Positions 1 to 64,000 of a DNA stretch of 64,000 nt are shown here, in pieces (the stretch's first letter is position 1; each line of letters opens with the position of its first letter). The stretch lies in the NCBI GenBank assembly GCA_903875215.1, contig CAIQVH010000016.1, positions 496,001 through 560,000 of the forward strand, written 5' to 3'. The notes below the pieces were generated by a model. The model made no database searches, had not been told where the DNA came from, and saw only the letters and a program-made list of their open reading frames with translations. This stretch comes from an uncultured Anaerolineae bacterium. Lineage in GTDB: Bacteria; Chloroflexota; Anaerolineae; Anaerolineales; Villigracilaceae. The position numbers and the translations under genes were made by a program.

Positions 1-1
1 G

Positions 2-955
2 ATGCACTGCTCGGCCAACGTCAGCCCGACCGACCCGGATGACGTGGCGCTGTTCTTCGGTCTTTCCGGCACCGGCAAGACGACCCTCTCCGCCGACCCG
101 ACCCGCCGCCTGATCGGCGACGATGAGCATGGCTGGAGCGACGAGGGTGTTTTCAACTTCGAGGGTGGCTGCTACGCCAAGGTGATCGGATTGTCGGAAT
201 CCGCCGAGCCGGAGATTTACGCCACCACCAAACGCTATGGGACGATCCTGGAGAATGTGCCCTTCGACCCGGTCACGCGCTACATCGACCTGGACGACGA
301 CTCGCTGACGGAAAATACCCGCGCCTCGTACCCGCTTGAATTCATTGCCAACGCCGTCCCGGAGAAAAAGGCCGGGCACCCGAAAAACGTTATCCTGCTG
401 ACCTGCGACGCCAGCGGCGTGATGCCGCCCATCGCGCGCCTCACTCCCAACCAGGCACTGTACCAGTTCATCAGCGGGTATACCTCCAAAATAGCGGGAA
501 CTGAAGTCGGGTTGGGCAAAGAGCCGGAAATTACCTTTTCGGCTTGTTTCGGCGGCCCGTTCATGGTGCACCATCCCTATAAATACGCGGAACTGCTCAA
601 ACGCAAAATTGAGCGTTACGGCGTGACCTGCTGGCTGGTCAACACCGGCTGGGTGGGCGGGCCGTATGGCGTCGGCAAGCGCATCAGCATCCGGCACACC
701 CGCGCCCTGCTCAACGCCGCGCTGACCGGCAAACTGGCGGATGTGGAATATTATCGGGATCCGGTTTTTGGCTTTGAAGTCCCCAAGAGCTGCCCGGACG
801 TGCCCGAAGCGGTGCTGCAGCCCTGGTCAAGCTGGCCCAGCCGCGCGGAGTATGACAAGCGCTATACCGATCTGGCGATGCGCTTTCAGCAAAACTTCGC
901 CAAATTCACCGGCGGCACGCCGCAGGAAGTCATCGACGCCGGGCCGAAAGTCTAG
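2..955 (+). CDS. pckA: Phosphoenolpyruvate carboxykinase (ATP), C-terminal part
   Basis: This is the last 317 residues of the ATP-dependent PEP carboxykinase, which interconverts oxaloacetate + ATP and PEP + CO2 + ADP in gluconeogenesis in the cytoplasm. The P-loop GLSGTGKTT lies at about residues 20-28 of the fragment, followed by the metal-binding region GDDEHGW and the adenine-binding region near [10 protein letters not shown]. The family is usually about 520-540 residues, so roughly 200 residues lie before the window; the first in-frame ATG at position 2 is not the true start. The reading frame is intact and ends in TAG. It converges on the dms genes and shares a terminator with them. Confidence 0.96.
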
Positions 956-960
956 AGTAA

Positions 961-994
961 AAATCTCCGGGTTCATACCACCCGGAGATTTTTT
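961..994. terminator. Bidirectional intrinsic terminator between pckA and dmsBC
   Basis: A perfect 10-bp stem (963-972 with 980-989) with a 7-nt loop is flanked by A residues on the left and six T residues on the right, so it can end transcription from both sides. The stop codon of the minus-strand dmsBC gene lies inside the loop (973-975). Confidence 0.85.
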
Positions 995-2334
995 AATTCA
1001 TAGAACAGCCAGCGTCCCACAACTTCCCCGGTAAAAATCATCAGGAATATGGGGAACGACAGCCACATCCGGGCCGGTTCAGACACAATCGGAAGGATCC
1101 CGATCCCGATCATGGTCAGCGCATTTCCCCCGACCCTTAGCCTGTAGACTGTTTCGTGGGCATGTCCCTGCCCTGAAAGTGCCAGCCAGACCTGTGCCGC
1201 CAGCAAAACCCAGAGCGGGAACCAGACTGTGGCCAGGCCGGCCCCGAGAGCCATTCCCGTCAATCCCAGCGTCCCGGCGCTGAGAAAGAACGCCGCCTCA
1301 GTGTGCCAGGTATTCCAGGTTGGCGCAGCCTTGAACCGATACACCTGTGACATGGCATACACCAACCCGAGACCGGTCAGTGCCAGGGGCAGTTTCCCCA
1401 TTCCTGGCAGGGCTAGCGCAACAAGCCAGCTCACCCCGAACAGTCCAAACAGTAAAATTTCACGGCTCAGCCATGATTTGTTGAGATGATTTAGCGCACG
1501 CCAGGCGTTCAACGGCATTCCGAGGTGTAATAATGAAGCCAGACCGCCTACCCCGATCAACCCGGCGAGCATGGCCAGTGTCAGAGCAGTGAGCGGCCCG
1601 TCAAAAAGCGCAAAGACCGCCATCCCTGCCGCCATCTGTCCGCAGAGCGTAAAAATGATGAGCGGCAGTTCATCCAATTTTTGCCGGGTTTTCATGGGCG
1701 GTTTGACTTCCTCCTGGTTGGATATTTTCTTCTCCAATCCATTCAGCATCCCGGCATGCGGCTGGAGCGCCAGATGCGGCTGGGTGCGGGAAAAAGTTGG
1801 CAGCGGGAAGGGATGTTCCGTCCCGGGAAGCTCCCACAGCTTTGCTCCAAGCGATTCCAATGACTCGTTACCCGTAACTTCCACAAAGTCCAGCACCCGC
1901 AGCGGACAGGCTGCCACGCAAGCCGGCGGCAGGCCTGCATCAAGGTTGTCATAGCAGAAATTGCATTTCGTCATGTGACGTAGTTCCGGGTTGTAGCGCG
2001 GCGCAGAGTACGGACAAGCCCAGGCACAGTACCCGCAGCCCATACATTTTGACTCGTCGATATACACAATTCCATCCGGGCGCACCACATACGCATCCGT
2101 GGGGCAGACTCCTGCACATTTTGGGTGCACACAATGGTTGCAGGCAATCGACAGATTGTAAGCAAAAACATCGGTGATCCATGCCTCGTCTTGTTTTTGC
2201 CAGGTTCCGCCCGAGACCTCATAAACCCGTCGCCAGAGCACGCCAGCCAGCAGGTTATTCTTGTCCTTGCAGGCAATCTGGCAGGCTTTGCAACCCGAGC
2301 AAGCAGAAGCGTCGAAAGTGAAGGCGTAGGTCAT
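973..2334 (-). CDS. DMSO-reductase-type electron transfer subunit: DmsB-DmsC fusion
   Basis: The 453-residue protein joins two subunits that are normally separate. Residues 1 to about 205 form a DmsB-like ferredoxin with four Cys groups (CSGCKACQIAC near residue 12, CNHCVHPKCAGVCP, CMGCGYCAWACP, CNFCYDN...ACVAACP), enough for four [4Fe-4S] clusters. After a short linker, residues from about 215 form a DmsC-like hydrophobic anchor with about eight membrane segments, beginning with a stretch like the DmsC N terminus (ELPLIIFTLCGQ). It should carry electrons from the quinone pool to the molybdenum subunit. Its start overlaps the dmsA stop by 4 bp, so the two are translationally coupled. Frame and length show no sign of error at the junction. 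Confidence 0.9.
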   Translation of the reverse strand: MTYAFTFDASACSGCKACQIACKDKNNLLAGVLWRRVYEVSGGTWQKQDEAWITDVFAYNLSIACNHCVHPKCAGVCPTDAYVVRPDGIVYIDESKCMGCGYCAWACPYSAPRYNPELRHMTKCNFCYDNLDAGLPPACVAACPLRVLDFVEVTGNESLESLGAKLWELPGTEHPFPLPTFSRTQPHLALQPHAGMLNGLEKKISNQEEVKPPMKTRQKLDELPLIIFTLCGQMAAGMAVFALFDGPLTALTLAMLAGLIGVGGLASLLHLGMPLNAWRALNHLNKSWLSREILLFGLFGVSWLVALALPGMGKLPLALTGLGLVYAMSQVYRFKAAPTWNTWHTEAAFFLSAGTLGLTGMALGAGLATVWFPLWVLLAAQVWLALSGQGHAHETVYRLRVGGNALTMIGIGILPIVSEPARMWLSFPIFLMIFTGEVVGRWLFYELKNLRVV

Positions 2335-4724
2335 TTTTCACCTCGCCGTAGGGGCGAAGCATGCTTCGCCCCTACCTTTTCAACCTGTACCATGATGGTG
2401 TGCTGTGTCGAGCCAAAGGCAAACGGTGTCCACTTTTCGGAGGTCAGGACGTTGATGCAGCCGCCGAAGTCGGTGCCGGTTTCGTTGGGAGCCCACCAGG
2501 CGCCTTGCGGGATGTCCACTACGCCGGGGAGGATGCGTGGGGTGACTCTCGCGGGAATTACCAGTTCGCCGCGCTCGTTCCAGGCGCGGATGAGGTCGCC
2601 GTCGTGGATTCCGCGTTCGGCGGCGTCGATGGGGTTGATGAAGATGCGCTGGGGGAAGGCTTCGCCCAGCCAGTCGTTGTTGTCGTGGGTGGAGTGAACG
2701 CGGTGGAGGGTGTGGTGGCCGATGGCTTGGAGGGGAAAAACCTTTTGGGACACGGATTTCACGGATGAACGCGGATTTTCACGGATTTTTTCTTTTTGAT
2801 TTTCTCCGTGTGAATCCGTGTAATCCGCGTAATCCGTGTCCTGGTTTTCAAATGGAGATTCCCACTCCTGAATATATTTCGGGATGGGGGGGATTTCGGC
2901 GGGGTTGTGGCGGTCGTAGAGTTGGTTGGAGAAGATTTCGATTTTGCCGCTGGGGGTCTGGAGCGGGAAGTTTTCGGGGTCACGGCGGAAATCTTGAAAG
3001 GCGATGGCGGGTTGGGTGACGGGATTGCTCCAGGCGCCGAGGTTCTTTTCGATGAATTCGTCGAGGGTAGGGAGATTGGGAAAACGGGTGGCACGCCAAA
3101 CGCCGAGGCAGTAGTCCACCCAGGCTTTTTCGTCGCGGCCTTCGGTGTAGGCGTCGCCGATGCCGAGGCGGGCGGCGATTTCGGAACAGATTTGATAGTC
3201 GGATTTACATTCGCCGGGAGGGTCGACGAGTTTGGGCTGGAGGATGACTTCGTCAGAGTATTTCCAGCCGTCTTCCACGCCCCAGGTTTCGAATTGGGTG
3301 CAGGCAGGCAGGATGATGTCGGCAAAGCGGGCGGTGGGGGTCAGGAAGTTGTCCTGGACGACGAGGAATTCAACTTTCGATTCGTCGCGCAGGATTTCGG
3401 CGGAGCGGTTGACGTTGGCGTGCTGGTTAATCAGGCAGTTGGTGGCGACAGCGTAGATTAACTTGATGGCGCTGGTCAGGCGCGGGACGCCGGTGACGCC
3501 ATCAGCCTGGGTCATACTCTTTCCACGGATGCAGGCTTCGGTCCAGAGAAAGACGGGGATTTTCGCTTTAACGGGATTCTCCCCTTCGGGGAAAACGGTC
3601 CACAATCCGCCACCATCCGGGGCCTGGAGTCCCAATCCACTGGCCCAGCCGCCCGAAATCCCAAAATTGCCGGTGATGGCGGCCAGGACGCACCCGGCGC
3701 GGACAACCTGTTCGCCATAGGCGCGGCGCTGCATGCCGTAGCCCTGGTAGAGCACGGCGGGCCGGGTGGTGGCGTATTCGCGGGCGATACGGGCGATTGC
3801 CCCGGCAGGGACGGCGGTGATGGCGGCGGCCCACTCGGGGGTTTTGGGCGTGCCGTCGCGGACGCCGAGCAGGTAGTCGGTGTAACTTTCGTCGGTTTCG
3901 TGGCCGGGGGGCATGGAGGCGGCGTCCCAGCCGAGACAGTAGCGGCGGATGAAGGGGATGTCGAGCAGGCCTTCGGTGAGCATGACATAGGCCATGGCGG
4001 TCAGCATGGCGGCGTCGGTACCGGGGCGGATGGGAATCCACTCGTCGGCCAGGGCGGCGGCGGAGAGCGAGTGGCGCGGGTCGATGCAGACGATGCGGGC
4101 GCCATTTTGGCGGGCGAGTTTGATGAAGTAGTCGGAGTTGGTGCCGTCGCGCATTTCGGCGGGGTTCCAGCCCCACATCAGGATGTAGCGGCTGTTGAGC
4201 CAGTCCTGGCGCTGGTTGCCGGTGACGAGCGTACCCCAAACGGTGGGCGTGGCGGCGTTGATGGCGGCCCACGAGTAGGAGTTGTAGTGGCCGAGGCAGC
4301 CGCCGTACAGATTCATCAGGCGGCGGGCGGTGTGCGAGCCGTTAAGTTGGTTGTAGGAGCCGGTGCCGTAGGGGACAAACAGGGCTTCGTTGCCGTAGTT
4401 GGCTTTGACGCGCTCGAACTGGGCGGCGACCGTGTCGAGGGCTTCGTCCCAGGAAATGCGCTGGAATTGACCTTCGCCGCGTTTGCCGGTGCGTTTGAGC
4501 GGATGGAGCAGGCGGTCAGGGTGATATTGGCGGCGCAGATAGGCCCGTCCGCGCGGGCAGGCGCGCAGTTGGGGGGAGGCGAGGCTATCGGGGCGGTCGT
4601 CGGTGTCGAGGCGGGTGATGCGTCCGTTTTGGATGTGGGCGATGAGCAGGCAGCGTCCGCCGCAGTTGTGGGCGGGGCAGCCGGTGCGGATGGTGGTAAT
4701 TGGTGTGGAAACGGAACAGCTCAT
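2331..4724 (-). CDS. dmsA: DMSO-reductase-family molybdopterin oxidoreductase, catalytic subunit (DmsA-like)
   Basis: This is a 797-residue bis-MGD enzyme subunit that would reduce DMSO, other S- or N-oxides or a related substrate. The N-terminal [4Fe-4S] site is C16-x4-C21-x3-C25-x30-C56. The region around residues 147-153 (YNSYSWA) matches the DmsA segment that supplies the serine ligand to molybdenum (S151 here). Similarity to E. coli DmsA runs to the final VQVEKV. There is no twin-arginine leader, so as annotated it would stay in the cytoplasm. Two oddities: about 32 extra residues at 628-659 and 13 extra at the C terminus, both encoded by palindromic repeats. It is the first gene of the dmsA-dmsBC operon; an inverted repeat covers its start codon. 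Confidence 0.92.
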   Translation of the reverse strand: MSCSVSTPITTIRTGCPAHNCGGRCLLIAHIQNGRITRLDTDDRPDSLASPQLRACPRGRAYLRRQYHPDRLLHPLKRTGKRGEGQFQRISWDEALDTVAAQFERVKANYGNEALFVPYGTGSYNQLNGSHTARRLMNLYGGCLGHYNSYSWAAINAATPTVWGTLVTGNQRQDWLNSRYILMWGWNPAEMRDGTNSDYFIKLARQNGARIVCIDPRHSLSAAALADEWIPIRPGTDAAMLTAMAYVMLTEGLLDIPFIRRYCLGWDAASMPPGHETDESYTDYLLGVRDGTPKTPEWAAAITAVPAGAIARIAREYATTRPAVLYQGYGMQRRAYGEQVVRAGCVLAAITGNFGISGGWASGLGLQAPDGGGLWTVFPEGENPVKAKIPVFLWTEACIRGKSMTQADGVTGVPRLTSAIKLIYAVATNCLINQHANVNRSAEILRDESKVEFLVVQDNFLTPTARFADIILPACTQFETWGVEDGWKYSDEVILQPKLVDPPGECKSDYQICSEIAARLGIGDAYTEGRDEKAWVDYCLGVWRATRFPNLPTLDEFIEKNLGAWSNPVTQPAIAFQDFRRDPENFPLQTPSGKIEIFSNQLYDRHNPAEIPPIPKYIQEWESPFENQDTDYADYTDSHGENQKEKIRENPRSSVKSVSQKVFPLQAIGHHTLHRVHSTHDNNDWLGEAFPQRIFINPIDAAERGIHDGDLIRAWNERGELVIPARVTPRILPGVVDIPQGAWWAPNETGTDFGGCINVLTSEKWTPFAFGSTQHTIMVQVEKVGAKHASPLRRGEK
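2348..2375. repeat. 28-bp perfect palindrome of the GTAGGGGC type inside the 3' end of dmsA
   Basis: The 28 bp are fully self-complementary (GTAGGGGCGAAGCA and its reverse complement). They encode most of the 13-residue tail after the natural DmsA ending VEKV. Related elements lie at 5530-5590 and 60412-60438. Confidence 0.85.
2748..2841. repeat. Inverted repeat of CACGGAT-type units inserted in frame in dmsA
   Basis: Two imperfect arms (2748-2785 and 2805-2841), each built from repeated ACGGATT/ATCCGTG units, flank a T-rich centre and can fold into a long hairpin. The segment keeps the reading frame open and adds a charged low-complexity stretch to DmsA. Confidence 0.85.
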
Positions 4725-4749
4725 ATCCTTAAGTGTAGGGGATATGAGC
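4719..4749. promoter_or_regulatory. Inverted repeat over the dmsA start codon
   Basis: Perfect 10-bp arms (GCTCATATCC at 4719-4728 and its complement at 4740-4749) are separated by 11 bp. The left arm contains the dmsA ATG and its Shine-Dalgarno-like AAGGAT. It may be an operator or an mRNA hairpin that hides the start. Confidence 0.45.
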
Positions 4750-4787
4750 CGGGAGGAGTAGTGATGGAGGTCATGAGTTTTCAGGCA

Positions 4788-4796
4788 TGCTATAAT
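4788..4796 (+). promoter_or_regulatory. Extended -10 promoter of mntA-hepT
   Basis: TGCTATAAT is a perfect extended -10 element. The ATG of the next gene begins only 6 nt after it, so the mRNA is probably leaderless. Confidence 0.6.
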
Positions 4797-4802
4797 TTAT
4801 TC

Positions 4803-5108
4803 ATGCTGACTGCTCATATCTCCATTCCCAAGAAGGAAATTACTGCTTTTTGCCAACGCTGGAAAGTGGTGGAGTTTGCGTTGTTCGGGTCAGTATTGCG
4901 CGATGACTTCACACCCGAAAGCGATGTAGATGTGTTGGTGACGTTTGCTCTGGGAGCGCAGGTCAGTTTGTTTGACATGGCGCAGATGCAAATCGAATTG
5001 CAGATGCTTTTTGAACGCCCGGTGGACATTCTCGAAAAGGAAGCCCTGCGCAATCCGTATCGCAAGCGCGAGATATTGGGCACTGCGCAGGTAGTGTATG
5101 CGGCCTAA
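4803..5108 (+). CDS. mntA: MntA-like nucleotidyltransferase antitoxin
   Basis: This 101-residue protein has the minimal nucleotidyltransferase fold: GSVLRDD near residue 30 followed by the paired acidic residues of SDVDVLV. In the MntA/HepT family the antitoxin adds AMP groups to the HepT toxin and so silences it. The frame stays open far upstream (to 3900), but that part is antisense to dmsA; the start at 4803 gives a standard-length protein and sits just behind a TATAAT box. It overlaps hepT by 11 bp. The pair is transcribed divergently from dmsA. Confidence 0.88.
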   Translation: MLTAHISIPKKEITAFCQRWKVVEFALFGSVLRDDFTPESDVDVLVTFALGAQVSLFDMAQMQIELQMLFERPVDILEKEALRNPYRKREILGTAQVVYAA

Positions 5109-5439
5109 AGAACGAGATTTAGCCTACTTGTGGGATATGCGCGAAGAAGCCCGTCAAATTGGGACTTTTCTCAAAGATATTCCATATGCCAAATTTGTGA
5201 CGAATAATATGGTGCGCTATGCTGTGGAGCGGTCGCTGATGATTATCGGCGAGGCCGCAAACCATGTTTCAGAAGAATTCCAGGAGGCGCACCCTGAAAT
5301 TGCCTGGCGGCAAATCATCGGTCAGCGCAATGTGCTGGCGCACGAATACGGGGAGATCAAAGTTGACCGGATTTGGGCCGCGGCAATGAACAGCGTGCCC
5401 ATATTGTTGAAAGAGTTGGAAAAGTTGGCGCCAGAATAG
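5098..5439 (+). CDS. hepT: HepT-like HEPN-domain RNase toxin (DUF86)
   Basis: This is a 113-residue all-helical HEPN protein. The catalytic R-x4-H motif is present as RNVLAH near residues 79-84 (followed by E-Y), within the typical sequence GQRNVLAHEYGEI. HEPN toxins of this type cut RNA and are neutralised by AMPylation by the neighbouring MntA. The 11-bp overlap with mntA indicates coupled translation. An 18-bp perfect stem immediately follows and begins inside the last codons, so the pair forms a compact self-contained unit. Confidence 0.88.
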   Translation: MRPKERDLAYLWDMREEARQIGTFLKDIPYAKFVTNNMVRYAVERSLMIIGEAANHVSEEFQEAHPEIAWRQIIGQRNVLAHEYGEIKVDRIWAAAMNSVPILLKELEKLAPE

Positions 5440-5479
5440 CAAACTTCCGAAGTCGAGATGGCTTCGGAAGTTTGCTATT
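5435..5479. terminator. Strong hairpin after hepT
   Basis: A perfect 18-bp stem (5435-5452 with 5462-5479) with a 9-nt loop starts at the hepT stop codon. It ends in a short T run and could act on both strands. Confidence 0.75.
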
Positions 5480-5481
5480 TA

Positions 5482-5560
5482 CGCCGCAGTTGTGGGCGGG
5501 GCAGCCGACGCAGATCCTTTTGTGTATCTGTAGGGGCACGGCAAGATGATTGCCCGTCAA
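5482..5560 (-). pseudogene. Remnant of a dmsA 5' end
   Basis: Positions 5482-5507 repeat 26 bp of the dmsA start region (4658-4683) exactly and in the same orientation. Read on the minus strand, they encode VGCPAHNCG, the first cluster-binding residues of DmsA, preceded by a different N terminus. The similarity ends at the hepT hairpin, so only a fragment is left. It suggests that the toxin-antitoxin unit entered or rearranged a second dmsA-like locus. Confidence 0.5.
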
Positions 5561-5590
5561 TATCCGCTGAATCCTCCGCCGTGCCCTTAC
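5530..5590. repeat. GTAGGGGC-type inverted repeat in the 330-bp gap after hepT
   Basis: Arms at 5530-5542 and 5578-5590 match at 12 of 13 positions and enclose 35 nt. The rest of the gap 5440-5769 holds the hepT hairpin, the dmsA remnant, a GC-rich stretch without features, a terminator-like repeat (5698-5738) and the next promoter. Confidence 0.6.
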
Positions 5591-5697
5591 GATTGTAGGA
5601 TGAAAAACGGCTCTGGGGCGTTTTTGGTTGGCGGGGTTTTCGATGTTGTCACGTTGGGGGGGCGATGGGGCGGGCGAGGCTGTCCGCTGCGGGGGAT

Positions 5698-5738
5698 GAA
5701 AACGCCCTGCGGGTCACAAGTCCGCGGGGCGTTTTTGG
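5698..5738. repeat. 41-bp terminator-like repeat, copy 1 (upstream of the PIN gene)
   Basis: The sequence forms a 14-bp stem (5699-5712 with 5722-5735, one G-T pair) with flanking A and T runs. It is almost identical to 6437-6477, so two copies bracket the PIN cassette. Confidence 0.75.
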
Positions 5739-5753
5739 GATTGTTTTACTGCG

Positions 5754-5762
5754 TGCTATAAT
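5754..5762 (+). promoter_or_regulatory. Extended -10 promoter of the PIN cassette
   Basis: TGCTATAAT, identical to the mntA promoter core, ends 7 nt before the ATG at 5770. A leaderless transcript is likely. Confidence 0.6.
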
Positions 5763-5769
5763 TTGTTCA

Positions 5770-6213
5770 ATGGTTAAGATTTATCTCGATAATTGTTGTC
5801 TCAATCGGCCTTTCGATGACCAAACGCAGGTGCGTGTTCGACTCGAGTCGGAAGCAGTATTGCTAATCCTGTCACGTATCGAGCAGGGTGAATGGTCATG
5901 GATTGGTAGCGATGTGTTAACGGACGAGATTGAGCAAACGCCTGATTTCGGAAAGCGTTCTCGCTTGCAAGTAGTGGCAGACTATGTGCAAGATATTGTT
6001 GAAGTTGATGAGCCTGAACTGGAGCGAGCAAAAGATTTGCAAAAATTCGGTTTTCAAGGATACGATGCTTTGCATATTGCCTGCGCAGAAAGCGCGAAAG
6101 CTGATGTATTCCTGACGACTGATGACCGTTTGCTCAAACTTGTAAAACGTTTCTCCAAAAAACTTCATGTAACGGTTGTAAATCCATTGATATGGCTTGA
6201 GGAGATGGAATAA
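5770..6213 (+). CDS. PIN-domain protein (VapC-like RNase toxin)
   Basis: This 147-residue protein starts with the PIN signature IYLDNCCLNRPFDD (first catalytic Asp near residue 7) and has later acidic residues in YDALHIACAE and TTDDRLL, giving the usual Asp/Glu cluster of this metal-dependent RNase fold. The start at 5770 is preferred over the open frame upstream, because the protein then begins at the PIN fold and lies just behind the promoter. It overlaps the next gene by 1 bp (TAATG). The toxin-first order, with the partner second, is reversed from classical VapBC. Confidence 0.8.
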   Translation: MVKIYLDNCCLNRPFDDQTQVRVRLESEAVLLILSRIEQGEWSWIGSDVLTDEIEQTPDFGKRSRLQVVADYVQDIVEVDEPELERAKDLQKFGFQGYDALHIACAESAKADVFLTTDDRLLKLVKRFSKKLHVTVVNPLIWLEEME

Positions 6214-6431
6214 TGAATACTCAAACGATGACCCTTGAACAAATCCGCGCGGCGGGAATGGCTGCGCTCACCCGTGAACTTGGCGTTGTGGGTATGATCC
6301 GCTTTATGCAGCAGTTTGAAACCGGCGAGGGTGATTATTCAAAAGACCGCCATCAATGGCTGGATGGACAGGATGTCGATGCGATCGCCAGGCGCATTCA
6401 GGAAAAGCGCAAAAAATATAAAACTGAATAA
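6213..6431 (+). CDS. Small protein partnered with the PIN toxin, possible antitoxin
   Basis: The 72-residue protein has no family I can name with certainty. It is predicted mostly helical and ends in a charged tail (RRIQEKRKKYKTE). The segment MRFMQQFETGEGDYS-like around residues 28-44 (IRFMQQFETG) resembles small proteins often found directly behind PIN genes of this kind. The 1-bp overlap with the PIN gene and the terminator-like repeat right after it indicate a two-gene unit. The antitoxin role is inferred from position only. Confidence 0.6.
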   Translation: MNTQTMTLEQIRAAGMAALTRELGVVGMIRFMQQFETGEGDYSKDRHQWLDGQDVDAIARRIQEKRKKYKTE

Positions 6432-6436
6432 GACAA

Positions 6437-6477
6437 GAAAACGCCCTGCGGGTCACAAATCCGCGGGGCGTTTTTGG
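6437..6477. repeat. 41-bp terminator-like repeat, copy 2 (downstream of the PIN cassette)
   Basis: It differs from copy 1 at 5698-5738 by about one base in the loop. The stem followed by TTTTT should terminate the PIN operon. Confidence 0.75.
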
Positions 6478-6499
6478 TTTGGGAAAAAAGCGCCGGTCT

Positions 6500-7780
6500 C
6501 TATATTTTTACATGGGTGACGAGATATTCCATATATCGTGATTTGACCTGCTGACTGGCCATGACCTGTTTGACCGGCGGCAGGCGCAGGACGGCGCCCA
6601 GCACGGCGGCCAGGGCGCGGTGGTTCCACAACACGCGATTGTCGAAGATCAGGTTTTGCAGGCTGCCACGTTCGATGGCCATCATCACCGAGCGGTGGAC
6701 GGAGTTGAGCGGTGTAAGGACGCGCTCGGGGCGTGAGCGCAGGCTCAGGCCGTTGTGCGAGCAGGTACGCACGCACACGCCGCAGCCCAGGCACAGATCT
6801 TCATCCACTTTGGCTTTTTTCATTTTGGGATGGTGCGGGTCGTTGCTGGAGACGAGTGTCATCGCTTCGACCGGGCAGGCCGTGACGCATTTTCCGCAGC
6901 CGTTGCAGTCGCTGTTGGCGACGACCGGCAGGAAGTTGCTGGTGTGCACCGGGTTCAGCATCCCGAACTTGCGGGCGGCGATCAGCGCTTCGCAGCAGCA
7001 GCCGCAGCAGTTGCAGATGAAGTTGACGCTTTCGCGCACATTTTCCCCAAACTGCACCAGGTTTTGCTCATAGGCCTGTTGCAGCAGGTCGAGCCCCTCG
7101 CTGACATCCACCGGGCGGGCGTAGCCGTGCCGGGTGAGCGCCTGGGCCGAGCCGTTGAAGGTCATGCAGATTTCCATCGGCGCATCACAATTACGGTCAA
7201 CGTGCTGCATTTTGTGGCGGCAGTAGCACACGCCGATGCCGCGCTGTGTGGCGGTGCGGATGACTTCGCTGGCGCGTTCGTAGTCCAGGACGTGCAGGGC
7301 GTTTTCGTTGGAGAGCACCGGTTCGTGGACGAAGACGCGCCCCAGCTGGGTTTCGCCGGTGGCGAATAAGTCGCGGATGAATTCCTCTTCCACGTTCATG
7401 TACTGGTAGAACAACTCCCCCAGCACTTTCTGGTCGATGTCGCCGCGCAGACGCATCATCGAGAATTCGAAGAAACCGGCCATCGGCGGCGGCAGGGTGT
7501 AGGTGGTCTGGCCTTCCCATTCGATATCCACCAAAATGGCGCGGCTGGACAGTTCATCGAGGGCTTTCTGTGTCTCAGCCAGGGGAAGCTTCCAAACCTG
7601 GCTGGCTTTTTCGGCGGTGAAGGGTTTGATCGGCAGCAGCGCCACCAATTCGGCTTCGCGTTCGCTGAACAGGATTTTCAGGATTTTGTAGAGCGTATCC
7701 GAGGGCGGCGCGCCTTGAGGGAAGCGGTTGAGCCGCTCGACAAGCTCGGTATAGCCGGATTTCAGAGTAATATGCGCCAT
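6500..7780 (-). CDS. 4Fe-4S dicluster protein with N-terminal winged-helix-like region
   Basis: This 426-residue protein contains two ferredoxin-type clusters near residues 290-350 (CNGCGKCVTACP and CLGCGVCVRTCS). Upstream lie two unusual Cys-rich stretches (CYCRHKMQHVDRNCDAP and CNCCGCCCEA), which may hold further metal centres. Residues 1-110 look like a helix-turn-helix or PadR/ArsR-like fold (FTAEKASQVWKLPLAETQKALDEL). It has no membrane segments. Its partner is unknown; an electron-transfer or redox-sensing role is inferred. The start has a good Shine-Dalgarno (AGGAGG). It is monocistronic, with a putative regulatory site 55-70 bp upstream of the start codon. Confidence 0.75.
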   Translation of the reverse strand: MAHITLKSGYTELVERLNRFPQGAPPSDTLYKILKILFSEREAELVALLPIKPFTAEKASQVWKLPLAETQKALDELSSRAILVDIEWEGQTTYTLPPPMAGFFEFSMMRLRGDIDQKVLGELFYQYMNVEEEFIRDLFATGETQLGRVFVHEPVLSNENALHVLDYERASEVIRTATQRGIGVCYCRHKMQHVDRNCDAPMEICMTFNGSAQALTRHGYARPVDVSEGLDLLQQAYEQNLVQFGENVRESVNFICNCCGCCCEALIAARKFGMLNPVHTSNFLPVVANSDCNGCGKCVTACPVEAMTLVSSNDPHHPKMKKAKVDEDLCLGCGVCVRTCSHNGLSLRSRPERVLTPLNSVHRSVMMAIERGSLQNLIFDNRVLWNHRALAAVLGAVLRLPPVKQVMASQQVKSRYMEYLVTHVKI

Positions 7781-7835
7781 GGCCAGTCCTCCTAAAATGT
7801 TTTTATTAGTTTAGAGGAGCGGTGCGTGTGCATCT

Positions 7836-7851
7836 AGTGGCAAATGTCATA
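7836..7851 (-). promoter_or_regulatory. Candidate CRP/FNR-type operator upstream of the Fe-S gene
   Basis: TATGACATTTGCCACT on the minus strand matches sites near tnaA and nuoA. Its centre is about 42 bp before the start point expected from the TAAACT box at 7813-7808, the usual place for an activator touching RNA polymerase. Confidence 0.4.
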
Positions 7852-8725
7852 TTTTCGGTTGCCGGGTATCTGTTTCTTGGGGCCAATCTTTCAGCTGTGA
7901 GAGCATGACTGCGGTGAAGATGACCAGGCAGCCGAGGATTTGGATGGGGAGCAGGGCCTGGCGTAGGATGAGCCAGCCTGCCAGGGCGGCGAAGACCGCT
8001 TCCAGTCCGAGGATGAGGGCGGCGTCGGTGGGGGGGGTGTGGTTTTGTCCCCAGACCTGGAGGGTGTAGCCAATTCCTATCGAAAGGATGGCGCGGTAGA
8101 GGATGGCACCGAGCAGTGGGAGCGGGGTGAGCTGGCTGAGATGTTCAAAGAACAGGCCGGCCAGGAGGTTGAGCAGGCCGGTGAGCAGGAATTGTCCCGC
8201 GGCGAAGGAGATGGGTTCATACTTCGAGGCGAATTTGCCTAGGAGGACGAAGTGCAGCCCCCAGAAGAGGGCGCCGAGTAGTTCGAGGCTGTCTCCGTTT
8301 TGAAAATGGAGGCCGTTGCCGGCGGTGGAGAGCAGGTAGGCGCCCAGGCTGGCAAGGCTGACAGCGACCAGGTCGAGGCGATGCGGCTTTTCGCGGAAGG
8401 TCAGCCAGAGCAGGAAGGGGGTGAAGACGGTGTAGAGGCTGGTGAGGAAGCCGGCGTTGGCGACTTTGGTGTAGAAAAGGCCAATTTGTTGTAAGGCGCT
8501 GGCGGCGAAGAGGATCAGCCCGGCGATGAGCATCCATTTCCATTGGCCGGGAGGTAGTTTCTTTTGGCGCGGGATGAAGGGGGTCAGGAGCAGGGAGCCG
8601 AGCAGAAAGCTGGCGGCGTTGAAGAGGTAAGCGACTCTATACTGCCCGGCGATATTTTGGGAGATGAAGGCGGTGCCCCAGACGATGGCGACGGCAAAGA
8701 GGGTGAGATCGGCTTTCAGGCGCAT
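7847..8725 (-). CDS. EamA/DMT-superfamily transporter
   Basis: The 292-residue protein has about ten hydrophobic segments arranged as two repeated halves, typical of the EamA (RhaT/YdcZ-like) drug/metabolite transporter family. The first segment contains the frequent signature AIVWGTAFI. The substrate cannot be read from sequence; members export amino acids, metabolites or drugs. It stands alone between genes of the same strand, and its stop codon overlaps the regulatory motif of the Fe-S gene. Confidence 0.88.
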   Translation of the reverse strand: MRLKADLTLFAVAIVWGTAFISQNIAGQYRVAYLFNAASFLLGSLLLTPFIPRQKKLPPGQWKWMLIAGLILFAASALQQIGLFYTKVANAGFLTSLYTVFTPFLLWLTFREKPHRLDLVAVSLASLGAYLLSTAGNGLHFQNGDSLELLGALFWGLHFVLLGKFASKYEPISFAAGQFLLTGLLNLLAGLFFEHLSQLTPLPLLGAILYRAILSIGIGYTLQVWGQNHTPPTDAALILGLEAVFAALAGWLILRQALLPIQILGCLVIFTAVMLSQLKDWPQETDTRQPKI

Positions 8726-8812
8726 GGTGATCCAATCTGGTTGGGATTTGGGTAATCATAGCACAGTCGGGGGCCGGGGTGGGTGCAGGAGGAGAGGCTG
8801 GCGGGGGTGTCG

Positions 8813-9538
8813 TTAGCGGGCTGCGGTTTTGGGGTGTTCGGCGGGGGCTTTGCGGGTGGGTTCCTGGTTGGGCTGCAGGCGCAGTACCAGCCAGTAAACG
8901 GTCAGAAAGATGATGCTCAGTCCGGTCAGGGCGTAGATGAGTTTTGTGCTGGGGAGGACGGCGTCGGTGCCAGCAAAAAGTCCGTGCAGGGTGATGCCCA
9001 GGTAGCTGAGCAGGCTGAAGAGGTGGATGAGGCGGAAGGCGCGCATCCCGATGCGGGTGCGCAGGTAAAAGGTGAGGGTGACGATCAGGATGATGTAAAA
9101 GGAGAGGATGCCGATCCCGACCCAGAGGGGGCGGTAGGTTGTCAGGAAGGGGATCAGAATCTGCCAGAGGCTGGCGGGCTGGTAACGGTCGAGCATCAGG
9201 ACGCTGATGTGCAGAAGCATGAAGCCTATTCCGAGCAGCGAGATGAATTGGTGAAAGTCAAAGGTATAGGCGGGTTCAATGAGTGGGGTGATGATTTTGG
9301 ATGGAACCGCCAGGCCCCAGGCGGTGGAGAGCCAGAGCAGCAGGTAGGCGATCATGGCGGAGGAACGTGTGACGTACCACCACAGTTGTGGGCTGTTGAG
9401 GCCGAACAGCCAGTTCAGTCCAGCCAGGGCGCGTTGTCCGGGTGCAGTGGTTGCGGCGGTGTAGGCGAGCAGGCCGGTGAGGAGCAAGGCCAGGCCGCCA
9501 ATCAGCACAGTTTTTAGTAAGGAAGGTTTAGTTGGCAT
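8813..9538 (-). CDS. Ferric-reductase-like transmembrane haem protein (MsrQ-like)
   Basis: This 241-residue protein has about six membrane segments. Two helices each carry a pair of His residues 12-14 apart (FDFHQF...LLHIS and LIHLF...TLHGLF), the pattern that holds two b-haems in ferric reductase and MsrQ proteins. No FAD or NAD(P) domain is attached, so electrons must come from quinol or a flavin partner. It overlaps apbE by 11 bp and is the last gene of a four-gene operon. A role in carrying electrons across the membrane to an external flavin acceptor is inferred from this context. Confidence 0.75.
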   Translation of the reverse strand: MPTKPSLLKTVLIGGLALLLTGLLAYTAATTAPGQRALAGLNWLFGLNSPQLWWYVTRSSAMIAYLLLWLSTAWGLAVPSKIITPLIEPAYTFDFHQFISLLGIGFMLLHISVLMLDRYQPASLWQILIPFLTTYRPLWVGIGILSFYIILIVTLTFYLRTRIGMRAFRLIHLFSLLSYLGITLHGLFAGTDAVLPSTKLIYALTGLSIIFLTVYWLVLRLQPNQEPTRKAPAEHPKTAAR

Positions 9539-10460
9539 GCAGATACTCCAGACTGTGGGGTGGTCCCCAAATTATCCCGTCACGGTCCACGGCGAGACAG
9601 GCGATTGCAGGATCGAGTTGAAGCAGGGTTGCAGCCTGGGATGGGCCGCCGATGAGCAGTGCTTTGGCAAAGACTTCGCAGGTGTCGGCGTGCGGTGCGA
9701 TGACGGTGACGCTCAGCCAGCCCGAGTCGGCGGGTTCTCCGGTGCGTGGGTCGATGATGTGGTGGCGGGTTTGCGGGCCTTGTTTCCAGGCGCGCCGGGT
9801 GATGGTGGAGGTTGCGATGGCTCCGGGCGGGAGGTTGAGATCGGCCAAAACCTGGTCTGGGGTGAGGGGGTTTTCAAGGCCGATTTCCCAGCTGGTTTTT
9901 CCGGCGGGCAGGCCGATCAGGAACATATCGCCGCCGGCGTTGATGGCGCAGGCGCTGGCATGCTCAGCCAGAATGTGGGCGGCCTGTTCGACGATCCAGC
10001 CTTTGGCGATGCCGCTCAGATCGAGTTGGGTGCCTTCGGGCAGGTAGATGCGCTCGTTTTCCGGGTCGCAGATCAGCCCCTGGAGCGGGGGCCTGTTTAG
10101 GGTTGGATATTCATTGTTGACGGGTAACGTGTCTAGTTGGCGAATTTGATCCATGCTGCGGTCGTAGCCAATGCGCAGTAAATCTGGCAGGATGGCGGGG
10201 TTGAACAATCCGCTGGTGAGTTCGGCGTAGCTTTGGGCCAGCATGACCAGCTGCAGCATCTCTGCTGAAGCCTGGAACCAGCTCCCGGCAGCGCGGTTCA
10301 GCTGGGACAGTTCGCTGGCGGGGGAAAAGCGGGTAAAGCGCTGTTCGTTCGCTTCGATGAATTGCTGCGCCCTGAGAAAACCCTGCGCCAGTTGGGCGGG
10401 ATTCCCCTCTCCAGCCAGATCAATGGCCGTGTTCATGGCGCGGAAGTGGATTATTTGCAT
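9528..10460 (-). CDS. apbE: FAD:protein FMN transferase (ApbE family)
   Basis: This 310-residue enzyme attaches FMN covalently to Ser/Thr of target proteins outside the cytoplasm, using FAD. Recognisable family segments are DLSGIAKGWIVEQ, AINAGGDMFLIG (AGGD motif), HHIIDPRTGEPA and the ATSTITRR region. The open frame runs 104 codons further upstream but would overlap the preceding gene; the ATG at 10460 starts directly at the conserved HFRAMNT region, so it is chosen. No clear signal peptide or lipobox is seen after this start, which is odd for an exported enzyme. It lies 2 bp behind a small membrane protein and overlaps the haem protein. Confidence 0.9.
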   Translation of the reverse strand: MQIIHFRAMNTAIDLAGEGNPAQLAQGFLRAQQFIEANEQRFTRFSPASELSQLNRAAGSWFQASAEMLQLVMLAQSYAELTSGLFNPAILPDLLRIGYDRSMDQIRQLDTLPVNNEYPTLNRPPLQGLICDPENERIYLPEGTQLDLSGIAKGWIVEQAAHILAEHASACAINAGGDMFLIGLPAGKTSWEIGLENPLTPDQVLADLNLPPGAIATSTITRRAWKQGPQTRHHIIDPRTGEPADSGWLSVTVIAPHADTCEVFAKALLIGGPSQAATLLQLDPAIACLAVDRDGIIWGPPHSLEYLHAN

Positions 10461-10462
10461 GT

Positions 10463-10720
10463 TCAGGAACCGCGAGTCACAAAGGCCGAGTAGTAGGCGC
10501 GCCGGCGCTGGGGGCGCGGGCTGAAGATTTGCAGCCATGAAGGACTGCCGGTGTCGGCGCTGGCCTGCAGGGCTGGATCCTGGATGGGAGCCAGCGCCGG
10601 GAGGGGGGCGAGGGGTTGGGCGGGCTTGGGCGAGTGGGCCAGTATCATCCAACCAAATAGAAAGCTGACCAGGCTGGAAAGGCCAATAAACCAGTGCAGG
10701 TGGGTTTTGATGTTTTTCAT
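10463..10720 (-). CDS. Small N-terminally anchored membrane protein, unknown
   Basis: The 85-residue protein has one hydrophobic segment (residues about 9-28), followed by a Pro/Ala-rich exported region and a basic end (RPQRRR). I do not recognise a family. It sits 14 bp after the coiled-coil gene and 2 bp before apbE, so it belongs to the flavinylation operon; it could be a scaffold or an acceptor, but no standard FMN attachment motif is present. Confidence 0.6.
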   Translation of the reverse strand: MKNIKTHLHWFIGLSSLVSFLFGWMILAHSPKPAQPLAPLPALAPIQDPALQASADTGSPSWLQIFSPRPQRRRAYYSAFVTRGS

Positions 10721-10734
10721 GGGTGGGTTTCCTG

Positions 10735-11142
10735 TTATTGAACTGGCCGGGCGGTGATGAGTACACTGCCATCTCCGCGTACCTGGATCAGGCCCCGGCT
10801 TTGCAACGCAACCAGGAAATTCTGGAATTGCTGAATCTGCTGCGCGGCCTGATCCAGTTGGTTCTGTGTCAGTTGGAGTTGGTTCTGGTCGCGTTCCAGC
10901 AATTGCTGGTACTGGGTTTCGCGCTGTTGGTATTCGTTGATCCGGTTTTGCAGCTGTGCGATCTGGGCCTGTTCGCTGCTGAGCGAGGCGGAAACCAGCG
11001 CGGCTCCGCTGGTCGGGGAGTTTGAAACCGTCTGACTATTTTTGTTAAAAAATGCGTTTACGCCGAATACGAGCATCGCGGCGGCCACACAACCCGTCAC
11101 AGCGAACGCGGCAATCCAGGCAGGAATTTGTTTTTTCATCAT
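10735..11142 (-). CDS. Membrane-anchored coiled-coil protein, unknown
   Basis: The protein has 135 residues: one N-terminal membrane helix (about residues 6-30), a Ser/Thr-rich linker, then a Gln/Glu-rich coiled coil (residues about 55-110) and a short C-terminal part LIQVRGDGSVLITARP. The start at 11142 has the Shine-Dalgarno GGAGAGG; an in-frame extension further upstream runs through a terminator and is not likely. It is the first gene of the operon that contains apbE and the ferric-reductase-like protein. Function unknown; the linker contains SGAALVS, which resembles the flavinylation motif SGAT but lacks the acceptor Thr. Confidence 0.65.
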   Translation of the reverse strand: MMKKQIPAWIAAFAVTGCVAAAMLVFGVNAFFNKNSQTVSNSPTSGAALVSASLSSEQAQIAQLQNRINEYQQRETQYQQLLERDQNQLQLTQNQLDQAAQQIQQFQNFLVALQSRGLIQVRGDGSVLITARPVQ

Positions 11143-11203
11143 GACACCTCTCCGAAGTTGATTGCCCCAAAGATACCAGCCGTAGATGACAGTACGGTGA
11201 AAG

Positions 11204-11248
11204 CTAAAAAAAAGGAACCCGTCTCCGGCTGGGAGGCGGGTTCCTTTT
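11204..11248 (-). terminator. Intrinsic terminator of the lectin-domain gene
   Basis: A stem of about 17 bp (around 11210-11226 with 11231-11248) is followed on the minus strand by a run of eight or more T. It separates the C-type-lectin gene from the apbE operon. Confidence 0.85.
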
Positions 11249-11275
11249 ACGAAATTTGTGGAAGTTGCGCGGCGG

Positions 11276-11866
11276 TTATTGATCCCACTCGCAGACAAAG
11301 AGCCTTTCGGCGGCTGGAACATTACTCCACTGGCTGGAAACCGCTGCAACCGCGCCGAATTGTGGCGAGGCAAACGCGAGATATGGCGCTGGCTGACAGG
11401 TTTCTGCCGCTGGGCAGGAATGCGGTTCCCCGGGTGCCCAGGCGCGAAACTGGAACGGCTCCCCGCTGACCCAGGACCAGGCTCCGGAGTCATTTTCCAT
11501 ACTGGCGCCGAGCCAGGTCTCGGGCGCGAGGCTGTAGACGAATTGGTTTTCGCGCGCGCTTTCAATGGTGACGAGGTGTGCGCCCATCCCGGCGCAGTAT
11601 TCCTGGCTGGTCAACCAACTGCGCGGCGTTGTGCTGACCAGGTACCAGTGTCCGCTGACCACGTCGCGGGTGCCCTTGAAAAGCGTGGCCGTGGGCAGGA
11701 TGGTGGGGGTAATGGTTGGGCCGGGCGTGAAGGTGGGGAGCGCTGCCGCCTCGGTGGCGGTGGGCTGGAAGGCGGGCAGCGTTTCGACGGCTTGCATGAA
11801 TTTACAGGCCGAGATCAGCCCGGCCAGCAGGAACCATTCGATCAGGATTTTCAGGTTGCGATGCAC
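11276..11866 (-). CDS. Lipoprotein with C-type lectin-like domain
   Basis: This product of 196 residues begins with a lipoprotein signal (lipobox LISAC) and a Pro/Thr-rich spacer. It ends in a C-type lectin-like fold: HWYLVS...SWLTSQEYC, GAHLVTIESARENQFV, WLGASMENDSGAWSWVSG, and FVCEWDQ with the paired Cys. Such domains bind sugars or proteins on the cell surface. A GTG start at 11866 with GAGGGG eight bases upstream fits better than the longer frame to 11938, which would overlap pepF. The calcium-binding WND motif is replaced by WSN, so sugar binding is uncertain. It is downstream of pepF in the same direction. Confidence 0.72.
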   Translation of the reverse strand: MHRNLKILIEWFLLAGLISACKFMQAVETLPAFQPTATEAAALPTFTPGPTITPTILPTATLFKGTRDVVSGHWYLVSTTPRSWLTSQEYCAGMGAHLVTIESARENQFVYSLAPETWLGASMENDSGAWSWVSGEPFQFRAWAPGEPHSCPAAETCQPAPYLAFASPQFGAVAAVSSQWSNVPAAERLFVCEWDQ

Positions 11867-11903
11867 GGCAGGTACCCCTCCAGGCTGTGGCGTGGGCGGC
11901 GGG

Positions 11904-13694
11904 TTAGAGTTGTTCGTAGCGCTCGATCTTTTTCTCAATAACTTTCAGGCTGTCTTCCCAGAATTTGCGCGAGCGGATGTCGATGCCGAAACGGGCGGCC
12001 AGGTCGGCGGCGCTGGCCTGGCCGGTGTTGGCCAGCAGGCTCTTGTAGGCGGGGATAAAGTCGGCGCCGCGCTGCTGGTAGATGGCGTACAGCCCGGTGG
12101 CGAAGAGCAAGCCAAAGGCGTAGGGGAAGTTGTAGAAGGAGAGTCCGGCGTAGTAGTAATGCGGTTTCCAGGTCCACATGTAAGGCTGGTAGCTTTCCAG
12201 GTCACCGTAGGTGGCTTTTTGGGCGCGTTCCATGATCTCGCACAATTCATCGGGCGAAAGGTCGGCGTTGACGCGGCGTTCGAAAACTTCTTTTTCAAAC
12301 AGGTAGCGCGAATAGATATCCACGATGACTTGTGAATCGCCGTTGAGCATGGTTTCCAGAACGGCGAGTTCTTGTTGCGGGTCGCTGATTTGTTGGAGCA
12401 TGGCCTGCATGACGATGGTTTCGCACATGATCGAGGCGGTTTCGGCCAGGGTCATGGGGGTATCTTGTTGCAGGCGGGTTTTTTGGGCCTGGTAGGCGCA
12501 GTGGTTGTGGAAGGCGTGGCCCAGTTCGTGGGCGATGGTGCTGACCTGGTCGAGCGAGCCGTCGAAGTTGCACAGGACGCGGCTTTCCTGGACGGACGGT
12601 AGATCCATGCAAAAAGCGCCGCCGCGTTTGCCGTCGCGCTGTTCGGCGTCGATCCAATTATGGTCGAAGGCGTGGCGGGCAAAATCTGCCAGCTCAGGAG
12701 AGAAGCTGGAGAAGTTGTGAATGATGAAGTCTTGGGCTTCCTGCCAGGTGTAGGTTTTGTTGGAGCCGCCGAGCGGGGCGAACAGGTCCCACCACTCCAG
12801 TTTTTGTTTGCCGAGCAGGCGGGCTTTGGCTTTGAAGTAGCGCTGGAACATGGGGAAGGAATCATGCATGGCGCCGAGCATGGCTTCCAGGGTGGGGCGG
12901 TCGATGCGGGCCATGTCGATGGCGCTGTGCAGTGCGTCGGTGCGGTGGCGGCGCTGGTTGAGGGTGTTGACTGCGCCTTTGACGCCGTTCATGCAGGCGG
13001 CCAGGGTTTCGCGCACTGTATCCCAGGCCTGGTTTTCGGCTGTGTAGGCGCGGCGGCGCACCTCGGCATCGGGATGTGAGCGCAGGTTGATCAGCGCCGG
13101 CATGGGCAGTTTTTGCAGGCTGCCATCCAGTTCAAATTCCACGGTCAGCTGGGAGGTGAGGGTGCCCTGGAGTTTGTTCCAGGCGCTGGCGCCGCTTAGT
13201 CCCAACTCGGCGGCCAGGTTTTCTTCGGCGGCGCTCATCAGGTAGGTGGATTGTTCGGCAATTTCTTTTAGATTGAAGGCGTGCGCCTGGGCGACGGGGT
13301 TGGCCGCGATGGCGGAATCGAGCACGGGGGCCAGTGCGCCTACCCAGGTTTGGAACTGGGTTTCGAGCATTTGTACGCGCACCATTAATTGCTGGAAGAC
13401 CGAGCGCTTTTTCATGGCGGTCACGTTGCGCGAATCGGTGGTGACGAAGGATTGGATGTAGGAGCCGAGCGTGCCACCCAGCTCGGAGAGCGCATTGAAC
13501 CGGTCAAGCGCGGCGCCGAGCAAGGCGCCCAGTTCGGCGGGGGAGTTGGCGGTGCCAGCCCGGGCCAGTTCGGCGCCTAGAAATTGTTCCGCCTCGCCGA
13601 TCAGTTGGGTGAGCTGTTGCTGGGCGGATTCAAATTCCGGCGATTCCAGGCCCGGATAGACGTTGGAAAGATCCCAGCGCGGGATGTCTGTCAT
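11904..13694 (-). CDS. pepF: Oligoendopeptidase F, M3 family
   Basis: The 596-residue zinc metallopeptidase contains the catalytic motif HELGHAFHN near residues 385-393, with the third ligand Glu in the following helix (TASIMCETI). M3 peptidases cut short peptides of about 6-20 residues in the cytoplasm during peptide recycling or nutrition. Length and the N-terminal M3 domain agree with the clostridial/PepF-type subfamily. It lies 18 bp after a small membrane-protein gene in the hflX-pepF run. Confidence 0.93.
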   Translation of the reverse strand: MTDIPRWDLSNVYPGLESPEFESAQQQLTQLIGEAEQFLGAELARAGTANSPAELGALLGAALDRFNALSELGGTLGSYIQSFVTTDSRNVTAMKKRSVFQQLMVRVQMLETQFQTWVGALAPVLDSAIAANPVAQAHAFNLKEIAEQSTYLMSAAEENLAAELGLSGASAWNKLQGTLTSQLTVEFELDGSLQKLPMPALINLRSHPDAEVRRRAYTAENQAWDTVRETLAACMNGVKGAVNTLNQRRHRTDALHSAIDMARIDRPTLEAMLGAMHDSFPMFQRYFKAKARLLGKQKLEWWDLFAPLGGSNKTYTWQEAQDFIIHNFSSFSPELADFARHAFDHNWIDAEQRDGKRGGAFCMDLPSVQESRVLCNFDGSLDQVSTIAHELGHAFHNHCAYQAQKTRLQQDTPMTLAETASIMCETIVMQAMLQQISDPQQELAVLETMLNGDSQVIVDIYSRYLFEKEVFERRVNADLSPDELCEIMERAQKATYGDLESYQPYMWTWKPHYYYAGLSFYNFPYAFGLLFATGLYAIYQQRGADFIPAYKSLLANTGQASAADLAARFGIDIRSRKFWEDSLKVIEKKIERYEQL

Positions 13695-13712
13695 GGAAGC
13701 TCCTTGGGTGGT

Positions 13713-13961
13713 TTACAATGCCCAGGCCAGGATCATGCCGAAGATGGCAATCAGCAGGCCGAGGTGCAGCAGCAGGTTGGTGGAGACGATGTACCAGTCG
13801 GCGGGCAGCAGGTTGATCAGCAGGAAATTCAAAAAAACCAAGAACATACCGATCAGCGGCAAAAGGCCTTTGCGGTGGGCAAAATACTCGGAAGCCTGGT
13901 CGACCCATTCGGAAAGTTGTTGAGTGAGGGGGCTGTCCTGGTTTTTGGAATTAGAGCTCAT
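13713..13961 (-). CDS. Small two-helix membrane protein, unknown
   Basis: The 82-residue protein has a charged N-terminal 35 residues and two hydrophobic helices (about residues 34-55 and 60-80) with a short loop LPADWY. No family is recognised. It overlaps the end of hflX by 11 bp and precedes pepF by 18 bp, so it is part of that operon. Confidence 0.65.
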   Translation of the reverse strand: MSSNSKNQDSPLTQQLSEWVDQASEYFAHRKGLLPLIGMFLVFLNFLLINLLPADWYIVSTNLLLHLGLLIAIFGMILAWAL

Positions 13962-15312
13962 GGCTGTCTTGCTCCTCCGGTTCTTTGGGCGGGTGGTTGG
14001 CCTGGTATTCCTTGAATTGCGCCACCAGCCGGCCGGGGATGCGCCCGGCGATGAGCACTCCGCCGCGCCCGTGCTCGATTTTTTCCACCTGGCCAGCCTC
14101 GTGGAAAAGGGAGAGTAGTTGTCCCTGCTGGTAGGGCAGCCACAGGCTGATTGGGGTGTAGGTTTCGTACAATTCTGCTCCCACGCGCGCCATCAGTTCG
14201 CCCAGGCCGAGGCCCTGTTTGGCTGAAATGGCGACGGCCTGCGGGTAGTTTTCCAGCACGGCCTGGGCTGCGGCCGGGTCTTTGAGCCGGTCGATCTTGT
14301 TTAGGGCGGTCATGACCGGGATGTGTTTGGCGCCGATCTCTTCCAGCGTTTGCTGCACAGACTGGAACTGTGCCATGGCGTTTGGATGGGAGATGTCGAC
14401 AACATGCAGCAATAAATCGGCTTCGGTAATTTCTTCCAGCGTGGCGCGGAAGGCCGCCACCAGCGTGGTCGGCAGTTTTTGGATGAAGCCGACGGTATCG
14501 GTGAACAGTGCGGCGTGTCCGCCAGACATTTCCACGCGCCGGGTGGTTGGGTCTAGGGTGGCGAAGAGCTGGTTGGCTGCGTAAACATCGGCGCGGGCCA
14601 GGCGGTTGAGCAGAGTGGATTTTCCGGCGTTGGTGTATCCGACAACGGCCACGGTGGGGATGCGGCTGCGCTTGCGCTGGGCGCGGTAGCGCTCGCGATG
14701 GGCGCGTACTTTTTCCAGTTCTTTCTTCAGGTGTGAGATTTTTTCGCGGATCTGGCGGCGATCCACTTCGAGCTGGGTTTCGCCGGGGCCGCGCAAGCCG
14801 ACGCCGCCGACCGATCCGCTGCGCCCGCCTCCGCCGCCGCCCTGGCGGGCGAGGTGAGTCCATTGGCGGGTCAGGCGTGGCAGGTAGTATTCGTATTGGG
14901 CCAGTTCCACTTGCAGCATGCCTTCGCTGGTGTGGGCGTGCTGGGCGAAAATATCGAGGATCAGGGCAGTGCGGTCGAGCACACGCACCTTGTCGCCCAG
15001 CAGAAGTTCCAGTTCGCGCTGGTGGCGCGGATTGAGTTCATTGTCGAAGATGACGACCTGCGCCAGGGTTTCTTCGGCCAGGGCTTTAAGTTCTTCCACT
15101 TTGCCAGAGCCGATGTAGGTTTCGGGGTTGGGGCGGTCAATTTTCTGGGTCATTTCGCCGACGATATCCAGCCCGGCGGTATCGGCGAGCAAAGTCAGCT
15201 CGGCCAGAGAATCTTCCAGCGAGAGCAGGTTTTTTTCTTGATAAATTTCCACGCCAACGAGAAACGCTCGCTCGCGGGGTGGCAGGGTGGGTTCGGGGAT
15301 TCGTTTAGTCAT
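13951..15312 (-). CDS. hflX: GTPase HflX, ribosome-associated
   Basis: The 453-residue protein has the HflX N-terminal domain, the family glycine-rich segment GGGGGGRSGSVGG and GPGETQLE, a coiled linker, and a G domain with P-loop GYTNAGKST, DTVGFI (G3) and NKID (G4). HflX splits stalled 70S ribosomes, notably after heat or antibiotic stress. It is the first gene of the hflX - small membrane protein - pepF run, and a highly structured leader lies just upstream. Confidence 0.96.
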   Translation of the reverse strand: MTKRIPEPTLPPRERAFLVGVEIYQEKNLLSLEDSLAELTLLADTAGLDIVGEMTQKIDRPNPETYIGSGKVEELKALAEETLAQVVIFDNELNPRHQRELELLLGDKVRVLDRTALILDIFAQHAHTSEGMLQVELAQYEYYLPRLTRQWTHLARQGGGGGGRSGSVGGVGLRGPGETQLEVDRRQIREKISHLKKELEKVRAHRERYRAQRKRSRIPTVAVVGYTNAGKSTLLNRLARADVYAANQLFATLDPTTRRVEMSGGHAALFTDTVGFIQKLPTTLVAAFRATLEEITEADLLLHVVDISHPNAMAQFQSVQQTLEEIGAKHIPVMTALNKIDRLKDPAAAQAVLENYPQAVAISAKQGLGLGELMARVGAELYETYTPISLWLPYQQGQLLSLFHEAGQVEKIEHGRGGVLIAGRIPGRLVAQFKEYQANHPPKEPEEQDSHEL

Positions 15313-15333
15313 AGGATTGTCAGGTTGTTGAAC

Positions 15334-15434
15334 GATTCAGTAGGATGAAGCACCGGTTGTCTTTCAGCCCGGTGGGTGCGCTTTTATGGGGATAAAAGCC
15401 ACTGAAAAATAGTGTTTCAAAAGCCTACCGAATC
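15334..15434 (-). ncRNA. Candidate structured RNA in the hflX leader
   Basis: An outer stem (15334-15344 with 15424-15434, 10 of 11 pairs) encloses three hairpins: 15351-15356/15369-15374, a perfect 8-bp stem with GGGG loop at 15380-15399, and a weak 4-bp one at 15400-15414. Strand and function are inferred from the position in front of hflX. The rest of the 221-bp gap shows no gene. Confidence 0.35.
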
Positions 15435-15533
15435 ATGTTTGCCAACTCCCTGCAATCTATTAATTAACTCGTGGACTTTGCCAGTCCGGTTTAATCATAC
15501 CACACCTGTCTACCGGGAGAGCCGTCGGGACGG

Positions 15534-16739
15534 TTACAGACTCTCGAACAGCTGTGCCAGGCCCGGGTTATCGGGTGGGCGGCGCAGCGGCAGCAGCGCG
15601 TGGAAGGTTGAGCCGGGGCAGGTTAGTTCATCATAGCCCGGCGATTCTGCCCACAGGCTGCCGCCATGCGCTTCGATAATACCTTTGGCGATGGGCAGTC
15701 CCATGCCGGGGCCGCCGCCTTTGAACTTGGTTTTTCCGCTCGAGTGCAGTGCCACGTCTCCCAGCTGGCCGAATTTTTCAAAGATGGAATCCTGGTTTTC
15801 AAGCGGGATGCCGATGCCGGTATCGCTGATGGTCACCTCGACAAAACCTGGCAGCAGCCGGCCGGCGATGGTAATGGCGCCGCCATCCGGGGTGAATTTG
15901 ATGGCATTGATCAGGATGTTTCTGAGCGCCTGTTGCAGCCGGGCCGGGTCGGCGAAGAGCATTTCCTCCGAGCCGTTGAAGGCCTGCACGGCCAGGGTTT
16001 GGCGGCGCTGTTGCAGGGTGGGGGCCAGTTCCGCTTCCAACATTTTGATGGTCTGGTTCAGCCAGACGGGCTGAATGTTGAGGGTCAGTAAATTGTTGTC
16101 GATCAGTGACATATCGAGCATGTCATTTACCAGTGCGCTCAGCCGGTGGATGCCGTGATAGACACCCTGCACCAGGGTATGAACATTTTCCATGTTGCGG
16201 GGTAGCAGTTCGCCAATCATGGTGGTATACCCCTCAATCAGGGTCAGGGGGGTTTTCAACTCGTGCGCGGCCACTGCGACAAAATTCGTCTTGCTCTGGT
16301 CGAGCCGCGCCTCGTTGCGTTTCATCTGTTCCAGTTCGGTTGTCAGGTAGGCGGTGCGGCTCTCGTTTTCGTACGTCAGCACGCGTTCGATGCCGTGCAG
16401 GTAGATCGGCATCAGTGCTGAGACCAGTTCCAGCGCCTCTTCCGGGCCCAGGGTTTCGCGCGCGGCATCCAGCGTCAGGGTGACGATTTGTTTCAGCAGG
16501 GCGGTGACGTTGTGTTCCCCGCCTTCCAGGTCGGTTTCGGTGCGGGTGCGCGACCACTCTTGCAGCAACGGGTCCATCCAGTCGGCGTCACCCGAAACCA
16601 GCGCCTGTTCGAGCAGCTCGAAAAAGCGGGTCAGCTGGTCTTCAAAATTTTCGCGCACCCCGCTGCCGCGCGCCAGTACCACCATGACGCGCTTTTGCAG
16701 GAGCGGGCGGAGATGGGTGAAGCTCTTCTGGACGTTCAT
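15534..16739 (-). CDS. Cytoplasmic sensor histidine kinase
   Basis: This 401-residue kinase has an N-terminal helical sensor region (residues 1-140) with no membrane helix, then HisKA with the phosphorylated His at about 159 (AAHELKTPL), and an HATPase_c domain with NILINAIKF, DTGIGIP and GGPGMGLPIAKGI. No response regulator is adjacent, so it is an orphan whose partner must be elsewhere. A TTGTCA -35 and a TAAACT -10 with 17-bp spacing end 6 nt before the ATG, suggesting a leaderless mRNA. Confidence 0.9.
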   Translation of the reverse strand: MNVQKSFTHLRPLLQKRVMVVLARGSGVRENFEDQLTRFFELLEQALVSGDADWMDPLLQEWSRTRTETDLEGGEHNVTALLKQIVTLTLDAARETLGPEEALELVSALMPIYLHGIERVLTYENESRTAYLTTELEQMKRNEARLDQSKTNFVAVAAHELKTPLTLIEGYTTMIGELLPRNMENVHTLVQGVYHGIHRLSALVNDMLDMSLIDNNLLTLNIQPVWLNQTIKMLEAELAPTLQQRRQTLAVQAFNGSEEMLFADPARLQQALRNILINAIKFTPDGGAITIAGRLLPGFVEVTISDTGIGIPLENQDSIFEKFGQLGDVALHSSGKTKFKGGGPGMGLPIAKGIIEAHGGSLWAESPGYDELTCPGSTFHALLPLRRPPDNPGLAQLFESL

Positions 16740-16745
16740 GAATAT

Positions 16746-16774
16746 AGTTTAGCCTTTTCGGGCGTATTTGACAA
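16746..16774 (-). promoter_or_regulatory. Promoter of the histidine kinase
   Basis: On the minus strand TTGTCA (16774-16769), a 17-bp spacer and TAAACT (16751-16746) precede the start codon at 16739 by only 6 nt. Confidence 0.5.
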
Positions 16775-17740
16775 TTACTGCGCCGTGCAATTTTCTGCTG
16801 CCAGACAGCTGCCATACTCGGCAATCCAGGCCAGTAAGGTTTTTCCGACCTTTTCCAGGCTGATGGCTGAAACTTTGTCGGGCGTATCCTGCAGGGTGTG
16901 CCAGTAGGCATAATCCAGGTCGATTAGATCGACCGCGCGCAGGCCTTTTTCCAGGAAGGGGATGTGATCATCGAGCACATGATATTTGATTTCGGGTACG
17001 AAGGTGGTTTCGTAGCCCAGGCGTGTGGCCGTTCTCCAGAGTTGTGCGCTCAGCTGCGGGTCAGAATTGCCCTCCATGAAGATTTTCAGATCGGCGTCTC
17101 CGATCATATCGACCACCACCACGGCTTTGGGCTGCGACGTGAGCGCGGCGGCGTAGGCGCGCGACCCGAGGATCCAGTCCCAACCGGGCAGGTGGCCGTT
17201 ATCCTCGGCGTCAAAGAAGGCCAGTTCCACCGCCACCGCTTGTTTGGGGAGCGTCCGCGCCAGTTCGAGCAGGACTGCCACGCCGGAAGCGCCGTCATTG
17301 GCGCCCGGTACTGCCTGCGACCGGTTGGCTGGCAGATCATCCTTATCGGCGAGCAGGCGCGAATCGTAATGCGCCCCAAGCAGGATCACTGGCTGCTCTG
17401 TGCCGCGCCAGGCGCGCAGATTTTCTACGGGCTGGCCCTGGGATGTGGTGGTGACGATTTCGCTTTGCCAGCCTGCGGCGGCCAGCTCAGCCTGGAAATA
17501 TTCCAGCGCCTGGGCGTGCGCCGCTGTTCCGGGCGTGCGCGGCCCGAATTCCACCTGCGTGACCACATCCTGTAATGCGCGTTGACCGTTAAATTCCATG
17601 GGCACCTTGGGGTGGATCCAGACATACCATGCGAAGCCTGTAATCACGAGCAGATCCAGCGCCAGCAAGAGACGCATTAAACGGGAATTACGTTTGGGCA
17701 ATTGGCCACTGGTGACGGGGATGTTTGGGGTATTTTGCAT
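16775..17740 (-). CDS. M28-family zinc peptidase, glutaminyl-cyclase-like
   Basis: The 321-residue protein has one N-terminal membrane anchor (about residues 21-42) and an external M28 domain. Zinc-binding positions are visible in GAHYDSR, GANDGASG, FDAEDNG and the late His of AYWHTLQDT. The segment DDHIPFL and the ending resemble glutaminyl-peptide cyclotransferases, which form N-terminal pyroglutamate, so either activity is possible. It follows the alpha-galactosidase gene by 4 bp and is probably cotranscribed with it. Confidence 0.82.
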   Translation of the reverse strand: MQNTPNIPVTSGQLPKRNSRLMRLLLALDLLVITGFAWYVWIHPKVPMEFNGQRALQDVVTQVEFGPRTPGTAAHAQALEYFQAELAAAGWQSEIVTTTSQGQPVENLRAWRGTEQPVILLGAHYDSRLLADKDDLPANRSQAVPGANDGASGVAVLLELARTLPKQAVAVELAFFDAEDNGHLPGWDWILGSRAYAAALTSQPKAVVVVDMIGDADLKIFMEGNSDPQLSAQLWRTATRLGYETTFVPEIKYHVLDDHIPFLEKGLRAVDLIDLDYAYWHTLQDTPDKVSAISLEKVGKTLLAWIAEYGSCLAAENCTAQ

Positions 17741-17744
17741 CGTC

Positions 17745-19343
17745 TCACAGACCTTGTTTCAATTGTTCATAGCGGGCATTGTCGCTGTCTTCCATCAGGC
17801 GCAGAATCCAGCGTTGTTCACTGCCCCACAGGATAAAGGGCAAGGAGAGAGTCTTTTTACGCGCCAGCGGCACATCCACCGCCGCGGAAAAATCCACCTC
17901 GCGCCTGTCCAGCCGAAAGGTGGCGCGGCCGGTGCGTTCCACGGTCGACTGTTGTTCGAGGAAGGCGCGCACGGTCTGCCGCTCGGCTTCCGTCCACCAT
18001 TGCGGCAGGTCGGAGGTGGTCTTGAAGTTGCAGATGCGTGCCAGATCTTGCAGCAGGGCGCTCTGCGCGGGGGTCAGTGTGCTGTTGAGTCTGCGGAAAA
18101 AGGCCACATCCGGATCAGTGTGGACGAGCGGAGCCAGCCACAGGCGGTTGAGCGTGGTGCGGATGGCATTCTTTACTCCCGGCGTGGTCGGGTTGCAGAG
18201 CAGGTGCGCGTCGCGCTTGTTTTCCCAAAAGGCGGCCACATCAGGTCCGACGCGCAGCGCGTCACACAGACCAAGCGAGGGCAAGATCGGCGCGCCGCAG
18301 GCCAGCAGGTAGGCTTCCGGGCCGAGCGCCTCGCGCATGACTGCCAGGCCTTGCCGGTAGGCGGTTTCACGCGGCAGGGCTTCTTTGCGCACTCCCGGCA
18401 GTGCTCCTGCGTAGAGAAAATCCAGTTTGACGTAATCAAAGCCCCAGGCGCGCACCTGCCGCATCAGCGCGGCCAACCAGTCGAGCGCGGCGGGGTGGGT
18501 GGTATCCAGCGCGTATAGGTTGCCTCCCCAGTGAAACCCGGCTTGAACTGGATGGCCGTCTTCATCGCGCAGAAACCAATCGGGATGTTGTTGGAACAGG
18601 TGGGAGGAATCGAGCGCGATCAGCGGAGCCAGCCACAGCCCGGCTTTTCGCCCCGTCGCCTTGATTCCGTCTGCGAGCGCACCCATGCCCGAGGGGAATT
18701 TCTTGTTGGCCTGCCAGTCACCGATGGCCATCTGCCAGCCGTCATCCACTTGCAGCACGTCGAAGGGCAAATCACCCAGGGCCTGGAAGGTGCGGGCCAG
18801 AACCGCCTCGTCGATGGCGGAGTACAGGCTGTACCACGAACACCAGACGCGGTACGAGTGGGCGGCGCGGCCACGCCCCAGTTTTTCCTGCAGGAGGCGG
18901 GCGTAGGCGGCAAAGATTTGCTCTTCCGGGCCGCAGGCCGCAAACCAGGTCATTCCGGTGCTTGGGCCGGTCTCCACCCAGCCTTGCAGCCGGCCCTCGC
19001 GTAGTTGAACATGTGCCTCGAGCCCCAGCGAGCCGAGAAACAGGATGTTGCCATCGGCAAATTCCACTGCTCCCAGCCAGTTGCCGTGCGGGGCCGGGTG
19101 ATGGGCATAGAGCGGATCGATTTGCAGCGGATGGTAAATGGCGGGTTTCTGTTCCGGCAGGGTCTGCGGAGTGCTCCAGGCGGCCAGCGACCAGGATTGC
19201 CATCCGTGATGGTAAAAACGTTCCGGCGCGGCGGGCAGTCGCAGCATCGGCTGAGCACCGCTCAGCAGGTAGCCATTTTGTACGGGGGTTGCGCTGTCGC
19301 AATCAACTATAATTTGAGTGTGGCCAAATGAAAGGATGGGCAT
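17745..19343 (-). CDS. Alpha-galactosidase-like glycoside hydrolase (GH36 type)
   Basis: The 532-residue enzyme has an N-terminal beta-rich domain and a TIM barrel. Key barrel motifs are VLQVDDGWQ, GLWLAPLIA, DYVKLDFLY (catalytic nucleophile Asp) and LRVGPDVAAFW (acid/base Asp), as in GH36/GH27 enzymes acting on alpha-galactosides such as raffinose. No signal peptide is visible, so it acts inside the cell on imported oligosaccharides. The ATG at 19343 with GGAG upstream is preferred over a TTG at 19376. It is divergent from the phosphoesterase gene; the two start codons overlap. Confidence 0.85.
   Translation of the reverse strand: MPILSFGHTQIIVDCDSATPVQNGYLLSGAQPMLRLPAAPERFYHHGWQSWSLAAWSTPQTLPEQKPAIYHPLQIDPLYAHHPAPHGNWLGAVEFADGNILFLGSLGLEAHVQLREGRLQGWVETGPSTGMTWFAACGPEEQIFAAYARLLQEKLGRGRAAHSYRVWCSWYSLYSAIDEAVLARTFQALGDLPFDVLQVDDGWQMAIGDWQANKKFPSGMGALADGIKATGRKAGLWLAPLIALDSSHLFQQHPDWFLRDEDGHPVQAGFHWGGNLYALDTTHPAALDWLAALMRQVRAWGFDYVKLDFLYAGALPGVRKEALPRETAYRQGLAVMREALGPEAYLLACGAPILPSLGLCDALRVGPDVAAFWENKRDAHLLCNPTTPGVKNAIRTTLNRLWLAPLVHTDPDVAFFRRLNSTLTPAQSALLQDLARICNFKTTSDLPQWWTEAERQTVRAFLEQQSTVERTGRATFRLDRREVDFSAAVDVPLARKKTLSLPFILWGSEQRWILRLMEDSDNARYEQLKQGL
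19308..19313 (+). promoter_or_regulatory. -10 box of the phosphoesterase gene
   Basis: A perfect TATAAT lies 28 bp before the start at 19342. No convincing -35 is seen, and it lies inside the alpha-galactosidase coding region. Confidence 0.35.
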
Positions 19344-20256
19344 GTCTGCTCCACAGAAATCGCAAGGTATCTTCAATTCTACGCCGAAAAAGAATTATTC
19401 CCGGCGGGACTTTCTCAAACTTGTGGCGTGGCTGGGATTAAATGCCGGCCTGCTGGTCCTGGGGGGAGCCGGATATATGAGCAATGTTGAACCCTACTGG
19501 GTGGAAATTTCTGAGCTGCGACTGAAATTGCCGCATCTGCCGCGCGCCTTTGACGGGTTGCGCCTGGCGCAGTTGAGTGACATTCATCTCGGCCACCGCA
19601 TGACGCCAGAGCGGCTGGCCGGGGTGCTGGCAATGGTCAAAGAGCAGGGGCCCGATCTGCTGGCGCTGACCGGTGATTTTGTGCTGGCTTATGGCGGCAT
19701 GACGTCTTACACGGCCGAATTGCAAGCCTTCTCTGCACTGTTGGCGGAACTGGCGGCGCAGATGCCGGTGGTGGCCGTGCTGGGCAACCATGATTACTGG
19801 TACAACCCGGCCCAGGTGCAAACCGCATTGGAACGCGGCGGCGCGGTGGTGCTGCGCAACAGCGTTCACACCCTGCAGCGCGACGGACAATCTTTGCACC
19901 TGGCCGGGCTGGATGACGTCTACGAAGACTATGCCGACCTGCCGGCCCTGCTGGCCCGCCTGCCGGATGCGGGCGGCGCGCTGCTGCTGGTGCATGAACC
20001 GGATGTGGCCGACCAGAGTGCGGCCAGCGGACGCTTTGACCTGCAACTCTCCGGCCATTCGCACGGCGGGCAGGTGGTGCTGCCGCTGATTGGCCCGCCC
20101 GTCCTGCCGCACTTGGGGAAAAAATACCCATCCGGGCTATACCGGGTCGGCAACATGTTCCAGTACACGAATCGCGGTCTCGGGATGACCGTTCCCCCCG
20201 TGCGCTTCAACTGCCGCCCCGAATTAACCCTCCTGACGCTGGAATGCGCCGCCTGA
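19342..20256 (+). CDS. Tat-exported metallophosphoesterase (YkuE/YaeI-like)
   Basis: The 304-residue protein starts with a twin-arginine signal (YSRRDFLKL followed by a hydrophobic stretch) and then a calcineurin-like phosphoesterase fold: DIHLGH, GDFV, GNHDYW, and GHSHGGQV. Relatives act on lipid or cyclic phosphodiesters at the membrane. The start at 19342 has an AAAGGA Shine-Dalgarno 5 bases upstream and gives a normal Tat leader; two earlier ATGs are possible. It is divergent from the alpha-galactosidase operon and is followed by the ileS leader. Confidence 0.88.
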   Translation: MSAPQKSQGIFNSTPKKNYSRRDFLKLVAWLGLNAGLLVLGGAGYMSNVEPYWVEISELRLKLPHLPRAFDGLRLAQLSDIHLGHRMTPERLAGVLAMVKEQGPDLLALTGDFVLAYGGMTSYTAELQAFSALLAELAAQMPVVAVLGNHDYWYNPAQVQTALERGGAVVLRNSVHTLQRDGQSLHLAGLDDVYEDYADLPALLARLPDAGGALLLVHEPDVADQSAASGRFDLQLSGHSHGGQVVLPLIGPPVLPHLGKKYPSGLYRVGNMFQYTNRGLGMTVPPVRFNCRPELTLLTLECAA

Positions 20257-20260
20257 GCGC

Positions 20261-20289
20261 TTGCCCCATCCTGCCAAACTGGGTATAAT
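20261..20289 (+). promoter_or_regulatory. Promoter of the ileS T-box transcript
   Basis: TTGCCC (20261-20266) and TATAAT (20284-20289) are separated by 17 bp, just ahead of the T-box leader. Confidence 0.6.
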
Positions 20290-20295
20290 TGGGTT

Positions 20296-20556
20296 CAATC
20301 AGGCTATGATGGAAACGAGTAAGCCTGTCTGTGCTGCCAGAGAGCCCGCAAAAGGTGTGAAGCGGGTCAGCCCAACAGACTGAAAATCCTTCCGGAGCCG
20401 CGCGCCGAAATCTTTGAAAGTAAGCAAGCCGGATGCCCACCGTTAGCAGGGCAGGGGATGTTTGTCCCCGCCAAGCGCCTTCGCCAGAAGGAAACCGGGT
20501 GGTACCGCGTGAGCTTTTCAGCTCCCGTCCCAGTGTGGACGGGAGTTTTCGTTTTT
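20296..20556 (+). promoter_or_regulatory. T-box riboswitch (isoleucine) upstream of ileS
   Basis: The leader has all T-box parts in order: the stem I base with GGAA and the AGTA turn (about 20311-20321), the distal AGAGAG and GGTGTGAA elements, a specifier loop TGAAAATC in which ATC (20386-20388) reads as isoleucine, and the T-box core GGGTGGTACCGCG at 20497-20509. A terminator follows: 9-bp stem 20522-20530 with 20537-20545, then a T-rich run. Uncharged tRNA-Ile would favour the antiterminator and switch ileS on. Confidence 0.93.
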
Positions 20557-20588
20557 CAAATTACGATCCATTGTCATTGGAGGTTTGC

Positions 20589-23500
20589 ATGTCGTTCAAA
20601 TCAGTCTCTCCCAAGCTGGATGCGCCCGCACTTGAAGAAAACATCCTCAAGCTTTGGAAGAAAGAAAAAATCTTTGAGAAGACCATCTCCACCCGTGAAG
20701 GCGGGCCGGAATATGTCTTTTATGAAGGCCCGCCCACTGCCAACGGCAAGCCGGGCGTCCATCATGTGTTGGCACGCGCCTTTAAGGATCTCTTCCCGCG
20801 CTACCGCATTATGCGCGGCTACCACGTCTCGCGGCGCGGCGGCTGGGATACACACGGTCTGCCCGTCGAAATCGAAGTGGAGAAGAAGCACGGCTTTACC
20901 AACAAACAGCAAATCGAAGAATACGGTATTGACAAGTTCAACGCCGAATGTCGCAAATCGGCCTTCGATTACATCCAGGATTGGGAGCGTCTCACCGACC
21001 GCATCGCTTTCTGGGTGGATTTAAGCACCGCCTACGTCACATTCACTAACGATTACATTGAATCCGTCTGGTGGATCCTGAGACAGTTTTGGGATAAAGA
21101 CCTGCTCTACCAGGGCTTCAAAGTGGTGCCCTATTGCCCGCGCTGCGGCACGCCGCTCTCCGATCACGAAGTGGCGCTCGGGTACGATGAAGCCTCCGAC
21201 CCATCCGTCTTTATCCGCCTGCCGTTGATGGATGAGCCCGGCACAGCCCTGCTGGTCTGGACGACCACGCCCTGGACGCTGCCCGCCAACGTGGCAGTCG
21301 CCGCCGGGGCCGAGGTGGATTATGTCAAAGTGGAGCGCACCCTGCCTGCCACCCCGGCAGGCACCAGCGGCGGAACTGAAAGGCTGATCCTGGCCCAGGC
21401 GCTGCTCGAAAAAGTCTTTCGTGGCGAAGAAGTTCGGGTGCTGGAAACCTTCAAAGGCAAGAAACTCAAAGGCAAACGCTACCATCCGCTTTTCACCTTT
21501 CTGCCTCCCGAAAAACCCGCCCATTACGTCATCCTGGGAGACTTTGTCACCACCGAAGATGGCACCGGGCTGGTGCACATCGCTCCCGCCTTTGGCGCGG
21601 ACGATATGCGCGTGGCAATGGAATCTGACCTGCCGGTCATCATGACGGTTGCGCCGGATGGCACCTTTATTCCTGAAATCACACCCTGGCGCGGTGTCTT
21701 CGTCAAGGACGCTGATCCCGATATCACCGCCAACCTCGAAAGCCGCGGGCTGCTCTATCGCTCCGAACGCTACACCCACACTTACCCCTTCTGTTGGCGC
21801 TGCAAGACACCGCTGCTGTATTACGCGCGCGAAGCCTGGTACATCCGCACCAGCCAGTTCAAAGAGCAGCTCGTCAGCCTGAACCAGACGATCCATTGGG
21901 TGCCTGACCATATCAAGGACGGGCGCTTTGGTAACTGGCTTTCCAACAACATTGACTGGGCCCTCAGCCGCGAACGCTATTGGGGCACGCCGCTGCCCGT
22001 CTGGGAATGCGCCGATTGCAAACACCAATATGCCATTGGCTCGGTGGACGAACTCAGCCAGCTTTCAGGCCGCGATTTGAGCACGCTAGACCTGCATCGC
22101 CCGCACGTCGATCATGTTCACTTCGCCTGCCAGAAATGCGGCGGGAAAATGACGCGCGTTCCCGAGCTGATCGATGTCTGGTTCGACTCGGGCTCGATGC
22201 CCTACGCCCAGTGGCATTATCCCTTCGAGAACCGAGAAATATTTGCCACACAATTCCCCGCCGATTACATCTGCGAAGCGGTGGATCAAACGCGCGGCTG
22301 GTTCTATTCGCTGCATGCCATCAGCACCATGCTGATGGACAGCGTGGCTTTCAAGAACGTGGCCTGCCTCGGCCTGATCCTGGATGCCAACGGCGAGAAA
22401 ATGTCCAAATCCAAGGGCAACATCATCAATCCCTGGGATGTGCTCAACGTTCACGGCGCAGACGCTTTCCGCTGGTACCTTTACACCGCCACCCCGCCCG
22501 GCAACGAGCGCCGCTTCTCCAGCGACTTGGTAGGCGATGTCTTGCGCAGTTTCACCCTGACCCTGTGGAATGTCTACTCATTCTTTGTGACCTACGCCAA
22601 TTTGGACGGCTGGAAACCAGCCGATTCTGCCAGCGCTGCTGGCGCGGCTCCGGCCTACAGCTCGCTCGATCGTTGGCTGCTTTCCGAGCTCAACGTCCTC
22701 ATCCGCGATGTAACCGCTGCCTACGAAGATTATGACGCCACTGGCAGCACCCGCCCGGTGGAAAAATTTGTCGAACTGCTATCGACCTGGTATTTGCGCC
22801 GTTCGCGCCGCCGCTTCTGGAAATCGGATGCGGACGCCGACAAACAGGCCGCCTATACCACGCTGTATACTGCCCTGGTGACCCTGAGCAAACTACTTGC
22901 CCCTGCCATGCCTTTCCTGGCCGATGAGATCTACCAGAACCTGGTACGCGCCGTCTCACCCGAAGCGCCCGAATCGGTGCACCTGGCCGCCTGGCCGGAA
23001 ACCAACCTGGCCCTGGTGGATGAAAAACTCAACCAGGAAATGCGCCTGGTGATGCGGCTGGCCTCGCTCGGACACGCGGCGCGCTCCAAAGCCAACCGCA
23101 AAGTCCGCCAGCCGTTGGCCGAAGCAGCCTTTTCGGTGGCGAATGTCAACGAACGCGCCGCAGTAAGCGCCTTTGAAGACCTGCTGGCCGACGAATTGAA
23201 CGTAAAGAAAGTGCGCCTGCTGGATGCCAGCAGCGAAGCCCTGCAACACACCGTCAAACCGCTGCCCAAACAGTTGGGCCAGAAGTATGGCAACCGCTTC
23301 CCGCTGCTGCAAAAAGCCATTTTGGCGCTCAACCCCGAGGCGGTGGCTCATGCCTTCTTGACGACCGGCCGTCTGGCGCTGGAAATGGAAGGCCAGGCGT
23401 ACGAGATCCTGCCCGAGGAAGTGGAAGTCAAATCACTGGCGCGCGAAGGGTTCGCCGTGGCTGAAGAAGGCGCATATGTGGCGGCGCTCGTAACCGATCT

Positions 23501-23774
23501 GACGCCTGAATTAATCGCCGAAGGAATGGCGCGCGAGTTCGTGCGCCGCGCCCAGGAATTCCGCAAAGAATGTGGATTGGATGTAGCTGACCGCATTCAC
23601 CTGTATGTGCAGGCCACTTCCCGGCTGACGGCGGCCCTGCGCCAACATGCCGCTTCCATCTGCGCTGAAACGTTGACAGTGGAACTGCATTTTGCGCCCG
23701 CCCCGGCTGGCGCGCCGCAGGCCGCCGACAGCTTCGATGGCGAGCAGGTATCCTTTGGGCTGCTCAAGGCTTAG
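20589..23774 (+). CDS. ileS: Isoleucyl-tRNA synthetase
   Basis: The 1061-residue class I synthetase charges tRNA-Ile. The HIGH-type motif is present as GKPGVHHV near residue 55, the editing domain contains TTPWTLPANVAV, and the KMSKS motif is GEKMSKSKGN near residue 600. Length and C-terminal extension fit the type often found in thermophiles, Chloroflexota and eukaryotes (ileS2). The ATG at 20589 is preceded by TTGGAGG; the longer open frame upstream runs through the T-box and is not coding. It ends before a perfect 38-bp palindrome. Confidence 0.97.
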   Translation: MSFKSVSPKLDAPALEENILKLWKKEKIFEKTISTREGGPEYVFYEGPPTANGKPGVHHVLARAFKDLFPRYRIMRGYHVSRRGGWDTHGLPVEIEVEKKHGFTNKQQIEEYGIDKFNAECRKSAFDYIQDWERLTDRIAFWVDLSTAYVTFTNDYIESVWWILRQFWDKDLLYQGFKVVPYCPRCGTPLSDHEVALGYDEASDPSVFIRLPLMDEPGTALLVWTTTPWTLPANVAVAAGAEVDYVKVERTLPATPAGTSGGTERLILAQALLEKVFRGEEVRVLETFKGKKLKGKRYHPLFTFLPPEKPAHYVILGDFVTTEDGTGLVHIAPAFGADDMRVAMESDLPVIMTVAPDGTFIPEITPWRGVFVKDADPDITANLESRGLLYRSERYTHTYPFCWRCKTPLLYYAREAWYIRTSQFKEQLVSLNQTIHWVPDHIKDGRFGNWLSNNIDWALSRERYWGTPLPVWECADCKHQYAIGSVDELSQLSGRDLSTLDLHRPHVDHVHFACQKCGGKMTRVPELIDVWFDSGSMPYAQWHYPFENREIFATQFPADYICEAVDQTRGWFYSLHAISTMLMDSVAFKNVACLGLILDANGEKMSKSKGNIINPWDVLNVHGADAFRWYLYTATPPGNERRFSSDLVGDVLRSFTLTLWNVYSFFVTYANLDGWKPADSASAAGAAPAYSSLDRWLLSELNVLIRDVTAAYEDYDATGSTRPVEKFVELLSTWYLRRSRRRFWKSDADADKQAAYTTLYTALVTLSKLLAPAMPFLADEIYQNLVRAVSPEAPESVHLAAWPETNLALVDEKLNQEMRLVMRLASLGHAARSKANRKVRQPLAEAAFSVANVNERAAVSAFEDLLADELNVKKVRLLDASSEALQHTVKPLPKQLGQKYGNRFPLLQKAILALNPEAVAHAFLTTGRLALEMEGQAYEILPEEVEVKSLAREGFAVAEEGAYVAALVTDLTPELIAEGMAREFVRRAQEFRKECGLDVADRIHLYVQATSRLTAALRQHAASICAETLTVELHFAPAPAGAPQAADSFDGEQVSFGLLKA

Positions 23775-23805
23775 CGCCTGCCGCCCTGGCGGGCCGAATT
23801 TATGA

Positions 23806-23843
23806 GATTCAAAAAGGGACGCGCGCGCGTCCCTTTTTGAATC
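23806..23843. terminator. Bidirectional terminator between ileS and the MFS pump gene
   Basis: A perfect 38-bp palindrome (19-bp arms) with AAAAA and TTTTT blocks lies between two convergent genes and can end transcription from both directions. Confidence 0.88.
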
Positions 23844-23910
23844 CCGCGCCGGGCAGGCGCGCGCAAATTCTTTTCGAAGGCGGGCGGTTGCCCGACGCAG
23901 AGCGGCGGCT

Positions 23911-25542
23911 CTAATGCCCGCCGGGCAGCGTCGTTTGCGTGGATCCGCGACCGCCCCATTTGCCCGGCCAGCCGGGCAGGAACAGCCCGAGGATCAGGGC
24001 ACCGATCGAAGCATAGAAGGTGATGCGGTAGGTGGCTTCAAAGCCGCGCATGCTTTCGGCACAGGTTTGCGCCAGTGTGGCCAGCAGTTTGGTTTTGGCG
24101 GCAGCGGCCTGTGGGGCGGGCAGGGCTGCCAGCGCGTTTTTGGCGGCGGGCGGCAGGTTTTCGGCAGGGTTCACGCCGGGTGTTTCGCAAATTCCAAAGC
24201 GCGCGACAGAGGCCGCGGGTTCAGCTTGCGCTTTTTCCTGCTGGGCGCGCACGTTGGCCGAGAGTGTGCTGGTGAGCACGGTGGCCAGCGCGGCCACCGA
24301 GACGGCCTGTACAACAAAGCGCGTGCTGTTGAGCAGAGAAGAGCCGCGCGGCAGAAGGTTGAGCGGAATACTGCTGAGCGAGGTGGTGAAAGTGGTTTGC
24401 AGCGTCAACCCGATGGCGAGGCCGCGCAAGGCCAAGAGAAAGACGATCGTTTGGATGGGGGTATCGCCCTGGATCTGCGCCAGTTGCCAGGTGTTGATGC
24501 AAAGGATGGAGAAGCCGGAGACGATTAACAGGCGCGGGCCAATTTTATCGAACAGGCGGCCTGCCAGCGGCGTGGCAAAGGCTGAAGTGGCCGCCACCCC
24601 CAGCAGGATTAAACCGGTTTCGAGCGCGGTTCGCCCGCGAAAGGTTTGCAGGTAAACCGGCATGAGAAACTCGGCGCCGAATAAGGCAATGGTGGCCACA
24701 TAGCCTACCAGGGCGGCATTCAAAAAAGTGCGGTTGGCAAACAGGCGCAGGTTGAGCATCGGTTCCTTGACGATGTAAAGCTCCAGGATGATGTTCAGCG
24801 CCAGCGCTGTAATGCCAATGGCAAACGCCGTCAGCGTGGCTGGCCCGTTCCAGCCGGATGTCTCGGCCAGGGTGGCGGCATACAACAGCGCGCCAAAGCC
24901 CACCACGGCTGTCACCAGCCCCAGCGGGTCGAAGACCGGGCGGCGTTCGATGCGGTAATCGAGCAGGAAGCGCGTGCCGAGTGCTACGCCGAGCAGACCG
25001 ATTGGCACGTTGACAAAGAAGATGGCTCGCCAGATGTTGAGATCCACCAGCCAGCCGCCCAGGATCGGCCCCAGGGCGGGCGCGGCTACCAGCGCGATGC
25101 CAAAAATTCCCAGCGCGGTGCCCTGTTCTTTGGGCGGGAAGGCGCGATAGAGCTGGGCGGGGCCAAGCGGTTGGGCCAGCCCGCCGCCGAATCCTTGCAA
25201 GGCGCGCGCGGCCACCAGCCAGCCGAGCGAGGGCGCCAGCCCGCAAGCCAACGACCCGAGCGTGAAAATGGAGAGTCCGAGCAGGTAAATGCGTTTGATG
25301 CCGAAGCGGTCGGCCAGAAACCCTGAGATGGGTGTGGTAATGCCCAGGGCCAGGACGTAAATACTCAAGACCCATTGCGCGTCCGCCAGGCTGGCGCCAA
25401 ATTCACGCCGCAGGGTGGGAAAGGCAATGTTGACAATGGTCGAATCGAGAATGATCATGAAAATGCCGAACATGACCGAGATCAGCACTTTCCATTTGGG
25501 CTCCAGGCCGTGACGTGGAGCGGGGCTTGCTGTGTTGTTCAT
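23911..25542 (-). CDS. MFS drug-efflux transporter, DHA2 (EmrB/QacA) type
   Basis: The 543-residue protein has about 14 hydrophobic segments. Typical motifs are LDSTIVNIAFPTL in segment 1, SGFLADRFGIKR between segments 2 and 3 (motif A), and GPILGGWLVD in segment 5 (motif C of exporters). A long external loop with two Cys lies between the last two helices, which is unusual. The start at 25542 has AAAGGAA upstream and is preferred to a TTG 11 codons earlier. It likely exports drugs or metabolites using the proton gradient; no regulator is adjacent. Confidence 0.92.
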   Translation of the reverse strand: MNNTASPAPRHGLEPKWKVLISVMFGIFMIILDSTIVNIAFPTLRREFGASLADAQWVLSIYVLALGITTPISGFLADRFGIKRIYLLGLSIFTLGSLACGLAPSLGWLVAARALQGFGGGLAQPLGPAQLYRAFPPKEQGTALGIFGIALVAAPALGPILGGWLVDLNIWRAIFFVNVPIGLLGVALGTRFLLDYRIERRPVFDPLGLVTAVVGFGALLYAATLAETSGWNGPATLTAFAIGITALALNIILELYIVKEPMLNLRLFANRTFLNAALVGYVATIALFGAEFLMPVYLQTFRGRTALETGLILLGVAATSAFATPLAGRLFDKIGPRLLIVSGFSILCINTWQLAQIQGDTPIQTIVFLLALRGLAIGLTLQTTFTTSLSSIPLNLLPRGSSLLNSTRFVVQAVSVAALATVLTSTLSANVRAQQEKAQAEPAASVARFGICETPGVNPAENLPPAAKNALAALPAPQAAAAKTKLLATLAQTCAESMRGFEATYRITFYASIGALILGLFLPGWPGKWGGRGSTQTTLPGGH

Positions 25543-25776
25543 GAATGATTCCTTTGAGACAGGATTGCGCGCCAACCGGGCGGCTGGCGCGCTGAATGGG
25601 CCTGATGATAGTGACTTTTGGCCTGCCAGTCAAGGCGGGCGCGCGGATTAAGTTTTTTCAGGAGACCGGGCGTTTTTCAGTAAGGAGGACGCCAGGCGCG
25701 AGGCGGTCTTTTGGCAGGTGCTGCTTTTGATACGGATTGCTTCTGGTGTGGGTAATGCGTTCTTTGGCCTGGCGGG

Positions 25777-27543
25777 TCAGGGCACAACGAAGAGATCGAC
25801 CGGGAGGCTGAAGGTTTTGGCCATCTCTTCCATCAAGACGGTTTGTACCAGGATGGGCATTTTGTTGACGAGCCTGTAAAAATTGAGGGTGGTGGAGCCA
25901 ATGGCGCCGCTTTCGAGCGAAAATTCCAGCTGGCCGCCGGGCTGCGCGCCGGAAATGACGAGATCGAGCACCAGTTCCACTTTGTTTCCGCTGTTGGCTT
26001 GTGGAATTGCCTGGCCTACGCCAAAGCGGCCGCCGTTGGCTGAAAGGTTGGTGGCTGCGGGACTGACCGAAACCAGGCGCGCATCGAGCGGGGTGGCCCC
26101 GCTTTTCAGGCTGAGCGCGGCCCAATCGGAGCTGGTGCTGATTTGCAGGCGCAGATTGCGCTGGCCGGTGGGAGTGGGCGGCGGCGGGTAGCCTGAGTTG
26201 ATCGGGATTTCGGCGGTGAGGGGGATTTCGCCACGCAGCATTTGGCTGGCGGCTCCCGCCAGGCGCAGGTACCAGTCGTTGGGAAGCTGGTAGCCGTCGG
26301 TATCCATCGAGACCAGGTCAACGTCTAGCGGCTGGTCGTTGGCAGTGGCGGCGATTTTGTACATGGCGGTATCTTCATCTACTTCGTCAAACATGGCGTT
26401 GTAAAGCATGGGCGCGCCAATGGAAAGCGCGTCATAGACCTGGCGCCAGTAGAAGTTGCCGCCCCGCCGCGGGGTGTCGTTGAAGCGGTTGGTTTTGTTG
26501 TCATTGTGAAAGGCGGTACCGGGGAAGATGACCGGCATGTATTCCGCGCCACATTCTGCAGCCCGCGCCATGTCTTGCTGCATGGTTAATTGATACAGGT
26601 CAACTTCCAGGTCGGTACGGTAGCGGCCCACCGTCCATGGGCTGATAATATCCAGGCTGCAGTAATAGTCTGCCCAGGCCGGATCGGGCAGGGCGTCATT
26701 TTGAAGGATGCGCCACCAGGTGGGTACGCCGCCCAGCAGTGTGACCCGGTATTTTTCTTCGGGGTTATGCTCAAAGAACTGGATCAGTTCCTGGGCTTGC
26801 TGCGGGCTGCCGGGATGTTGGGTAAATCCCAGGCCCCAAATGGCCAGCACCGGTTTGCCGTTGTGATGCAGGTAGGAGGGGCTTTCGGTGACCTTTAAGA
26901 CATCCACCATGTACTTCCAATCGTTTTCCAGGATTTCGACAAAGGTGCTGGATTCCATGCCGCTGGTATCGTACATGATTGCGTAGACGCGCCCGTAGGC
27001 TTCAGCGCCGGCCTGGGCATTCTGGTTGACGATGTTGCGGGCCTTGAAGTGGGTCGGGTGAACCAGTTCGGCGCCAAAGCGCTGCACAAAGACGCCATCC
27101 ACGCCGTATTGGCTCATCCATTGAAAGTGTCGCAGCACGGTGGCGGGGTTGATGGCTGAATAGAGATAGGCTGGCTGGCCGTTGGGATATTTCAGGCTGG
27201 TGGGACAGAGTTCTTCGGGGCTGAGTTCGCTGGTATCGGGCCACATATCCACTCGCAAGTGAGCGGCGTCGGGGATGCCGTCATGGAACCAGTGCAAGTA
27301 GCCCAGCCCGGCGCCGTCGTTGGCGCAGGTGAACCAGCCCTGGTAGCCCATCATTAGTTTGTGGGTGAGGGTGGATGCATCCACGCTGGTGTGGGGCGCG
27401 GGGCTGGGCGGTAGTGTGCTGGTGGGGGTCAGCGGCGCGGGGCTGGCGGGCGGAGCAGCGGGAACGGCTGTGGGCGCGGCCGGGGCCGGCAGGTTGCAGG
27501 AAGCCAACAGCACGGCGAGCAGGAGACTGGTGAGTTTGCGCAT
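25777..27543 (-). CDS. Lipoprotein glycoside hydrolase, GH99/GH71-like
   Basis: The 588-residue product starts with a lipoprotein signal (LLASC, Cys at about 16) and a Pro/Thr/Ala-rich spacer. The main domain has motifs seen in GH99/GH71-like enzymes: MMGYQGWF at its start, YGVDGVFVQRF, NGKPVLAIWGLGF and LYNAMFDEVDEDTAMYK, with conserved acidic residues in the last one. A beta-rich C-terminal domain of about 120 residues could bind carbohydrate. It should sit on the outer face of the cell and cut alpha-mannan or similar polysaccharide; the exact substrate cannot be told. The start at 27543 gives a normal signal; the longer frame does not. Confidence 0.68.
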   Translation of the reverse strand: MRKLTSLLLAVLLASCNLPAPAAPTAVPAAPPASPAPLTPTSTLPPSPAPHTSVDASTLTHKLMMGYQGWFTCANDGAGLGYLHWFHDGIPDAAHLRVDMWPDTSELSPEELCPTSLKYPNGQPAYLYSAINPATVLRHFQWMSQYGVDGVFVQRFGAELVHPTHFKARNIVNQNAQAGAEAYGRVYAIMYDTSGMESSTFVEILENDWKYMVDVLKVTESPSYLHHNGKPVLAIWGLGFTQHPGSPQQAQELIQFFEHNPEEKYRVTLLGGVPTWWRILQNDALPDPAWADYYCSLDIISPWTVGRYRTDLEVDLYQLTMQQDMARAAECGAEYMPVIFPGTAFHNDNKTNRFNDTPRRGGNFYWRQVYDALSIGAPMLYNAMFDEVDEDTAMYKIAATANDQPLDVDLVSMDTDGYQLPNDWYLRLAGAASQMLRGEIPLTAEIPINSGYPPPPTPTGQRNLRLQISTSSDWAALSLKSGATPLDARLVSVSPAATNLSANGGRFGVGQAIPQANSGNKVELVLDLVISGAQPGGQLEFSLESGAIGSTTLNFYRLVNKMPILVQTVLMEEMAKTFSLPVDLFVVP

Positions 27544-27714
27544 GGGCGTTCCTGGGGGAGGCTGGGCAGGGTTTTCCACAATTCCAATCTCTTCTTCCAT
27601 CAATCCATATCACCCGTCGACCAACACATTAATCGCAGCGTCTGCGGCTGTGATCTGGCATTGTCATTTTTACGCTCAGCCTGAACCTGGCAAGCGGCCT
27701 GGAAATAAGCGAGA

Positions 27715-27746
27715 GCCCCAAAAGGTTTTCCAAAACCTTTTGGGGC
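27715..27746. terminator. Hairpin between the Rieske and GH lipoprotein genes
   Basis: A perfect 15-bp stem of CCCCAAAAGGTTTT type with a 2-nt loop follows the Rieske gene. No long T run comes after it, so termination strength is uncertain. Confidence 0.55.
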
Positions 27747-27753
27747 TGATGAG

Positions 27754-28755
27754 TTATTCTTCGATGCCTGGGCGGCCTTCTTGCAAGGCCTGGCGGATCT
27801 TGCGGTAGGTGATGATGGCGCCATCGCCGGGGACGAGCTTTTCGCCGATGCTTAATCCGCTGGCTTTGGGGCGCTGGGTTTCCACCACGGGTTTATCCTG
27901 GCGCTCAATCACTAAATTGCCGAGCGCGCCAAAGAAACCTGCGATCTGTTGCAGGCCGGGGGTGGTGGTGCGGTGGTAATTGCGCAGGTACATCATGGTA
28001 TGTTCATCATCAATGGGGGCAAAGGCCACAAAGACGCGGAAATCGTCGCTGATCCAGTTGTGCCAGATGTTGGGGTAACGGAATTGCAGGAAGGGGCGGC
28101 GGGTGGGTTCGGGCAGTTCGCTGGCGCGTTTGGGTTTTTGGCCGGCATCCACTTCGTTGTAGACCCACAAATTGATCAGGTTGTCTTGCGGGAAGAAGTG
28201 CTCTACGCGCACCAGCGGGCCGTTGACGAGGGTGCGGTTGCCGCGCCCGATGGTGGTGCGGTGCACGAAAGGCAGGTGCATCACATCCAGCTGGTTTTCA
28301 ATGGCGCGAGAGTAGTGGGTGTGCCACGGGTCGCGCAGGGTGGTGTAAACCATGCGGTCATCTATGGCTTCAAAGAAGGGCAGGGGCGGGTACTCGTCGG
28401 CGGCGCGCTCTTCGCCCCACCAGATGTAGATGAGGCCGTGAGCTTCGCGGGCCGGGTAAGACTTGACACGCATGGCCTTTGGTAGGTCGGCGCTGCGCCC
28501 GTTGGAGGGAATTAGGGTGCATTTTCCGCTGGCGTCAAATTCAAAGCCATGAAATGGACATTGCAGGCAATCTCCGAGCACGGCGCCGGTGCTGAGCGCC
28601 ACGCCGCGGTGCGGGCATAGATCGCTCATGACGCTTAATGCGCCGCTGCTGGAGCGCCAGGCCACCAATTTTTCACCCATGCGTGTTACGCCAATGCGCT
28701 GGCCGGCTTTTACTTCGTTGGATTCTAGAATGGCATACCACTGGTTGGGGATCAT
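27754..28755 (-). CDS. Rieske-type oxygenase, alpha subunit
   Basis: The 333-residue protein has an N-terminal Rieske [2Fe-2S] domain with C47-P-H49 and C66-P-F-H69, followed by a catalytic domain in which NQLDVMHLPFVH (about residue 152-163) gives the mononuclear iron ligands. Such enzymes use O2 and electrons from a reductase to hydroxylate or demethylate aromatic compounds; no reductase is encoded nearby. It lies 21 bp behind tnaA, so indole or a related aromatic is a plausible substrate. This link is inferred. Confidence 0.88.
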   Translation of the reverse strand: MIPNQWYAILESNEVKAGQRIGVTRMGEKLVAWRSSSGALSVMSDLCPHRGVALSTGAVLGDCLQCPFHGFEFDASGKCTLIPSNGRSADLPKAMRVKSYPAREAHGLIYIWWGEERAADEYPPLPFFEAIDDRMVYTTLRDPWHTHYSRAIENQLDVMHLPFVHRTTIGRGNRTLVNGPLVRVEHFFPQDNLINLWVYNEVDAGQKPKRASELPEPTRRPFLQFRYPNIWHNWISDDFRVFVAFAPIDDEHTMMYLRNYHRTTTPGLQQIAGFFGALGNLVIERQDKPVVETQRPKASGLSIGEKLVPGDGAIITYRKIRQALQEGRPGIEE

Positions 28756-28776
28756 TGGCTCTCCTTGGGCAATGAA

Positions 28777-30156
28777 TTAGAGCGGTTCAAATCGCGCTGT
28801 AAAGTGGCGCAATAATTCGGGGGCGTAGGTGAAGCGGTAGCCTTTCAGGCTGTCGGCGCGTTGAACGATGCGCCCGATACATTCGGCCAGGTAGTCAAAA
28901 TGGCTCTGGGTATAGACCCGGCGCGGAATGGCCAGGCGGACGAGTTCCAGGCGCGGGTAAATCATCGCGCCGCTTTCTGGGTCGGGATGGGCAAACATGA
29001 CCGAGCCAATTTCGCAGGCGCGGATGGCGCCTTCATAATACATTTCCACAGCCAGCGATTGGCCGGGGAATTCGCCATGCGGGATGTGCGGCAGGATGGC
29101 TCCGGCATCGATATAAATGGCGTGGCCGCCGGGCGGTTCGATCATCGGCACGCCCAGTTCTTTCAGGCAGGCCGCCAGGTAGGCGGTTTGCGAAAGGCGG
29201 TAGGCGAGGTAACTTTCGTCCAGGCCTTCATAGAGACCGACGGCCATGGCGTCCAGATCGCGCCCGGCCAGCCCGCCATACGAGACAAAGCCTTCGCGCA
29301 GGATCAGTTCGTTGCGCAGGCGCTCGGCCACGGCGTCATCATTGGTAGCCAGCAGGCCGCCGATGTTGACAATGGCATCCTTTTTGGCGCTCATGCAAAA
29401 GCCATCGGCCACCGAAAACATTTCGCGGGCAATCTCCAGCGTGGATTTTTCTGCGTAGCCGGGTTCGCGTAGTTTGATGAAGTAGGCATTCTCTGCGTAG
29501 CGGGCCGCGTCAATGTAGAAGGGAATCCCGTGCGCGTGGTACAGGTCGGCTACGGCGTGGATGTTGGCCATCGAGACCGGCTGGCCGCCGCCGGCGTTGT
29601 TGGTGACGGTGATCAGGCCGAAGGGAATGTTTTCGGGGCCGGTTTTTTCTATAAAGGCTTGCAGCTTGGCCAGGTCGAGGTTGCCTTTGAAGGGGTGCAG
29701 GCTGGCCGGGTCGGAGGCTTCGTCAATCACCAGGTTTACCGGGCGTCCACCGCGGGCGCGGATGTTGGCGTCGGTGGTATCGAAGTGCATGTTAGAGGGG
29801 ATGCTGTTTCCGGGGCGGACGAGCGCGGCAGACAGGATGTTTTCGGCGGCGCGCCCCTGGTGGGTGGGGAAGAAGTGCTTGAAACCGAAGATGTCTTGCA
29901 CGGCGGCTTTTAACCGGATGTAAGAGCGCGCCCCAGCGTAGGATTCATCGCCTTCCATCATGGCGGCCCACTGGTGCTGGCTCATGGCTCCGGTGCCTGA
30001 ATCTGTCAGCAGATCAATAAAGATATCTTCAGCTTTGAGTGCGAACAGGTTATACCCGGCGGCGGCAAGCGCGGCGCGGCGCTCCGCTGGTGCGGGCAGG
30101 CGAATGGGTTCAACCATCTTGATGCGGAATGGTTCGGGGGGGTAGGTGGGGGTCAT
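28777..30156 (-). CDS. tnaA: Tryptophanase
   Basis: This 459-residue PLP enzyme of the beta-eliminating lyase family splits L-tryptophan into indole, pyruvate and ammonia. The PLP lysine is in MSAKKDAIV (about residue 257). Tryptophanase and tyrosine phenol-lyase are close relatives; here the segments HFDTT (Asp) and ACEIGS (Ile) match tryptophanase, where tyrosine phenol-lyase has Thr and Arg. The start has AGGAGA upstream. It is the first gene of an operon with the Rieske oxygenase. A short leader ORF, a hairpin and a CRP/FNR-like site precede it. Confidence 0.87.
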
Positions 30157-30183
30157 TTGGTCTCCTGGAAATTTGAGTGTGCG

Positions 30184-30228
30184 TCAAATTTTGGGTAGCG
30201 AGCCTGGCAGATACCCCTGTATCGCCAT
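30184..30228 (-). CDS. Putative 14-residue leader peptide of tnaA
   Basis: ATG at 30228 with GGAG six bases upstream opens a 14-codon frame (MAIQGYLPGSLPKI). Its stop codon lies in the arm of a perfect 8-bp inverted repeat (30169-30176 with 30184-30191) placed before the tnaA ribosome site. The arrangement recalls tnaC, but there is no Trp codon. Confidence 0.35.
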   Translation of the reverse strand: MAIQGYLPGSLPKI

Positions 30229-30249
30229 TCGGTCTCCAATGACGGGCTG

Positions 30250-30258
30250 ATTTTACCA
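30250..30258 (-). promoter_or_regulatory. Extended -10 promoter of tnaA
   Basis: TGGTAAAAT on the minus strand is an extended -10 element; transcription would start near 30243, about 15 nt before the leader ORF. Confidence 0.5.
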
Positions 30259-30280
30259 ATCAAACCCGGCTTTGGATGGG

Positions 30281-30295
30281 TAACAAATGTCATAA
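30281..30295 (-). promoter_or_regulatory. Candidate CRP/FNR-type operator of tnaA
   Basis: TTATGACATTTGTTA on the minus strand is centred about 45 bp before the expected transcription start and matches the motifs near the Fe-S gene and nuoA. Confidence 0.4.
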
Positions 30296-30659
30296 CTTGG
30301 GAGGAATGCGCCGGATGGAGTCAGGCCCGTTTGGCGAGGAAAATTCCCGATAGGCGCACACGGACTGACAAATTTACCATTTTGCCGGTTTTATTTTGCC
30401 CCGCAGCGTTGACTGCGCTGTTGGGCAAACCGTTCACGCATACTTCACGAATACCCAAAAGCGCGACTCTCGTCGTGAATGATCCGTGGTTGGTTTTCTT
30501 TGCAATGCGATGCGCGGATTTGTGGTGTTTCATCAAATCCATGCAGGTGGAACTCAGGAAAACTTTCATGCCTTTCCCGCGCGCGTTTTTTATTGTTTCG
30601 CCTATTCCCCGCCGCGCGGTGAAGACCATTTTGCAGGCAGATGGGGACTTGAAAATATA
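30296..30659. other. Intergenic stretch without a recognised gene
   Basis: Short open frames of about 100 codons exist on both strands, but they overlap one another, lack good ribosome sites and resemble nothing known. I see no tRNA or other RNA gene here. Confidence 0.5.
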
Positions 30660-30686
30660 AAAGCCCGGTGTTGCCAGCCGGGCTTT
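30660..30686 (-). terminator. Terminator of the cytochrome b561 gene
   Basis: A perfect 9-bp stem AAAGCCCGG with a 9-nt loop lies behind the minus-strand gene and is followed by a T-rich run. Confidence 0.75.
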
Positions 30687-30713
30687 ATACGTTGGATCAA
30701 AGGATGGTTCTGT

Positions 30714-31265
30714 TTACTGCTTTCCGTACCCCATGCGGCTGAGCAGGCGGTCTTTAAGAATGAACTGGTGATAAAGCGCCGCGCCAACGTGGAGCAGGAT
30801 CAGCAGCAGCAGGAAAAGCCAGATCAGCCCGTGAAATTGGCCCAGGCTCAGGCCCAGGCTGGGTTGAATGCTGCCGGAGGTGGTGGCCAGCCCGAAAAGG
30901 CGCGCCAGCCGCTGGGTGGAACCGGCCAGGAGCAAGCCGGTAATCGTCATGCCAAAGCTCAACAGGTAGAGCAGCCAGTGGGTGGCCGCCCCGACTTTGT
31001 TGAAAAAGGCATTGCCCGCATCGGCCTGGGCCGGATGCTTGGTGGTCAGGCGTACCACCAGGCGCGCGATGAGCAGAAGCAGGATCAACATTCCCAAGAG
31101 CATGTGGATATTCATGACCGGAATGCCGCCAATTTGCCCCGGCCCGTCCTCGGAGCTGACGGCCAGGTAGATGTTGGTGAAAATCAAGAGTGCCACGAGC
31201 CAGTGCAGGGTCACCAGGGCTGGATGGTATTTCTTGGGGAGATTTGGAACGCGAACTTTTTTCAT
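30714..31265 (-). CDS. Cytochrome b561-family membrane protein
   Basis: The 183-residue protein has four membrane helices with the His residues expected for two b-haems (TLHWLVA, MNIHMLLG, ATHWLLY and LLHVGAALYH). Cytochrome b561 proteins pass electrons from quinol to a periplasmic acceptor. The ATG at 31265 with AGGAGA upstream is preferred over one 8 codons earlier. It is a single gene and is divergent from the ABC importer operon. Confidence 0.87.
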   Translation of the reverse strand: MKKVRVPNLPKKYHPALVTLHWLVALLIFTNIYLAVSSEDGPGQIGGIPVMNIHMLLGMLILLLLIARLVVRLTTKHPAQADAGNAFFNKVGAATHWLLYLLSFGMTITGLLLAGSTQRLARLFGLATTSGSIQPSLGLSLGQFHGLIWLFLLLLILLHVGAALYHQFILKDRLLSRMGYGKQ

Positions 31266-31571
31266 GTCGTCTCCTGGAAAATTTTTCATAACTATAAGGA
31301 ATTTGGATTAATAGACCATGAAAAAGCGGATCGGATTTTGGCGATTCTCTGATTATAGCAATGCCAACCCTGAACCAAACCAGGTTGGAACTACCCTGGC
31401 AATTCTTTCCCGCCAGAATGCACAGGCGCACAGGATTGAAGACAGCAAAATTCTGCGTCTCAGTGTTGGGGTCTTTTTCCTGGCTGGCGGACATTGCAGG
31501 GAGATTTTCGCTTAGGGCTGGGAAAATTCTGGATTGCTGGTCAGATTGTAGCGTGCAAGCCTTTTCACGGG

Positions 31572-31577
31572 TATAAT
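31572..31577 (+). promoter_or_regulatory. -10 box of the ABC importer operon
   Basis: A TATAAT lies about 205 bp before the binding-protein gene; no good -35 is seen. In the 517-bp gap 31266-31782, nothing else is recognised before this point. Confidence 0.4.
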
Positions 31578-31719
31578 CTTAATAACGGTTTTGAGATGAC
31601 CATGCTAAATTTCTCAATCAAAATCCCTGTTGAAGCAATTCCACCGTCAGCGCAGATTTGCGCGCGGGATCTTCTTCGCAGGGTTTATTCATTGGAGGCC
31701 TGGGCATCACATGACCCGC

Positions 31720-31761
31720 AGTTTGGCGCTGGAAATCCTTCGCGCCAAATTTCTTTTTTTC
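31720..31761 (+). terminator. Terminator hairpin inside the leader of the ABC importer operon
   Basis: A stem of 8 perfect pairs TTTGGCGC (31722-31729 with 31742-31749), extendable by 2 pairs, is followed by TTTCTTTTTTT. It lies between the promoter and the first gene, so it may be an attenuator or the output part of an unknown riboswitch. Confidence 0.6.
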
Positions 31762-31782
31762 ATTCCATCCAAGGAGAAGGAA

Positions 31783-32883
31783 ATGCGCATCAATAAACTG
31801 TTTCTTGCTTTGTCCCTGCTGGTTGTCGCTTCCATGTTGTTGACCGCCTGCGGCGGCTCAACCGCCAGTGGCGGGGGCGACCTCGTTTCTGCCGCCAAGG
31901 CGGAAGGCGAGCTGACCGTCATCGCCCTGCCGCACGACTGGTGCAACTACGGTGAAGCCATTACCGGCTTCAACGCCAAGTATGGCATCAAGGTGAATGA
32001 ACTCAACCCCGATGCCGGTTCGGGCGATGAAATTGAAGCCATCAAGGCCAACAAAGACAACAAGGGCCCGCAGGCTCCCGATGTCATCGACGTTGGTTAC
32101 GGCTTTGGCCCGCAGCTCATTGAAGAAAAGCTCGTCCAGCCCTACAAAGTCTCCACCTGGGACTCCATCCCCGCTGATTCCAAGGATGCCGATGGCTACT
32201 GGTACGGTGACTATTACGGCGTGATGGCTTTCGAAGTCAACAAGGACGTGGTCTCGGCTGTCCCGCAGGATTGGGCTGACCTGCTCAAGCCTGATTACAA
32301 GGGCCAGGTGGCTCTGGCTGGTGATCCGCGCGCTTCGGCTCAGGCGCAGATGACTGTCTACGCGGCGGCGCTGTATAACGGCGGCTCACTCGATAACGTC
32401 CAGCCCGGTCTCGATTTCTTCAAGAAAGTTAACGACGCTGGTAACTTCGTCCCGGTCATCGCCAAGCAGGCCACCGTGGCCAAGGGCGAAACCCCCGTCA
32501 TCATGCGCTGGGACTATGGCGCGCTGGCCGACAAGGATGCCCTGGCTGGCAACCCGAACATCGAAGTGGTCTACCCGGCCAGCGGCACGATCGCCGGTAT
32601 TTACATCCAGGCCATTTCTGCCTATGCTCCGCACCCGAACGCCGCCAAGCTGTGGATGGAATATCTCTACAGCGACGAAGGTCAGAACATCTGGCTGAAG
32701 GGCTACTGCCACCCGATCCGCTACAAGGATATGGTCGAAAAAGGCACCGTCAACCAGGAAGCTGCTGGAAAGCTGCCCAAGTTCGATGGCGCAGTCGCCT
32801 TCCCGAGCATTGACCAGATCAACGCGGCCAAGAAAGTCATCGCAGACAACTGGATGACCGCCGTCGGCGCTGATGTCAAGTAA
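31783..32883 (+). CDS. ABC transporter substrate-binding lipoprotein (spermidine/putrescine- or iron-type family)
   Basis: The 366-residue protein begins with a lipoprotein signal (LLTACGG) and continues as a type II periplasmic-binding fold: ELTVIALPHDWCNY, DVIDVGYGFGP, GDYYGVMAFEVNKDVV, and GYCHPIRY. It would bind a small solute outside the membrane and deliver it to the two permeases encoded next. The ligand cannot be told from the sequence; family members bind polyamines, Fe3+ or phosphonates. The start has AAGGAGAAGG upstream. Its end overlaps the first permease gene by 11 bp. Confidence 0.85.
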   Translation: MRINKLFLALSLLVVASMLLTACGGSTASGGGDLVSAAKAEGELTVIALPHDWCNYGEAITGFNAKYGIKVNELNPDAGSGDEIEAIKANKDNKGPQAPDVIDVGYGFGPQLIEEKLVQPYKVSTWDSIPADSKDADGYWYGDYYGVMAFEVNKDVVSAVPQDWADLLKPDYKGQVALAGDPRASAQAQMTVYAAALYNGGSLDNVQPGLDFFKKVNDAGNFVPVIAKQATVAKGETPVIMRWDYGALADKDALAGNPNIEVVYPASGTIAGIYIQAISAYAPHPNAAKLWMEYLYSDEGQNIWLKGYCHPIRYKDMVEKGTVNQEAAGKLPKFDGAVAFPSIDQINAAKKVIADNWMTAVGADVK

Positions 32884-33784
32884 GCAGAATTTTGCTGTCA
32901 ACGAAAAGCGGGACGCGCCTCAAGCGCGTCCCGCTCCTCTGCCCTGGCGGCACTGGCTGGGGGTCGGCCCGTTTTTCCTGTTTGCGTTCTTATTTATTTT
33001 TTTACCATCCCTGTCATTATTCATCGGCGCTTTTCAAGATGCCAGCGGAGCTTTCACGCTGAAGAATTTCGCCGATCTTTCACGGCCTGAGATTGTAGAT
33101 GCGTACTGGGTTACCATTCGCATCAGCCTGGTCACTGCCGTGGGCGGCGGGTTGCTTGGATTCGCCATGGCCTATGGCGTCACCCTGGGTGGATTGCCCG
33201 CCTGGGTGCGCACAGCCCTTTCCACGTTTTCGGGCGTGGCTTCCAACTTTGCCGGTGTTCCGCTGGCGTTTGCCTTCATCGCTACGTTGGGACGTACCGG
33301 CATGGTCACGCTGATCCTCAAGCTGGTATTTGGCCTGAATCTGTACGACAAAGGTTTTAGCCTGTACTCCTTTTGGGGTCTGTCGTTGACTTATCTGTAC
33401 TTCCAGTTTCCGCTGATGGTGCTGATCATTACCCCCGCGCTGGATGGGTTGCGGCGCGAGTGGCGCGAAGCCGCTGAAAACCTGGGCGCCACGTCGTGGA
33501 CGTACTGGCGCAGGGTTGCGCTGCCCATCCTGACGCCTTCCATCCTCGGCGCAATGATCCTGTTGTTTGGGAATGCCTTTGGCGCTTATGCCACAGCGCT
33601 CTCGTTGACGGGCGGTTTCATCAACCTGGTGACGATCGTAATCGGTTCACAAATCAAAGGCGATATCCTGCACAACGTTGGTTTGGGGTACGCAATGGCT
33701 TTTGGCATGGTGATTATCATGGCCACTATGATGACCTTGTATTATCTCTTGCGGCGCAGGAGCGAAAGGTGGCTGCGGCCATGA
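32873..33784 (+). CDS. ABC transporter permease 1
   Basis: The 303-residue inner-membrane protein has six or more helices and the binding-protein-dependent permease signature EAAENLGATSWTYWRRVALP (EAA motif, about residues 200-219), which docks on the ATPase. It is of the PotB/CysT type. It overlaps the binding-protein gene by 11 bp and the second permease gene by 4 bp, so the operon is tightly coupled. Confidence 0.88.
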   Translation: MSSKQNFAVNEKRDAPQARPAPLPWRHWLGVGPFFLFAFLFIFLPSLSLFIGAFQDASGAFTLKNFADLSRPEIVDAYWVTIRISLVTAVGGGLLGFAMAYGVTLGGLPAWVRTALSTFSGVASNFAGVPLAFAFIATLGRTGMVTLILKLVFGLNLYDKGFSLYSFWGLSLTYLYFQFPLMVLIITPALDGLRREWREAAENLGATSWTYWRRVALPILTPSILGAMILLFGNAFGAYATALSLTGGFINLVTIVIGSQIKGDILHNVGLGYAMAFGMVIIMATMMTLYYLLRRRSERWLRP

Positions 33785-34638
33785 GCTTTTTACCCAATTT
33801 ACGCAATCTCTTTTTTCCCCCGGCCAGCTCGCAAGCCAAAGATCGCGGCTCCAAACGGGGTGCCTCCTGGTTTTGGATGGCAGTGGGCGTGCTTTATTTT
33901 GTGCTGCCCCTGGTTGCCACCTTTGATTTTTCGCTGCGCGCCAGGAAAGGAGTGCTCAGCTTCCTGGCCTATGAGCGTGTCTTCAAAGACCCGGCCTTCT
34001 GGAAGACGTTCATTTTCTCACTCGAAATGGCCTTTTTCACCATCCTGGTCAGTCTATTGCTGGTGGTGCCCACGGCCTATTGGATCCGTCTGCGGTTGCC
34101 GAAACTGCGCGTGATCGTCGAGTTCATCTCGATGCTGCCTTTCGTCATCCCAGCCATTGTGCTGGTCTTTGGTTTTATTCGCGTTTTCAGCGGCGCGCCC
34201 TTTTTTTTGACCAACACCAGCTTCGGGACGAATGTCCTGCTGGTGGCGGGCTACACCGTCCTGGCGCTGCCCTATATGTTCCGGGCAGTGGATACCGGCC
34301 TGGCGGCGATTGATGTCCGCTCACTGACGGAAGCCGCCCAGAGCCTGGGCGCGGGCTGGGGCACGATCCTGTTTAAAATCATATTTCCCAATCTGCGCGT
34401 CGCCATCCTGAGCGGTGCCTTCCTGACGCTGGCCACCGTGATTGGTGAGTTCACCATCGCCAGCTTCCTGGTGGGCATCAATGCCTTTGGCCCGTATATG
34501 TCGCTGATTGGTCAGAACAAAACCTACGAATCTTCCTCGCTGGCCATCATCAGCTTTATGTTGACCTGGGCATTTATGGGCCTGCTCCAGTTCCTCAACC
34601 GCGGACAGGCCAGCAGCAGCCTGGCCGGCGCCCATTAA
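33781..34638 (+). CDS. ABC transporter permease 2
   Basis: The 285-residue permease of the PotC type has six helices and the EAA loop EAAQSLGAGWGTILFKIIFP near residue 180. The ATG at 33781 overlaps the stop of permease 1 (ATGA), which is the natural start; the open frame further upstream overlaps the first permease. Together with permease 1 it forms the membrane channel of the importer. Confidence 0.88.
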   Translation: MSFLPNLRNLFFPPASSQAKDRGSKRGASWFWMAVGVLYFVLPLVATFDFSLRARKGVLSFLAYERVFKDPAFWKTFIFSLEMAFFTILVSLLLVVPTAYWIRLRLPKLRVIVEFISMLPFVIPAIVLVFGFIRVFSGAPFFLTNTSFGTNVLLVAGYTVLALPYMFRAVDTGLAAIDVRSLTEAAQSLGAGWGTILFKIIFPNLRVAILSGAFLTLATVIGEFTIASFLVGINAFGPYMSLIGQNKTYESSSLAIISFMLTWAFMGLLQFLNRGQASSSLAGAH

Positions 34639-34713
34639 CCCTGAAGCCGGATGGCCCGGTTATTGCTTTCCCAAAGTTTAGCGGCTTTGGACCTCACATC
34701 AAACGGTGAACGC

Positions 34714-35763
34714 ATGGCTTTTCTAACACTCACGGACATTTCCAAATATTTCGGCGGGGTTGCGGCGGTTGAAAGGTTTAACCTGGACGTGGAAAAAGGG
34801 GAATTTGTGTCGTTCCTTGGCCCTTCGGGTTGTGGAAAAACCACCACCCTGCGCATGATCGCCGGTTTTGAGCTGCCCAGCAGCGGAACGATCTTGCTCG
34901 ATAGCGAAGATGTGACGTACAAAGCGCCCAACCAACGCAACGTTGGCATGGTCTTTCAGTCCTACGCGCTGTTCCCCAACCTGACGGTGGGACAGAACAT
35001 TGGCTTTGGCCTGCAAGTGCGCAAGGAAAACGAAGCGGTCATCAAGGCGCGCGTGGATGAAATGCTTGGGCTGATCCATCTCGAACAGCATCAGAACAAA
35101 TATCCCTACCAGCTTTCGGGCGGCCAGCAGCAACGGGTGGCCCTGGCGCGGGCGCTGGCCATCCAGCCGCGCGTTTTGCTGCTCGATGAGCCGCTTTCAG
35201 CGCTGGACGCCAAGATTCGCGTTGAACTGCGCCTTGAAATTCGCCGCATCCAGCAGGCTTTGGGAATTACCACCGTGTATGTTACGCACGACCAGGAGGA
35301 AGCACTCTCGCTCTCCGACCGGGTGGTGGTGATGAGCCAGGGCCGTATGGAACAGGTTGGCACGCCTTTTGAAATTTACAACTACCCCCGGACGCAGTTT
35401 GTCGCCCAATTCGTCGGTCAGCTCAACCTGCTGCCCATTACCGGGCTGGATCTGGCCGCCGAAACCTGTCTGCTGGCCGGGCAGACGGTGCAATTTGAAC
35501 ACCACCAGTCACGCCAGCTGAGTGAAGCCCCGCGCCTGGCGATTCGCCCGGAAGAGTTTCGCCTGGGCGCGCTGGAGGGGTGCAACGTGCTTTCAGGCCG
35601 GGTGGAGACGGTCATGTTCCTGGGCGCGGTGGTACGCCTGCGGGTGGAGGTTGGCGGCCTGCTTTTCTCGGCAGATTTGTTCAATGAGCGCAACATCACC
35701 CCGCCGCGGGTGGGAGAACAGATTGAAATCAGTTTTCCCGTGCATGCCTGCTGGCTGACATAG
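34714..35763 (+). CDS. ABC transporter ATPase (PotA/CysA type)
   Basis: The 349-residue ATPase drives the importer. Walker A is GPSGCGKTT (about residues 37-45), the signature LSGGQQQRVALARAL (about 134), Walker B VLLLDEPLSALD, and a C-terminal TOBE-like domain follows. The ATG at 34714 begins at the usual first beta strand; an earlier ATG at 34651 has no better ribosome site. A terminator follows at 35783. Confidence 0.92.
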   Translation: MAFLTLTDISKYFGGVAAVERFNLDVEKGEFVSFLGPSGCGKTTTLRMIAGFELPSSGTILLDSEDVTYKAPNQRNVGMVFQSYALFPNLTVGQNIGFGLQVRKENEAVIKARVDEMLGLIHLEQHQNKYPYQLSGGQQQRVALARALAIQPRVLLLDEPLSALDAKIRVELRLEIRRIQQALGITTVYVTHDQEEALSLSDRVVVMSQGRMEQVGTPFEIYNYPRTQFVAQFVGQLNLLPITGLDLAAETCLLAGQTVQFEHHQSRQLSEAPRLAIRPEEFRLGALEGCNVLSGRVETVMFLGAVVRLRVEVGGLLFSADLFNERNITPPRVGEQIEISFPVHACWLT

Positions 35764-35782
35764 CCTGCTCTAGCCATCAATG

Positions 35783-35804
35783 GCCCGCTTCGGCGGGCTT
35801 TTTT
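35783..35804 (+). terminator. Terminator of the ABC importer operon
   Basis: A 6-bp GC stem GCCCGC with a TTCG loop is followed by six T. Confidence 0.85.
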
Positions 35805-35848
35805 ATTGAAAAATCCGCACCCTGGCTGTCCAATTGCCCTTCCCTGTG

Positions 35849-35854
35849 TATAAT
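35849..35854 (+). promoter_or_regulatory. -10 box 7 nt before a small membrane-protein gene
   Basis: TATAAT ends 7 nt before the ATG at 35862, another probable leaderless start. Confidence 0.45.
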
Positions 35855-35861
35855 AGGGCGC

Positions 35862-36104
35862 ATGAAAAAGCCCGTGCGATTGTTTCTGGCGTTGATTTGC
35901 CTGGCGGCTTCGTTGATCTTGCTGGCCTGGGCCTTTTGGCCGGGGCCGCGAGTCTTGCGACGCCAGTATCTTCAGCCGACTGAGATGCAGCTGCCCACGC
36001 CGCAAAGCTCCATACCCTTGTGGCGTGAATTCGCCTGGGAAAAACCACCCCTCCAAACGGCCTGTGCCTGGTTGTCAGCAGACCGTTTTGCTTTAATCCT
36101 GTAA
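35862..36104 (+). CDS. Small membrane-anchored protein, unknown
   Basis: The 80-residue protein has one N-terminal hydrophobic helix (about residues 5-26) and a 50-residue tail rich in Pro, Trp and Leu. No family is recognised. It has its own promoter, lies after the importer terminator and ends 18 bp before the phosphoesterase gene, so it may be its first cistron. Confidence 0.45.
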   Translation: MKKPVRLFLALICLAASLILLAWAFWPGPRVLRRQYLQPTEMQLPTPQSSIPLWREFAWEKPPLQTACAWLSADRFALIL

Positions 36105-36122
36105 ACAACAAAGGAATGCCAG

Positions 36123-37064
36123 GTGACCACTCTCTTTTTTGCTACCGATATTCATGGCTCTGATATTTGCTGGAACAAGTTCTTGAACGCGGGGAAATTC
36201 TACGGTGCGGAGGTGCTCATCCTGGGCGGCGATATGACCGGCAAGGCGGTTGTGCCGTTTGTGCATCTGGGCGGGGAAAAGTACCATGTGACGCTTTTAC
36301 AACAGCAATTTGAGTTTCAGGGCGCGGACGCTTACCAGGAAATGGTCAAGCGTGTCCGCAGCCGGGGCTATTATCCCTACCGGACGACTCCTGAAGAGTT
36401 GGACGAACTCAGCCAGTCTCCCGAAAAAATCCACACCCTTTTTCTCCAGGAAGTGCTGCGCGTTTTCGAGCAGTGGATGGAGATTGCCGCCCGCAAACTG
36501 GCCGGGACGGGTATCCGCGTGTACGTTTCTCCGGGCAACGATGACCAGTTCGAGGTGGATGAAATGATTCGCCAGTCGCAGGTCATCACACTGGCGGAGG
36601 GTCTTGTCATCCCGCTGACGGATCGCATCGAGATGATCTCCTCCGGCTGGAGCAACCGCACGCCCTGGAACACCTACCGCGAAGCCGACGAGCCCGATCT
36701 GGCCAGCCGTTACGAAGCGATGATTGCGGTGTTGAAGAATCCAAAGACGGCAGTGTTTAATATTCATGTTCCGCCTTACAAATCCAACCTGGATGAAGCG
36801 CCCGAGTTGGATGATCAGCTGCGTCCCACGTATGCCGGAAACGCCCTAAAACCGGTTGGTTCGACGGCGGTGCGCGCGGCGATTGAGAAATATCAGCCCC
36901 TGCTCGGTTTGCATGGGCACATTCACGAAGGTCGAGGTCAGAGCCGCATTGGCAAGACTCTGTGTTTGAACCCCGGGTCGTTGTACGAACAGGGTGTGTT
37001 GCAAGGTGCGCTGGTCAAACTTGGCAAGGAAAAGCTCGAAAGTTATGTGTTGACGCAAGGTTAA
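36123..37064 (+). CDS. Calcineurin-like metallophosphoesterase
   Basis: The 313-residue protein starts with ATDIHGSD (GTG start, AAAGGA upstream) and contains GGDMTG, SPGNDDQ, NIHVPPY and GLHGHIHEG, the metal ligands of the phosphoesterase fold; GNDD replaces the usual GNHE. No signal peptide, so it is cytoplasmic. The substrate is unknown. It lies between the ABC importer and the APC permease. Confidence 0.82.
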   Translation: MTTLFFATDIHGSDICWNKFLNAGKFYGAEVLILGGDMTGKAVVPFVHLGGEKYHVTLLQQQFEFQGADAYQEMVKRVRSRGYYPYRTTPEELDELSQSPEKIHTLFLQEVLRVFEQWMEIAARKLAGTGIRVYVSPGNDDQFEVDEMIRQSQVITLAEGLVIPLTDRIEMISSGWSNRTPWNTYREADEPDLASRYEAMIAVLKNPKTAVFNIHVPPYKSNLDEAPELDDQLRPTYAGNALKPVGSTAVRAAIEKYQPLLGLHGHIHEGRGQSRIGKTLCLNPGSLYEQGVLQGALVKLGKEKLESYVLTQG

Positions 37065-37133
37065 TCCACGTTTGCGCGGCGGCCCCAGCTTGTTACCGTG
37101 CAAACGTACCATACAACCCAAAGGAGAATTCTC

Positions 37134-38771
37134 ATGTCCGATTTGTTCATTCGCAAGGCAACAGGCCTGGTGCGTTCCTGGTCGGTGTTCGATGCGTTTG
37201 TCTACGCATTCTTCTCGATCAACCTGGTGACGCTTGGCTTGTACAGCTTCAGCCAGATGTATTACTTTGGCGGGGGGCTGATTCCGGCGCTGCTCATCAG
37301 CGCGGTTTTCATTCTGTTTGAAGTGGTGGTCTACGCTTCACTGATTGCCGTCATGCCACGCTCCGGGGGTGACTATGTCTGGCAAAGCCGCATCCTGGGA
37401 GGGGGCGTCGGCTTTGTGTTGGCAGTCACCGGTTGGTGGTTTATTCTCTGGCTGTGGGTTCCGTTATATGCCGATATGCTGCGCCACATCGTCATCACCC
37501 CCATCCTGGGCATTCTCGGTGCCAAAGAGGCCGCCCTATGGTTTGGGCAAAGCTCCCTTGGCCTGTTCGTCACCTCGTTGATCATGTTGAGCATTGTCAC
37601 GCTCTACATCACATTGGGGATGAAAACCTATGCCCGCATCCAGAAATGGTGTTTCTACGGCGGCATGTTGGGCCTGTTGATTGTCCTGGCCCTGCTGCTC
37701 ACCGGCACACCGGAAGCCTTCAAAGCCGGGCTGGAAGCGAATGCCACTGCCTTGTTCGGCGCCCAACCGGGAGTGTACGACTCCACCGTGACACTTGGAC
37801 AAGCGGCCGGGGCCGCCACTCCGCTGACAGGGGGCTCCTTCGGCCTGATCATGCTGACCCTGCCCTACCTGGTCTTCTTCAACTTATGGCCCAACTGGGG
37901 CGCCACCCTCTACGGCGAAGTGCGCGGCGCGACCGATTTCAAACGCAATTTTGCCGGCATGGCCTGGGCGCTTGGCGTCACCACCGTGTTGGGGATTGCC
38001 GTTCTCCTGGCTATTGCCAAAACCATCGGCTGGGATTTTTACATGCAGGCCAATGGCGCCTTCTGGAACTATACCTGGGGCTACACCACCGATGCGCCTG
38101 CCCTGCCAGTCTGGCCCTACCCGGCGCTGCTGGCCGCCTTCCTGACCAGTAACCGTCTGCTGCAACTGGTTGTCATCGCGCTGATGAGCCTGTGGTGGTT
38201 TGGCTGGAGCGGCACTGTCTTCCTGTCCTCCACCCGGGTCATCTTTGCTGCCGCCTTCGACCGCCTGCTGCCCGAAAAAGTAGCCGAAGTGGACGAACGC
38301 ACCGGCACCCCGCTCACCGCCCTGTTGTTGATGGTCGTTCCCTCCATCCTTGTCGCCGCTTTGTTTGCCTGGAACATCTTCAACTTCCGCTCGCTGACCC
38401 TCGATTCCACCCTCGTCATCGCTGTCACCTACCTTGGCACAACCGTCGCTGCCATTCTACTGCCCTACCGCAAACCCGACCTGTACAACGCCTCGCCCAT
38501 CGCCAAGTTCAAAATAGCCGGTATCCCGCTCATCTCCGTCGCCGGGGTGATTTTTGGCAGCTTTCTGACGTTTCTTCTGGTCGAATGGCTGTTTGACCCC
38601 TGGCTGAATGGCGCGCCGCTCTATGGCATCAGCCTGCAAAACATCCCTTCAGTGGTCTATATGGTCGTCATGTACGGCCTGGCCGCCGCGATCTATTGGG
38701 GCTCCAAGGCCTATCGCAAACGCAGCGGCATAGATCTGAATAAGGTCCACGCCGAAATCCCGGCCGAATAG
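37134..38771 (+). CDS. APC-family amino acid/polyamine permease
   Basis: The 545-residue protein has 12 or more helices and the APC start signature (SVFDAFVYAFFSINLV, then SALIAVMPRSGGDYVW-like ASLIAVMPRSGGDY). Members carry amino acids or polyamines by proton symport or exchange. The ATG at 37134 with AAAGGAG is preferred to a GTG 12 codons earlier. It follows the phosphoesterase gene by 69 bp; the nearby importer could handle a related solute, but this is speculation. Confidence 0.88.
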   Translation: MSDLFIRKATGLVRSWSVFDAFVYAFFSINLVTLGLYSFSQMYYFGGGLIPALLISAVFILFEVVVYASLIAVMPRSGGDYVWQSRILGGGVGFVLAVTGWWFILWLWVPLYADMLRHIVITPILGILGAKEAALWFGQSSLGLFVTSLIMLSIVTLYITLGMKTYARIQKWCFYGGMLGLLIVLALLLTGTPEAFKAGLEANATALFGAQPGVYDSTVTLGQAAGAATPLTGGSFGLIMLTLPYLVFFNLWPNWGATLYGEVRGATDFKRNFAGMAWALGVTTVLGIAVLLAIAKTIGWDFYMQANGAFWNYTWGYTTDAPALPVWPYPALLAAFLTSNRLLQLVVIALMSLWWFGWSGTVFLSSTRVIFAAAFDRLLPEKVAEVDERTGTPLTALLLMVVPSILVAALFAWNIFNFRSLTLDSTLVIAVTYLGTTVAAILLPYRKPDLYNASPIAKFKIAGIPLISVAGVIFGSFLTFLLVEWLFDPWLNGAPLYGISLQNIPSVVYMVVMYGLAAAIYWGSKAYRKRSGIDLNKVHAEIPAE

Positions 38772-38781
38772 CTCACCGGGG

Positions 38782-38875
38782 GAGGGTGCGTCGCATCCTA
38801 TTGCTGGAAAACCCAGTTAAACAGGAGCAGCTTTCACTGGGGCACATCCTGTTTAGCCTGGTGCGACGCACTCTT
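38782..38875 (+). ncRNA. Candidate structured RNA or inverted-repeat element before the nucleotidyltransferase gene
   Basis: A long outer stem (38782-38795 with 38862-38875) encloses two inner hairpins, CTGG/CCAG around 38804-38816 and AAACAGGA/TCCTGTTT (38819-38826 with 38847-38854). This gives a three-way-junction shape just before the ribosome site of the next gene. Confidence 0.35.
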
Positions 38876-38899
38876 CTCCGTTTCATCGTTTGGAGGCCT

Positions 38900-39652
38900 A
38901 TGGAACTGATTGAACCCGAAATCGCCCAAGAAATGCACCGCCTGGTGGAAGCCGCCCGCGCCCAAAACATCCACCTGCGCGCTATTGGCGGTCTGGCCGT
39001 TCACCATCACAGCCCGCTGCGCCGCCAGACCTTCCAGCGCACCTACGCCGATATCGACTTCGTTGCTCATAAAACCGAACGCCGCAAGCTGGAAGCCTTC
39101 TTCAACAGCATGGGCTATGCTGGCGACCGTAACTTTAACCTGCTCAACGGCGAAAAGCGCCAGATTTTCATCCACAAAACCTGTGGCCGCCGCATTGATA
39201 TCTTTGTTGGCGACTTTGAAATGTGCCACCGACTGCCTCTCAAAGATCGCCTCCAGGTGCATCCCGTCACCATCCCGCTTGCCGAACTGCTGCTTTCCAA
39301 AACCCAAATCATCGAACTCAACCAGAAAGATGCCCTCGACCTGGTGGCTCTTCTGCTCGATAACGAACTCAGCCGCGACGACGAAAAAATCAACATCGAC
39401 CGCATCTGCCGTCTGTGTGCCCGCGATTGGGGTTTGTTCAAAACCACCAGCATCAACCTTAGTCGCCTCGAAGACCTGCTCACCTCAGGCGGCCTCGAAC
39501 TCACCGAAGCCGAGCGGAACACCGTCCTGCGCCGCATTGAAGAAATTCGCAAAGCCCTGGCCGCCATGAAAAAAAACCTGTTCTGGATGGCTCGCGATCG
39601 GGTTGGAACGCGCCTGCGCTGGTATACAGAAGTGGAAGAAGTTGAGCGCTGA
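38900..39652 (+). CDS. Nucleotidyltransferase-fold protein
   Basis: The 250-residue protein has the pattern IGGLAVHHHS followed by YADIDFV, the G-G...H...D-x-D arrangement of nucleotidyltransferase-like proteins such as AbiEii and related families. The activity and target are unknown. The ATG at 38900 with TGGAGG is chosen over the longer open frame, which runs through the structured leader. It overlaps the next gene slightly. Confidence 0.65.
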   Translation: MELIEPEIAQEMHRLVEAARAQNIHLRAIGGLAVHHHSPLRRQTFQRTYADIDFVAHKTERRKLEAFFNSMGYAGDRNFNLLNGEKRQIFIHKTCGRRIDIFVGDFEMCHRLPLKDRLQVHPVTIPLAELLLSKTQIIELNQKDALDLVALLLDNELSRDDEKINIDRICRLCARDWGLFKTTSINLSRLEDLLTSGGLELTEAERNTVLRRIEEIRKALAAMKKNLFWMARDRVGTRLRWYTEVEEVER

Positions 39653-40415
39653 CGCGTCGCCCGGCAGCCTTCCTCCCGTTGCCCGGACATTATTCCGGCG
39701 GGTGGGTGCTACTCCCCGTCGACTATTCCCGTTGTGGACGCTTTTTTTTGCGCTTCTGGCTGCCCAACTGGCCTGCGGGTTGGGCAGCCAGAACCCGCGC
39801 CCGGCGCCGCCTGCCACCCTCGTGGCTCAGCCGACCGCGGCAATCCACCTGTCGCTGCGCCCAGCCGTGACTGAAGAGCGTATGCTGACCCTGGAATACC
39901 CGCCCACCCTGCGCGCCGGCGATGCCGACGTGGTGCGCCTGACGCTCGAAATTGACGTGCGCGGCAATCTGACCCCAACTGCCGAATTCCAGGGCAGCCA
40001 GATCCAGGGAGAAATACTCCAAATCCCGAACATTTACAACACCCACAATGTCATGGCCGAAGCGCGGCTCGACCTGGCCGGAATGGAAGTTCAACCGGCT
40101 GAAACCGTCAGCGAAACCCTGCTCCCCGGCCAAAAGCTGACGTTTTACTGGAGCATCCGCCCGGCTGAAGTGGGGCATTACAAGGGCACTGTCTGGTTCT
40201 ATTTGCGCTTTATCCCCAGGGCGGGCGGCGCAGATTCGCGCCAGGCGCTTTCGGCGCAGTTGATTGAGATCGAAGCGGTGACCTTGTTCGGTTTGAAAGC
40301 CGGGCTGGCGCGCTGGCTGGGGTTGGTGGGAGCCGTTCTCAGCTCGGTGCTGGGTTTCCCTTTTCTCGAAGTGGGGTTTAAATGGTTGTGGGTGCGGATA
40401 CGAAGCGGGAAATGA
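39642..40415 (+). CDS. Membrane-anchored exported protein, unknown
   Basis: The product of about 257 residues has a hydrophobic N-terminal segment ending in LAAQLACG (possible lipobox), an external beta-rich domain of about 170 residues with no recognised motif, and one C-terminal membrane helix with a basic end. The start is unsure: a TTG at 39642 follows GGAAGAAG and overlaps the previous gene; a start further upstream at 39603 is also open. Function unknown; context suggests cotranscription with the nucleotidyltransferase-fold gene. Confidence 0.5.
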   Translation: MSADASPGSLPPVARTLFRRVGATPRRLFPLWTLFFALLAAQLACGLGSQNPRPAPPATLVAQPTAAIHLSLRPAVTEERMLTLEYPPTLRAGDADVVRLTLEIDVRGNLTPTAEFQGSQIQGEILQIPNIYNTHNVMAEARLDLAGMEVQPAETVSETLLPGQKLTFYWSIRPAEVGHYKGTVWFYLRFIPRAGGADSRQALSAQLIEIEAVTLFGLKAGLARWLGLVGAVLSSVLGFPFLEVGFKWLWVRIRSGK

Positions 40416-40451
40416 TCACAGTTGGAAGTCAAGCACAGGTCTTATGAAAAC

Positions 40452-40469
40452 TTGTGAATTTATTCACAT
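40452..40469. promoter_or_regulatory. Rex-like operator upstream of nuoA
   Basis: TTGTGAA-N4-TTCACAT matches the Rex consensus TTGTGAA-N4-TTCACAA at 13 of 14 fixed positions. It also contains TGTGA-N6-TCACA, the CRP core, so a CRP-type protein is the alternative. Confidence 0.55.
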
Positions 40470-40491
40470 AGTCGACTAAGCCAGTCAAATA

Positions 40492-40507
40492 AGTGACAAA
40501 TATCACC
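40492..40507. promoter_or_regulatory. Second operator-like palindrome upstream of nuoA
   Basis: GTGA-N6-TCAC lies 39 bp downstream of the Rex-like site, nearly four helix turns, and about 64 bp before the inferred start. Its minus strand matches the motif near tnaA and the Fe-S gene. Confidence 0.4.
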
Positions 40508-40548
40508 CCGATTAATTACAAGGGTGAGTTTATCCTTGAAAATCGCTA

Positions 40549-40557
40549 TGATAAAAT
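40549..40557 (+). promoter_or_regulatory. Extended -10 promoter of the nuo operon
   Basis: TGATAAAAT forms an extended -10 element 45 bp before the nuoA start; transcription would begin near 40564. Confidence 0.45.
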
Positions 40558-40602
40558 GTTTGGAGTGTTTGTGACAAAATCCCCAATCGCGAAGGAGTTT
40601 CT

Positions 40603-40974
40603 ATGCAGAATCCCTGGATGTATGTCGGCCTGTTTCTGCTGGTCGGGGTTGTAATTCCCATCGCGCCGATCCTTTTCTCGGCGTTGATTGCGCCCAAGAA
40701 GCCGAATCCAATCAAGCAAAGTACGTACGAGTGCGGCATCGAGACGGTGGGGGAGAGCTGGGTGCAGTTTAAGGCACAGTATTATGTCTTTGCCCTCGTT
40801 TTCCTGGTTTTTGATGTGGAAACTGTCTTTCTTTTTCCCTGGGCGATGGCCCTGAACGCGCAGAATCCGGTGGTAATGCCGGCTTTTGTGGCGGTGGAGG
40901 GCATCATATTTATTCTCATCCTTTTGGCAGGCCTGGCTTTCACCTGGCGCAAAGGGATGTTGGAATGGGTGTGA
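40603..40974 (+). CDS. nuoA: NADH-quinone oxidoreductase subunit A
   Basis: The 123-residue membrane subunit of complex I has three helices and the conserved loop PKKPNPIKQSTYECG, followed by FDVETVFLFPWA. NuoA lies at the junction of the membrane and peripheral arms. A Shine-Dalgarno AAGGAG precedes it. Normally nuoB, C and D follow; here the next gene is nuoH, behind an intrinsic-terminator-like hairpin. Confidence 0.95.
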   Translation: MQNPWMYVGLFLLVGVVIPIAPILFSALIAPKKPNPIKQSTYECGIETVGESWVQFKAQYYVFALVFLVFDVETVFLFPWAMALNAQNPVVMPAFVAVEGIIFILILLAGLAFTWRKGMLEWV

Positions 40975-40991
40975 GTCCCAATTCAACATTG

Positions 40992-41026
40992 AAAGGCTGA
41001 GAGGAAGTTTCCTGTCAGCCTTTTAT
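40992..41026 (+). terminator. Terminator-like hairpin between nuoA and nuoH
   Basis: A perfect 9-bp stem AAAGGCTGA with an extra inner AGGA/TCCT pair is followed by TTTTATTTGT. It lies inside the nuo run and could reduce expression of downstream genes relative to nuoA. Confidence 0.6.
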
Positions 41027-41046
41027 TTGTTATAGAGGAGTGCTCT

Positions 41047-42240
41047 ATGGAATTTTGGGTAGATCCGATCAAGGTAATTTTTGAATGGTTGATGCTGACG
41101 TTGACCGGCTGGGGCCTTTCTGGCGAGCTGGCTGTTGTCATTGTTGACCTGTTGGGCATCATTGCGCTGATCATGGGCGCGATGCTGCTGGATATCATGC
41201 TGGTGTGGGTGGAACGCAAGGTGGTTGCCCGCTTTCAGGGACGTCTCGGTCCGAACCGGGTTGGCCCGTGGGGGCTGTTTCAGCCGTTCCCCGATATCAT
41301 CAAGCTGATTATTAAGGAAGATACTACGCCGGTGGGCGCCGACAAGCTGGTTTTCAACCTGGCGCCGATCCTTTCTCTGGCGTCGGTTATTTTCCTGTGG
41401 GCGGTGTTGCCACTGGCCTCCACAATCGTCGGCGTGGATTTGAACGTTGGCCTGCTGTATTTGGTGGCGGCCGGCGCGATCGGGACGCTGTCCATCATCA
41501 TGGCGGGGTGGTCGTCGAACAACAAATATGCTTTGTTGGGCGCGTATCGCATGGTGGCAAATATGGTTTCATATGAAATCCCTATGGTGGTGGCGCTGCT
41601 CATTCCGACGGTACTTTCGGGGACGATGAGCCTGAAGGGTATCACCCTGGCGCAGAGCAACGTCTGGTTTGTGGTGCTTTCACCGCTGGGCGCGCTGTTG
41701 TTCCTGATTGCCGCGATTGCAGAATTAGGGCGCTCGCCGTTTGATTTGAATGAAGGTGAAAGTGAGATCGTTTCCGGTTTTCATATCGAATATTCGGGGA
41801 TGAAGTTCGGTCTGTTTTATGCGGGCGAGCTGTTGCACGCCTTCACCTTCGGCGCTTTTATCGGCGTGATGTTCTTTGGCGGCTGGCAATGGCCGCTGCC
41901 GTGGGGCGAGAAATATGCCCTGGTGGGGATTTTCAATGTGCTGGCGAAGGGCATGTTCTTCTATTGGGTGATTATGTGGATTAAGTACACTGTACCGCGC
42001 ATCCGCATTGATCACATGCTGGCCTTCAACTGGAAATTCCTCACGCCATTGGCGTTTGTCTTACTGATGGTGACGGCAATTGTCCATGCCTTGTTCATGA
42101 ACATGGCACCCTGGCTGTATACGCTGGCCATGTTCCTGGCGAATGTGCTGGTAGGCTGGGTCACTCTTGAAATCCTGCGCAGCAATGCTCGCAAGCAGCG
42201 CGTGGCCGTGGAAGCGCCTCAACCTGTGGCGCAACATTAA
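41047..42240 (+). CDS. nuoH: NADH-quinone oxidoreductase subunit H
   Basis: The 397-residue subunit has eight or more helices and forms part of the quinone chamber. Diagnostic segments are WVERKVVARFQGRLGPNRVGPWG, in the usual position near residue 58, KEDTTPVGAD, and DLNEGESEIVSGFH with acidic residues of the E-channel. GAGG Shine-Dalgarno upstream. It links the membrane arm encoded here to the peripheral arm encoded elsewhere. Confidence 0.96.
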   Translation: MEFWVDPIKVIFEWLMLTLTGWGLSGELAVVIVDLLGIIALIMGAMLLDIMLVWVERKVVARFQGRLGPNRVGPWGLFQPFPDIIKLIIKEDTTPVGADKLVFNLAPILSLASVIFLWAVLPLASTIVGVDLNVGLLYLVAAGAIGTLSIIMAGWSSNNKYALLGAYRMVANMVSYEIPMVVALLIPTVLSGTMSLKGITLAQSNVWFVVLSPLGALLFLIAAIAELGRSPFDLNEGESEIVSGFHIEYSGMKFGLFYAGELLHAFTFGAFIGVMFFGGWQWPLPWGEKYALVGIFNVLAKGMFFYWVIMWIKYTVPRIRIDHMLAFNWKFLTPLAFVLLMVTAIVHALFMNMAPWLYTLAMFLANVLVGWVTLEILRSNARKQRVAVEAPQPVAQH

Positions 42241-42258
42241 TCGGACAGGGAGCAACGT

Positions 42259-42765
42259 ATGGATGCTTCACAAGTCATTTTTATCCTGAGCGCAGCGCTC
42301 ATCCTGGTTTCAGCCTTGCTGGTGGTGACGGTGCGCAACCTGATCCACGCGGCACTGTGGCTGATTGCCACCCTTTTTGGCGTGGCAATTCTTTATGTCC
42401 TGCTCGAGGCCGGGTTTTTGGCGGTGGTGCAGGTGGTCGTCTACATCGGCGCAATTGCGATTATGTTCATCTTCGCCGTGATGTTGACCCGCCGTGATCT
42501 GTTGGATAAAGTCCCTCAGACGAATGAAAACTGGCCGGTGGCGCTGGGCGTCAGCGCGCTGGCATTGGTGGGGATCGCCTTTATTGTGCGCGGTTTTGTA
42601 TTCTCGCTGGATCGAATCGCCGCGCCCCTGCCGGAGAACTCGCTCCAGATGCTGGGTGACGCGCTGATATCTCCAGCCGCTTATGTGCTGCCGTTTGAAG
42701 TGGCTTCGGTCTTGCTGCTGGCGGCCATGATCGGCGCGGTCTACGTCGCGATGAACAAGAAATAG
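42259..42765 (+). CDS. nuoJ: NADH-quinone oxidoreductase subunit J
   Basis: The 168-residue subunit has five helices and the conserved third-helix segment VVQVVVYIGAIAIMFIFAVML that includes the pi-bulge region. It is the usual neighbour of nuoK, which follows after 11 bp. The GCC between nuoH and nuoJ lacks nuoI, the ferredoxin-like subunit that normally sits here. Confidence 0.95.
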   Translation: MDASQVIFILSAALILVSALLVVTVRNLIHAALWLIATLFGVAILYVLLEAGFLAVVQVVVYIGAIAIMFIFAVMLTRRDLLDKVPQTNENWPVALGVSALALVGIAFIVRGFVFSLDRIAAPLPENSLQMLGDALISPAAYVLPFEVASVLLLAAMIGAVYVAMNKK

Positions 42766-42776
42766 GAGGCCGCAGA

Positions 42777-43085
42777 ATGATTCCGCTTTCCTGGTATCTT
42801 TATCTTTCAGCCATGCTGTTCGCAATCGGCTTGTATGGCGTTTTGGCGCGCAAGAATGCCATCGCTATCCTGCTGGGCGTCGAATTGATGCTGAACGCTG
42901 TCAATATCAACCTGGTGGCTTTTTGGCGTTATGGCGATCTCGCCCAGATGGCCGGCCAGGTGTTTGCGATCATCGTTTTTGCGGTGGCTGCTTCAGAAGT
43001 GGCCGTGGGTCTCTCCCTGGTCATCTCTGTTTACCGCCGCCGCAACACGGTTGTCGCCAACGAACTCGATTTGATGAAGTGGTAG
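42777..43085 (+). CDS. nuoK: NADH-quinone oxidoreductase subunit K
   Basis: The 102-residue subunit has three helices with the two conserved glutamates (GVELMLNAVNINL and AASEVAVGLSLVI) that take part in proton transfer. GGAGG lies before its start and it is 10 bp from nuoL. Confidence 0.96.
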   Translation: MIPLSWYLYLSAMLFAIGLYGVLARKNAIAILLGVELMLNAVNINLVAFWRYGDLAQMAGQVFAIIVFAVAASEVAVGLSLVISVYRRRNTVVANELDLMKW

Positions 43086-43095
43086 GAGACACTTT

Positions 43096-45276
43096 ATGGC
43101 GACTGAAACCATTATCTGGCTTCTCCCCCTGCCACCCCTGCTGGCATTTTTCCTGATCGTGCTGTTCACCAACAAGTACAAGGCACTCAGCCATAGTGTG
43201 GCGGTGGGCGCGGCAGGACTTTCCTGGCTGGGCAGCATGGTTGTATTTTTCCGGGCGCTTTCCACCCCGGAATTTGGCAAGGAAATATTTGCTTCGTCCA
43301 TTCCCTGGCTTCCGACAGGCGCCACGTTCCTTTCCATTGGCGTGCAGATCGATCCGCTTTCAGCGGTGACGATCTTCTTCGTGGGATGGACGGTTTTGAT
43401 GATTTTCCTGTACAGCGTGGGCTATCACAACTATGGCCAGCCGGCGGGCGATCACGATCATCCTGGCCTGCCGCCGCATGGCGCCACCGTGACCGACGGA
43501 CACGGTCACAAGCACACCGTCCTCTCGATTGAACCGATGTATAGCCGTTTCTTTGCCTTCATCGGCCTGTTTGCCTTTGGCATGTACACCCTGGTTGTCT
43601 CGGACAACCTGCTGACGTTGTTCGTCGGTTGGGAAATCATGGGTCTCTGCTCGTACTTGCTGATTGGCTTCTGGTATGGCAAACCCTCGGCCCGCAATGC
43701 AGCTGTCAAAGCTTTTATGACCACCCGCGTCGGCGATGTCTTTATGCTGCTCGGTTTGGCGATGCTCTATTCGGCCACGGGTACGCTCAACTATCGCGCC
43801 ATCTTCTATAACGAAGAAATCCTGCACGTCCTGGCGACGACGGCCACCCCGATCTTTGGCCTTTCTGCTGCCGGGTTGATCGGCCTGCTGCTCTTTATCG
43901 GCACGGTCGGTAAATCGGCGCAGTGGCCGCTGCACATCTGGCTGCCGGACGCGATGGAAGGCCCGACCCCCGTCAGCGCCATGATCCATGCGGCGACGAT
44001 GGTTTCAGCGGGTGTCTATATGGTCATCCGCATCTTCCCGCTCTTCACCGCCGACTGGACCGGTCACGGCCTGACGACGACGATGAGCATCATCGCCTTC
44101 ATCGGCACCTTCACCGCCATCTTCGCAGCGACCATCGCCGTAGCCCAGAACGACATCAAAAAGGTGCTGGCCTATTCAACCATCTCGCAGCTCGGCTTCA
44201 TGATCGCCGCGCTGGGGATGGGCGCGTATGTCGCGGCGGCTTTCCACCTCGTCACCCACGCCTTCTTCAAGGCACTGCTCTTCCTCGGTTCCGGTTCGGT
44301 CATCCACGGCATGGAGCACGGTGTTATGCACACTGGCGACCATCACGTCGACCCGCAGGATATGTGGAACATGGGCGGCTTGAAAGACAAGATGCCGGTC
44401 ACCTTCTGGACTTTCCTGATCGGCGGATTCGCCCTCTCCGGCTTCCCGCTCGTCACGGCTGGGTTTTGGTCGAAGGATGAAATCCTGGCTGACGCCTTTG
44501 GGCATGGCCATTGGGCTATTCTCGCCACTCTCTCAATCGCCGCGCTGATGACGGCCTTCTACACCATGCGCCAGATCACGCTGACTTTCTTTGGACAGCC
44601 GCGCACCAAGGAAGCGGAACATGCGCACGAAACACCCTGGACGATGACGCTGCCGCTGGTGGTGCTCTCGGTTTTTGCTGTCGGCTTCGGCTGGGTCGGG
44701 ATCCCGGAACACTTCCCGGCGTTGGGTGGTTTGCTTCCGAACTGGTTCCACGAATTTGTTGGCGGTACGTTGCTCGAGCGGCCCGAAACCCTCCAGTTCA
44801 GTTTTATCCCGCTGACGATTTCACTGGTGGTGGCCCTGGGCGGTCTGCTGCTCGGTTGGCTGGTCTACAAAGATGTCAAGGCTGGTGATTCGGATCCGCT
44901 CCAGAAACCGCTTGGCCCGCTTTACCCGGTGCTGAAAAACAAGTGGTATTTCGACGAATTCTATGCCTTCTTCGTCATCAAACCTGCCACATGGATCGCG
45001 GAAGTCTTCACCCCGGCCATGGATCGCGGCGCGATTGACGGAATTTTGCACTCGGTGGCGCGCCTGGCCCTGTTCATTGGGCACGTCTTCCGCAATTACT
45101 TCGACAAACCGATCATCAATGAATTGATCGGCGACAAACTGGGTGCCTACTGGACCTTCCAGCCCGCCGGGCGCGCGCTGAGCAAGGTGCAGACCGGGCG
45201 CATCCAGACCTACCTGATTGGCGCAGTTGCCGTCCTGATTGCCATCGGCGCCGCGCTCTATCTGTTCGCCTTCTAA
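43096..45276 (+). CDS. nuoL: NADH-quinone oxidoreductase subunit L
   Basis: The 726-residue antiporter-like subunit is at the far end of the membrane arm and pumps one proton. Key segments are LFVGWEIMGLCSYLLIGFW (Glu of helix 5), GTVGKSAQWPLHIWLPDAM and the Lys of AQNDIKKVLAYSTISQLG. The long lateral helix and last membrane helix are present at the C terminus. Odd: between helices 3 and 4 a loop of about 30 residues (111-140) holds seven His, including HGHKH, which is absent from most NuoL proteins. Confidence 0.96.
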   Translation: MATETIIWLLPLPPLLAFFLIVLFTNKYKALSHSVAVGAAGLSWLGSMVVFFRALSTPEFGKEIFASSIPWLPTGATFLSIGVQIDPLSAVTIFFVGWTVLMIFLYSVGYHNYGQPAGDHDHPGLPPHGATVTDGHGHKHTVLSIEPMYSRFFAFIGLFAFGMYTLVVSDNLLTLFVGWEIMGLCSYLLIGFWYGKPSARNAAVKAFMTTRVGDVFMLLGLAMLYSATGTLNYRAIFYNEEILHVLATTATPIFGLSAAGLIGLLLFIGTVGKSAQWPLHIWLPDAMEGPTPVSAMIHAATMVSAGVYMVIRIFPLFTADWTGHGLTTTMSIIAFIGTFTAIFAATIAVAQNDIKKVLAYSTISQLGFMIAALGMGAYVAAAFHLVTHAFFKALLFLGSGSVIHGMEHGVMHTGDHHVDPQDMWNMGGLKDKMPVTFWTFLIGGFALSGFPLVTAGFWSKDEILADAFGHGHWAILATLSIAALMTAFYTMRQITLTFFGQPRTKEAEHAHETPWTMTLPLVVLSVFAVGFGWVGIPEHFPALGGLLPNWFHEFVGGTLLERPETLQFSFIPLTISLVVALGGLLLGWLVYKDVKAGDSDPLQKPLGPLYPVLKNKWYFDEFYAFFVIKPATWIAEVFTPAMDRGAIDGILHSVARLALFIGHVFRNYFDKPIINELIGDKLGAYWTFQPAGRALSKVQTGRIQTYLIGAVAVLIAIGAALYLFAF

Positions 45277-45289
45277 AGGGGAGTGGACA

Positions 45290-46849
45290 ATGGACTTCAT
45301 TAGCACTCACCTGCTTACGACAATCTTGTTCTTCCCGGTCGTTGCCGCGCTGATCATCTGGTTCCTGCCCGCCGACCAGTCGAAAGCCATCCGCTGGACA
45401 GCGCTGCTTGCCAGCCTTGTCCCGCTTGGCCTGACCATCTGGCTGTGGACGATGTTTGACGCTGGCAAGGCCGGCTACCAGTTCGAGGAGCAATACACCT
45501 GGTACGCAGCCATCTATTCCACCTTCCATGTTGGTATTGATGGCCTGTCGCTTTCCATGGTACTGCTCACCACCCTTTTGACGCCTATCGCGCTGCTGGC
45601 CTCCTTCGGCATCACCGATAAGGTCAAAGCCTACATGATGCTGTTCCTGTTCCTGGAATCGGGCATGCTGGGCGTTTTCCTGGCGATGGACCTGTTGATT
45701 TTCTTCGTCTTCTGGGAAATCGGCCTCGTCCCGATGTACTTCCTCATCAACCAGTGGGGCAGCCCCAAGGGCGAGCGCGAACTGTGGGGCGGCATGAAAG
45801 TCTCCGCCCGCAACTACGCATCGCTCAAATTCATGGTCTACACCATGGCCGGGTCGCTTGGCCTGCTGCTGGCGATTCAGATGCTGGGGGTACTCTTCCA
45901 GAATTACGACTTACAGTACATCACAGCTCACTGGTCGACCTACACCCAGGACATTGCCGGACTGCCTGCGAGCACCGTTAAAACGGTCGCCTTCTGGGCC
46001 TTTACAGTGGCCTTCGCGCTGAAAGTGCCGGTCTGGCCCTTCCACACCTGGCTTCCCGACGCGCATACCGAAGCCCCCACCGCCGGTTCGATGATCCTGG
46101 CCGGCGTCCTGCTCAAGCTCGGCGCCTACGGCTTCCTGCGGCTGGTATTGCCCTTCTACCCGGCTGAAGCCCAGCAATATGCCGGCTGGCTGGCCTTCCT
46201 GGCGACGATGGCGATTGTCTTTGGGGCCTTTGCCTCCTATGGTCAGACCGACTTCAAACGACTGGTGGCCTACTCCTCCGTTAACCACATGGGCTTCGTC
46301 CTGCTCGGCATTGCCGCCGCTGCCAAAGCGATGGGCACCCCGGATGCAACGATTGCCCTGAATGGCGCAGTGCTGCAAATGTTCAATCACGGTCTCTCGG
46401 CGGCGGGGATGTTCTTCCTGGTCGGCGTCATCTACGAACGGACGCACACCCGCAACCTGGAAGAGTTTGGCGGCCTGTTCCCACTGGTGCCCGTTTACGG
46501 CGGCATCCTGATCTTCACCAGCATGGCCTCGCTCGGTTTACCCGGCCTGAACGGCTTCATCTCCGAGTTCCTGGTTGTGCGGGGTTCCTTCCCCATTCTG
46601 ACCGTCTACACCGCCATCAGCATGCTGGGTCTGCTGTTCACTGGCGCGTACATTCTCAAAGGGATCCGCAAGGTCTTGCACGGCCCGCTGAATGAACACT
46701 GGGCTCATGGCGAGCACAAGTTGACCGAAATCAACACCCGCGAGATCCTGGTCATGGCTCCGCTCATGATCCTGATCCTCATCCTTGGCATCTGGCCGAT
46801 GTGGCTGCTGGACGTGATTAACAAAGCCATGGTCATGCTGTTCTCGTAG
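45290..46849 (+). CDS. nuoM: NADH-quinone oxidoreductase subunit M (copy 1)
   Basis: The 519-residue antiporter-like subunit has 14 helices with FWEIGLVPMYFLI (Glu of helix 5), WPFHTWLPDAHTEAP, the Lys of LLKLGAYG and SSVNHMGFV. It pumps a proton in the membrane arm. The ATG at 45290 with GGGGAG is right; an earlier frame overlaps nuoL. It is followed by a second NuoM gene after 14 bp. Confidence 0.95.
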   Translation: MDFISTHLLTTILFFPVVAALIIWFLPADQSKAIRWTALLASLVPLGLTIWLWTMFDAGKAGYQFEEQYTWYAAIYSTFHVGIDGLSLSMVLLTTLLTPIALLASFGITDKVKAYMMLFLFLESGMLGVFLAMDLLIFFVFWEIGLVPMYFLINQWGSPKGERELWGGMKVSARNYASLKFMVYTMAGSLGLLLAIQMLGVLFQNYDLQYITAHWSTYTQDIAGLPASTVKTVAFWAFTVAFALKVPVWPFHTWLPDAHTEAPTAGSMILAGVLLKLGAYGFLRLVLPFYPAEAQQYAGWLAFLATMAIVFGAFASYGQTDFKRLVAYSSVNHMGFVLLGIAAAAKAMGTPDATIALNGAVLQMFNHGLSAAGMFFLVGVIYERTHTRNLEEFGGLFPLVPVYGGILIFTSMASLGLPGLNGFISEFLVVRGSFPILTVYTAISMLGLLFTGAYILKGIRKVLHGPLNEHWAHGEHKLTEINTREILVMAPLMILILILGIWPMWLLDVINKAMVMLFS

Positions 46850-46863
46850 AGCGAGGTGCAACA

Positions 46864-48351
46864 ATGCAATTTCCGATCCTGAGCTTAATCGTTTTCGCCC
46901 CGCTGGTCGTCGCGGTCATCATGCTGGCCATGAAACCAACCGCCAAGAACGAAATCCGCGTCACGGCGCTGGCGGCGGCTGTTTTTGACCTGGCCCTCTC
47001 CGGCTGGATGTACTACCAGGTCTATATCCACCCTTCGCTGGAATACCAGTTCATCGAAAAATATGACTGGCTCCCGGCCTTGGGCATCTCGCTTCATTTC
47101 GGCGTGGATGGCATGAGCGCCCCGCTCGTTCTGCTGACCGGCATCGTCATGTTCACCGGCGTGCTGATCTCCTGGGGCATCGACGATCGCCCGCGCGAAT
47201 TCTTCGCCTTCCTGTTCCTGCTGGCTGGTGGCGTTTTTGGCGTCTTCGTCTCGCTTGACCTGTTCATGCTGTTCTTCTTTTACGAAATCGCCGTCTTCCC
47301 GATGTACCTTCTCATCGCCATTTGGGGCTGGAAGGTCACCCGCGAATACGCCGCCATGAAGCTGACGCTCTACCTGTTCATCGGCTCGGTCTTCTCGCTG
47401 ATCGGCGCGCTGGCCATGTACTTTGTCAACGGCCAGATGACGGGCGTCTACACCTTCGATATGCTGTTGCTCGAAAAAGCAGGGTTCTCGGCCGCTTTCC
47501 AGGGCTTATGGTTCCTGCCCACTTTCATGGGCTTTGCCATCCTGGGCGGTATCTTCCCCTTCCACAACTGGTCACCCGATGGCCACGTCGCCGCACCGAC
47601 TGCTGTTTCAATGTTCCATGCCGGTGTATTGATGAAGCTCGGCGCCTTCGCCGCTCTCCGGGTTGGGATCATGCTCCTGCCCGAGGGCGCGAAGCAGTGG
47701 GGCTGGCTGATCTTCAGCCTGGCGATGGTCAACGTCGTTTACGGCGCTTTCATCGCTATGATTCAGACCGATATGAAGTATGTCATTGGTTTCTCCTCGG
47801 TCTCGCACATGGGCCTCGTGGCCCTCGGTTTTTCCACTCTGACTCGCGAAGGGATGCTTGGCGCTGGCGTGCAGATGTTCTCGCACGGCATCATGACGGC
47901 CCTCTTCTTCGCCTCTGTCGGCATGGTTTACGACCGCGCCCACACCCGCCAGATCCCCGAATTGGGCGGCATGGTCAAGCCGTTGCCCTGGGTGGCAATT
48001 GCCTTCATCATCGGCAGCCTGGTCTCGATGGGCATGCCCGGTTTCTCCGGCTTTATCGCTGAATTCCCGATCTTTATGGGCGTCTGGCAGATCAAAGGCT
48101 GGGCTGCCATTCTGGCCTCCATCTCGATCGTCATCACTGCGGCCTATGTGTTGCTCGTCGTCCGCCGCGCCTTCTTTGGCGAACTTCCCCAACAGTTTGA
48201 GCACCACATCAGCCCGATCACCGCACTCGACAAGATCGCCATCATTACCCTTTGCACTCTGATGGTAGTCATCGGGGTTGCCCCGTGGGTGATGACCCCC
48301 ATGGTTTCGACGGGCGTGGAGAATATCCTCCGCATCCTGGGAGGTGCATAA
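46864..48351 (+). CDS. nuoM: NADH-quinone oxidoreductase subunit M (copy 2, paralogue)
   Basis: The 495-residue protein is a second NuoM-type subunit, distinct in sequence from copy 1. It keeps the helix-5 Glu (FYEIAVFPMYLLI), the Lys in LMKLGAF and SSVSHMGLV, so it should still move protons. HNWSPDGHVAAP replaces the HTWLPDAHTEAP of copy 1. An extra antiporter subunit could lengthen the membrane arm or serve an alternative form of the complex. Its stop is directly followed by nuoN. Confidence 0.92.
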   Translation: MQFPILSLIVFAPLVVAVIMLAMKPTAKNEIRVTALAAAVFDLALSGWMYYQVYIHPSLEYQFIEKYDWLPALGISLHFGVDGMSAPLVLLTGIVMFTGVLISWGIDDRPREFFAFLFLLAGGVFGVFVSLDLFMLFFFYEIAVFPMYLLIAIWGWKVTREYAAMKLTLYLFIGSVFSLIGALAMYFVNGQMTGVYTFDMLLLEKAGFSAAFQGLWFLPTFMGFAILGGIFPFHNWSPDGHVAAPTAVSMFHAGVLMKLGAFAALRVGIMLLPEGAKQWGWLIFSLAMVNVVYGAFIAMIQTDMKYVIGFSSVSHMGLVALGFSTLTREGMLGAGVQMFSHGIMTALFFASVGMVYDRAHTRQIPELGGMVKPLPWVAIAFIIGSLVSMGMPGFSGFIAEFPIFMGVWQIKGWAAILASISIVITAAYVLLVVRRAFFGELPQQFEHHISPITALDKIAIITLCTLMVVIGVAPWVMTPMVSTGVENILRILGGA

Positions 48352-49791
48352 ATGAGCCTCAATTTCCTGGCAATATTGCCTGAAATTCTCATCCTGATTG
48401 TTGCGATTCTCATCCTGATCCTCGACCCGTTCTGGAAGGATGAAAGCCGCCGCACAAACCTGGGCTGGCTCACTGCCGGCGGCCTCGCCGCAGCCCTGAT
48501 TCTCAGCCTGCTGATTGGCCGCCCATCCGACCCCACATTTGCCTGGGGCGGCATGGTGCGCTTTGACTGGCTGGCCTTTGCCTTCAAAATGGCCTTCCTG
48601 TTCGCCTCGGCCATTACCGCCCTGTTCTTTATGGATGCGGAACGCCTCGGCAATCGGGCTGAAGCCTACCTGCTGCTGCTCGCCGCCACCATTGGCATGA
48701 ACCTGATGGCCGCCGCCAGCGACCTGGTCATGCTCTACCTCGCCATTGAGACCACCTCCATCCCGATGTACGTCCTGGCCGGTTTCATGCTTGACGATAA
48801 CAAATCGACCGAAGCGGGCTTCAAATACATGCTCTTTGGCGCAGCCACCTCGGCGATCTTCCTCTACGGTCTCTCGCTGGTTTACGGCTTCTCGGGTACC
48901 ACGCATCTCGAGACCATGCGCAGCTACTTCACCACGCTCAACCCTATCTCGGTGGGCGTGCTGTTCCTACTGATCGTCGGCCTCGGCTTCAAGGTTTCCC
49001 TCGTCCCGTTTCACTTCTGGGCTCCCGATACCTACGAAGGCGCCCCGACCTCCGTCGCCGGGCTGCTCTCCACGGCATCCAAAGCGGCAGGCATGGCGGT
49101 ACTCATCCGCCTGTTCATCACCGCATTCCCGCAGGTGCATGGCAACTGGCAGCTGATCCTTGCCATCCTGGCCGCCCTCTCGATGACCCTTGGCAACCTC
49201 GTTGCCCTGACACAGAAAAACCTGAAACGACTGCTGGCTTACAGCTCCATTGCCCATGCCGGGTACGCGCTGGTAGGTGTCGTCGCCGCCAATCAACTTG
49301 GCCTGGAAGGCATCGTCTACTACCTCATCGCCTACATCCTGACCAACCTGGCCGCCTTCGGCGTCATCGCGGCCTTCGGGCGCGTCACCGGCACCGATGA
49401 AATTCGGGCTTTCGATGGTATGAGCCGCCGCGCCCCCTCTCTGGCGTTGGTCATGCTGGTCGCCTTCCTCTCCCTGGCCGGCATGCCGCCCTTCGGCGGT
49501 TTTATCGCCAAGGTGCTGGTCTTCGCCGCCGCAATCCAGGCAGGCTGGATCTGGCTGGTGGTGGTCGGCGTGATCAACTCAGTTGTCGGTGTCTACTACT
49601 ACCTGACGGTGATGAAATACGTCTATCTCTACCGGTTGGAAGGCGAAAACGAGGAAGCTCTCCCCATCCCGGTCACACGGCCCCAGCTGATTGCGCTGGT
49701 CGTGCTGACGGTGGGCATCGTCCTGGCAGGCACCGTGTTCGGGCCCTGGTTCAGCCTCTCCACGAAAGCCGCGCTGAGCCTGTTCTTCTAG
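48352..49791 (+). CDS. nuoN: NADH-quinone oxidoreductase subunit N
   Basis: The 479-residue antiporter-like subunit has YLAIETTSIPMYVL (Glu of helix 5), FHFWAPDTYEGAP, the Lys of TASKAAG and the helix-12-region Lys of LTQKNLKRLLAYSSIAHAGY. It is the last gene of the membrane-arm operon and abuts the second nuoM without a gap. A hairpin follows its stop codon. Confidence 0.96.
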   Translation: MSLNFLAILPEILILIVAILILILDPFWKDESRRTNLGWLTAGGLAAALILSLLIGRPSDPTFAWGGMVRFDWLAFAFKMAFLFASAITALFFMDAERLGNRAEAYLLLLAATIGMNLMAAASDLVMLYLAIETTSIPMYVLAGFMLDDNKSTEAGFKYMLFGAATSAIFLYGLSLVYGFSGTTHLETMRSYFTTLNPISVGVLFLLIVGLGFKVSLVPFHFWAPDTYEGAPTSVAGLLSTASKAAGMAVLIRLFITAFPQVHGNWQLILAILAALSMTLGNLVALTQKNLKRLLAYSSIAHAGYALVGVVAANQLGLEGIVYYLIAYILTNLAAFGVIAAFGRVTGTDEIRAFDGMSRRAPSLALVMLVAFLSLAGMPPFGGFIAKVLVFAAAIQAGWIWLVVVGVINSVVGVYYYLTVMKYVYLYRLEGENEEALPIPVTRPQLIALVVLTVGIVLAGTVFGPWFSLSTKAALSLFF

Positions 49792-49800
49792 TGACTCGCA

Positions 49801-49838
49801 CCCTCCCTGAACATCCTCCCAAGGATGTCCAGGGAGGG
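49801..49838 (+). terminator. Hairpin after nuoN
   Basis: Stem CCCTCCCTG (49801-49809 with 49830-49838) plus inner ACATCC/GGATGT. No T run follows, so it may stabilise the mRNA end rather than terminate alone. Confidence 0.5.
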
Positions 49839-49852
49839 ACTGGCACCTTCAC

Positions 49853-49882
49853 TTTACTGACAAAAACCCCTTGTGATATAAT
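49853..49882 (+). promoter_or_regulatory. Promoter of the atp operon
   Basis: TTTACT, an 18-bp spacer and TGATATAAT (extended -10) end 8 nt before the ATG at 49891, so the first gene may be leaderless. Confidence 0.5.
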
Positions 49883-49890
49883 CCACAGCC

Positions 49891-50193
49891 ATGAGTAACC
49901 CCGAAAACACAAACAAAGACCGCCAGCAATATACCTTCAATTTGGCGCTTGCGGCGGTGGCCAGTCAGGTAGGTTGCCTGACTCTGGTGATAATCTTTGG
50001 CGCACTCATCGCCGGGCTGTGGCTGGATCGGGTTTTTGAAACCAAGCCTCTCTTTACCATCTTGTTCATGGTTGGGAGCATGCCGGTCACACTGTACGTC
50101 ATGTACAAAGTAGTCACCACTGCCACCAGCCGAATGAAACCTGTCCTTGCAAAAAAACCTGACGATAATCTTGAAGGAGGAAGCGAATCGTGA
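49891..50193 (+). CDS. AtpZ/AtpI-family ATP synthase accessory protein
   Basis: The 100-residue protein has two membrane helices with the loop GLWLDRVFETKPLFTI, typical of AtpZ/AtpI proteins encoded ahead of the Fo genes, which help to assemble the c-ring or supply Mg2+/Ca2+. It overlaps atpB by 4 bp. Confidence 0.8.
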   Translation: MSNPENTNKDRQQYTFNLALAAVASQVGCLTLVIIFGALIAGLWLDRVFETKPLFTILFMVGSMPVTLYVMYKVVTTATSRMKPVLAKKPDDNLEGGSES

Positions 50194-51146
50194 CTGAGAC
50201 TCCCAAACAACGTGTCTGGGGCCGCTGGGTTGTCCTTGCGGCGTTTCTGGTCGGCGTATACCTTTTTTACGTCGCCAAGATACCGGTGATCATGCCGGAA
50301 GTGTTGCTGCCCGCCGAAGAAGTTTTCCACCTGGGTGGCTTCCCGATTACGAACACCCTGATCGCCCTGTTCTTTGTCGATCTGATTGTTTTTGGCATCG
50401 CTTTTGGCGTCAGCCGGGCGGTGGCCAGCGGCAAACAAATCTTGGGCGGCATTTCTGGCGCGGTCGAAGCCCTGATCGAAATGATATATGGCATGACAGA
50501 AGGCACCGCTGGAAAATGGGCCAAGACCATCTTCCCATGGTTTGCCACCATTATGTTGCTTGTGTTGGTTGCCAACTGGATGGAAATGATCCCCGGTATT
50601 GAAACCGTCGGCCTGATCCACACTTCCGAGCATGGCGAATTTGCCACCCAGCAGATTGGCCCCTTCCTCGGCATCGTCAAGGCTGAAGGGGAAGGCGGGC
50701 ATGCGCTCATTCCCTATGTGCGCGTCGTCTCGTCAGACTTGAACTTCACCCTGGCGATTGCGATCGTCGTAGTGGTGATGATTCAGTATTACGGGATCAA
50801 GTCGCAGGGCGCGGCATATTTTTCCAAGTTCTGGAACGTCAAAACCGTCTTCACCAAGCCTATCTTTGGCGTCATTGATTTTGGCGTCGGCCTGCTCGAA
50901 ATTGTCTCCGAATTTTCGAAAGTGCTCTCGTTTGCCTTCCGTCTTTTCGGCAATATTTTCGCCGGTTCGGTGCTGCTGTTCGTCATCGGGTCGCTTGTCC
51001 CGGTGTTCGCGCAGTCCATATTCTATCTGCTTGAATTCTTCGTTGGCGCCATCCAGGCCTTTGTCTTTGGCCTGCTGGCCACCACCTTCATGGCCCAGGC
51101 CACCCAGGGACATGGCGGCGAACATCACGAAGAAGCCCACGCGTAA
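50190..51146 (+). CDS. atpB: ATP synthase Fo subunit a
   Basis: The 318-residue membrane protein forms the proton half-channels against the c-ring. The essential Arg is in SFAFRLFGNIFAGSVLL (about residues 250-266). The GTG start overlaps the preceding stop (GTGA). A loop of about 50 residues between the third and fourth helices and a His-rich C terminus (GHGGEHHEEAHA) are extra. Subunit c follows after 87 bp. Confidence 0.94.
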   Translation: MTETPKQRVWGRWVVLAAFLVGVYLFYVAKIPVIMPEVLLPAEEVFHLGGFPITNTLIALFFVDLIVFGIAFGVSRAVASGKQILGGISGAVEALIEMIYGMTEGTAGKWAKTIFPWFATIMLLVLVANWMEMIPGIETVGLIHTSEHGEFATQQIGPFLGIVKAEGEGGHALIPYVRVVSSDLNFTLAIAIVVVVMIQYYGIKSQGAAYFSKFWNVKTVFTKPIFGVIDFGVGLLEIVSEFSKVLSFAFRLFGNIFAGSVLLFVIGSLVPVFAQSIFYLLEFFVGAIQAFVFGLLATTFMAQATQGHGGEHHEEAHA

Positions 51147-51233
51147 GTCTTCGGGCGAGTCCTTGCCCGGGTAAAAACCATTCCAAGTGGCGGAAACCCC
51201 GCCCGAAAACTAGTCACACGGAGGATCTCTACA

Positions 51234-51461
51234 ATGGAAGCTGCTGCTGCAAAATTGATCGGCGCTGGTCTGGCAATGATTGGCGCAATTGGTGCGGGTG
51301 CTGGCATTGGTATCGTCGCCAGCGGCGCTGTTCAGGCGATGGGGCGCAACCCCGATGCCACCGGTACCATTCAGACCAACATGATTCTTGGCATTGCCTT
51401 CGCCGAAGCCGTCGCCATTTACTGTCTGGTTGTCGCGCTCCTGATCCTGTTCGTCTTCTAA
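51234..51461 (+). CDS. atpE: ATP synthase Fo subunit c
   Basis: The 75-residue hairpin protein builds the rotor ring. The loop is GRNPDA and the ion-binding carboxylate is E58 in AFAEAVAIY. The position that is Gln in Na+-dependent rings is I27, and A59 stands where Ser/Thr is needed for Na+, so a proton-driven ring is expected. GGAGG lies 10 bases upstream. Confidence 0.95.
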   Translation: MEAAAAKLIGAGLAMIGAIGAGAGIGIVASGAVQAMGRNPDATGTIQTNMILGIAFAEAVAIYCLVVALLILFVF

Positions 51462-51479
51462 GAAGACAAGGAGGATACC

Positions 51480-52214
51480 TTGGAAGCATTGGGTATTAAC
51501 CCCGGATTTTTACTTGTCCAAATCGTCAACCTGATCATCGCCTATGTAGTGGTGGCCAAGTGGATTGTCGGACCCATTCTCGGCATGCTTGAAAAACGCC
51601 GCGAAACCATCGCTCAGGGCCTGGAAGACGCCCGTGTCGCCGCTGAAGCCCGCGCCAGCGCGGAAAAAGAAGCGGAAAAAATCATCGCTGAAGCTCAGGC
51701 CAAGGCCAGCGCCGTCGTGCGCGAATCGACCGAGCGCGCGGAATCTGCTGCCCGTGACATCAAGGCCGCCGCTGACGCCACAGCCGCCAAAGCCGCCGAA
51801 AAGAAACTGGCCGAAGTGGAAGAAGAACGTGGCCGCATTCTCGGTGATCTGCGTGGACAGGTGGCGGCCCTCGCCATTTCGGCCACGCAGAAACTGGTCG
51901 GCGAATCGCTTGACGAAAAACGCCAGCACGCCCTGCTCGACGAATTCTTCTCCGGCGTGAAAGCCGGCAAGGTCGTCGTGATGGAAGCCGCCTCGGTCTC
52001 CGGCGCGTCTGCCGAAGTCACCAGCGCCCTGCCGCTTACCCCGGCCGAACAAGAATCGGTTAAAAAGGACGTTCTGGCCAAATCCGGCGCCGCCGCCGTC
52101 GCCTTCCGCGTTGACCCAACCATCCTGGGTGGGTTGGTGATCAAAGTCGGTGACAAAGTTCTGGATGGCTCCGTCGCTGGCAAGCTCGAAGGTCTGCGCT
52201 CCAACCTGCGCTAA
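51480..52214 (+). CDS. atpF: ATP synthase subunit b fused to a delta C-terminal domain
   Basis: Residues 1-30 form the membrane anchor of subunit b, followed by a long Ala/Glu-rich coiled coil to about residue 170. The last 60 residues (TPAEQESVKKD...DPTILGGLVIKVGDKVLDGS) are the C-terminal part of subunit delta (AtpH), which links the stalk to F1; delta's N-terminal helical domain is not evident as a separate unit. It starts with TTG behind AAGGAGG. Normally atpA, G, D and C follow, but here the operon ends with a terminator. Confidence 0.88.
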   Translation: MEALGINPGFLLVQIVNLIIAYVVVAKWIVGPILGMLEKRRETIAQGLEDARVAAEARASAEKEAEKIIAEAQAKASAVVRESTERAESAARDIKAAADATAAKAAEKKLAEVEEERGRILGDLRGQVAALAISATQKLVGESLDEKRQHALLDEFFSGVKAGKVVVMEAASVSGASAEVTSALPLTPAEQESVKKDVLAKSGAAAVAFRVDPTILGGLVIKVGDKVLDGSVAGKLEGLRSNLR

Positions 52215-52232
52215 CCCGCTCGGCTTTTCTCA

Positions 52233-52270
52233 ATGCAGGTCGGATTTCTTATCCGGCCTGCATTTTTTTT
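52233..52270 (+). terminator. Terminator of the atp operon
   Basis: A 13-bp stem (52233-52245 with 52251-52263, one G-T pair) with a 5-nt loop and eight T follows the atpF stop. Confidence 0.9.
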
Positions 52271-52273
52271 GGG

Positions 52274-52279
52274 TAAAAT
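52274..52279 (+). promoter_or_regulatory. -10 box of murE
   Basis: TAAAAT ends 7 nt before the murE ATG and begins 3 nt after the atp terminator. Confidence 0.4.
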
Positions 52280-52286
52280 TGACTTC

Positions 52287-53855
52287 ATGACCTCCTTAAA
52301 AGACCTGTTTTTGGATTTTCCCCTGCCCTATGTGGCCTCCGCCCTGCCTGACCTGCCTGTCTCTGGCCTGGCTATAGACAACCGGCAGGTTTCTCCCGGA
52401 TTCATTTTCATCGCTCGCGTGGGCGCATCCAGCGACGGGCATGCCTTTATCCCCGATGCCATCCGCCGGGGAGCGCTGGCAGTGGTCGGACAGCAGGAAA
52501 TATCCAGCCTGGAAGTTCCCTACATCCGGGTGGATGATTCACGGCGGGCTGTCACCCATCTCGCGGCGGCATTTTATGGCCATCCCGCCAAAAAACTAAC
52601 CGTGATTGGCGTCACCGGCACGGATGGAAAAACCACCACCTGTAACCTGCTCTACCAGATCATGCTGGCGGCGGGACTGAAAACGGGAATGATTTCTACT
52701 GTAAACGCTGTCATCGGCGACGAAGTGCTCGATACCGGTTTTCACGTTACCACGCCCGACGCCCATGACGTGCAGCGTTACCTGGCCCGCATGCTGGCCG
52801 CCGGGCTGACGCACGTCATCCTGGAAACGACATCACATGGCCTGTCTCAGTACCGCGTGGATGCGGCCCAGTACGACCTGGCCGTGGTCACCAATATTAC
52901 GCATGAGCATTTCGATGAACATGGCACGTTTGAAAATTATCGCGCCTCCAAGGGCCGCTTGTTTGAGCTGTTGGCCGTTACTGTGGAAAAACCCCAGGGC
53001 AACCCGCGCCTGGGGGTGCTCAATCTGGATGATCCCAAATCTTACGACTATTTGCGCGACATCACCCAGACTGCCCAGGTTTGCTACGGCTTGACCCCGC
53101 AAGCCGATTTTTATGCCGATCAAATTCGCTATTCCCCGCAAGGCCTGACATTTGATATCCGCGGAAAGGATTTCAGTGTACCGGTACGCAGTCACCTGGT
53201 TGGGGCCTATAACGTCTCCAATTGCCTGGCGGCTTTCACTGCAGCGGTGGCGGGCCTGGATATTGATCCAGCGATCGCTGCCCGGGGCATCGCCAACCTC
53301 CCGGGCATTCCAGGCCGCATGGAAATCATTGACCTCGGCCAGCCATTCACTGCAATCGTGGATTTTGCTCACACTCCAAACGCTCTCAAAGTGGCCCTGC
53401 AAACTGCCCGGCAAATGACCACTGGCCGGGTGATCGCCGTCTTTGGCTCTGCCGGTTTGCGCGACCGCGAAAAACGCCGCATGATGGCAGAAACTGCCAC
53501 GGAACTGGCCAATCTGTCCATTCTAACCGCCGAAGACCCGCGCACCGAGTCGCTGGATGGAATCCTGGCCGAGATGGCGGCTGGTGCGCAATCTCGGGGC
53601 GGGCAGGAGGGGCGTACCTTCCATCGCGTCCGAGACCGCGGCGAGGCGATCCAGCTAGCTCTGCAATTGGCCCGGCCCGGCGACCTGGTCATCGCATGCG
53701 GCAAGGGGCACGAACAGTCCATGTGCTTCGGACAAACGGAATACCCCTGGGATGACCGCACCGCCATGCGCGCTGCGCTATCTGATGAGTTGGGCCTGAC
53801 CGGCGGCCCAGCCATGCCCTATCTGCCCACCCGCGCTGACGCCGACCCGGCGTGA
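52287..53855 (+). CDS. murE: UDP-N-acetylmuramyl-tripeptide synthetase
   Basis: The 522-residue Mur ligase adds the third amino acid to the peptidoglycan stem peptide. The ATP loop is GVTGTDGKTTT (about residues 107-117), and HTPNALKVAL and the UDP-MurNAc region at the N terminus are typical. In diaminopimelate-adding enzymes the selectivity motif is DNPR; here it is EDPR (about 416-419), so the amino acid may be ornithine, lysine or diaminopimelate. The ATG at 52287 is preferred to an open extension through the atp terminator. Confidence 0.9.
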   Translation: MTSLKDLFLDFPLPYVASALPDLPVSGLAIDNRQVSPGFIFIARVGASSDGHAFIPDAIRRGALAVVGQQEISSLEVPYIRVDDSRRAVTHLAAAFYGHPAKKLTVIGVTGTDGKTTTCNLLYQIMLAAGLKTGMISTVNAVIGDEVLDTGFHVTTPDAHDVQRYLARMLAAGLTHVILETTSHGLSQYRVDAAQYDLAVVTNITHEHFDEHGTFENYRASKGRLFELLAVTVEKPQGNPRLGVLNLDDPKSYDYLRDITQTAQVCYGLTPQADFYADQIRYSPQGLTFDIRGKDFSVPVRSHLVGAYNVSNCLAAFTAAVAGLDIDPAIAARGIANLPGIPGRMEIIDLGQPFTAIVDFAHTPNALKVALQTARQMTTGRVIAVFGSAGLRDREKRRMMAETATELANLSILTAEDPRTESLDGILAEMAAGAQSRGGQEGRTFHRVRDRGEAIQLALQLARPGDLVIACGKGHEQSMCFGQTEYPWDDRTAMRAALSDELGLTGGPAMPYLPTRADADPA

Positions 53856-54343
53856 TTTCCCTCTTTTTCAAGGCTCTGACCGTGCTCCATACGCTTTTCC
53901 GCCAACAGATAATCCCAGCCTCGCTGGAGCAGGTGTGGGACTTTTTCTCAGATCCACATAACCTGAATACGCTCACTCCGCCCGAGATGAACTTCCACAT
54001 CCTGACCGACCCACTGGCGCGCATGTTTCCCGGCCAGTTGATCGAATATCGGGTTGAGTTTATTCGGGGGCTGCCCTGGCTGTGGGTAACGGAAATCGCT
54101 CATATGCGGGAGAATGAATATTTCGTGGATGAACAGCGCCTCGGGCCGTACCAATTCTGGTATCACGAACACAGCTTTCGGGTGGCGTCTGGCGGCGTCC
54201 AGATGACGGATCGGGTTAATTATTCGATCGGTTATGGCCCGCTCGGTGACCTAATAAATAGAGTCTGGGTCGCGCGCCGCTTGCAGAACATCTTCGATTA
54301 TCGTGTTGCGAAAATTGCGCAACTTTTTCCGGGAGGTGATTAA
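53852..54343 (+). CDS. SRPBCC-family protein
   Basis: The 163-residue protein has the START/SRPBCC (polyketide-cyclase-like) fold: IIPASLEQVWDFFSDPHNLNTLTP at the start of the domain, RVEFIRGLPWLWVTEI, and a long C-terminal helix. Such proteins bind hydrophobic ligands; no activity can be assigned. A GTG start overlaps the murE stop by 4 bp; an internal GTG at 53882 is possible. Confidence 0.75.
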   Translation: MISLFFKALTVLHTLFRQQIIPASLEQVWDFFSDPHNLNTLTPPEMNFHILTDPLARMFPGQLIEYRVEFIRGLPWLWVTEIAHMRENEYFVDEQRLGPYQFWYHEHSFRVASGGVQMTDRVNYSIGYGPLGDLINRVWVARRLQNIFDYRVAKIAQLFPGGD

Positions 54344-54928
54344 ATGTGGGTTGACCCCGTGATTCTCACAGGGAAATATGTTCGTCTGGAGCCATTGAGC
54401 GAGGCGCACGTGCCTGGGCTGACCCTCGCCGGGCAGGATCCGCTCATTTGGCGGTATATGCTGTACGGGGAGGTGACAACCGAGCAGAAAATGCTGTCCT
54501 GGGTTCAAGAGATGTTAACGAGAAAAGTTGCCGGGGCCGATCAGCCTTTTGTCGTCATCCACGCTGCCAGTGGAAAGGTGGCCGGGGCAACCCGTTATAT
54601 GGAAATTCGCCCGGATCATCGCGGGCTGGAGATTGGCGGGACGTGGTACGGGGCGCAGTTCCAGCGCACACCGGTCAATACCGAGACGAAATTCCTGCTG
54701 CTGCGGCATGCCTTTGAGACGCTCGGCTGCATCCGGGTGCAGCTCAAAACCGATCTGCGCAACGAGCGTTCACAGCGCGCCATTGAGCGGCTGGGCGCTG
54801 TGCGGGAGGGGGTTCTGCGAAATCACATGATCCTGGCAGATGGCACCTACCGTCATTCTGTCTATTTCAGCATTCTCGATACCGAATGGCCGACCGTCAA
54901 AGCCCGCCTGGAAGAAAAATTGGTATAA
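54344..54928 (+). CDS. GNAT-family N-acetyltransferase (RimJ/RimL-like)
   Basis: The 194-residue enzyme has the start LTGKYVRLEPL, the EIGGTWYG strand and the acetyl-CoA-binding region LKTDLRNERSQRAIERLGA typical of the RimJ/RimL type that acetylates protein N termini or small amines. It follows the SRPBCC gene directly, with GGGAGG before its ATG. Confidence 0.85.
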   Translation: MWVDPVILTGKYVRLEPLSEAHVPGLTLAGQDPLIWRYMLYGEVTTEQKMLSWVQEMLTRKVAGADQPFVVIHAASGKVAGATRYMEIRPDHRGLEIGGTWYGAQFQRTPVNTETKFLLLRHAFETLGCIRVQLKTDLRNERSQRAIERLGAVREGVLRNHMILADGTYRHSVYFSILDTEWPTVKARLEEKLV

Positions 54929-54929
54929 T
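54921..54929 (+). promoter_or_regulatory. Extended -10 promoter of the ABC-F leader
   Basis: TGGTATAAT lies in the last codons of the acetyltransferase gene and ends 6 nt before the ATG of a short ORF. Confidence 0.55.
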
Positions 54930-54935
54930 TGCGCC

Positions 54936-55040
54936 ATGTTGATTGTTTTCCGCCTCGCCCGCTCGCTCGTTTCACTTCTCCGGAACGGCTTCGACGCCAG
55001 ATTTCCTTCTCGTATTGCGCCTGCCGCCTCAAAAGCTTGA
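54936..55040 (+). CDS. Putative leaderless 34-residue leader peptide of the ABC-F gene
   Basis: The ORF begins 6 nt after a perfect extended -10 box and encodes a basic, Leu/Arg/Ser-rich peptide (MLIVFRLARSLVSLLRNG...). It ends 20 nt before an intrinsic terminator that precedes the ABC-F gene. A role in ribosome-dependent attenuation is inferred; the peptide has no known homologue to me. Confidence 0.4.
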   Translation: MLIVFRLARSLVSLLRNGFDARFPSRIAPAASKA

Positions 55041-55059
55041 CCGTTCGCTTAGAATTTTT

Positions 55060-55088
55060 GCGCCGCAGGAGACCCCTGCGGCGCTTTT
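55060..55088 (+). terminator. Terminator/attenuator upstream of the ABC-F gene
   Basis: A perfect 10-bp stem GCGCCGCAGG with loop AGACC is followed by TTTTGTTT, 20 nt after the short ORF and 18 nt before the ABC-F start. Confidence 0.75.
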
Positions 55089-55106
55089 GTTTCGCAAGGA
55101 TATTCC

Positions 55107-56729
55107 ATGATTTCAATTTCTGTTTCCAACGCCAGCCTCGTCTTGGGCGCCAAAACCATTTTCCGCGGTCTGAACTGGGAAATCCAACACGATCAGCGCA
55201 TCGGCCTGATTGGGCCAAATGGGGCTGGAAAATCCTCGTTGTTCAAGCTCATCATGGGGGAATATGCGCCGGAGCCGGGGGGAACCCTCACCCGCGCGAA
55301 GGGTGTCACCGTCGGCTACCTGCCCCAGCACCCGGAACTGGATCTCACTCAAACGGCATTCGATTCTGCCCTGGCGGGTAACCCGCGCTACGCCGACATC
55401 CAACTGGGTTTGCATGCTGTGGAAGAACGCCTGGGCGATCCGCGGGTTTTTGGTAACTCCTCGGCGCTGGAAAAGGCGCTGGCAGTGCAGGAAAAGTTGC
55501 TGGAAGAATATGCCGCCCTGGGTGGAGATTCTTACCCGCAGCGGGTGCGCGACCTGTTGCTGGGACTCGGCCTGCCGGAATCCGATTTGCAAAAAAAACT
55601 GGCGCAACTCTCTGGCGGACAGAAAAAGCTGGTCATGCTGGCGCGCCTGATCCTGCTGCATCCCGCCGTGCTGATGCTTGATGAACCCGATAACCACCTC
55701 GATCTACCCGGCAAATCTTACCTGGAGCGGCTGATTCAAGAGTACCCTGGCGCGGTGGTTATCATTTCGCATGACCGTTACCTGCTGGATGCGGTCGTCA
55801 CTCATATTGCCGAAATCGAAGCTGGCGAGCTGGTCACCTTCCCGGGCACCTATACCGATTATATTTTGGATAAAGAACTGCGCCTGGCGCGCCAGGAAGA
55901 GTTGTACCAGATTCAACAGCGCGCCATCACGCGCATGGAAATGGCGCTCAAACGCTACCAGGTCTGGGTGCAGCTGAGTGACAAGTTTGCCAGCCGCGTG
56001 CGCGCCATGCAAACCCGTCTCGAGAAGGTGGATCGCCTTAACCGCCCGGATCTGGAGCGCCGCCGCATGGGCCTGGAGCTGAACGGCTGGCGCGGCTCCA
56101 ACAAGGTGCTGGAATTGCGCGGAGTGGTGAAAACCTTCGGGCCGCGCATCATTTTGAATGGCGTGGATGAAATTCTCTGGCACGGGGAGCGCGTCGGCGT
56201 TGTTGGGCCGAATGGCTCGGGCAAATCGGTTCTGTTTCGCCTGATTTTGGGACAGGAAAAGCCCGAGGCTGGAGAGATTGTGCTCGGGCCGAGTGTGCGG
56301 GTGGGGTATTATGCCCAGGAGCACGAGACGCTCGATTTTGAGAAAACGGTGCTCGATACGGTGCGCCTGGCTGGAAACATGAGCGAATCACGGGCGGTGG
56401 CTTTTTTGCTGCGCTACTTGTTCACTTATCAACAATCCCAGCAGCGGGTGGGCGATTTATCGGGCGGGGAGCGCAGCCGCCTGCAACTTGCGCTGTTGGT
56501 GCTTTCAGGGGCGAATTTTCTCTTGCTCGATGAGCCAACCAATAACCTGGATATTGCTTCGGCGGAAGTGCTGGAAAACGTCCTGGCTGATTTTGTCGGC
56601 ACGGTGCTGGTGATTTCGCACGACCGCTATTTTCTCGACCGGACGGTGGAGCGCATTCTGACGATTGAACGGGGCCGGTTGGAGCGGCATTTGGGCGGGT
56701 ATAGTGATTTTCTCGCCAGCCAGGGTTGA
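55107..56729 (+). CDS. ABC-F family ATPase
   Basis: The 540-residue soluble protein contains two ABC domains: Walker A GPNGAGKSS and GPNGSGKSV, signatures LSGGQKK and LSGGERSR, and Walker B LMLDEPDNHLD and LLLDEPTNNLD. A charged coiled linker (about residues 235-320) joins them and no membrane helices occur. ABC-F proteins act on ribosomes; some protect them from antibiotics that block the peptidyl-transferase site, others serve housekeeping roles. The upstream leader ORF and terminator suggest antibiotic- or stress-sensitive control. Confidence 0.9.
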   Translation: MISISVSNASLVLGAKTIFRGLNWEIQHDQRIGLIGPNGAGKSSLFKLIMGEYAPEPGGTLTRAKGVTVGYLPQHPELDLTQTAFDSALAGNPRYADIQLGLHAVEERLGDPRVFGNSSALEKALAVQEKLLEEYAALGGDSYPQRVRDLLLGLGLPESDLQKKLAQLSGGQKKLVMLARLILLHPAVLMLDEPDNHLDLPGKSYLERLIQEYPGAVVIISHDRYLLDAVVTHIAEIEAGELVTFPGTYTDYILDKELRLARQEELYQIQQRAITRMEMALKRYQVWVQLSDKFASRVRAMQTRLEKVDRLNRPDLERRRMGLELNGWRGSNKVLELRGVVKTFGPRIILNGVDEILWHGERVGVVGPNGSGKSVLFRLILGQEKPEAGEIVLGPSVRVGYYAQEHETLDFEKTVLDTVRLAGNMSESRAVAFLLRYLFTYQQSQQRVGDLSGGERSRLQLALLVLSGANFLLLDEPTNNLDIASAEVLENVLADFVGTVLVISHDRYFLDRTVERILTIERGRLERHLGGYSDFLASQG

Positions 56730-56759
56730 CCAGCACAGGCGGTGTTTGCGAGAGGTAGA

Positions 56760-57995
56760 TCAGGGCTGAGGGGCGGGGTTGTGGGGTGCGCCCGGGGTTT
56801 TGGCGGCTTGCCAGGTCAGCAGGAGCAAACCGGCGGCGCTGAGCAGTCCCATGGTCATGCCGCCCCACCAGATGGCTTGTGGGCCGAAGTTGTCGTTGAG
56901 CAGCCCGCCCAGCACCGGGCCGACGCCCTGCCCGAAGGCCCATGTCAGCCCGTAGATGCTCATGTAGCGGCCGCGCATTTCGGCGGGGGCCAGGTTGGCG
57001 GTGAAGGTGCTGGAGGTGGGGACAATGACCAGTTCGCCGAAGCTCATGACGACCATGCTGATCCAAAATCCCCACAGGTTGGTGCTGAGCGCGACCAGGC
57101 CGTTGGCGATGGCGTAGAGTGTCATACCAAAGGTCATCATGCTGAGTGGTTTGTGGCGGCGGGTGAATTGGGTGATCCACAATTGCAGGAAGACGACCAT
57201 GAGCGCGTTGGTGGTGGGGATGGGGCTGTAGACGTTTTCGGCGATGCTGTAATGATCGTAGGCGTATTTGGGCATCAGTATCCACATGAGCGAGGCGGTG
57301 ACCCAGCCAAACATGAGCAGGGCGATGGCGGGCGTGAAGCGCAGGTCGCGCAGGACTTTGTCGTAACCGCCGAAGCGTTCGGGGGCGGGTTTTTCGGCTG
57401 GGGTGGCGCGGCGGACGAGGGTTTCGCGGGCAAAAAAGGTTAACAGCAGGGCGTAGAGAGTCATGCCGGCTGCGGCGGCGTAGAAGGCCAGGCTGTAGGA
57501 GCGCGCGGCCAGCGCGCCGCCAGCCAGGGGGCCAATGGCGATGCCAGCGTTGTTAATCATGCGAATCAGTGAGTAGGCTTCGGTACGGTCTTCTGGCGGA
57601 ATCAGGTCTGCCAGCATGGCATCGGCTCCTACGCGGTAGAGCGGGTTGGCCAGGCCGCGCAGGGCCATCAGGATGGCAAAAGCCAGGTAGGTTTGAGCCT
57701 GAGCGAGCAGGCCGAAGAGCAGGGCGTCTGCAAACAGGCTGATGAGCATGACGCCCTTGCGGCCTAGCCTGTCGGCGATGGAACCGGCCAGGAAGGAGGC
57801 CAGGACGTTGCAGGCGGCGTTGATGGTCATGAGCGTGGCGACCTGGGTGAGGGGCAGGGTCAGTTTGTTGCTGACGTAGATCATCAGGTAGGGCCAGATC
57901 ATGCTGGCGCCGCTGGCGCTGAGCAGCAATCCCCAGAACATCAGCCAGTATTGGCGCGGGTATTTTTTGTAGGTGTCAATCAGGTGAAGGTACAT
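56760..57995 (-). CDS. MFS transporter
   Basis: The 411-residue protein has 12 hydrophobic segments. Motif A is SIADRLGRKG between helices 2 and 3, and NNAGIAIGPLAGG in helix 5 is of the exporter type; the C-terminal half has FGQGVGPVLGG. It probably exports drugs or sugars. The ATG at 57995 starts directly at the first helix; the longer open frame runs antisense-like through the pnp region and is not coding. It is convergent with the ABC-F gene. Confidence 0.85.
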   Translation of the reverse strand: MYLHLIDTYKKYPRQYWLMFWGLLLSASGASMIWPYLMIYVSNKLTLPLTQVATLMTINAACNVLASFLAGSIADRLGRKGVMLISLFADALLFGLLAQAQTYLAFAILMALRGLANPLYRVGADAMLADLIPPEDRTEAYSLIRMINNAGIAIGPLAGGALAARSYSLAFYAAAAGMTLYALLLTFFARETLVRRATPAEKPAPERFGGYDKVLRDLRFTPAIALLMFGWVTASLMWILMPKYAYDHYSIAENVYSPIPTTNALMVVFLQLWITQFTRRHKPLSMMTFGMTLYAIANGLVALSTNLWGFWISMVVMSFGELVIVPTSSTFTANLAPAEMRGRYMSIYGLTWAFGQGVGPVLGGLLNDNFGPQAIWWGGMTMGLLSAAGLLLLTWQAAKTPGAPHNPAPQP

Positions 57996-58015
57996 GCCAG
58001 AAGGTTGGAATGAAG

Positions 58016-58040
58016 AGGGGCGGCCGATCTGGCCGCCCCT
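58016..58040. terminator. Hairpin between pnp and the MFS gene
   Basis: A perfect 10-bp GC-rich stem AGGGGCGGCC with a 5-nt loop follows the pnp stop codon; the T run is weak. Confidence 0.5.
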
Positions 58041-58056
58041 GTGATTTTTGGGAGAT

Positions 58057-60282
58057 TTACCTGCGGCGATCGAACCCGCCGCGGTTGCCGCCCCGATTTC
58101 CGCCTCGGTCTCCACCGCGGTCTCCGCCGCTGGGCCGGCCACCGCCGCCGCGCGGTTTGTCTTTCTCGCGGGCTTCTTCGGCAGTCCAGCCTTCGAGCAC
58201 GGCCTGGCGCGAAAGGCGGATTTTGCCAGCCGGGTCAATATCGGTCACCATGACGGTCAGCTCGTCGCCGATGCCGCAGATGTCTTCGACTTTGTTGACC
58301 CGCTCAGAATCGAGCTGGGAAATGTGAACGAGGCCATCGACGCCGGGCAGGATCTGCACGAAGGCGCCAAACGCTTCGACGCGCACGACTTTGCCGGTGT
58401 AGATGCGCCCAATTTCAGCGCTTTCGCCGAGCGCTTCGACGCGCGCACGGGCTGCTTCGCCGCCGATACCGTCGGTGCTGGCGATGTACACGGTGCCGTC
58501 TTCCTGCACGTCAATCTTGACGCCGGTTTCTTCCTGCAAGGCGCGGATGTTTTTGCCGCCCGGGCCGATCAGTGCGCCGATTTTATCCACCGGGATTTTG
58601 ACGGTGATGATGCGCGGGGCGTGTGGTTTCAGTTCGAGGCGCGGTGCAGGCAGAACTGCGAGCATTTTCTCCAGGATGGAGAGCCGGGCGGTGTGGGCCT
58701 GGTCGAGTGCTTCGGTCATCATTTTGGTGCTCAGACCGCTGATTTTGATGTCCATTTGCAGGGCGGTGATGCCCTTGGTGGTGCCGGCCACCTTGAAATC
58801 CATGTCGCCGAGGTGGTCTTCGGTGCCCTGGATGTCGGTCAGGATTTTGTAGCGGCCGGTTTCATCGGTCACCAGGCCCATTGCCACGCCGGCGACAGGT
58901 GCCTTGATCGGCACGCCGGCATCCATCAGGGCCAGGGTCGAGCCACAGACGGAGGCCATGGAAGAGGAGCCGTTGGATGCCAGCACTTCGGAGACGAGCC
59001 GCAGGGTGTAGGGGAAGCTTTCTTCGGCCGGGATGACCGGTTCGAGGGCGCGTTCTGCCAGGGCGCCGTGGCCTACCTCGCGGCGGGATTGTCCGCGCAG
59101 GGGTTTGACTTCGCCGGTGGAGAAGGGTGGGAAGTTGTAGTGGTGTAAATAGCGCTTGGTGTCGATGGGGGAGAGATTGTCCAGTTCCTGGGCTTCGCCG
59201 AGTGTGCCGAGCGTGGCCAGGGTCAGCACCTGGGTTTCGCCGCGGGTGAACAGGCCGGAGCCGTGCGCGCGCGGTGAGAGGTTGACTTCACACCAGATTG
59301 GGCGGATTTCGGTTGGGGTGCGGCCATCGGGGCGTTTGCCCAGGCCGAGGATGCGTTCGCGTACAATGGCGCCTTCGGCTTCGCTGAAGGCGGCTTTAAC
59401 ATCTTTAGGCGCGGGAGATTCCGGGTCGTCGGTGCAAAGTGCAGTGATGAGATCGGTCAGGATGGCATCCATGCCGCTGTAAAATTCGGCTTTGGCGAGT
59501 GGTTTGTCGAGCAGTTCGTTCATCGGGCCGCTGACACGGTCGAGGACGAGTTTGTTCAGGTCATCGGTGGCGTTGGCGAAGGTGGCAGCGCGTTTTGGTT
59601 TTCCAGCTTCGGCGGCCATTTTGAGTTGCAGGTCAATGATCGGCTGGATGGATCGGTGCCCGAGTTCCAGTGCGGCGACCATGACGTCTTCGGGGATTTC
59701 ATCGGCGCCACATTCCACCATCAGGATGGCGTCGCGGGTGCCGGCCAGGCGCAGGTCGAGGTCTGATTGGGCCATTTCGGCGAAGGTGGGGTTGAGGACG
59801 AACTGGCCGTTGACTCGGCCAACCCGTACGGCGCCAACGGGGCCGCCCCAGGGGATGTCGGAGATCATGATTGCGGCAGATGCGGCGTTGATGGCCAGGA
59901 TGTCTAGCGGGTTGATGCCATCGGAGGACAGCGAGAACATCATGACCTGGACTTCGTTGCGCATGCCGTGCGCGAAGAGCGGGCGCAGTGGGCGGTCGGT
60001 CAGGCGGGCGGTCAGGATGGCTTCTGTGCTGGGGCGTCCTTCGCGGCGAAAGAACGAGCCGGGGATTTTCCCGCCGGCGTAAAGGCGTTCTTCGTATTCG
60101 ACGGAGAGTGGGAAGAAGTCAATGCCTTCGCGCACGCCGCCCATGGTGGCGGCGGCGAAGATGATGGCTTCATCGATCCCGACGGTGACCGCGCCGCCGG
60201 CCTGATGGGCCAGCTTGCCGGTTTCAAAGGAAATGGTACGCGTCCCGACGGTGGTCGAGTAGCGTTTTACTTCTGGTTTCAT
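58057..60282 (-). CDS. pnp: Polyribonucleotide nucleotidyltransferase (PNPase)
   Basis: The 741-residue exoribonuclease degrades RNA 3' to 5' with phosphate. It has two RNase PH domains (the second with [17 protein letters not shown] and [10 protein letters not shown]), a helical middle, then KH ([20 protein letters not shown]) and S1 ([15 protein letters not shown]) RNA-binding domains. The final 33 residues form an RGG-rich tail ([18 protein letters not shown]), which is unusual for PNPase. It follows rpsO in the common rpsO-pnp order. Confidence 0.96.
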
Positions 60283-60411
60283 TTATTGTCTCCTGTATTC
60301 TGTAGCGGGAGATGTTCCCGCACAATGACTTTTCCGCCTGGTCAGGGACTGAGGCATGTGGGCAATTGCCATTGCCGGCATGTTTCAATTCCTGACTGCG
60401 GGCGATTCGGA

Positions 60412-60438
60412 TAGGGGCGTCCCCGCGGGACGCCCCTA
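60412..60438. repeat. GTAGGGGC-type palindrome between rpsO and pnp
   Basis: A 12-bp perfect stem TAGGGGCGTCCC with a 3-nt loop is related to the element inside dmsA. It lies just after the rpsO stop and could act as a terminator or RNA-processing site. Confidence 0.65.
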
Positions 60439-60447
60439 CAGATTGGC

Positions 60448-60720
60448 TTACTTGTGACGCAGGTTCAGGCGCTCGGTGATGGCCAGGTAACGCTGGTAAT
60501 CAGTCTTGCGCAGGTAGGTCAACATGCGGCGGCGCTGACCAACCATGCTGAGCAGGCCACGGCGGCAGGACTCATCGTGCTTGTTGGCGCGTAAGTGCTC
60601 TGTCAGTTGCTGGATGCGGCTGGTGAGCAAAGCGATTTGCACATCGGTCGAGCCGGTGTCGGTTTCGCTGCGTTGGAAGCTGGCGATGACCTGTGTTTTC
60701 TTTTCTTTTTGCAGAGGCAT
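60448..60720 (-). CDS. rpsO: 30S ribosomal protein S15
   Basis: The 90-residue protein binds the central domain of 16S rRNA. Its full length matches the family: ETDTGSTDVQIALLTSRI near residue 20, LTEHLRANKHD, and GQRRRMLTYLRKTD. GGAGAAG lies upstream of the ATG. A TGGTATAAT promoter is found about 85 bp upstream, and pnp follows. Confidence 0.97.
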   Translation of the reverse strand: MPLQKEKKTQVIASFQRSETDTGSTDVQIALLTSRIQQLTEHLRANKHDESCRRGLLSMVGQRRRMLTYLRKTDYQRYLAITERLNLRHK

Positions 60721-60804
60721 GACGTTGCTTCTCCTTTCCTACAGGATGGTGCGGGTCTCCAGGCGGGCAGCCGAAACCGCCGGCCGGACCAGTCACGGGA
60801 GTGA

Positions 60805-60813
60805 ATTATACCA
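60805..60813 (-). promoter_or_regulatory. Extended -10 promoter of rpsO
   Basis: TGGTATAAT on the minus strand lies 85 bp before the rpsO start and just past the alkylation-repair-like gene. Confidence 0.55.
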
Positions 60814-60816
60814 TAA

Positions 60817-61620
60817 TCAAGGCGAGGTTTTTTGTCGCACCATTTCCAATACGGCTGGTTGCAGCGGGGCGGGCAGGGCGGGTATCATGCGTCGAATGAC
60901 GACCGCTGTTTGCGGGGAGGTGGAACCGGCGATTGATTGACGCAGGAAATAGGTCGTTTCGATGGGCGAGGCCCGGTACAGGGCGCTGATCATCTCAACC
61001 AGTTCGTTTTGCAGGCTGGAGGGGGCGTTCTGTATGATTGGGGTGAGCAGGCTGTAGATGGGTGGCAAATTATCGTAGGCGGGGTCTTCCAGGAGCGGGA
61101 TCAGGGCGTAAATGGCGTATTCCCATAGTTTTGGTTTGGCGGGATTCAGCCAGGTGTTGATCAGTTCCAGGAAGTGGTTGGGGTTTTCTCGCCGCAGCCT
61201 TATCAGGCTCAGGTTGAGCAGAGCGGTGCGCACCCGTTTGTCGCGGCTGTGACCGACCCAGTTGTTGATGCGCTCGACCAGCCCGGGGGTTTCGGGATGT
61301 GTTTTTCCAAGCAGGGCGGCGGCTAGCAGGCGGGTTTCAATGTAGCCAGCTTGCCAGAGTGCGGCGGTCAGGGCCAGGGTTTGCTCGGGGAAGGAGGCTG
61401 CCAGCGGGTTGAGTTCCATTTCGATTTGACGGAGGACGGCTTGCGGGGCGCGGTAGGCGGGCAGCACGGAGGCGGGGGCAGCGATGGTGGTGCGCAGGGT
61501 CCGATCGGCATACAGGTCGAGGATTTTCTCCAACTCAACGATAAAAACCGCAGGCTGGTCGAATTTTTCGACCAGCACAGCGGCCTGGGTCTTCAGACGA
61601 GCGATGTCGATGGCGGGCAT
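60817..61620 (-). CDS. HEAT-repeat-like protein, possible DNA alkylation repair (AlkD-like)
   Basis: The 267-residue protein is all-helical with repeated helix pairs (ETRLLAAALLGKTHPE, KRVRTALLNLSLIRLR, LWEYAIYALIPLLEDP), as in AlkD-like DNA glycosylases and other HEAT-repeat proteins. A catalytic role is not proven from the sequence. The ATG at 61620 follows the Shine-Dalgarno GGAGGAG, which lies in one arm of a 14-bp hairpin. It is probably cotranscribed with proS, 51 bp upstream. Confidence 0.55.
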   Translation of the reverse strand: MPAIDIARLKTQAAVLVEKFDQPAVFIVELEKILDLYADRTLRTTIAAPASVLPAYRAPQAVLRQIEMELNPLAASFPEQTLALTAALWQAGYIETRLLAAALLGKTHPETPGLVERINNWVGHSRDKRVRTALLNLSLIRLRRENPNHFLELINTWLNPAKPKLWEYAIYALIPLLEDPAYDNLPPIYSLLTPIIQNAPSSLQNELVEMISALYRASPIETTYFLRQSIAGSTSPQTAVVIRRMIPALPAPLQPAVLEMVRQKTSP

Positions 61621-61628
61621 GTTTTTCT

Positions 61629-61660
61629 CCTCCCCCAGATTCGGTTGAATTTGGGGGAGG
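61629..61660. promoter_or_regulatory. Hairpin that includes the ribosome site of the HEAT-repeat gene
   Basis: Arms CCTCCCCCAGATTC (61629-61642) and 61647-61660 pair over 14 bp (one G-T). On the minus-strand mRNA the 3' arm contains GGGGGAGG, part of the Shine-Dalgarno. No T run follows, so translation control is more likely than termination. Confidence 0.45.
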
Positions 61661-61671
61661 CTGGGATGGGG

Positions 61672-63222
<1,551 letters not shown>

Positions 63223-63753
63223 CTAATTGTCCAAAAACGTGACAGCAGTATGAATATCCGGGGCAAATTGTATCAGTTCACGTTGGTGTTGGGGCGTGTA
63301 CTGTCCCAGTTGGGAGAAAACCTGATCGAGGACGGACTGCCAGCCAGCCCCGATCAGGATCAGCGGCCTACGGGGCAGGGCTTCCACGATCATCAAATTC
63401 CACATCAGGGCAATTTCTGTCAGCGTGCCGGGGCCGCCGGGCAGGGCCAGGGCCGCATCACAGCCGGTGATCAGGGCACTCAGCCTTTCTTGCAACGTTT
63501 GGAAGCGCCGTTCTTCCCGTACCCAGGCATTGGCACTGACTTTGCGCCAATTCTCAATATCGGTGCAGGTCACGCCGATTACGTGCCCGCCTGCTTCGGC
63601 AGCTCCCCGGCTGACAGCTTCCATGGTGCCGATGTAGCCGCCGGTCAGGACGGCGTGGCCTGCCTCGGCGAGCAAACTGCCGAGAGTGTAAGCTTCCGCA
63701 TAGGCGGGAGTATCTGGTTGCGGCTGGGAACCGCCGAAAACGGTAACATTCAT
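63223..63753 (-). CDS. LOG-family (TIGR00725-like) nucleotide-binding protein
   Basis: The 176-residue Rossmann protein begins with MNVTVFGGSQP and has GGYIGTMEAVSRGA and LPGGPGTLTEI, the two motifs of the LOG/lysine-decarboxylase-like family (PGGxGTxxE). Relatives release free cytokinins or hydrolyse nucleotide monophosphates. The ATG at 63753 follows AAGGAAA; the longer frame to 63831 overlaps the next gene and is rejected. Confidence 0.85.
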   Translation of the reverse strand: MNVTVFGGSQPQPDTPAYAEAYTLGSLLAEAGHAVLTGGYIGTMEAVSRGAAEAGGHVIGVTCTDIENWRKVSANAWVREERRFQTLQERLSALITGCDAALALPGGPGTLTEIALMWNLMIVEALPRRPLILIGAGWQSVLDQVFSQLGQYTPQHQRELIQFAPDIHTAVTFLDN

Positions 63754-63779
63754 GTGAAATTTCCTTTTTCGGTCAAAAG

Positions 63780-64000
63780 TCATCCGCTGGTTGATTTTTG
63801 ACTTTCGCCGTCTATTAAATCTTTGTCCCATTCGCGGTTGGCGTTAACCCTGAGCTTGTTCAGCACGGCTTGCTCCAGGTCGATGCCGCTGATGGAAGCC
63901 AATTGCAAAAGGTAAAGCGTGACATCCGCCAGTTCGGAGGCCAGTTCATCCTTATCTTTGACTTCGTCGCGCCACTGGAAGTGCTCCAGGATTTCAGCGG
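63780..64000 (-). CDS. MazG-like nucleotide pyrophosphohydrolase, C-terminal part
   Basis: The last 72 residues of a protein whose start lies beyond the window (frame open to its edge). The segment AEILEHFQWRDE...ELASELADVTLYLLQLA has the ExxE...ExxD metal-binding pattern of MazG/dCTPase proteins, which hydrolyse nucleoside triphosphates and protect against abnormal nucleotides. It lies 26 bp upstream of the LOG-family gene in the same direction. Confidence 0.75.
   Translation of the reverse strand, partial: AEILEHFQWRDEVKDKDELASELADVTLYLLQLASISGIDLEQAVLNKLRVNANREWDKDLIDGESQKSTSG

Follow-up and report, generated by a model that had tools for sequence, protein, structure and literature searches.

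The locus analysed here raises the question whether a short open reading frame (ORF) and an intrinsic terminator, which lie directly in front of a gene for an ABC-F ATPase, form a switch for this gene and, if so, what the switch responds to. In the window, by which we mean the whole 64,000-nucleotide stretch of DNA analysed, an extended −10 promoter element (TGG-TATAAT, 54921..54929; all features are on the plus strand unless noted) is followed after a spacer of 6 nt by an ATG at 54936, which opens a leader ORF of 34 codons (54936..55040, stop codon TGA at 55038-55040; MLIVFRLARSLVSLLRNGFDARFPSRIAPAASKA) with a predicted leaderless start. The intrinsic terminator (55060..55092) begins 19 nt after the leader stop and is built from a hairpin of 10 pairs with a 5-nt loop (55060-55084) and a T-rich tail, TTTTGTTT. 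The ABC-F gene (55107..56729, 540 aa) has its own Shine-Dalgarno-like (SD-like) sequence, AAGGA, at 55096..55100, and an SD-like sequence likewise precedes 70 of the 79 family ABC-F starts considered below. Upstream lies an acetyltransferase-like ORF (54344-54928), the stop codon of which is overlapped by the −10 box, a point that the preliminary description of this DNA does not mention.

The stretches upstream of orthologous ABC-F genes were collected for comparison, yielding 179 distinct sequences, 88 from the window's family and 91 from other members of the class. In 79 of the 88 distinct family stretches, a short ORF is preceded at 6-10 nt by a TATAAT-like box, which in 78 of them reads exactly TATAAT, and the hairpin follows 78 of these 79 leaders with a median gap of 20 nt between stop codon and hairpin. 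The preliminary description had pointed out the extended −10 element with the 34-codon ORF 6 nt further on, as well as an intrinsic terminator between this ORF and the ABC-F start; both elements are present at the window locus and both recur in its relatives. Nine family stretches gave no leader call: three are truncated where the contig ends (L123, L127, L129), one belongs to a distant paralog (L173), and upstream of five orthologs the leader is absent (L103, L139, L159, L167, L171). Two of the latter, L103 and L171, have an apparent leaderless promoter on the ABC-F gene itself, with TACAAT separated from its start codon by 10 or 6 nt, as if the switch had been lost. Searching with a profile of the leader gave matches in 82 of 152 family genomes; by comparison of positions and by reading of seven unclear cases, the matches adjoin an ABC-F gene or a contig end, with the exception of one orphan. 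Class-wide, 21 of 396 genomes matched at E ≤ 0.01, the strong matches all belonging to the family or to f25. The two other ABC-F genes of the window's genome showed no such leader on reading. Outside the family, 42 leaders were hand-picked from the candidate lists for the 91 stretches, 49 stretches being without an accepted candidate. All but L254 could be located for the promoter table, giving 41 leaders (27 leaderless and 14 with the −10 box farther away), and 38 entered the pairing tests, since 4 of the 42 had no terminator by scan; the family leader L104 was dropped likewise. One more leader, L325, was examined afterwards and does not enter any of the non-family counts. By sequence comparison, leader plus terminator before the ABC-F gene is a conserved device in Chloroflexota relatives.

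The distance from the −10 box to the start codon is 6-10 nt in all 79 family leaders (allowed range 4-12 nt), namely 7 nt in 54, 9 nt in 13, 6 nt in 7, 10 nt in 4 and 8 nt in one. The TG extension of the −10 box occurs in 35 of the 79 promoters, and a −35 hexamer matching at 4 or more of 6 positions in 19, compared to 9.9 expected. Family promoters have a weak −35 element and rely on a perfect −10. Outside the family, 25 of the 27 leaderless leaders have a −35 hexamer by the same measure (at least 4 of 6), placed 16-18 nt from the −10 box, with 2.7 expected from shuffles, and a TAnnnT box 5-10 nt 5′ of the start was found in 27 of the 41 located leaders. As predicted from the position of the promoter, the 5′ end of the leader mRNA should lie at the AUG or within about 3 nt of it, and the −10 box leaves no room for a Shine-Dalgarno site before the leader ORF. 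For TATAAT-N6-9-ATG, the window has 5 occurrences where 0.27 would be expected, and the available part of Zheng et al. 2011 (PMC3160421) describes leaderless signals of the TAtaaT type in Chloroflexi, so that a leaderless start is nothing unusual in this lineage. What deserves attention is its use by a sensor ORF.

Evidence for translation of the leader comes from its substitution pattern. Among 61 leaders with the motif described below at codon 17, 468 pairs at 70-97% identity gave a pN/pS of 0.218 in frame, as opposed to 1.42 and 1.94 when the two other frames were read (codons 2-19), and the differences in these codons numbered 1238, 806 and 3732 by codon position. As pN/pS is low in frame only, the leader ORF is judged to be translated and under coding constraint. 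The peptide is kept at the 79 family loci, where the leader ORFs have 14-37 codons, as a rule 25-34, and start with ATG in 77 cases and GTG in 2; the residues after Met are mostly I, L, R or F, then Y. Codons 17-19 of the window leader (54984..54992) encode Asn-Gly-Phe, a motif of the [R/N]GF type and the proposed stall region. This motif starts at codon 17 in 61 and at codon 16 in 17 of the 79 family leaders, frequencies that are biased because ORFs bearing [RN][GV][FSP] were preferred where a locus offered several candidates, the profile search and pN/pS being partial checks. Stalling on the nascent chain would require such a constant distance between Met and motif; a stall in this region is what we infer. 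SD-led f53 leaders (MIRFSxGQSxLMLRGV...) were considered as homologues of the family profile and rejected, as their best E value of 0.025 compares with 0.0079 reached by shuffled peptides.

A second conserved element, block B (TCGTATTGCGCCTG, 55010..55023), lies in the end of the leader ORF and is the proposed antiterminator strand. It was found in 79 of 79 family leaders with the consensus TCGAATCGCGCCTG. At 16 family loci the reading of B is altered, being in another frame (n = 9), after a premature stop (n = 6) or in a broken ORF (n = 1), and its conservation there is 12.88 of 14 versus 12.98 of 14 at the 63 loci that kept the frame. Since conservation is equal whether the reading frame is kept or lost, B seems to be constrained as nucleic acid. 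Outside the family, the counterpart of B is complementary to the 5′ arm of the hairpin over as many as 12 pairs, counting G-U; the cores of both elements differ in step (GCGCC/GGCGC, CGTCC/GGACG, GTACC/GGTAC). In 38 such leaders the true partners of B and 5′ arm gave 19.7 versus 17.8 for permuted ones (s.d. 0.48; 0 of 1000 permutations), a result which was borderline with one locus per family (median p 0.055; 44% of draws ≤0.05). Within the window's family, B did not pair better with its own hairpin than with swapped ones (382 of 1000), because B and hairpin are both nearly invariant. The fold downstream of a stalled ribosome beat dinucleotide shuffles (rank ≤0.05) at 28 of 78 family and 12 of 38 other loci; the whole leader RNA of the window folded no better than shuffles (z 0.25). 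Fold energies calculated for the window are −13.3 kcal/mol with B free versus −21.6 kcal/mol for the terminator, and therefore antitermination would have to be kinetic. On this comparative evidence, an antiterminator formed by B and the hairpin arm is probable.

Several further candidates were discarded. Capture of the terminator arm was rejected as proof of the antiterminator: free B captured the arm at 78 of 78 loci versus 11 of 78 with a ribosome on the stop codon, yet shuffled upstream sequence did so in 84% of trials, and from this analysis the energy comparison alone was retained. A ribosome-sensitive upstream 1:2 hairpin acting as anti-antiterminator found no support: against shuffles of synonymous codons, the pairing of codons 11-20 with B had a mean rank of 0.40 over 77 loci. 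Rfam gave no match at gathering score in the window; a sub-threshold match to ncS54 (E 0.0074, 21.7 of 43 bits) was treated as a chance match from the terminator, and the other sub-threshold matches were also weak. Two observations were made between leader and gene. An element TTATGTAAA(C/G)T recurs between leader stop and hairpin in non-family lineages (L212, L214, L215, L217, L253, L325 and others), possibly connected with pausing, and in the f48 loci L225, L215, L260 and L325 the leader is separated from the ABC-F gene by two terminator-like hairpins in succession.

We consider it likely that at this locus a leaderless ORF acts as the sensor of a transcription attenuator under ribosome control, which induces an uncharacterised ABC-F protein. 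RNA polymerase, to judge from the promoter position, would start at or beside the leader AUG, and a ribosome would load on this 5′-terminal AUG and trail the polymerase. Unhindered, the ribosome would read the 25-34 codons, sit on the stop codon and cover B, whereupon the hairpin 55060-55084 would form and transcription would terminate ahead of the ABC-F gene. A ribosome-binding compound, the signal that we infer, would stall the ribosome on the nascent chain, most likely near G-V-[R/N]-G-F at codons about 14-19. The stalled ribosome would leave B free to pair with the 5′ arm of the hairpin in an antiterminator for which the support is moderate, termination would be blocked, and the ABC-F gene, now transcribed by read-through, would be translated with the help of the SD-like sequence in front of it. 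Its product might finally free or protect ribosomes and so close the loop. Comparison among relatives supports the promoter-AUG spacing, the translation of the ORF, the conservation of motif, B and terminator, and the linkage to the ABC-F gene.

The ABC-F protein passed the general model for ribosomal protection-like ABC-F proteins narrowly (NCBIfam NF000355, 391 bits versus a cut-off of 380) and scored far below every cut-off of the named resistance models (Msr, Vga, Lsa, Sal, OptrA, CplR and producer). The closest named records are from Anaerolineales MAGs with 66 and 64% identity, which assigns the window to a Chloroflexota genome of Anaerolineales type; plasmid-borne resistance ABC-F proteins, among those listed, share about 27-30% identity with the window protein (OptrA 27%). 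A function in resistance is presumed here. A convergent gene on the minus strand (56760-58238) encodes an MFS transporter with weak similarity to multidrug efflux models, below their cut-offs.

The strongest alternative, unlikely in our estimate, is housekeeping autoregulation of an EttA-like factor, in which the leader stalls by itself or with a metabolite and ABC-F relieves the stall, so that the attenuator gauges ABC-F activity and not drugs. EttA is indeed the nearest solved structure (E 5e-86), ahead of the resistance protein PoxtA (2.4e-56) with others farther, the cut-offs of all named resistance models were missed, and ectopic MsrD is described, in the available part of PMC10314930, as suppressing induction via its own leader. 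However, the protein also misses the EttA equivalog and subfamily cut-offs (382 of 599 and 380.5 of 806.75) while passing the ribosomal protection-like model, and an ortholog is present in 90 of 152 family genomes at E ≤ 1e-120, a patchy distribution unlike that of a housekeeping factor.

Purifying selection on the peptide would also be expected of a small protein acting in trans, the hairpin being merely its terminator. This reading is very improbable, as the leader is tied to the ABC-F gene: in genome G121, the orphan leader (L315) has an altered −10 box and has lost both terminator and ABC-F gene. Moreover, the reading frame at the C-terminal end varies freely, with the DNA block retained. 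Hardly any more probable, and perhaps slightly less so, is an amino-acid attenuator of the trp, his, ilv or cysteine type, which would pause at codons for scarce tRNAs. Its overall anatomy is alike, and leaderless cysteine versions exist in mycobacteria; nevertheless, the leader contains no run of a single amino acid, its conserved positions are scattered and keep a constant spacing from Met, and the downstream gene encodes an ABC-F protein rather than a biosynthetic enzyme. Finally, the −10 box overlaps the upstream stop codon and single-site scans are near chance (a simple terminator scan found 5 versus 4.1 expected), yet coincidence, with the hairpin ending the acetyltransferase operon and a spurious ORF, is contradicted by conservation in many genomes and by the coding constraint, and can practically be dismissed.

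The proposed attenuator resembles known ones in part. Resistance ABC-F attenuators (vmlR, vga(A), lmo0919, cplR, lmrC, msrD) have, like the window, a short ORF and an intrinsic terminator in front of the ABC-F gene, together with an alternative pairing of the kind proposed here, and work by ribosome-mediated attenuation according to the accessible sections of PMC9226507, PMC10314930, PMC10201436 and PMC8546547. The same sections give upstream ORFs of 3-4 codons for VmlR, VmlR2, CplR and LsaA (MIN, MK[L/Q], MR[I/M] and MAGN), that of vmlR being SD-led (PMC10201436, PMC9226507), and 6 residues for MsrDL (PMC10314930). In contrast, the window leader type has as a rule 25-34 codons, is predicted to be leaderless, carries its motif at codons 16-19 and belongs to another phylum. 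Leaderless short ORFs that attenuate a downstream gene are represented by the polycysteine ORFs of mycobacteria (Canestrari 2020 as cited in the available parts of PMC9031893 and PMC13236596), which differ from the window in that cysteine is sensed and translation of the downstream genes is affected, without an ABC-F gene or such a motif. The leader transcript of trpL in S. meliloti likewise starts with the ATG of the leader ORF, but trpL is a tryptophan attenuator and its peptide peTrpL also acts in trans (PMC7298713, in part). The toiL upstream ORF of E. coli senses several ribosome-targeting antibiotics and stalls at different codons; unlike the window leader, it is SD-led and regulates a toxin-antitoxin operon through translation and Rho-dependent termination (PMC12121999, in part). 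In the excerpts of the literature searched, the ABC-F attenuators come from Firmicutes and Streptomyces, and the leaderless ones from mycobacteria and S. meliloti. These excerpts contain no leaderless attenuator ORF for an ABC-F gene and no such leader in Chloroflexota, and the main texts of PMC8546547, PMC9226507, PMC10201436 and PMC12121999 do not use the word 'leaderless'. The statement that a leaderless version would be new was therefore too strong with respect to mycobacteria and S. meliloti trpL and holds, within these excerpts, for ABC-F genes. Attenuators of ABC-F genes and attenuator ORFs with a leaderless start have each been described; their combination did not turn up in the excerpts, and neither did the peptide family or its distribution within Anaerolineae.

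The preliminary description had further suggested control of the ABC-F gene by ribosome stalling, with leaderlessness serving to sense drugs that affect 70S initiation. The first part agrees with the anatomy, a conserved translated leader ORF plus terminator, whereas the second found no support. The main evidence comes from f48, in which a peptide of the type M-x-x-x-NPALN is leaderless in L225 and L325 (TTGACA, TATAAT, 7 nt, ATG) and occurs in L215 with a −10 box 20 nt upstream and AGGAA; among the others, GGAG occurs in L211, and in L260 the −10 box is 21 nt away. That one peptide is found with leaderless and with SD-led starts speaks against leaderlessness as the sensing principle. Conservation, too, extends beyond the start to codons 14-19 and the RNA block at the ORF end. 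The 14 located non-family leaders with a distant −10 box have it 14-29 nt from the start, most with an SD-like sequence. As far as sequences tell, the initiation mode is exchanged among relatives while peptide and terminator stay.

More tentatively, we propose that leaderless arrest peptides form a family extending through the whole class Anaerolineae (Chloroflexota), a reading that is possible but still somewhat doubtful and in which a new [R/N]GF motif (with lineage-specific replacements) after about 16-19 residues would sense ribosome-targeting compounds and induce an undescribed ABC-F protection factor, the loading mode (leaderless or SD-led) being exchanged and the sensor peptide and RNA switch kept. 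If true, drug-sensing ABC-F attenuation would reach a large, mostly uncultured phylum, and new arrest-peptide sequences would become available together with uncharacterised ABC-F factors whose inducers are open to read-out. Leaderless and SD-led versions of one sensor would, in addition, form a natural comparison, making the role of the initiation mode in ribosome-polymerase coupling testable. Elsewhere in the window, TATAAT was also observed 6-7 nt before the ATG of two ORFs, 4791-5108 (101 aa) and 5757-6213 (147 aa), which by eye we take to be a nucleotidyltransferase-like and a PIN-like protein, respectively.
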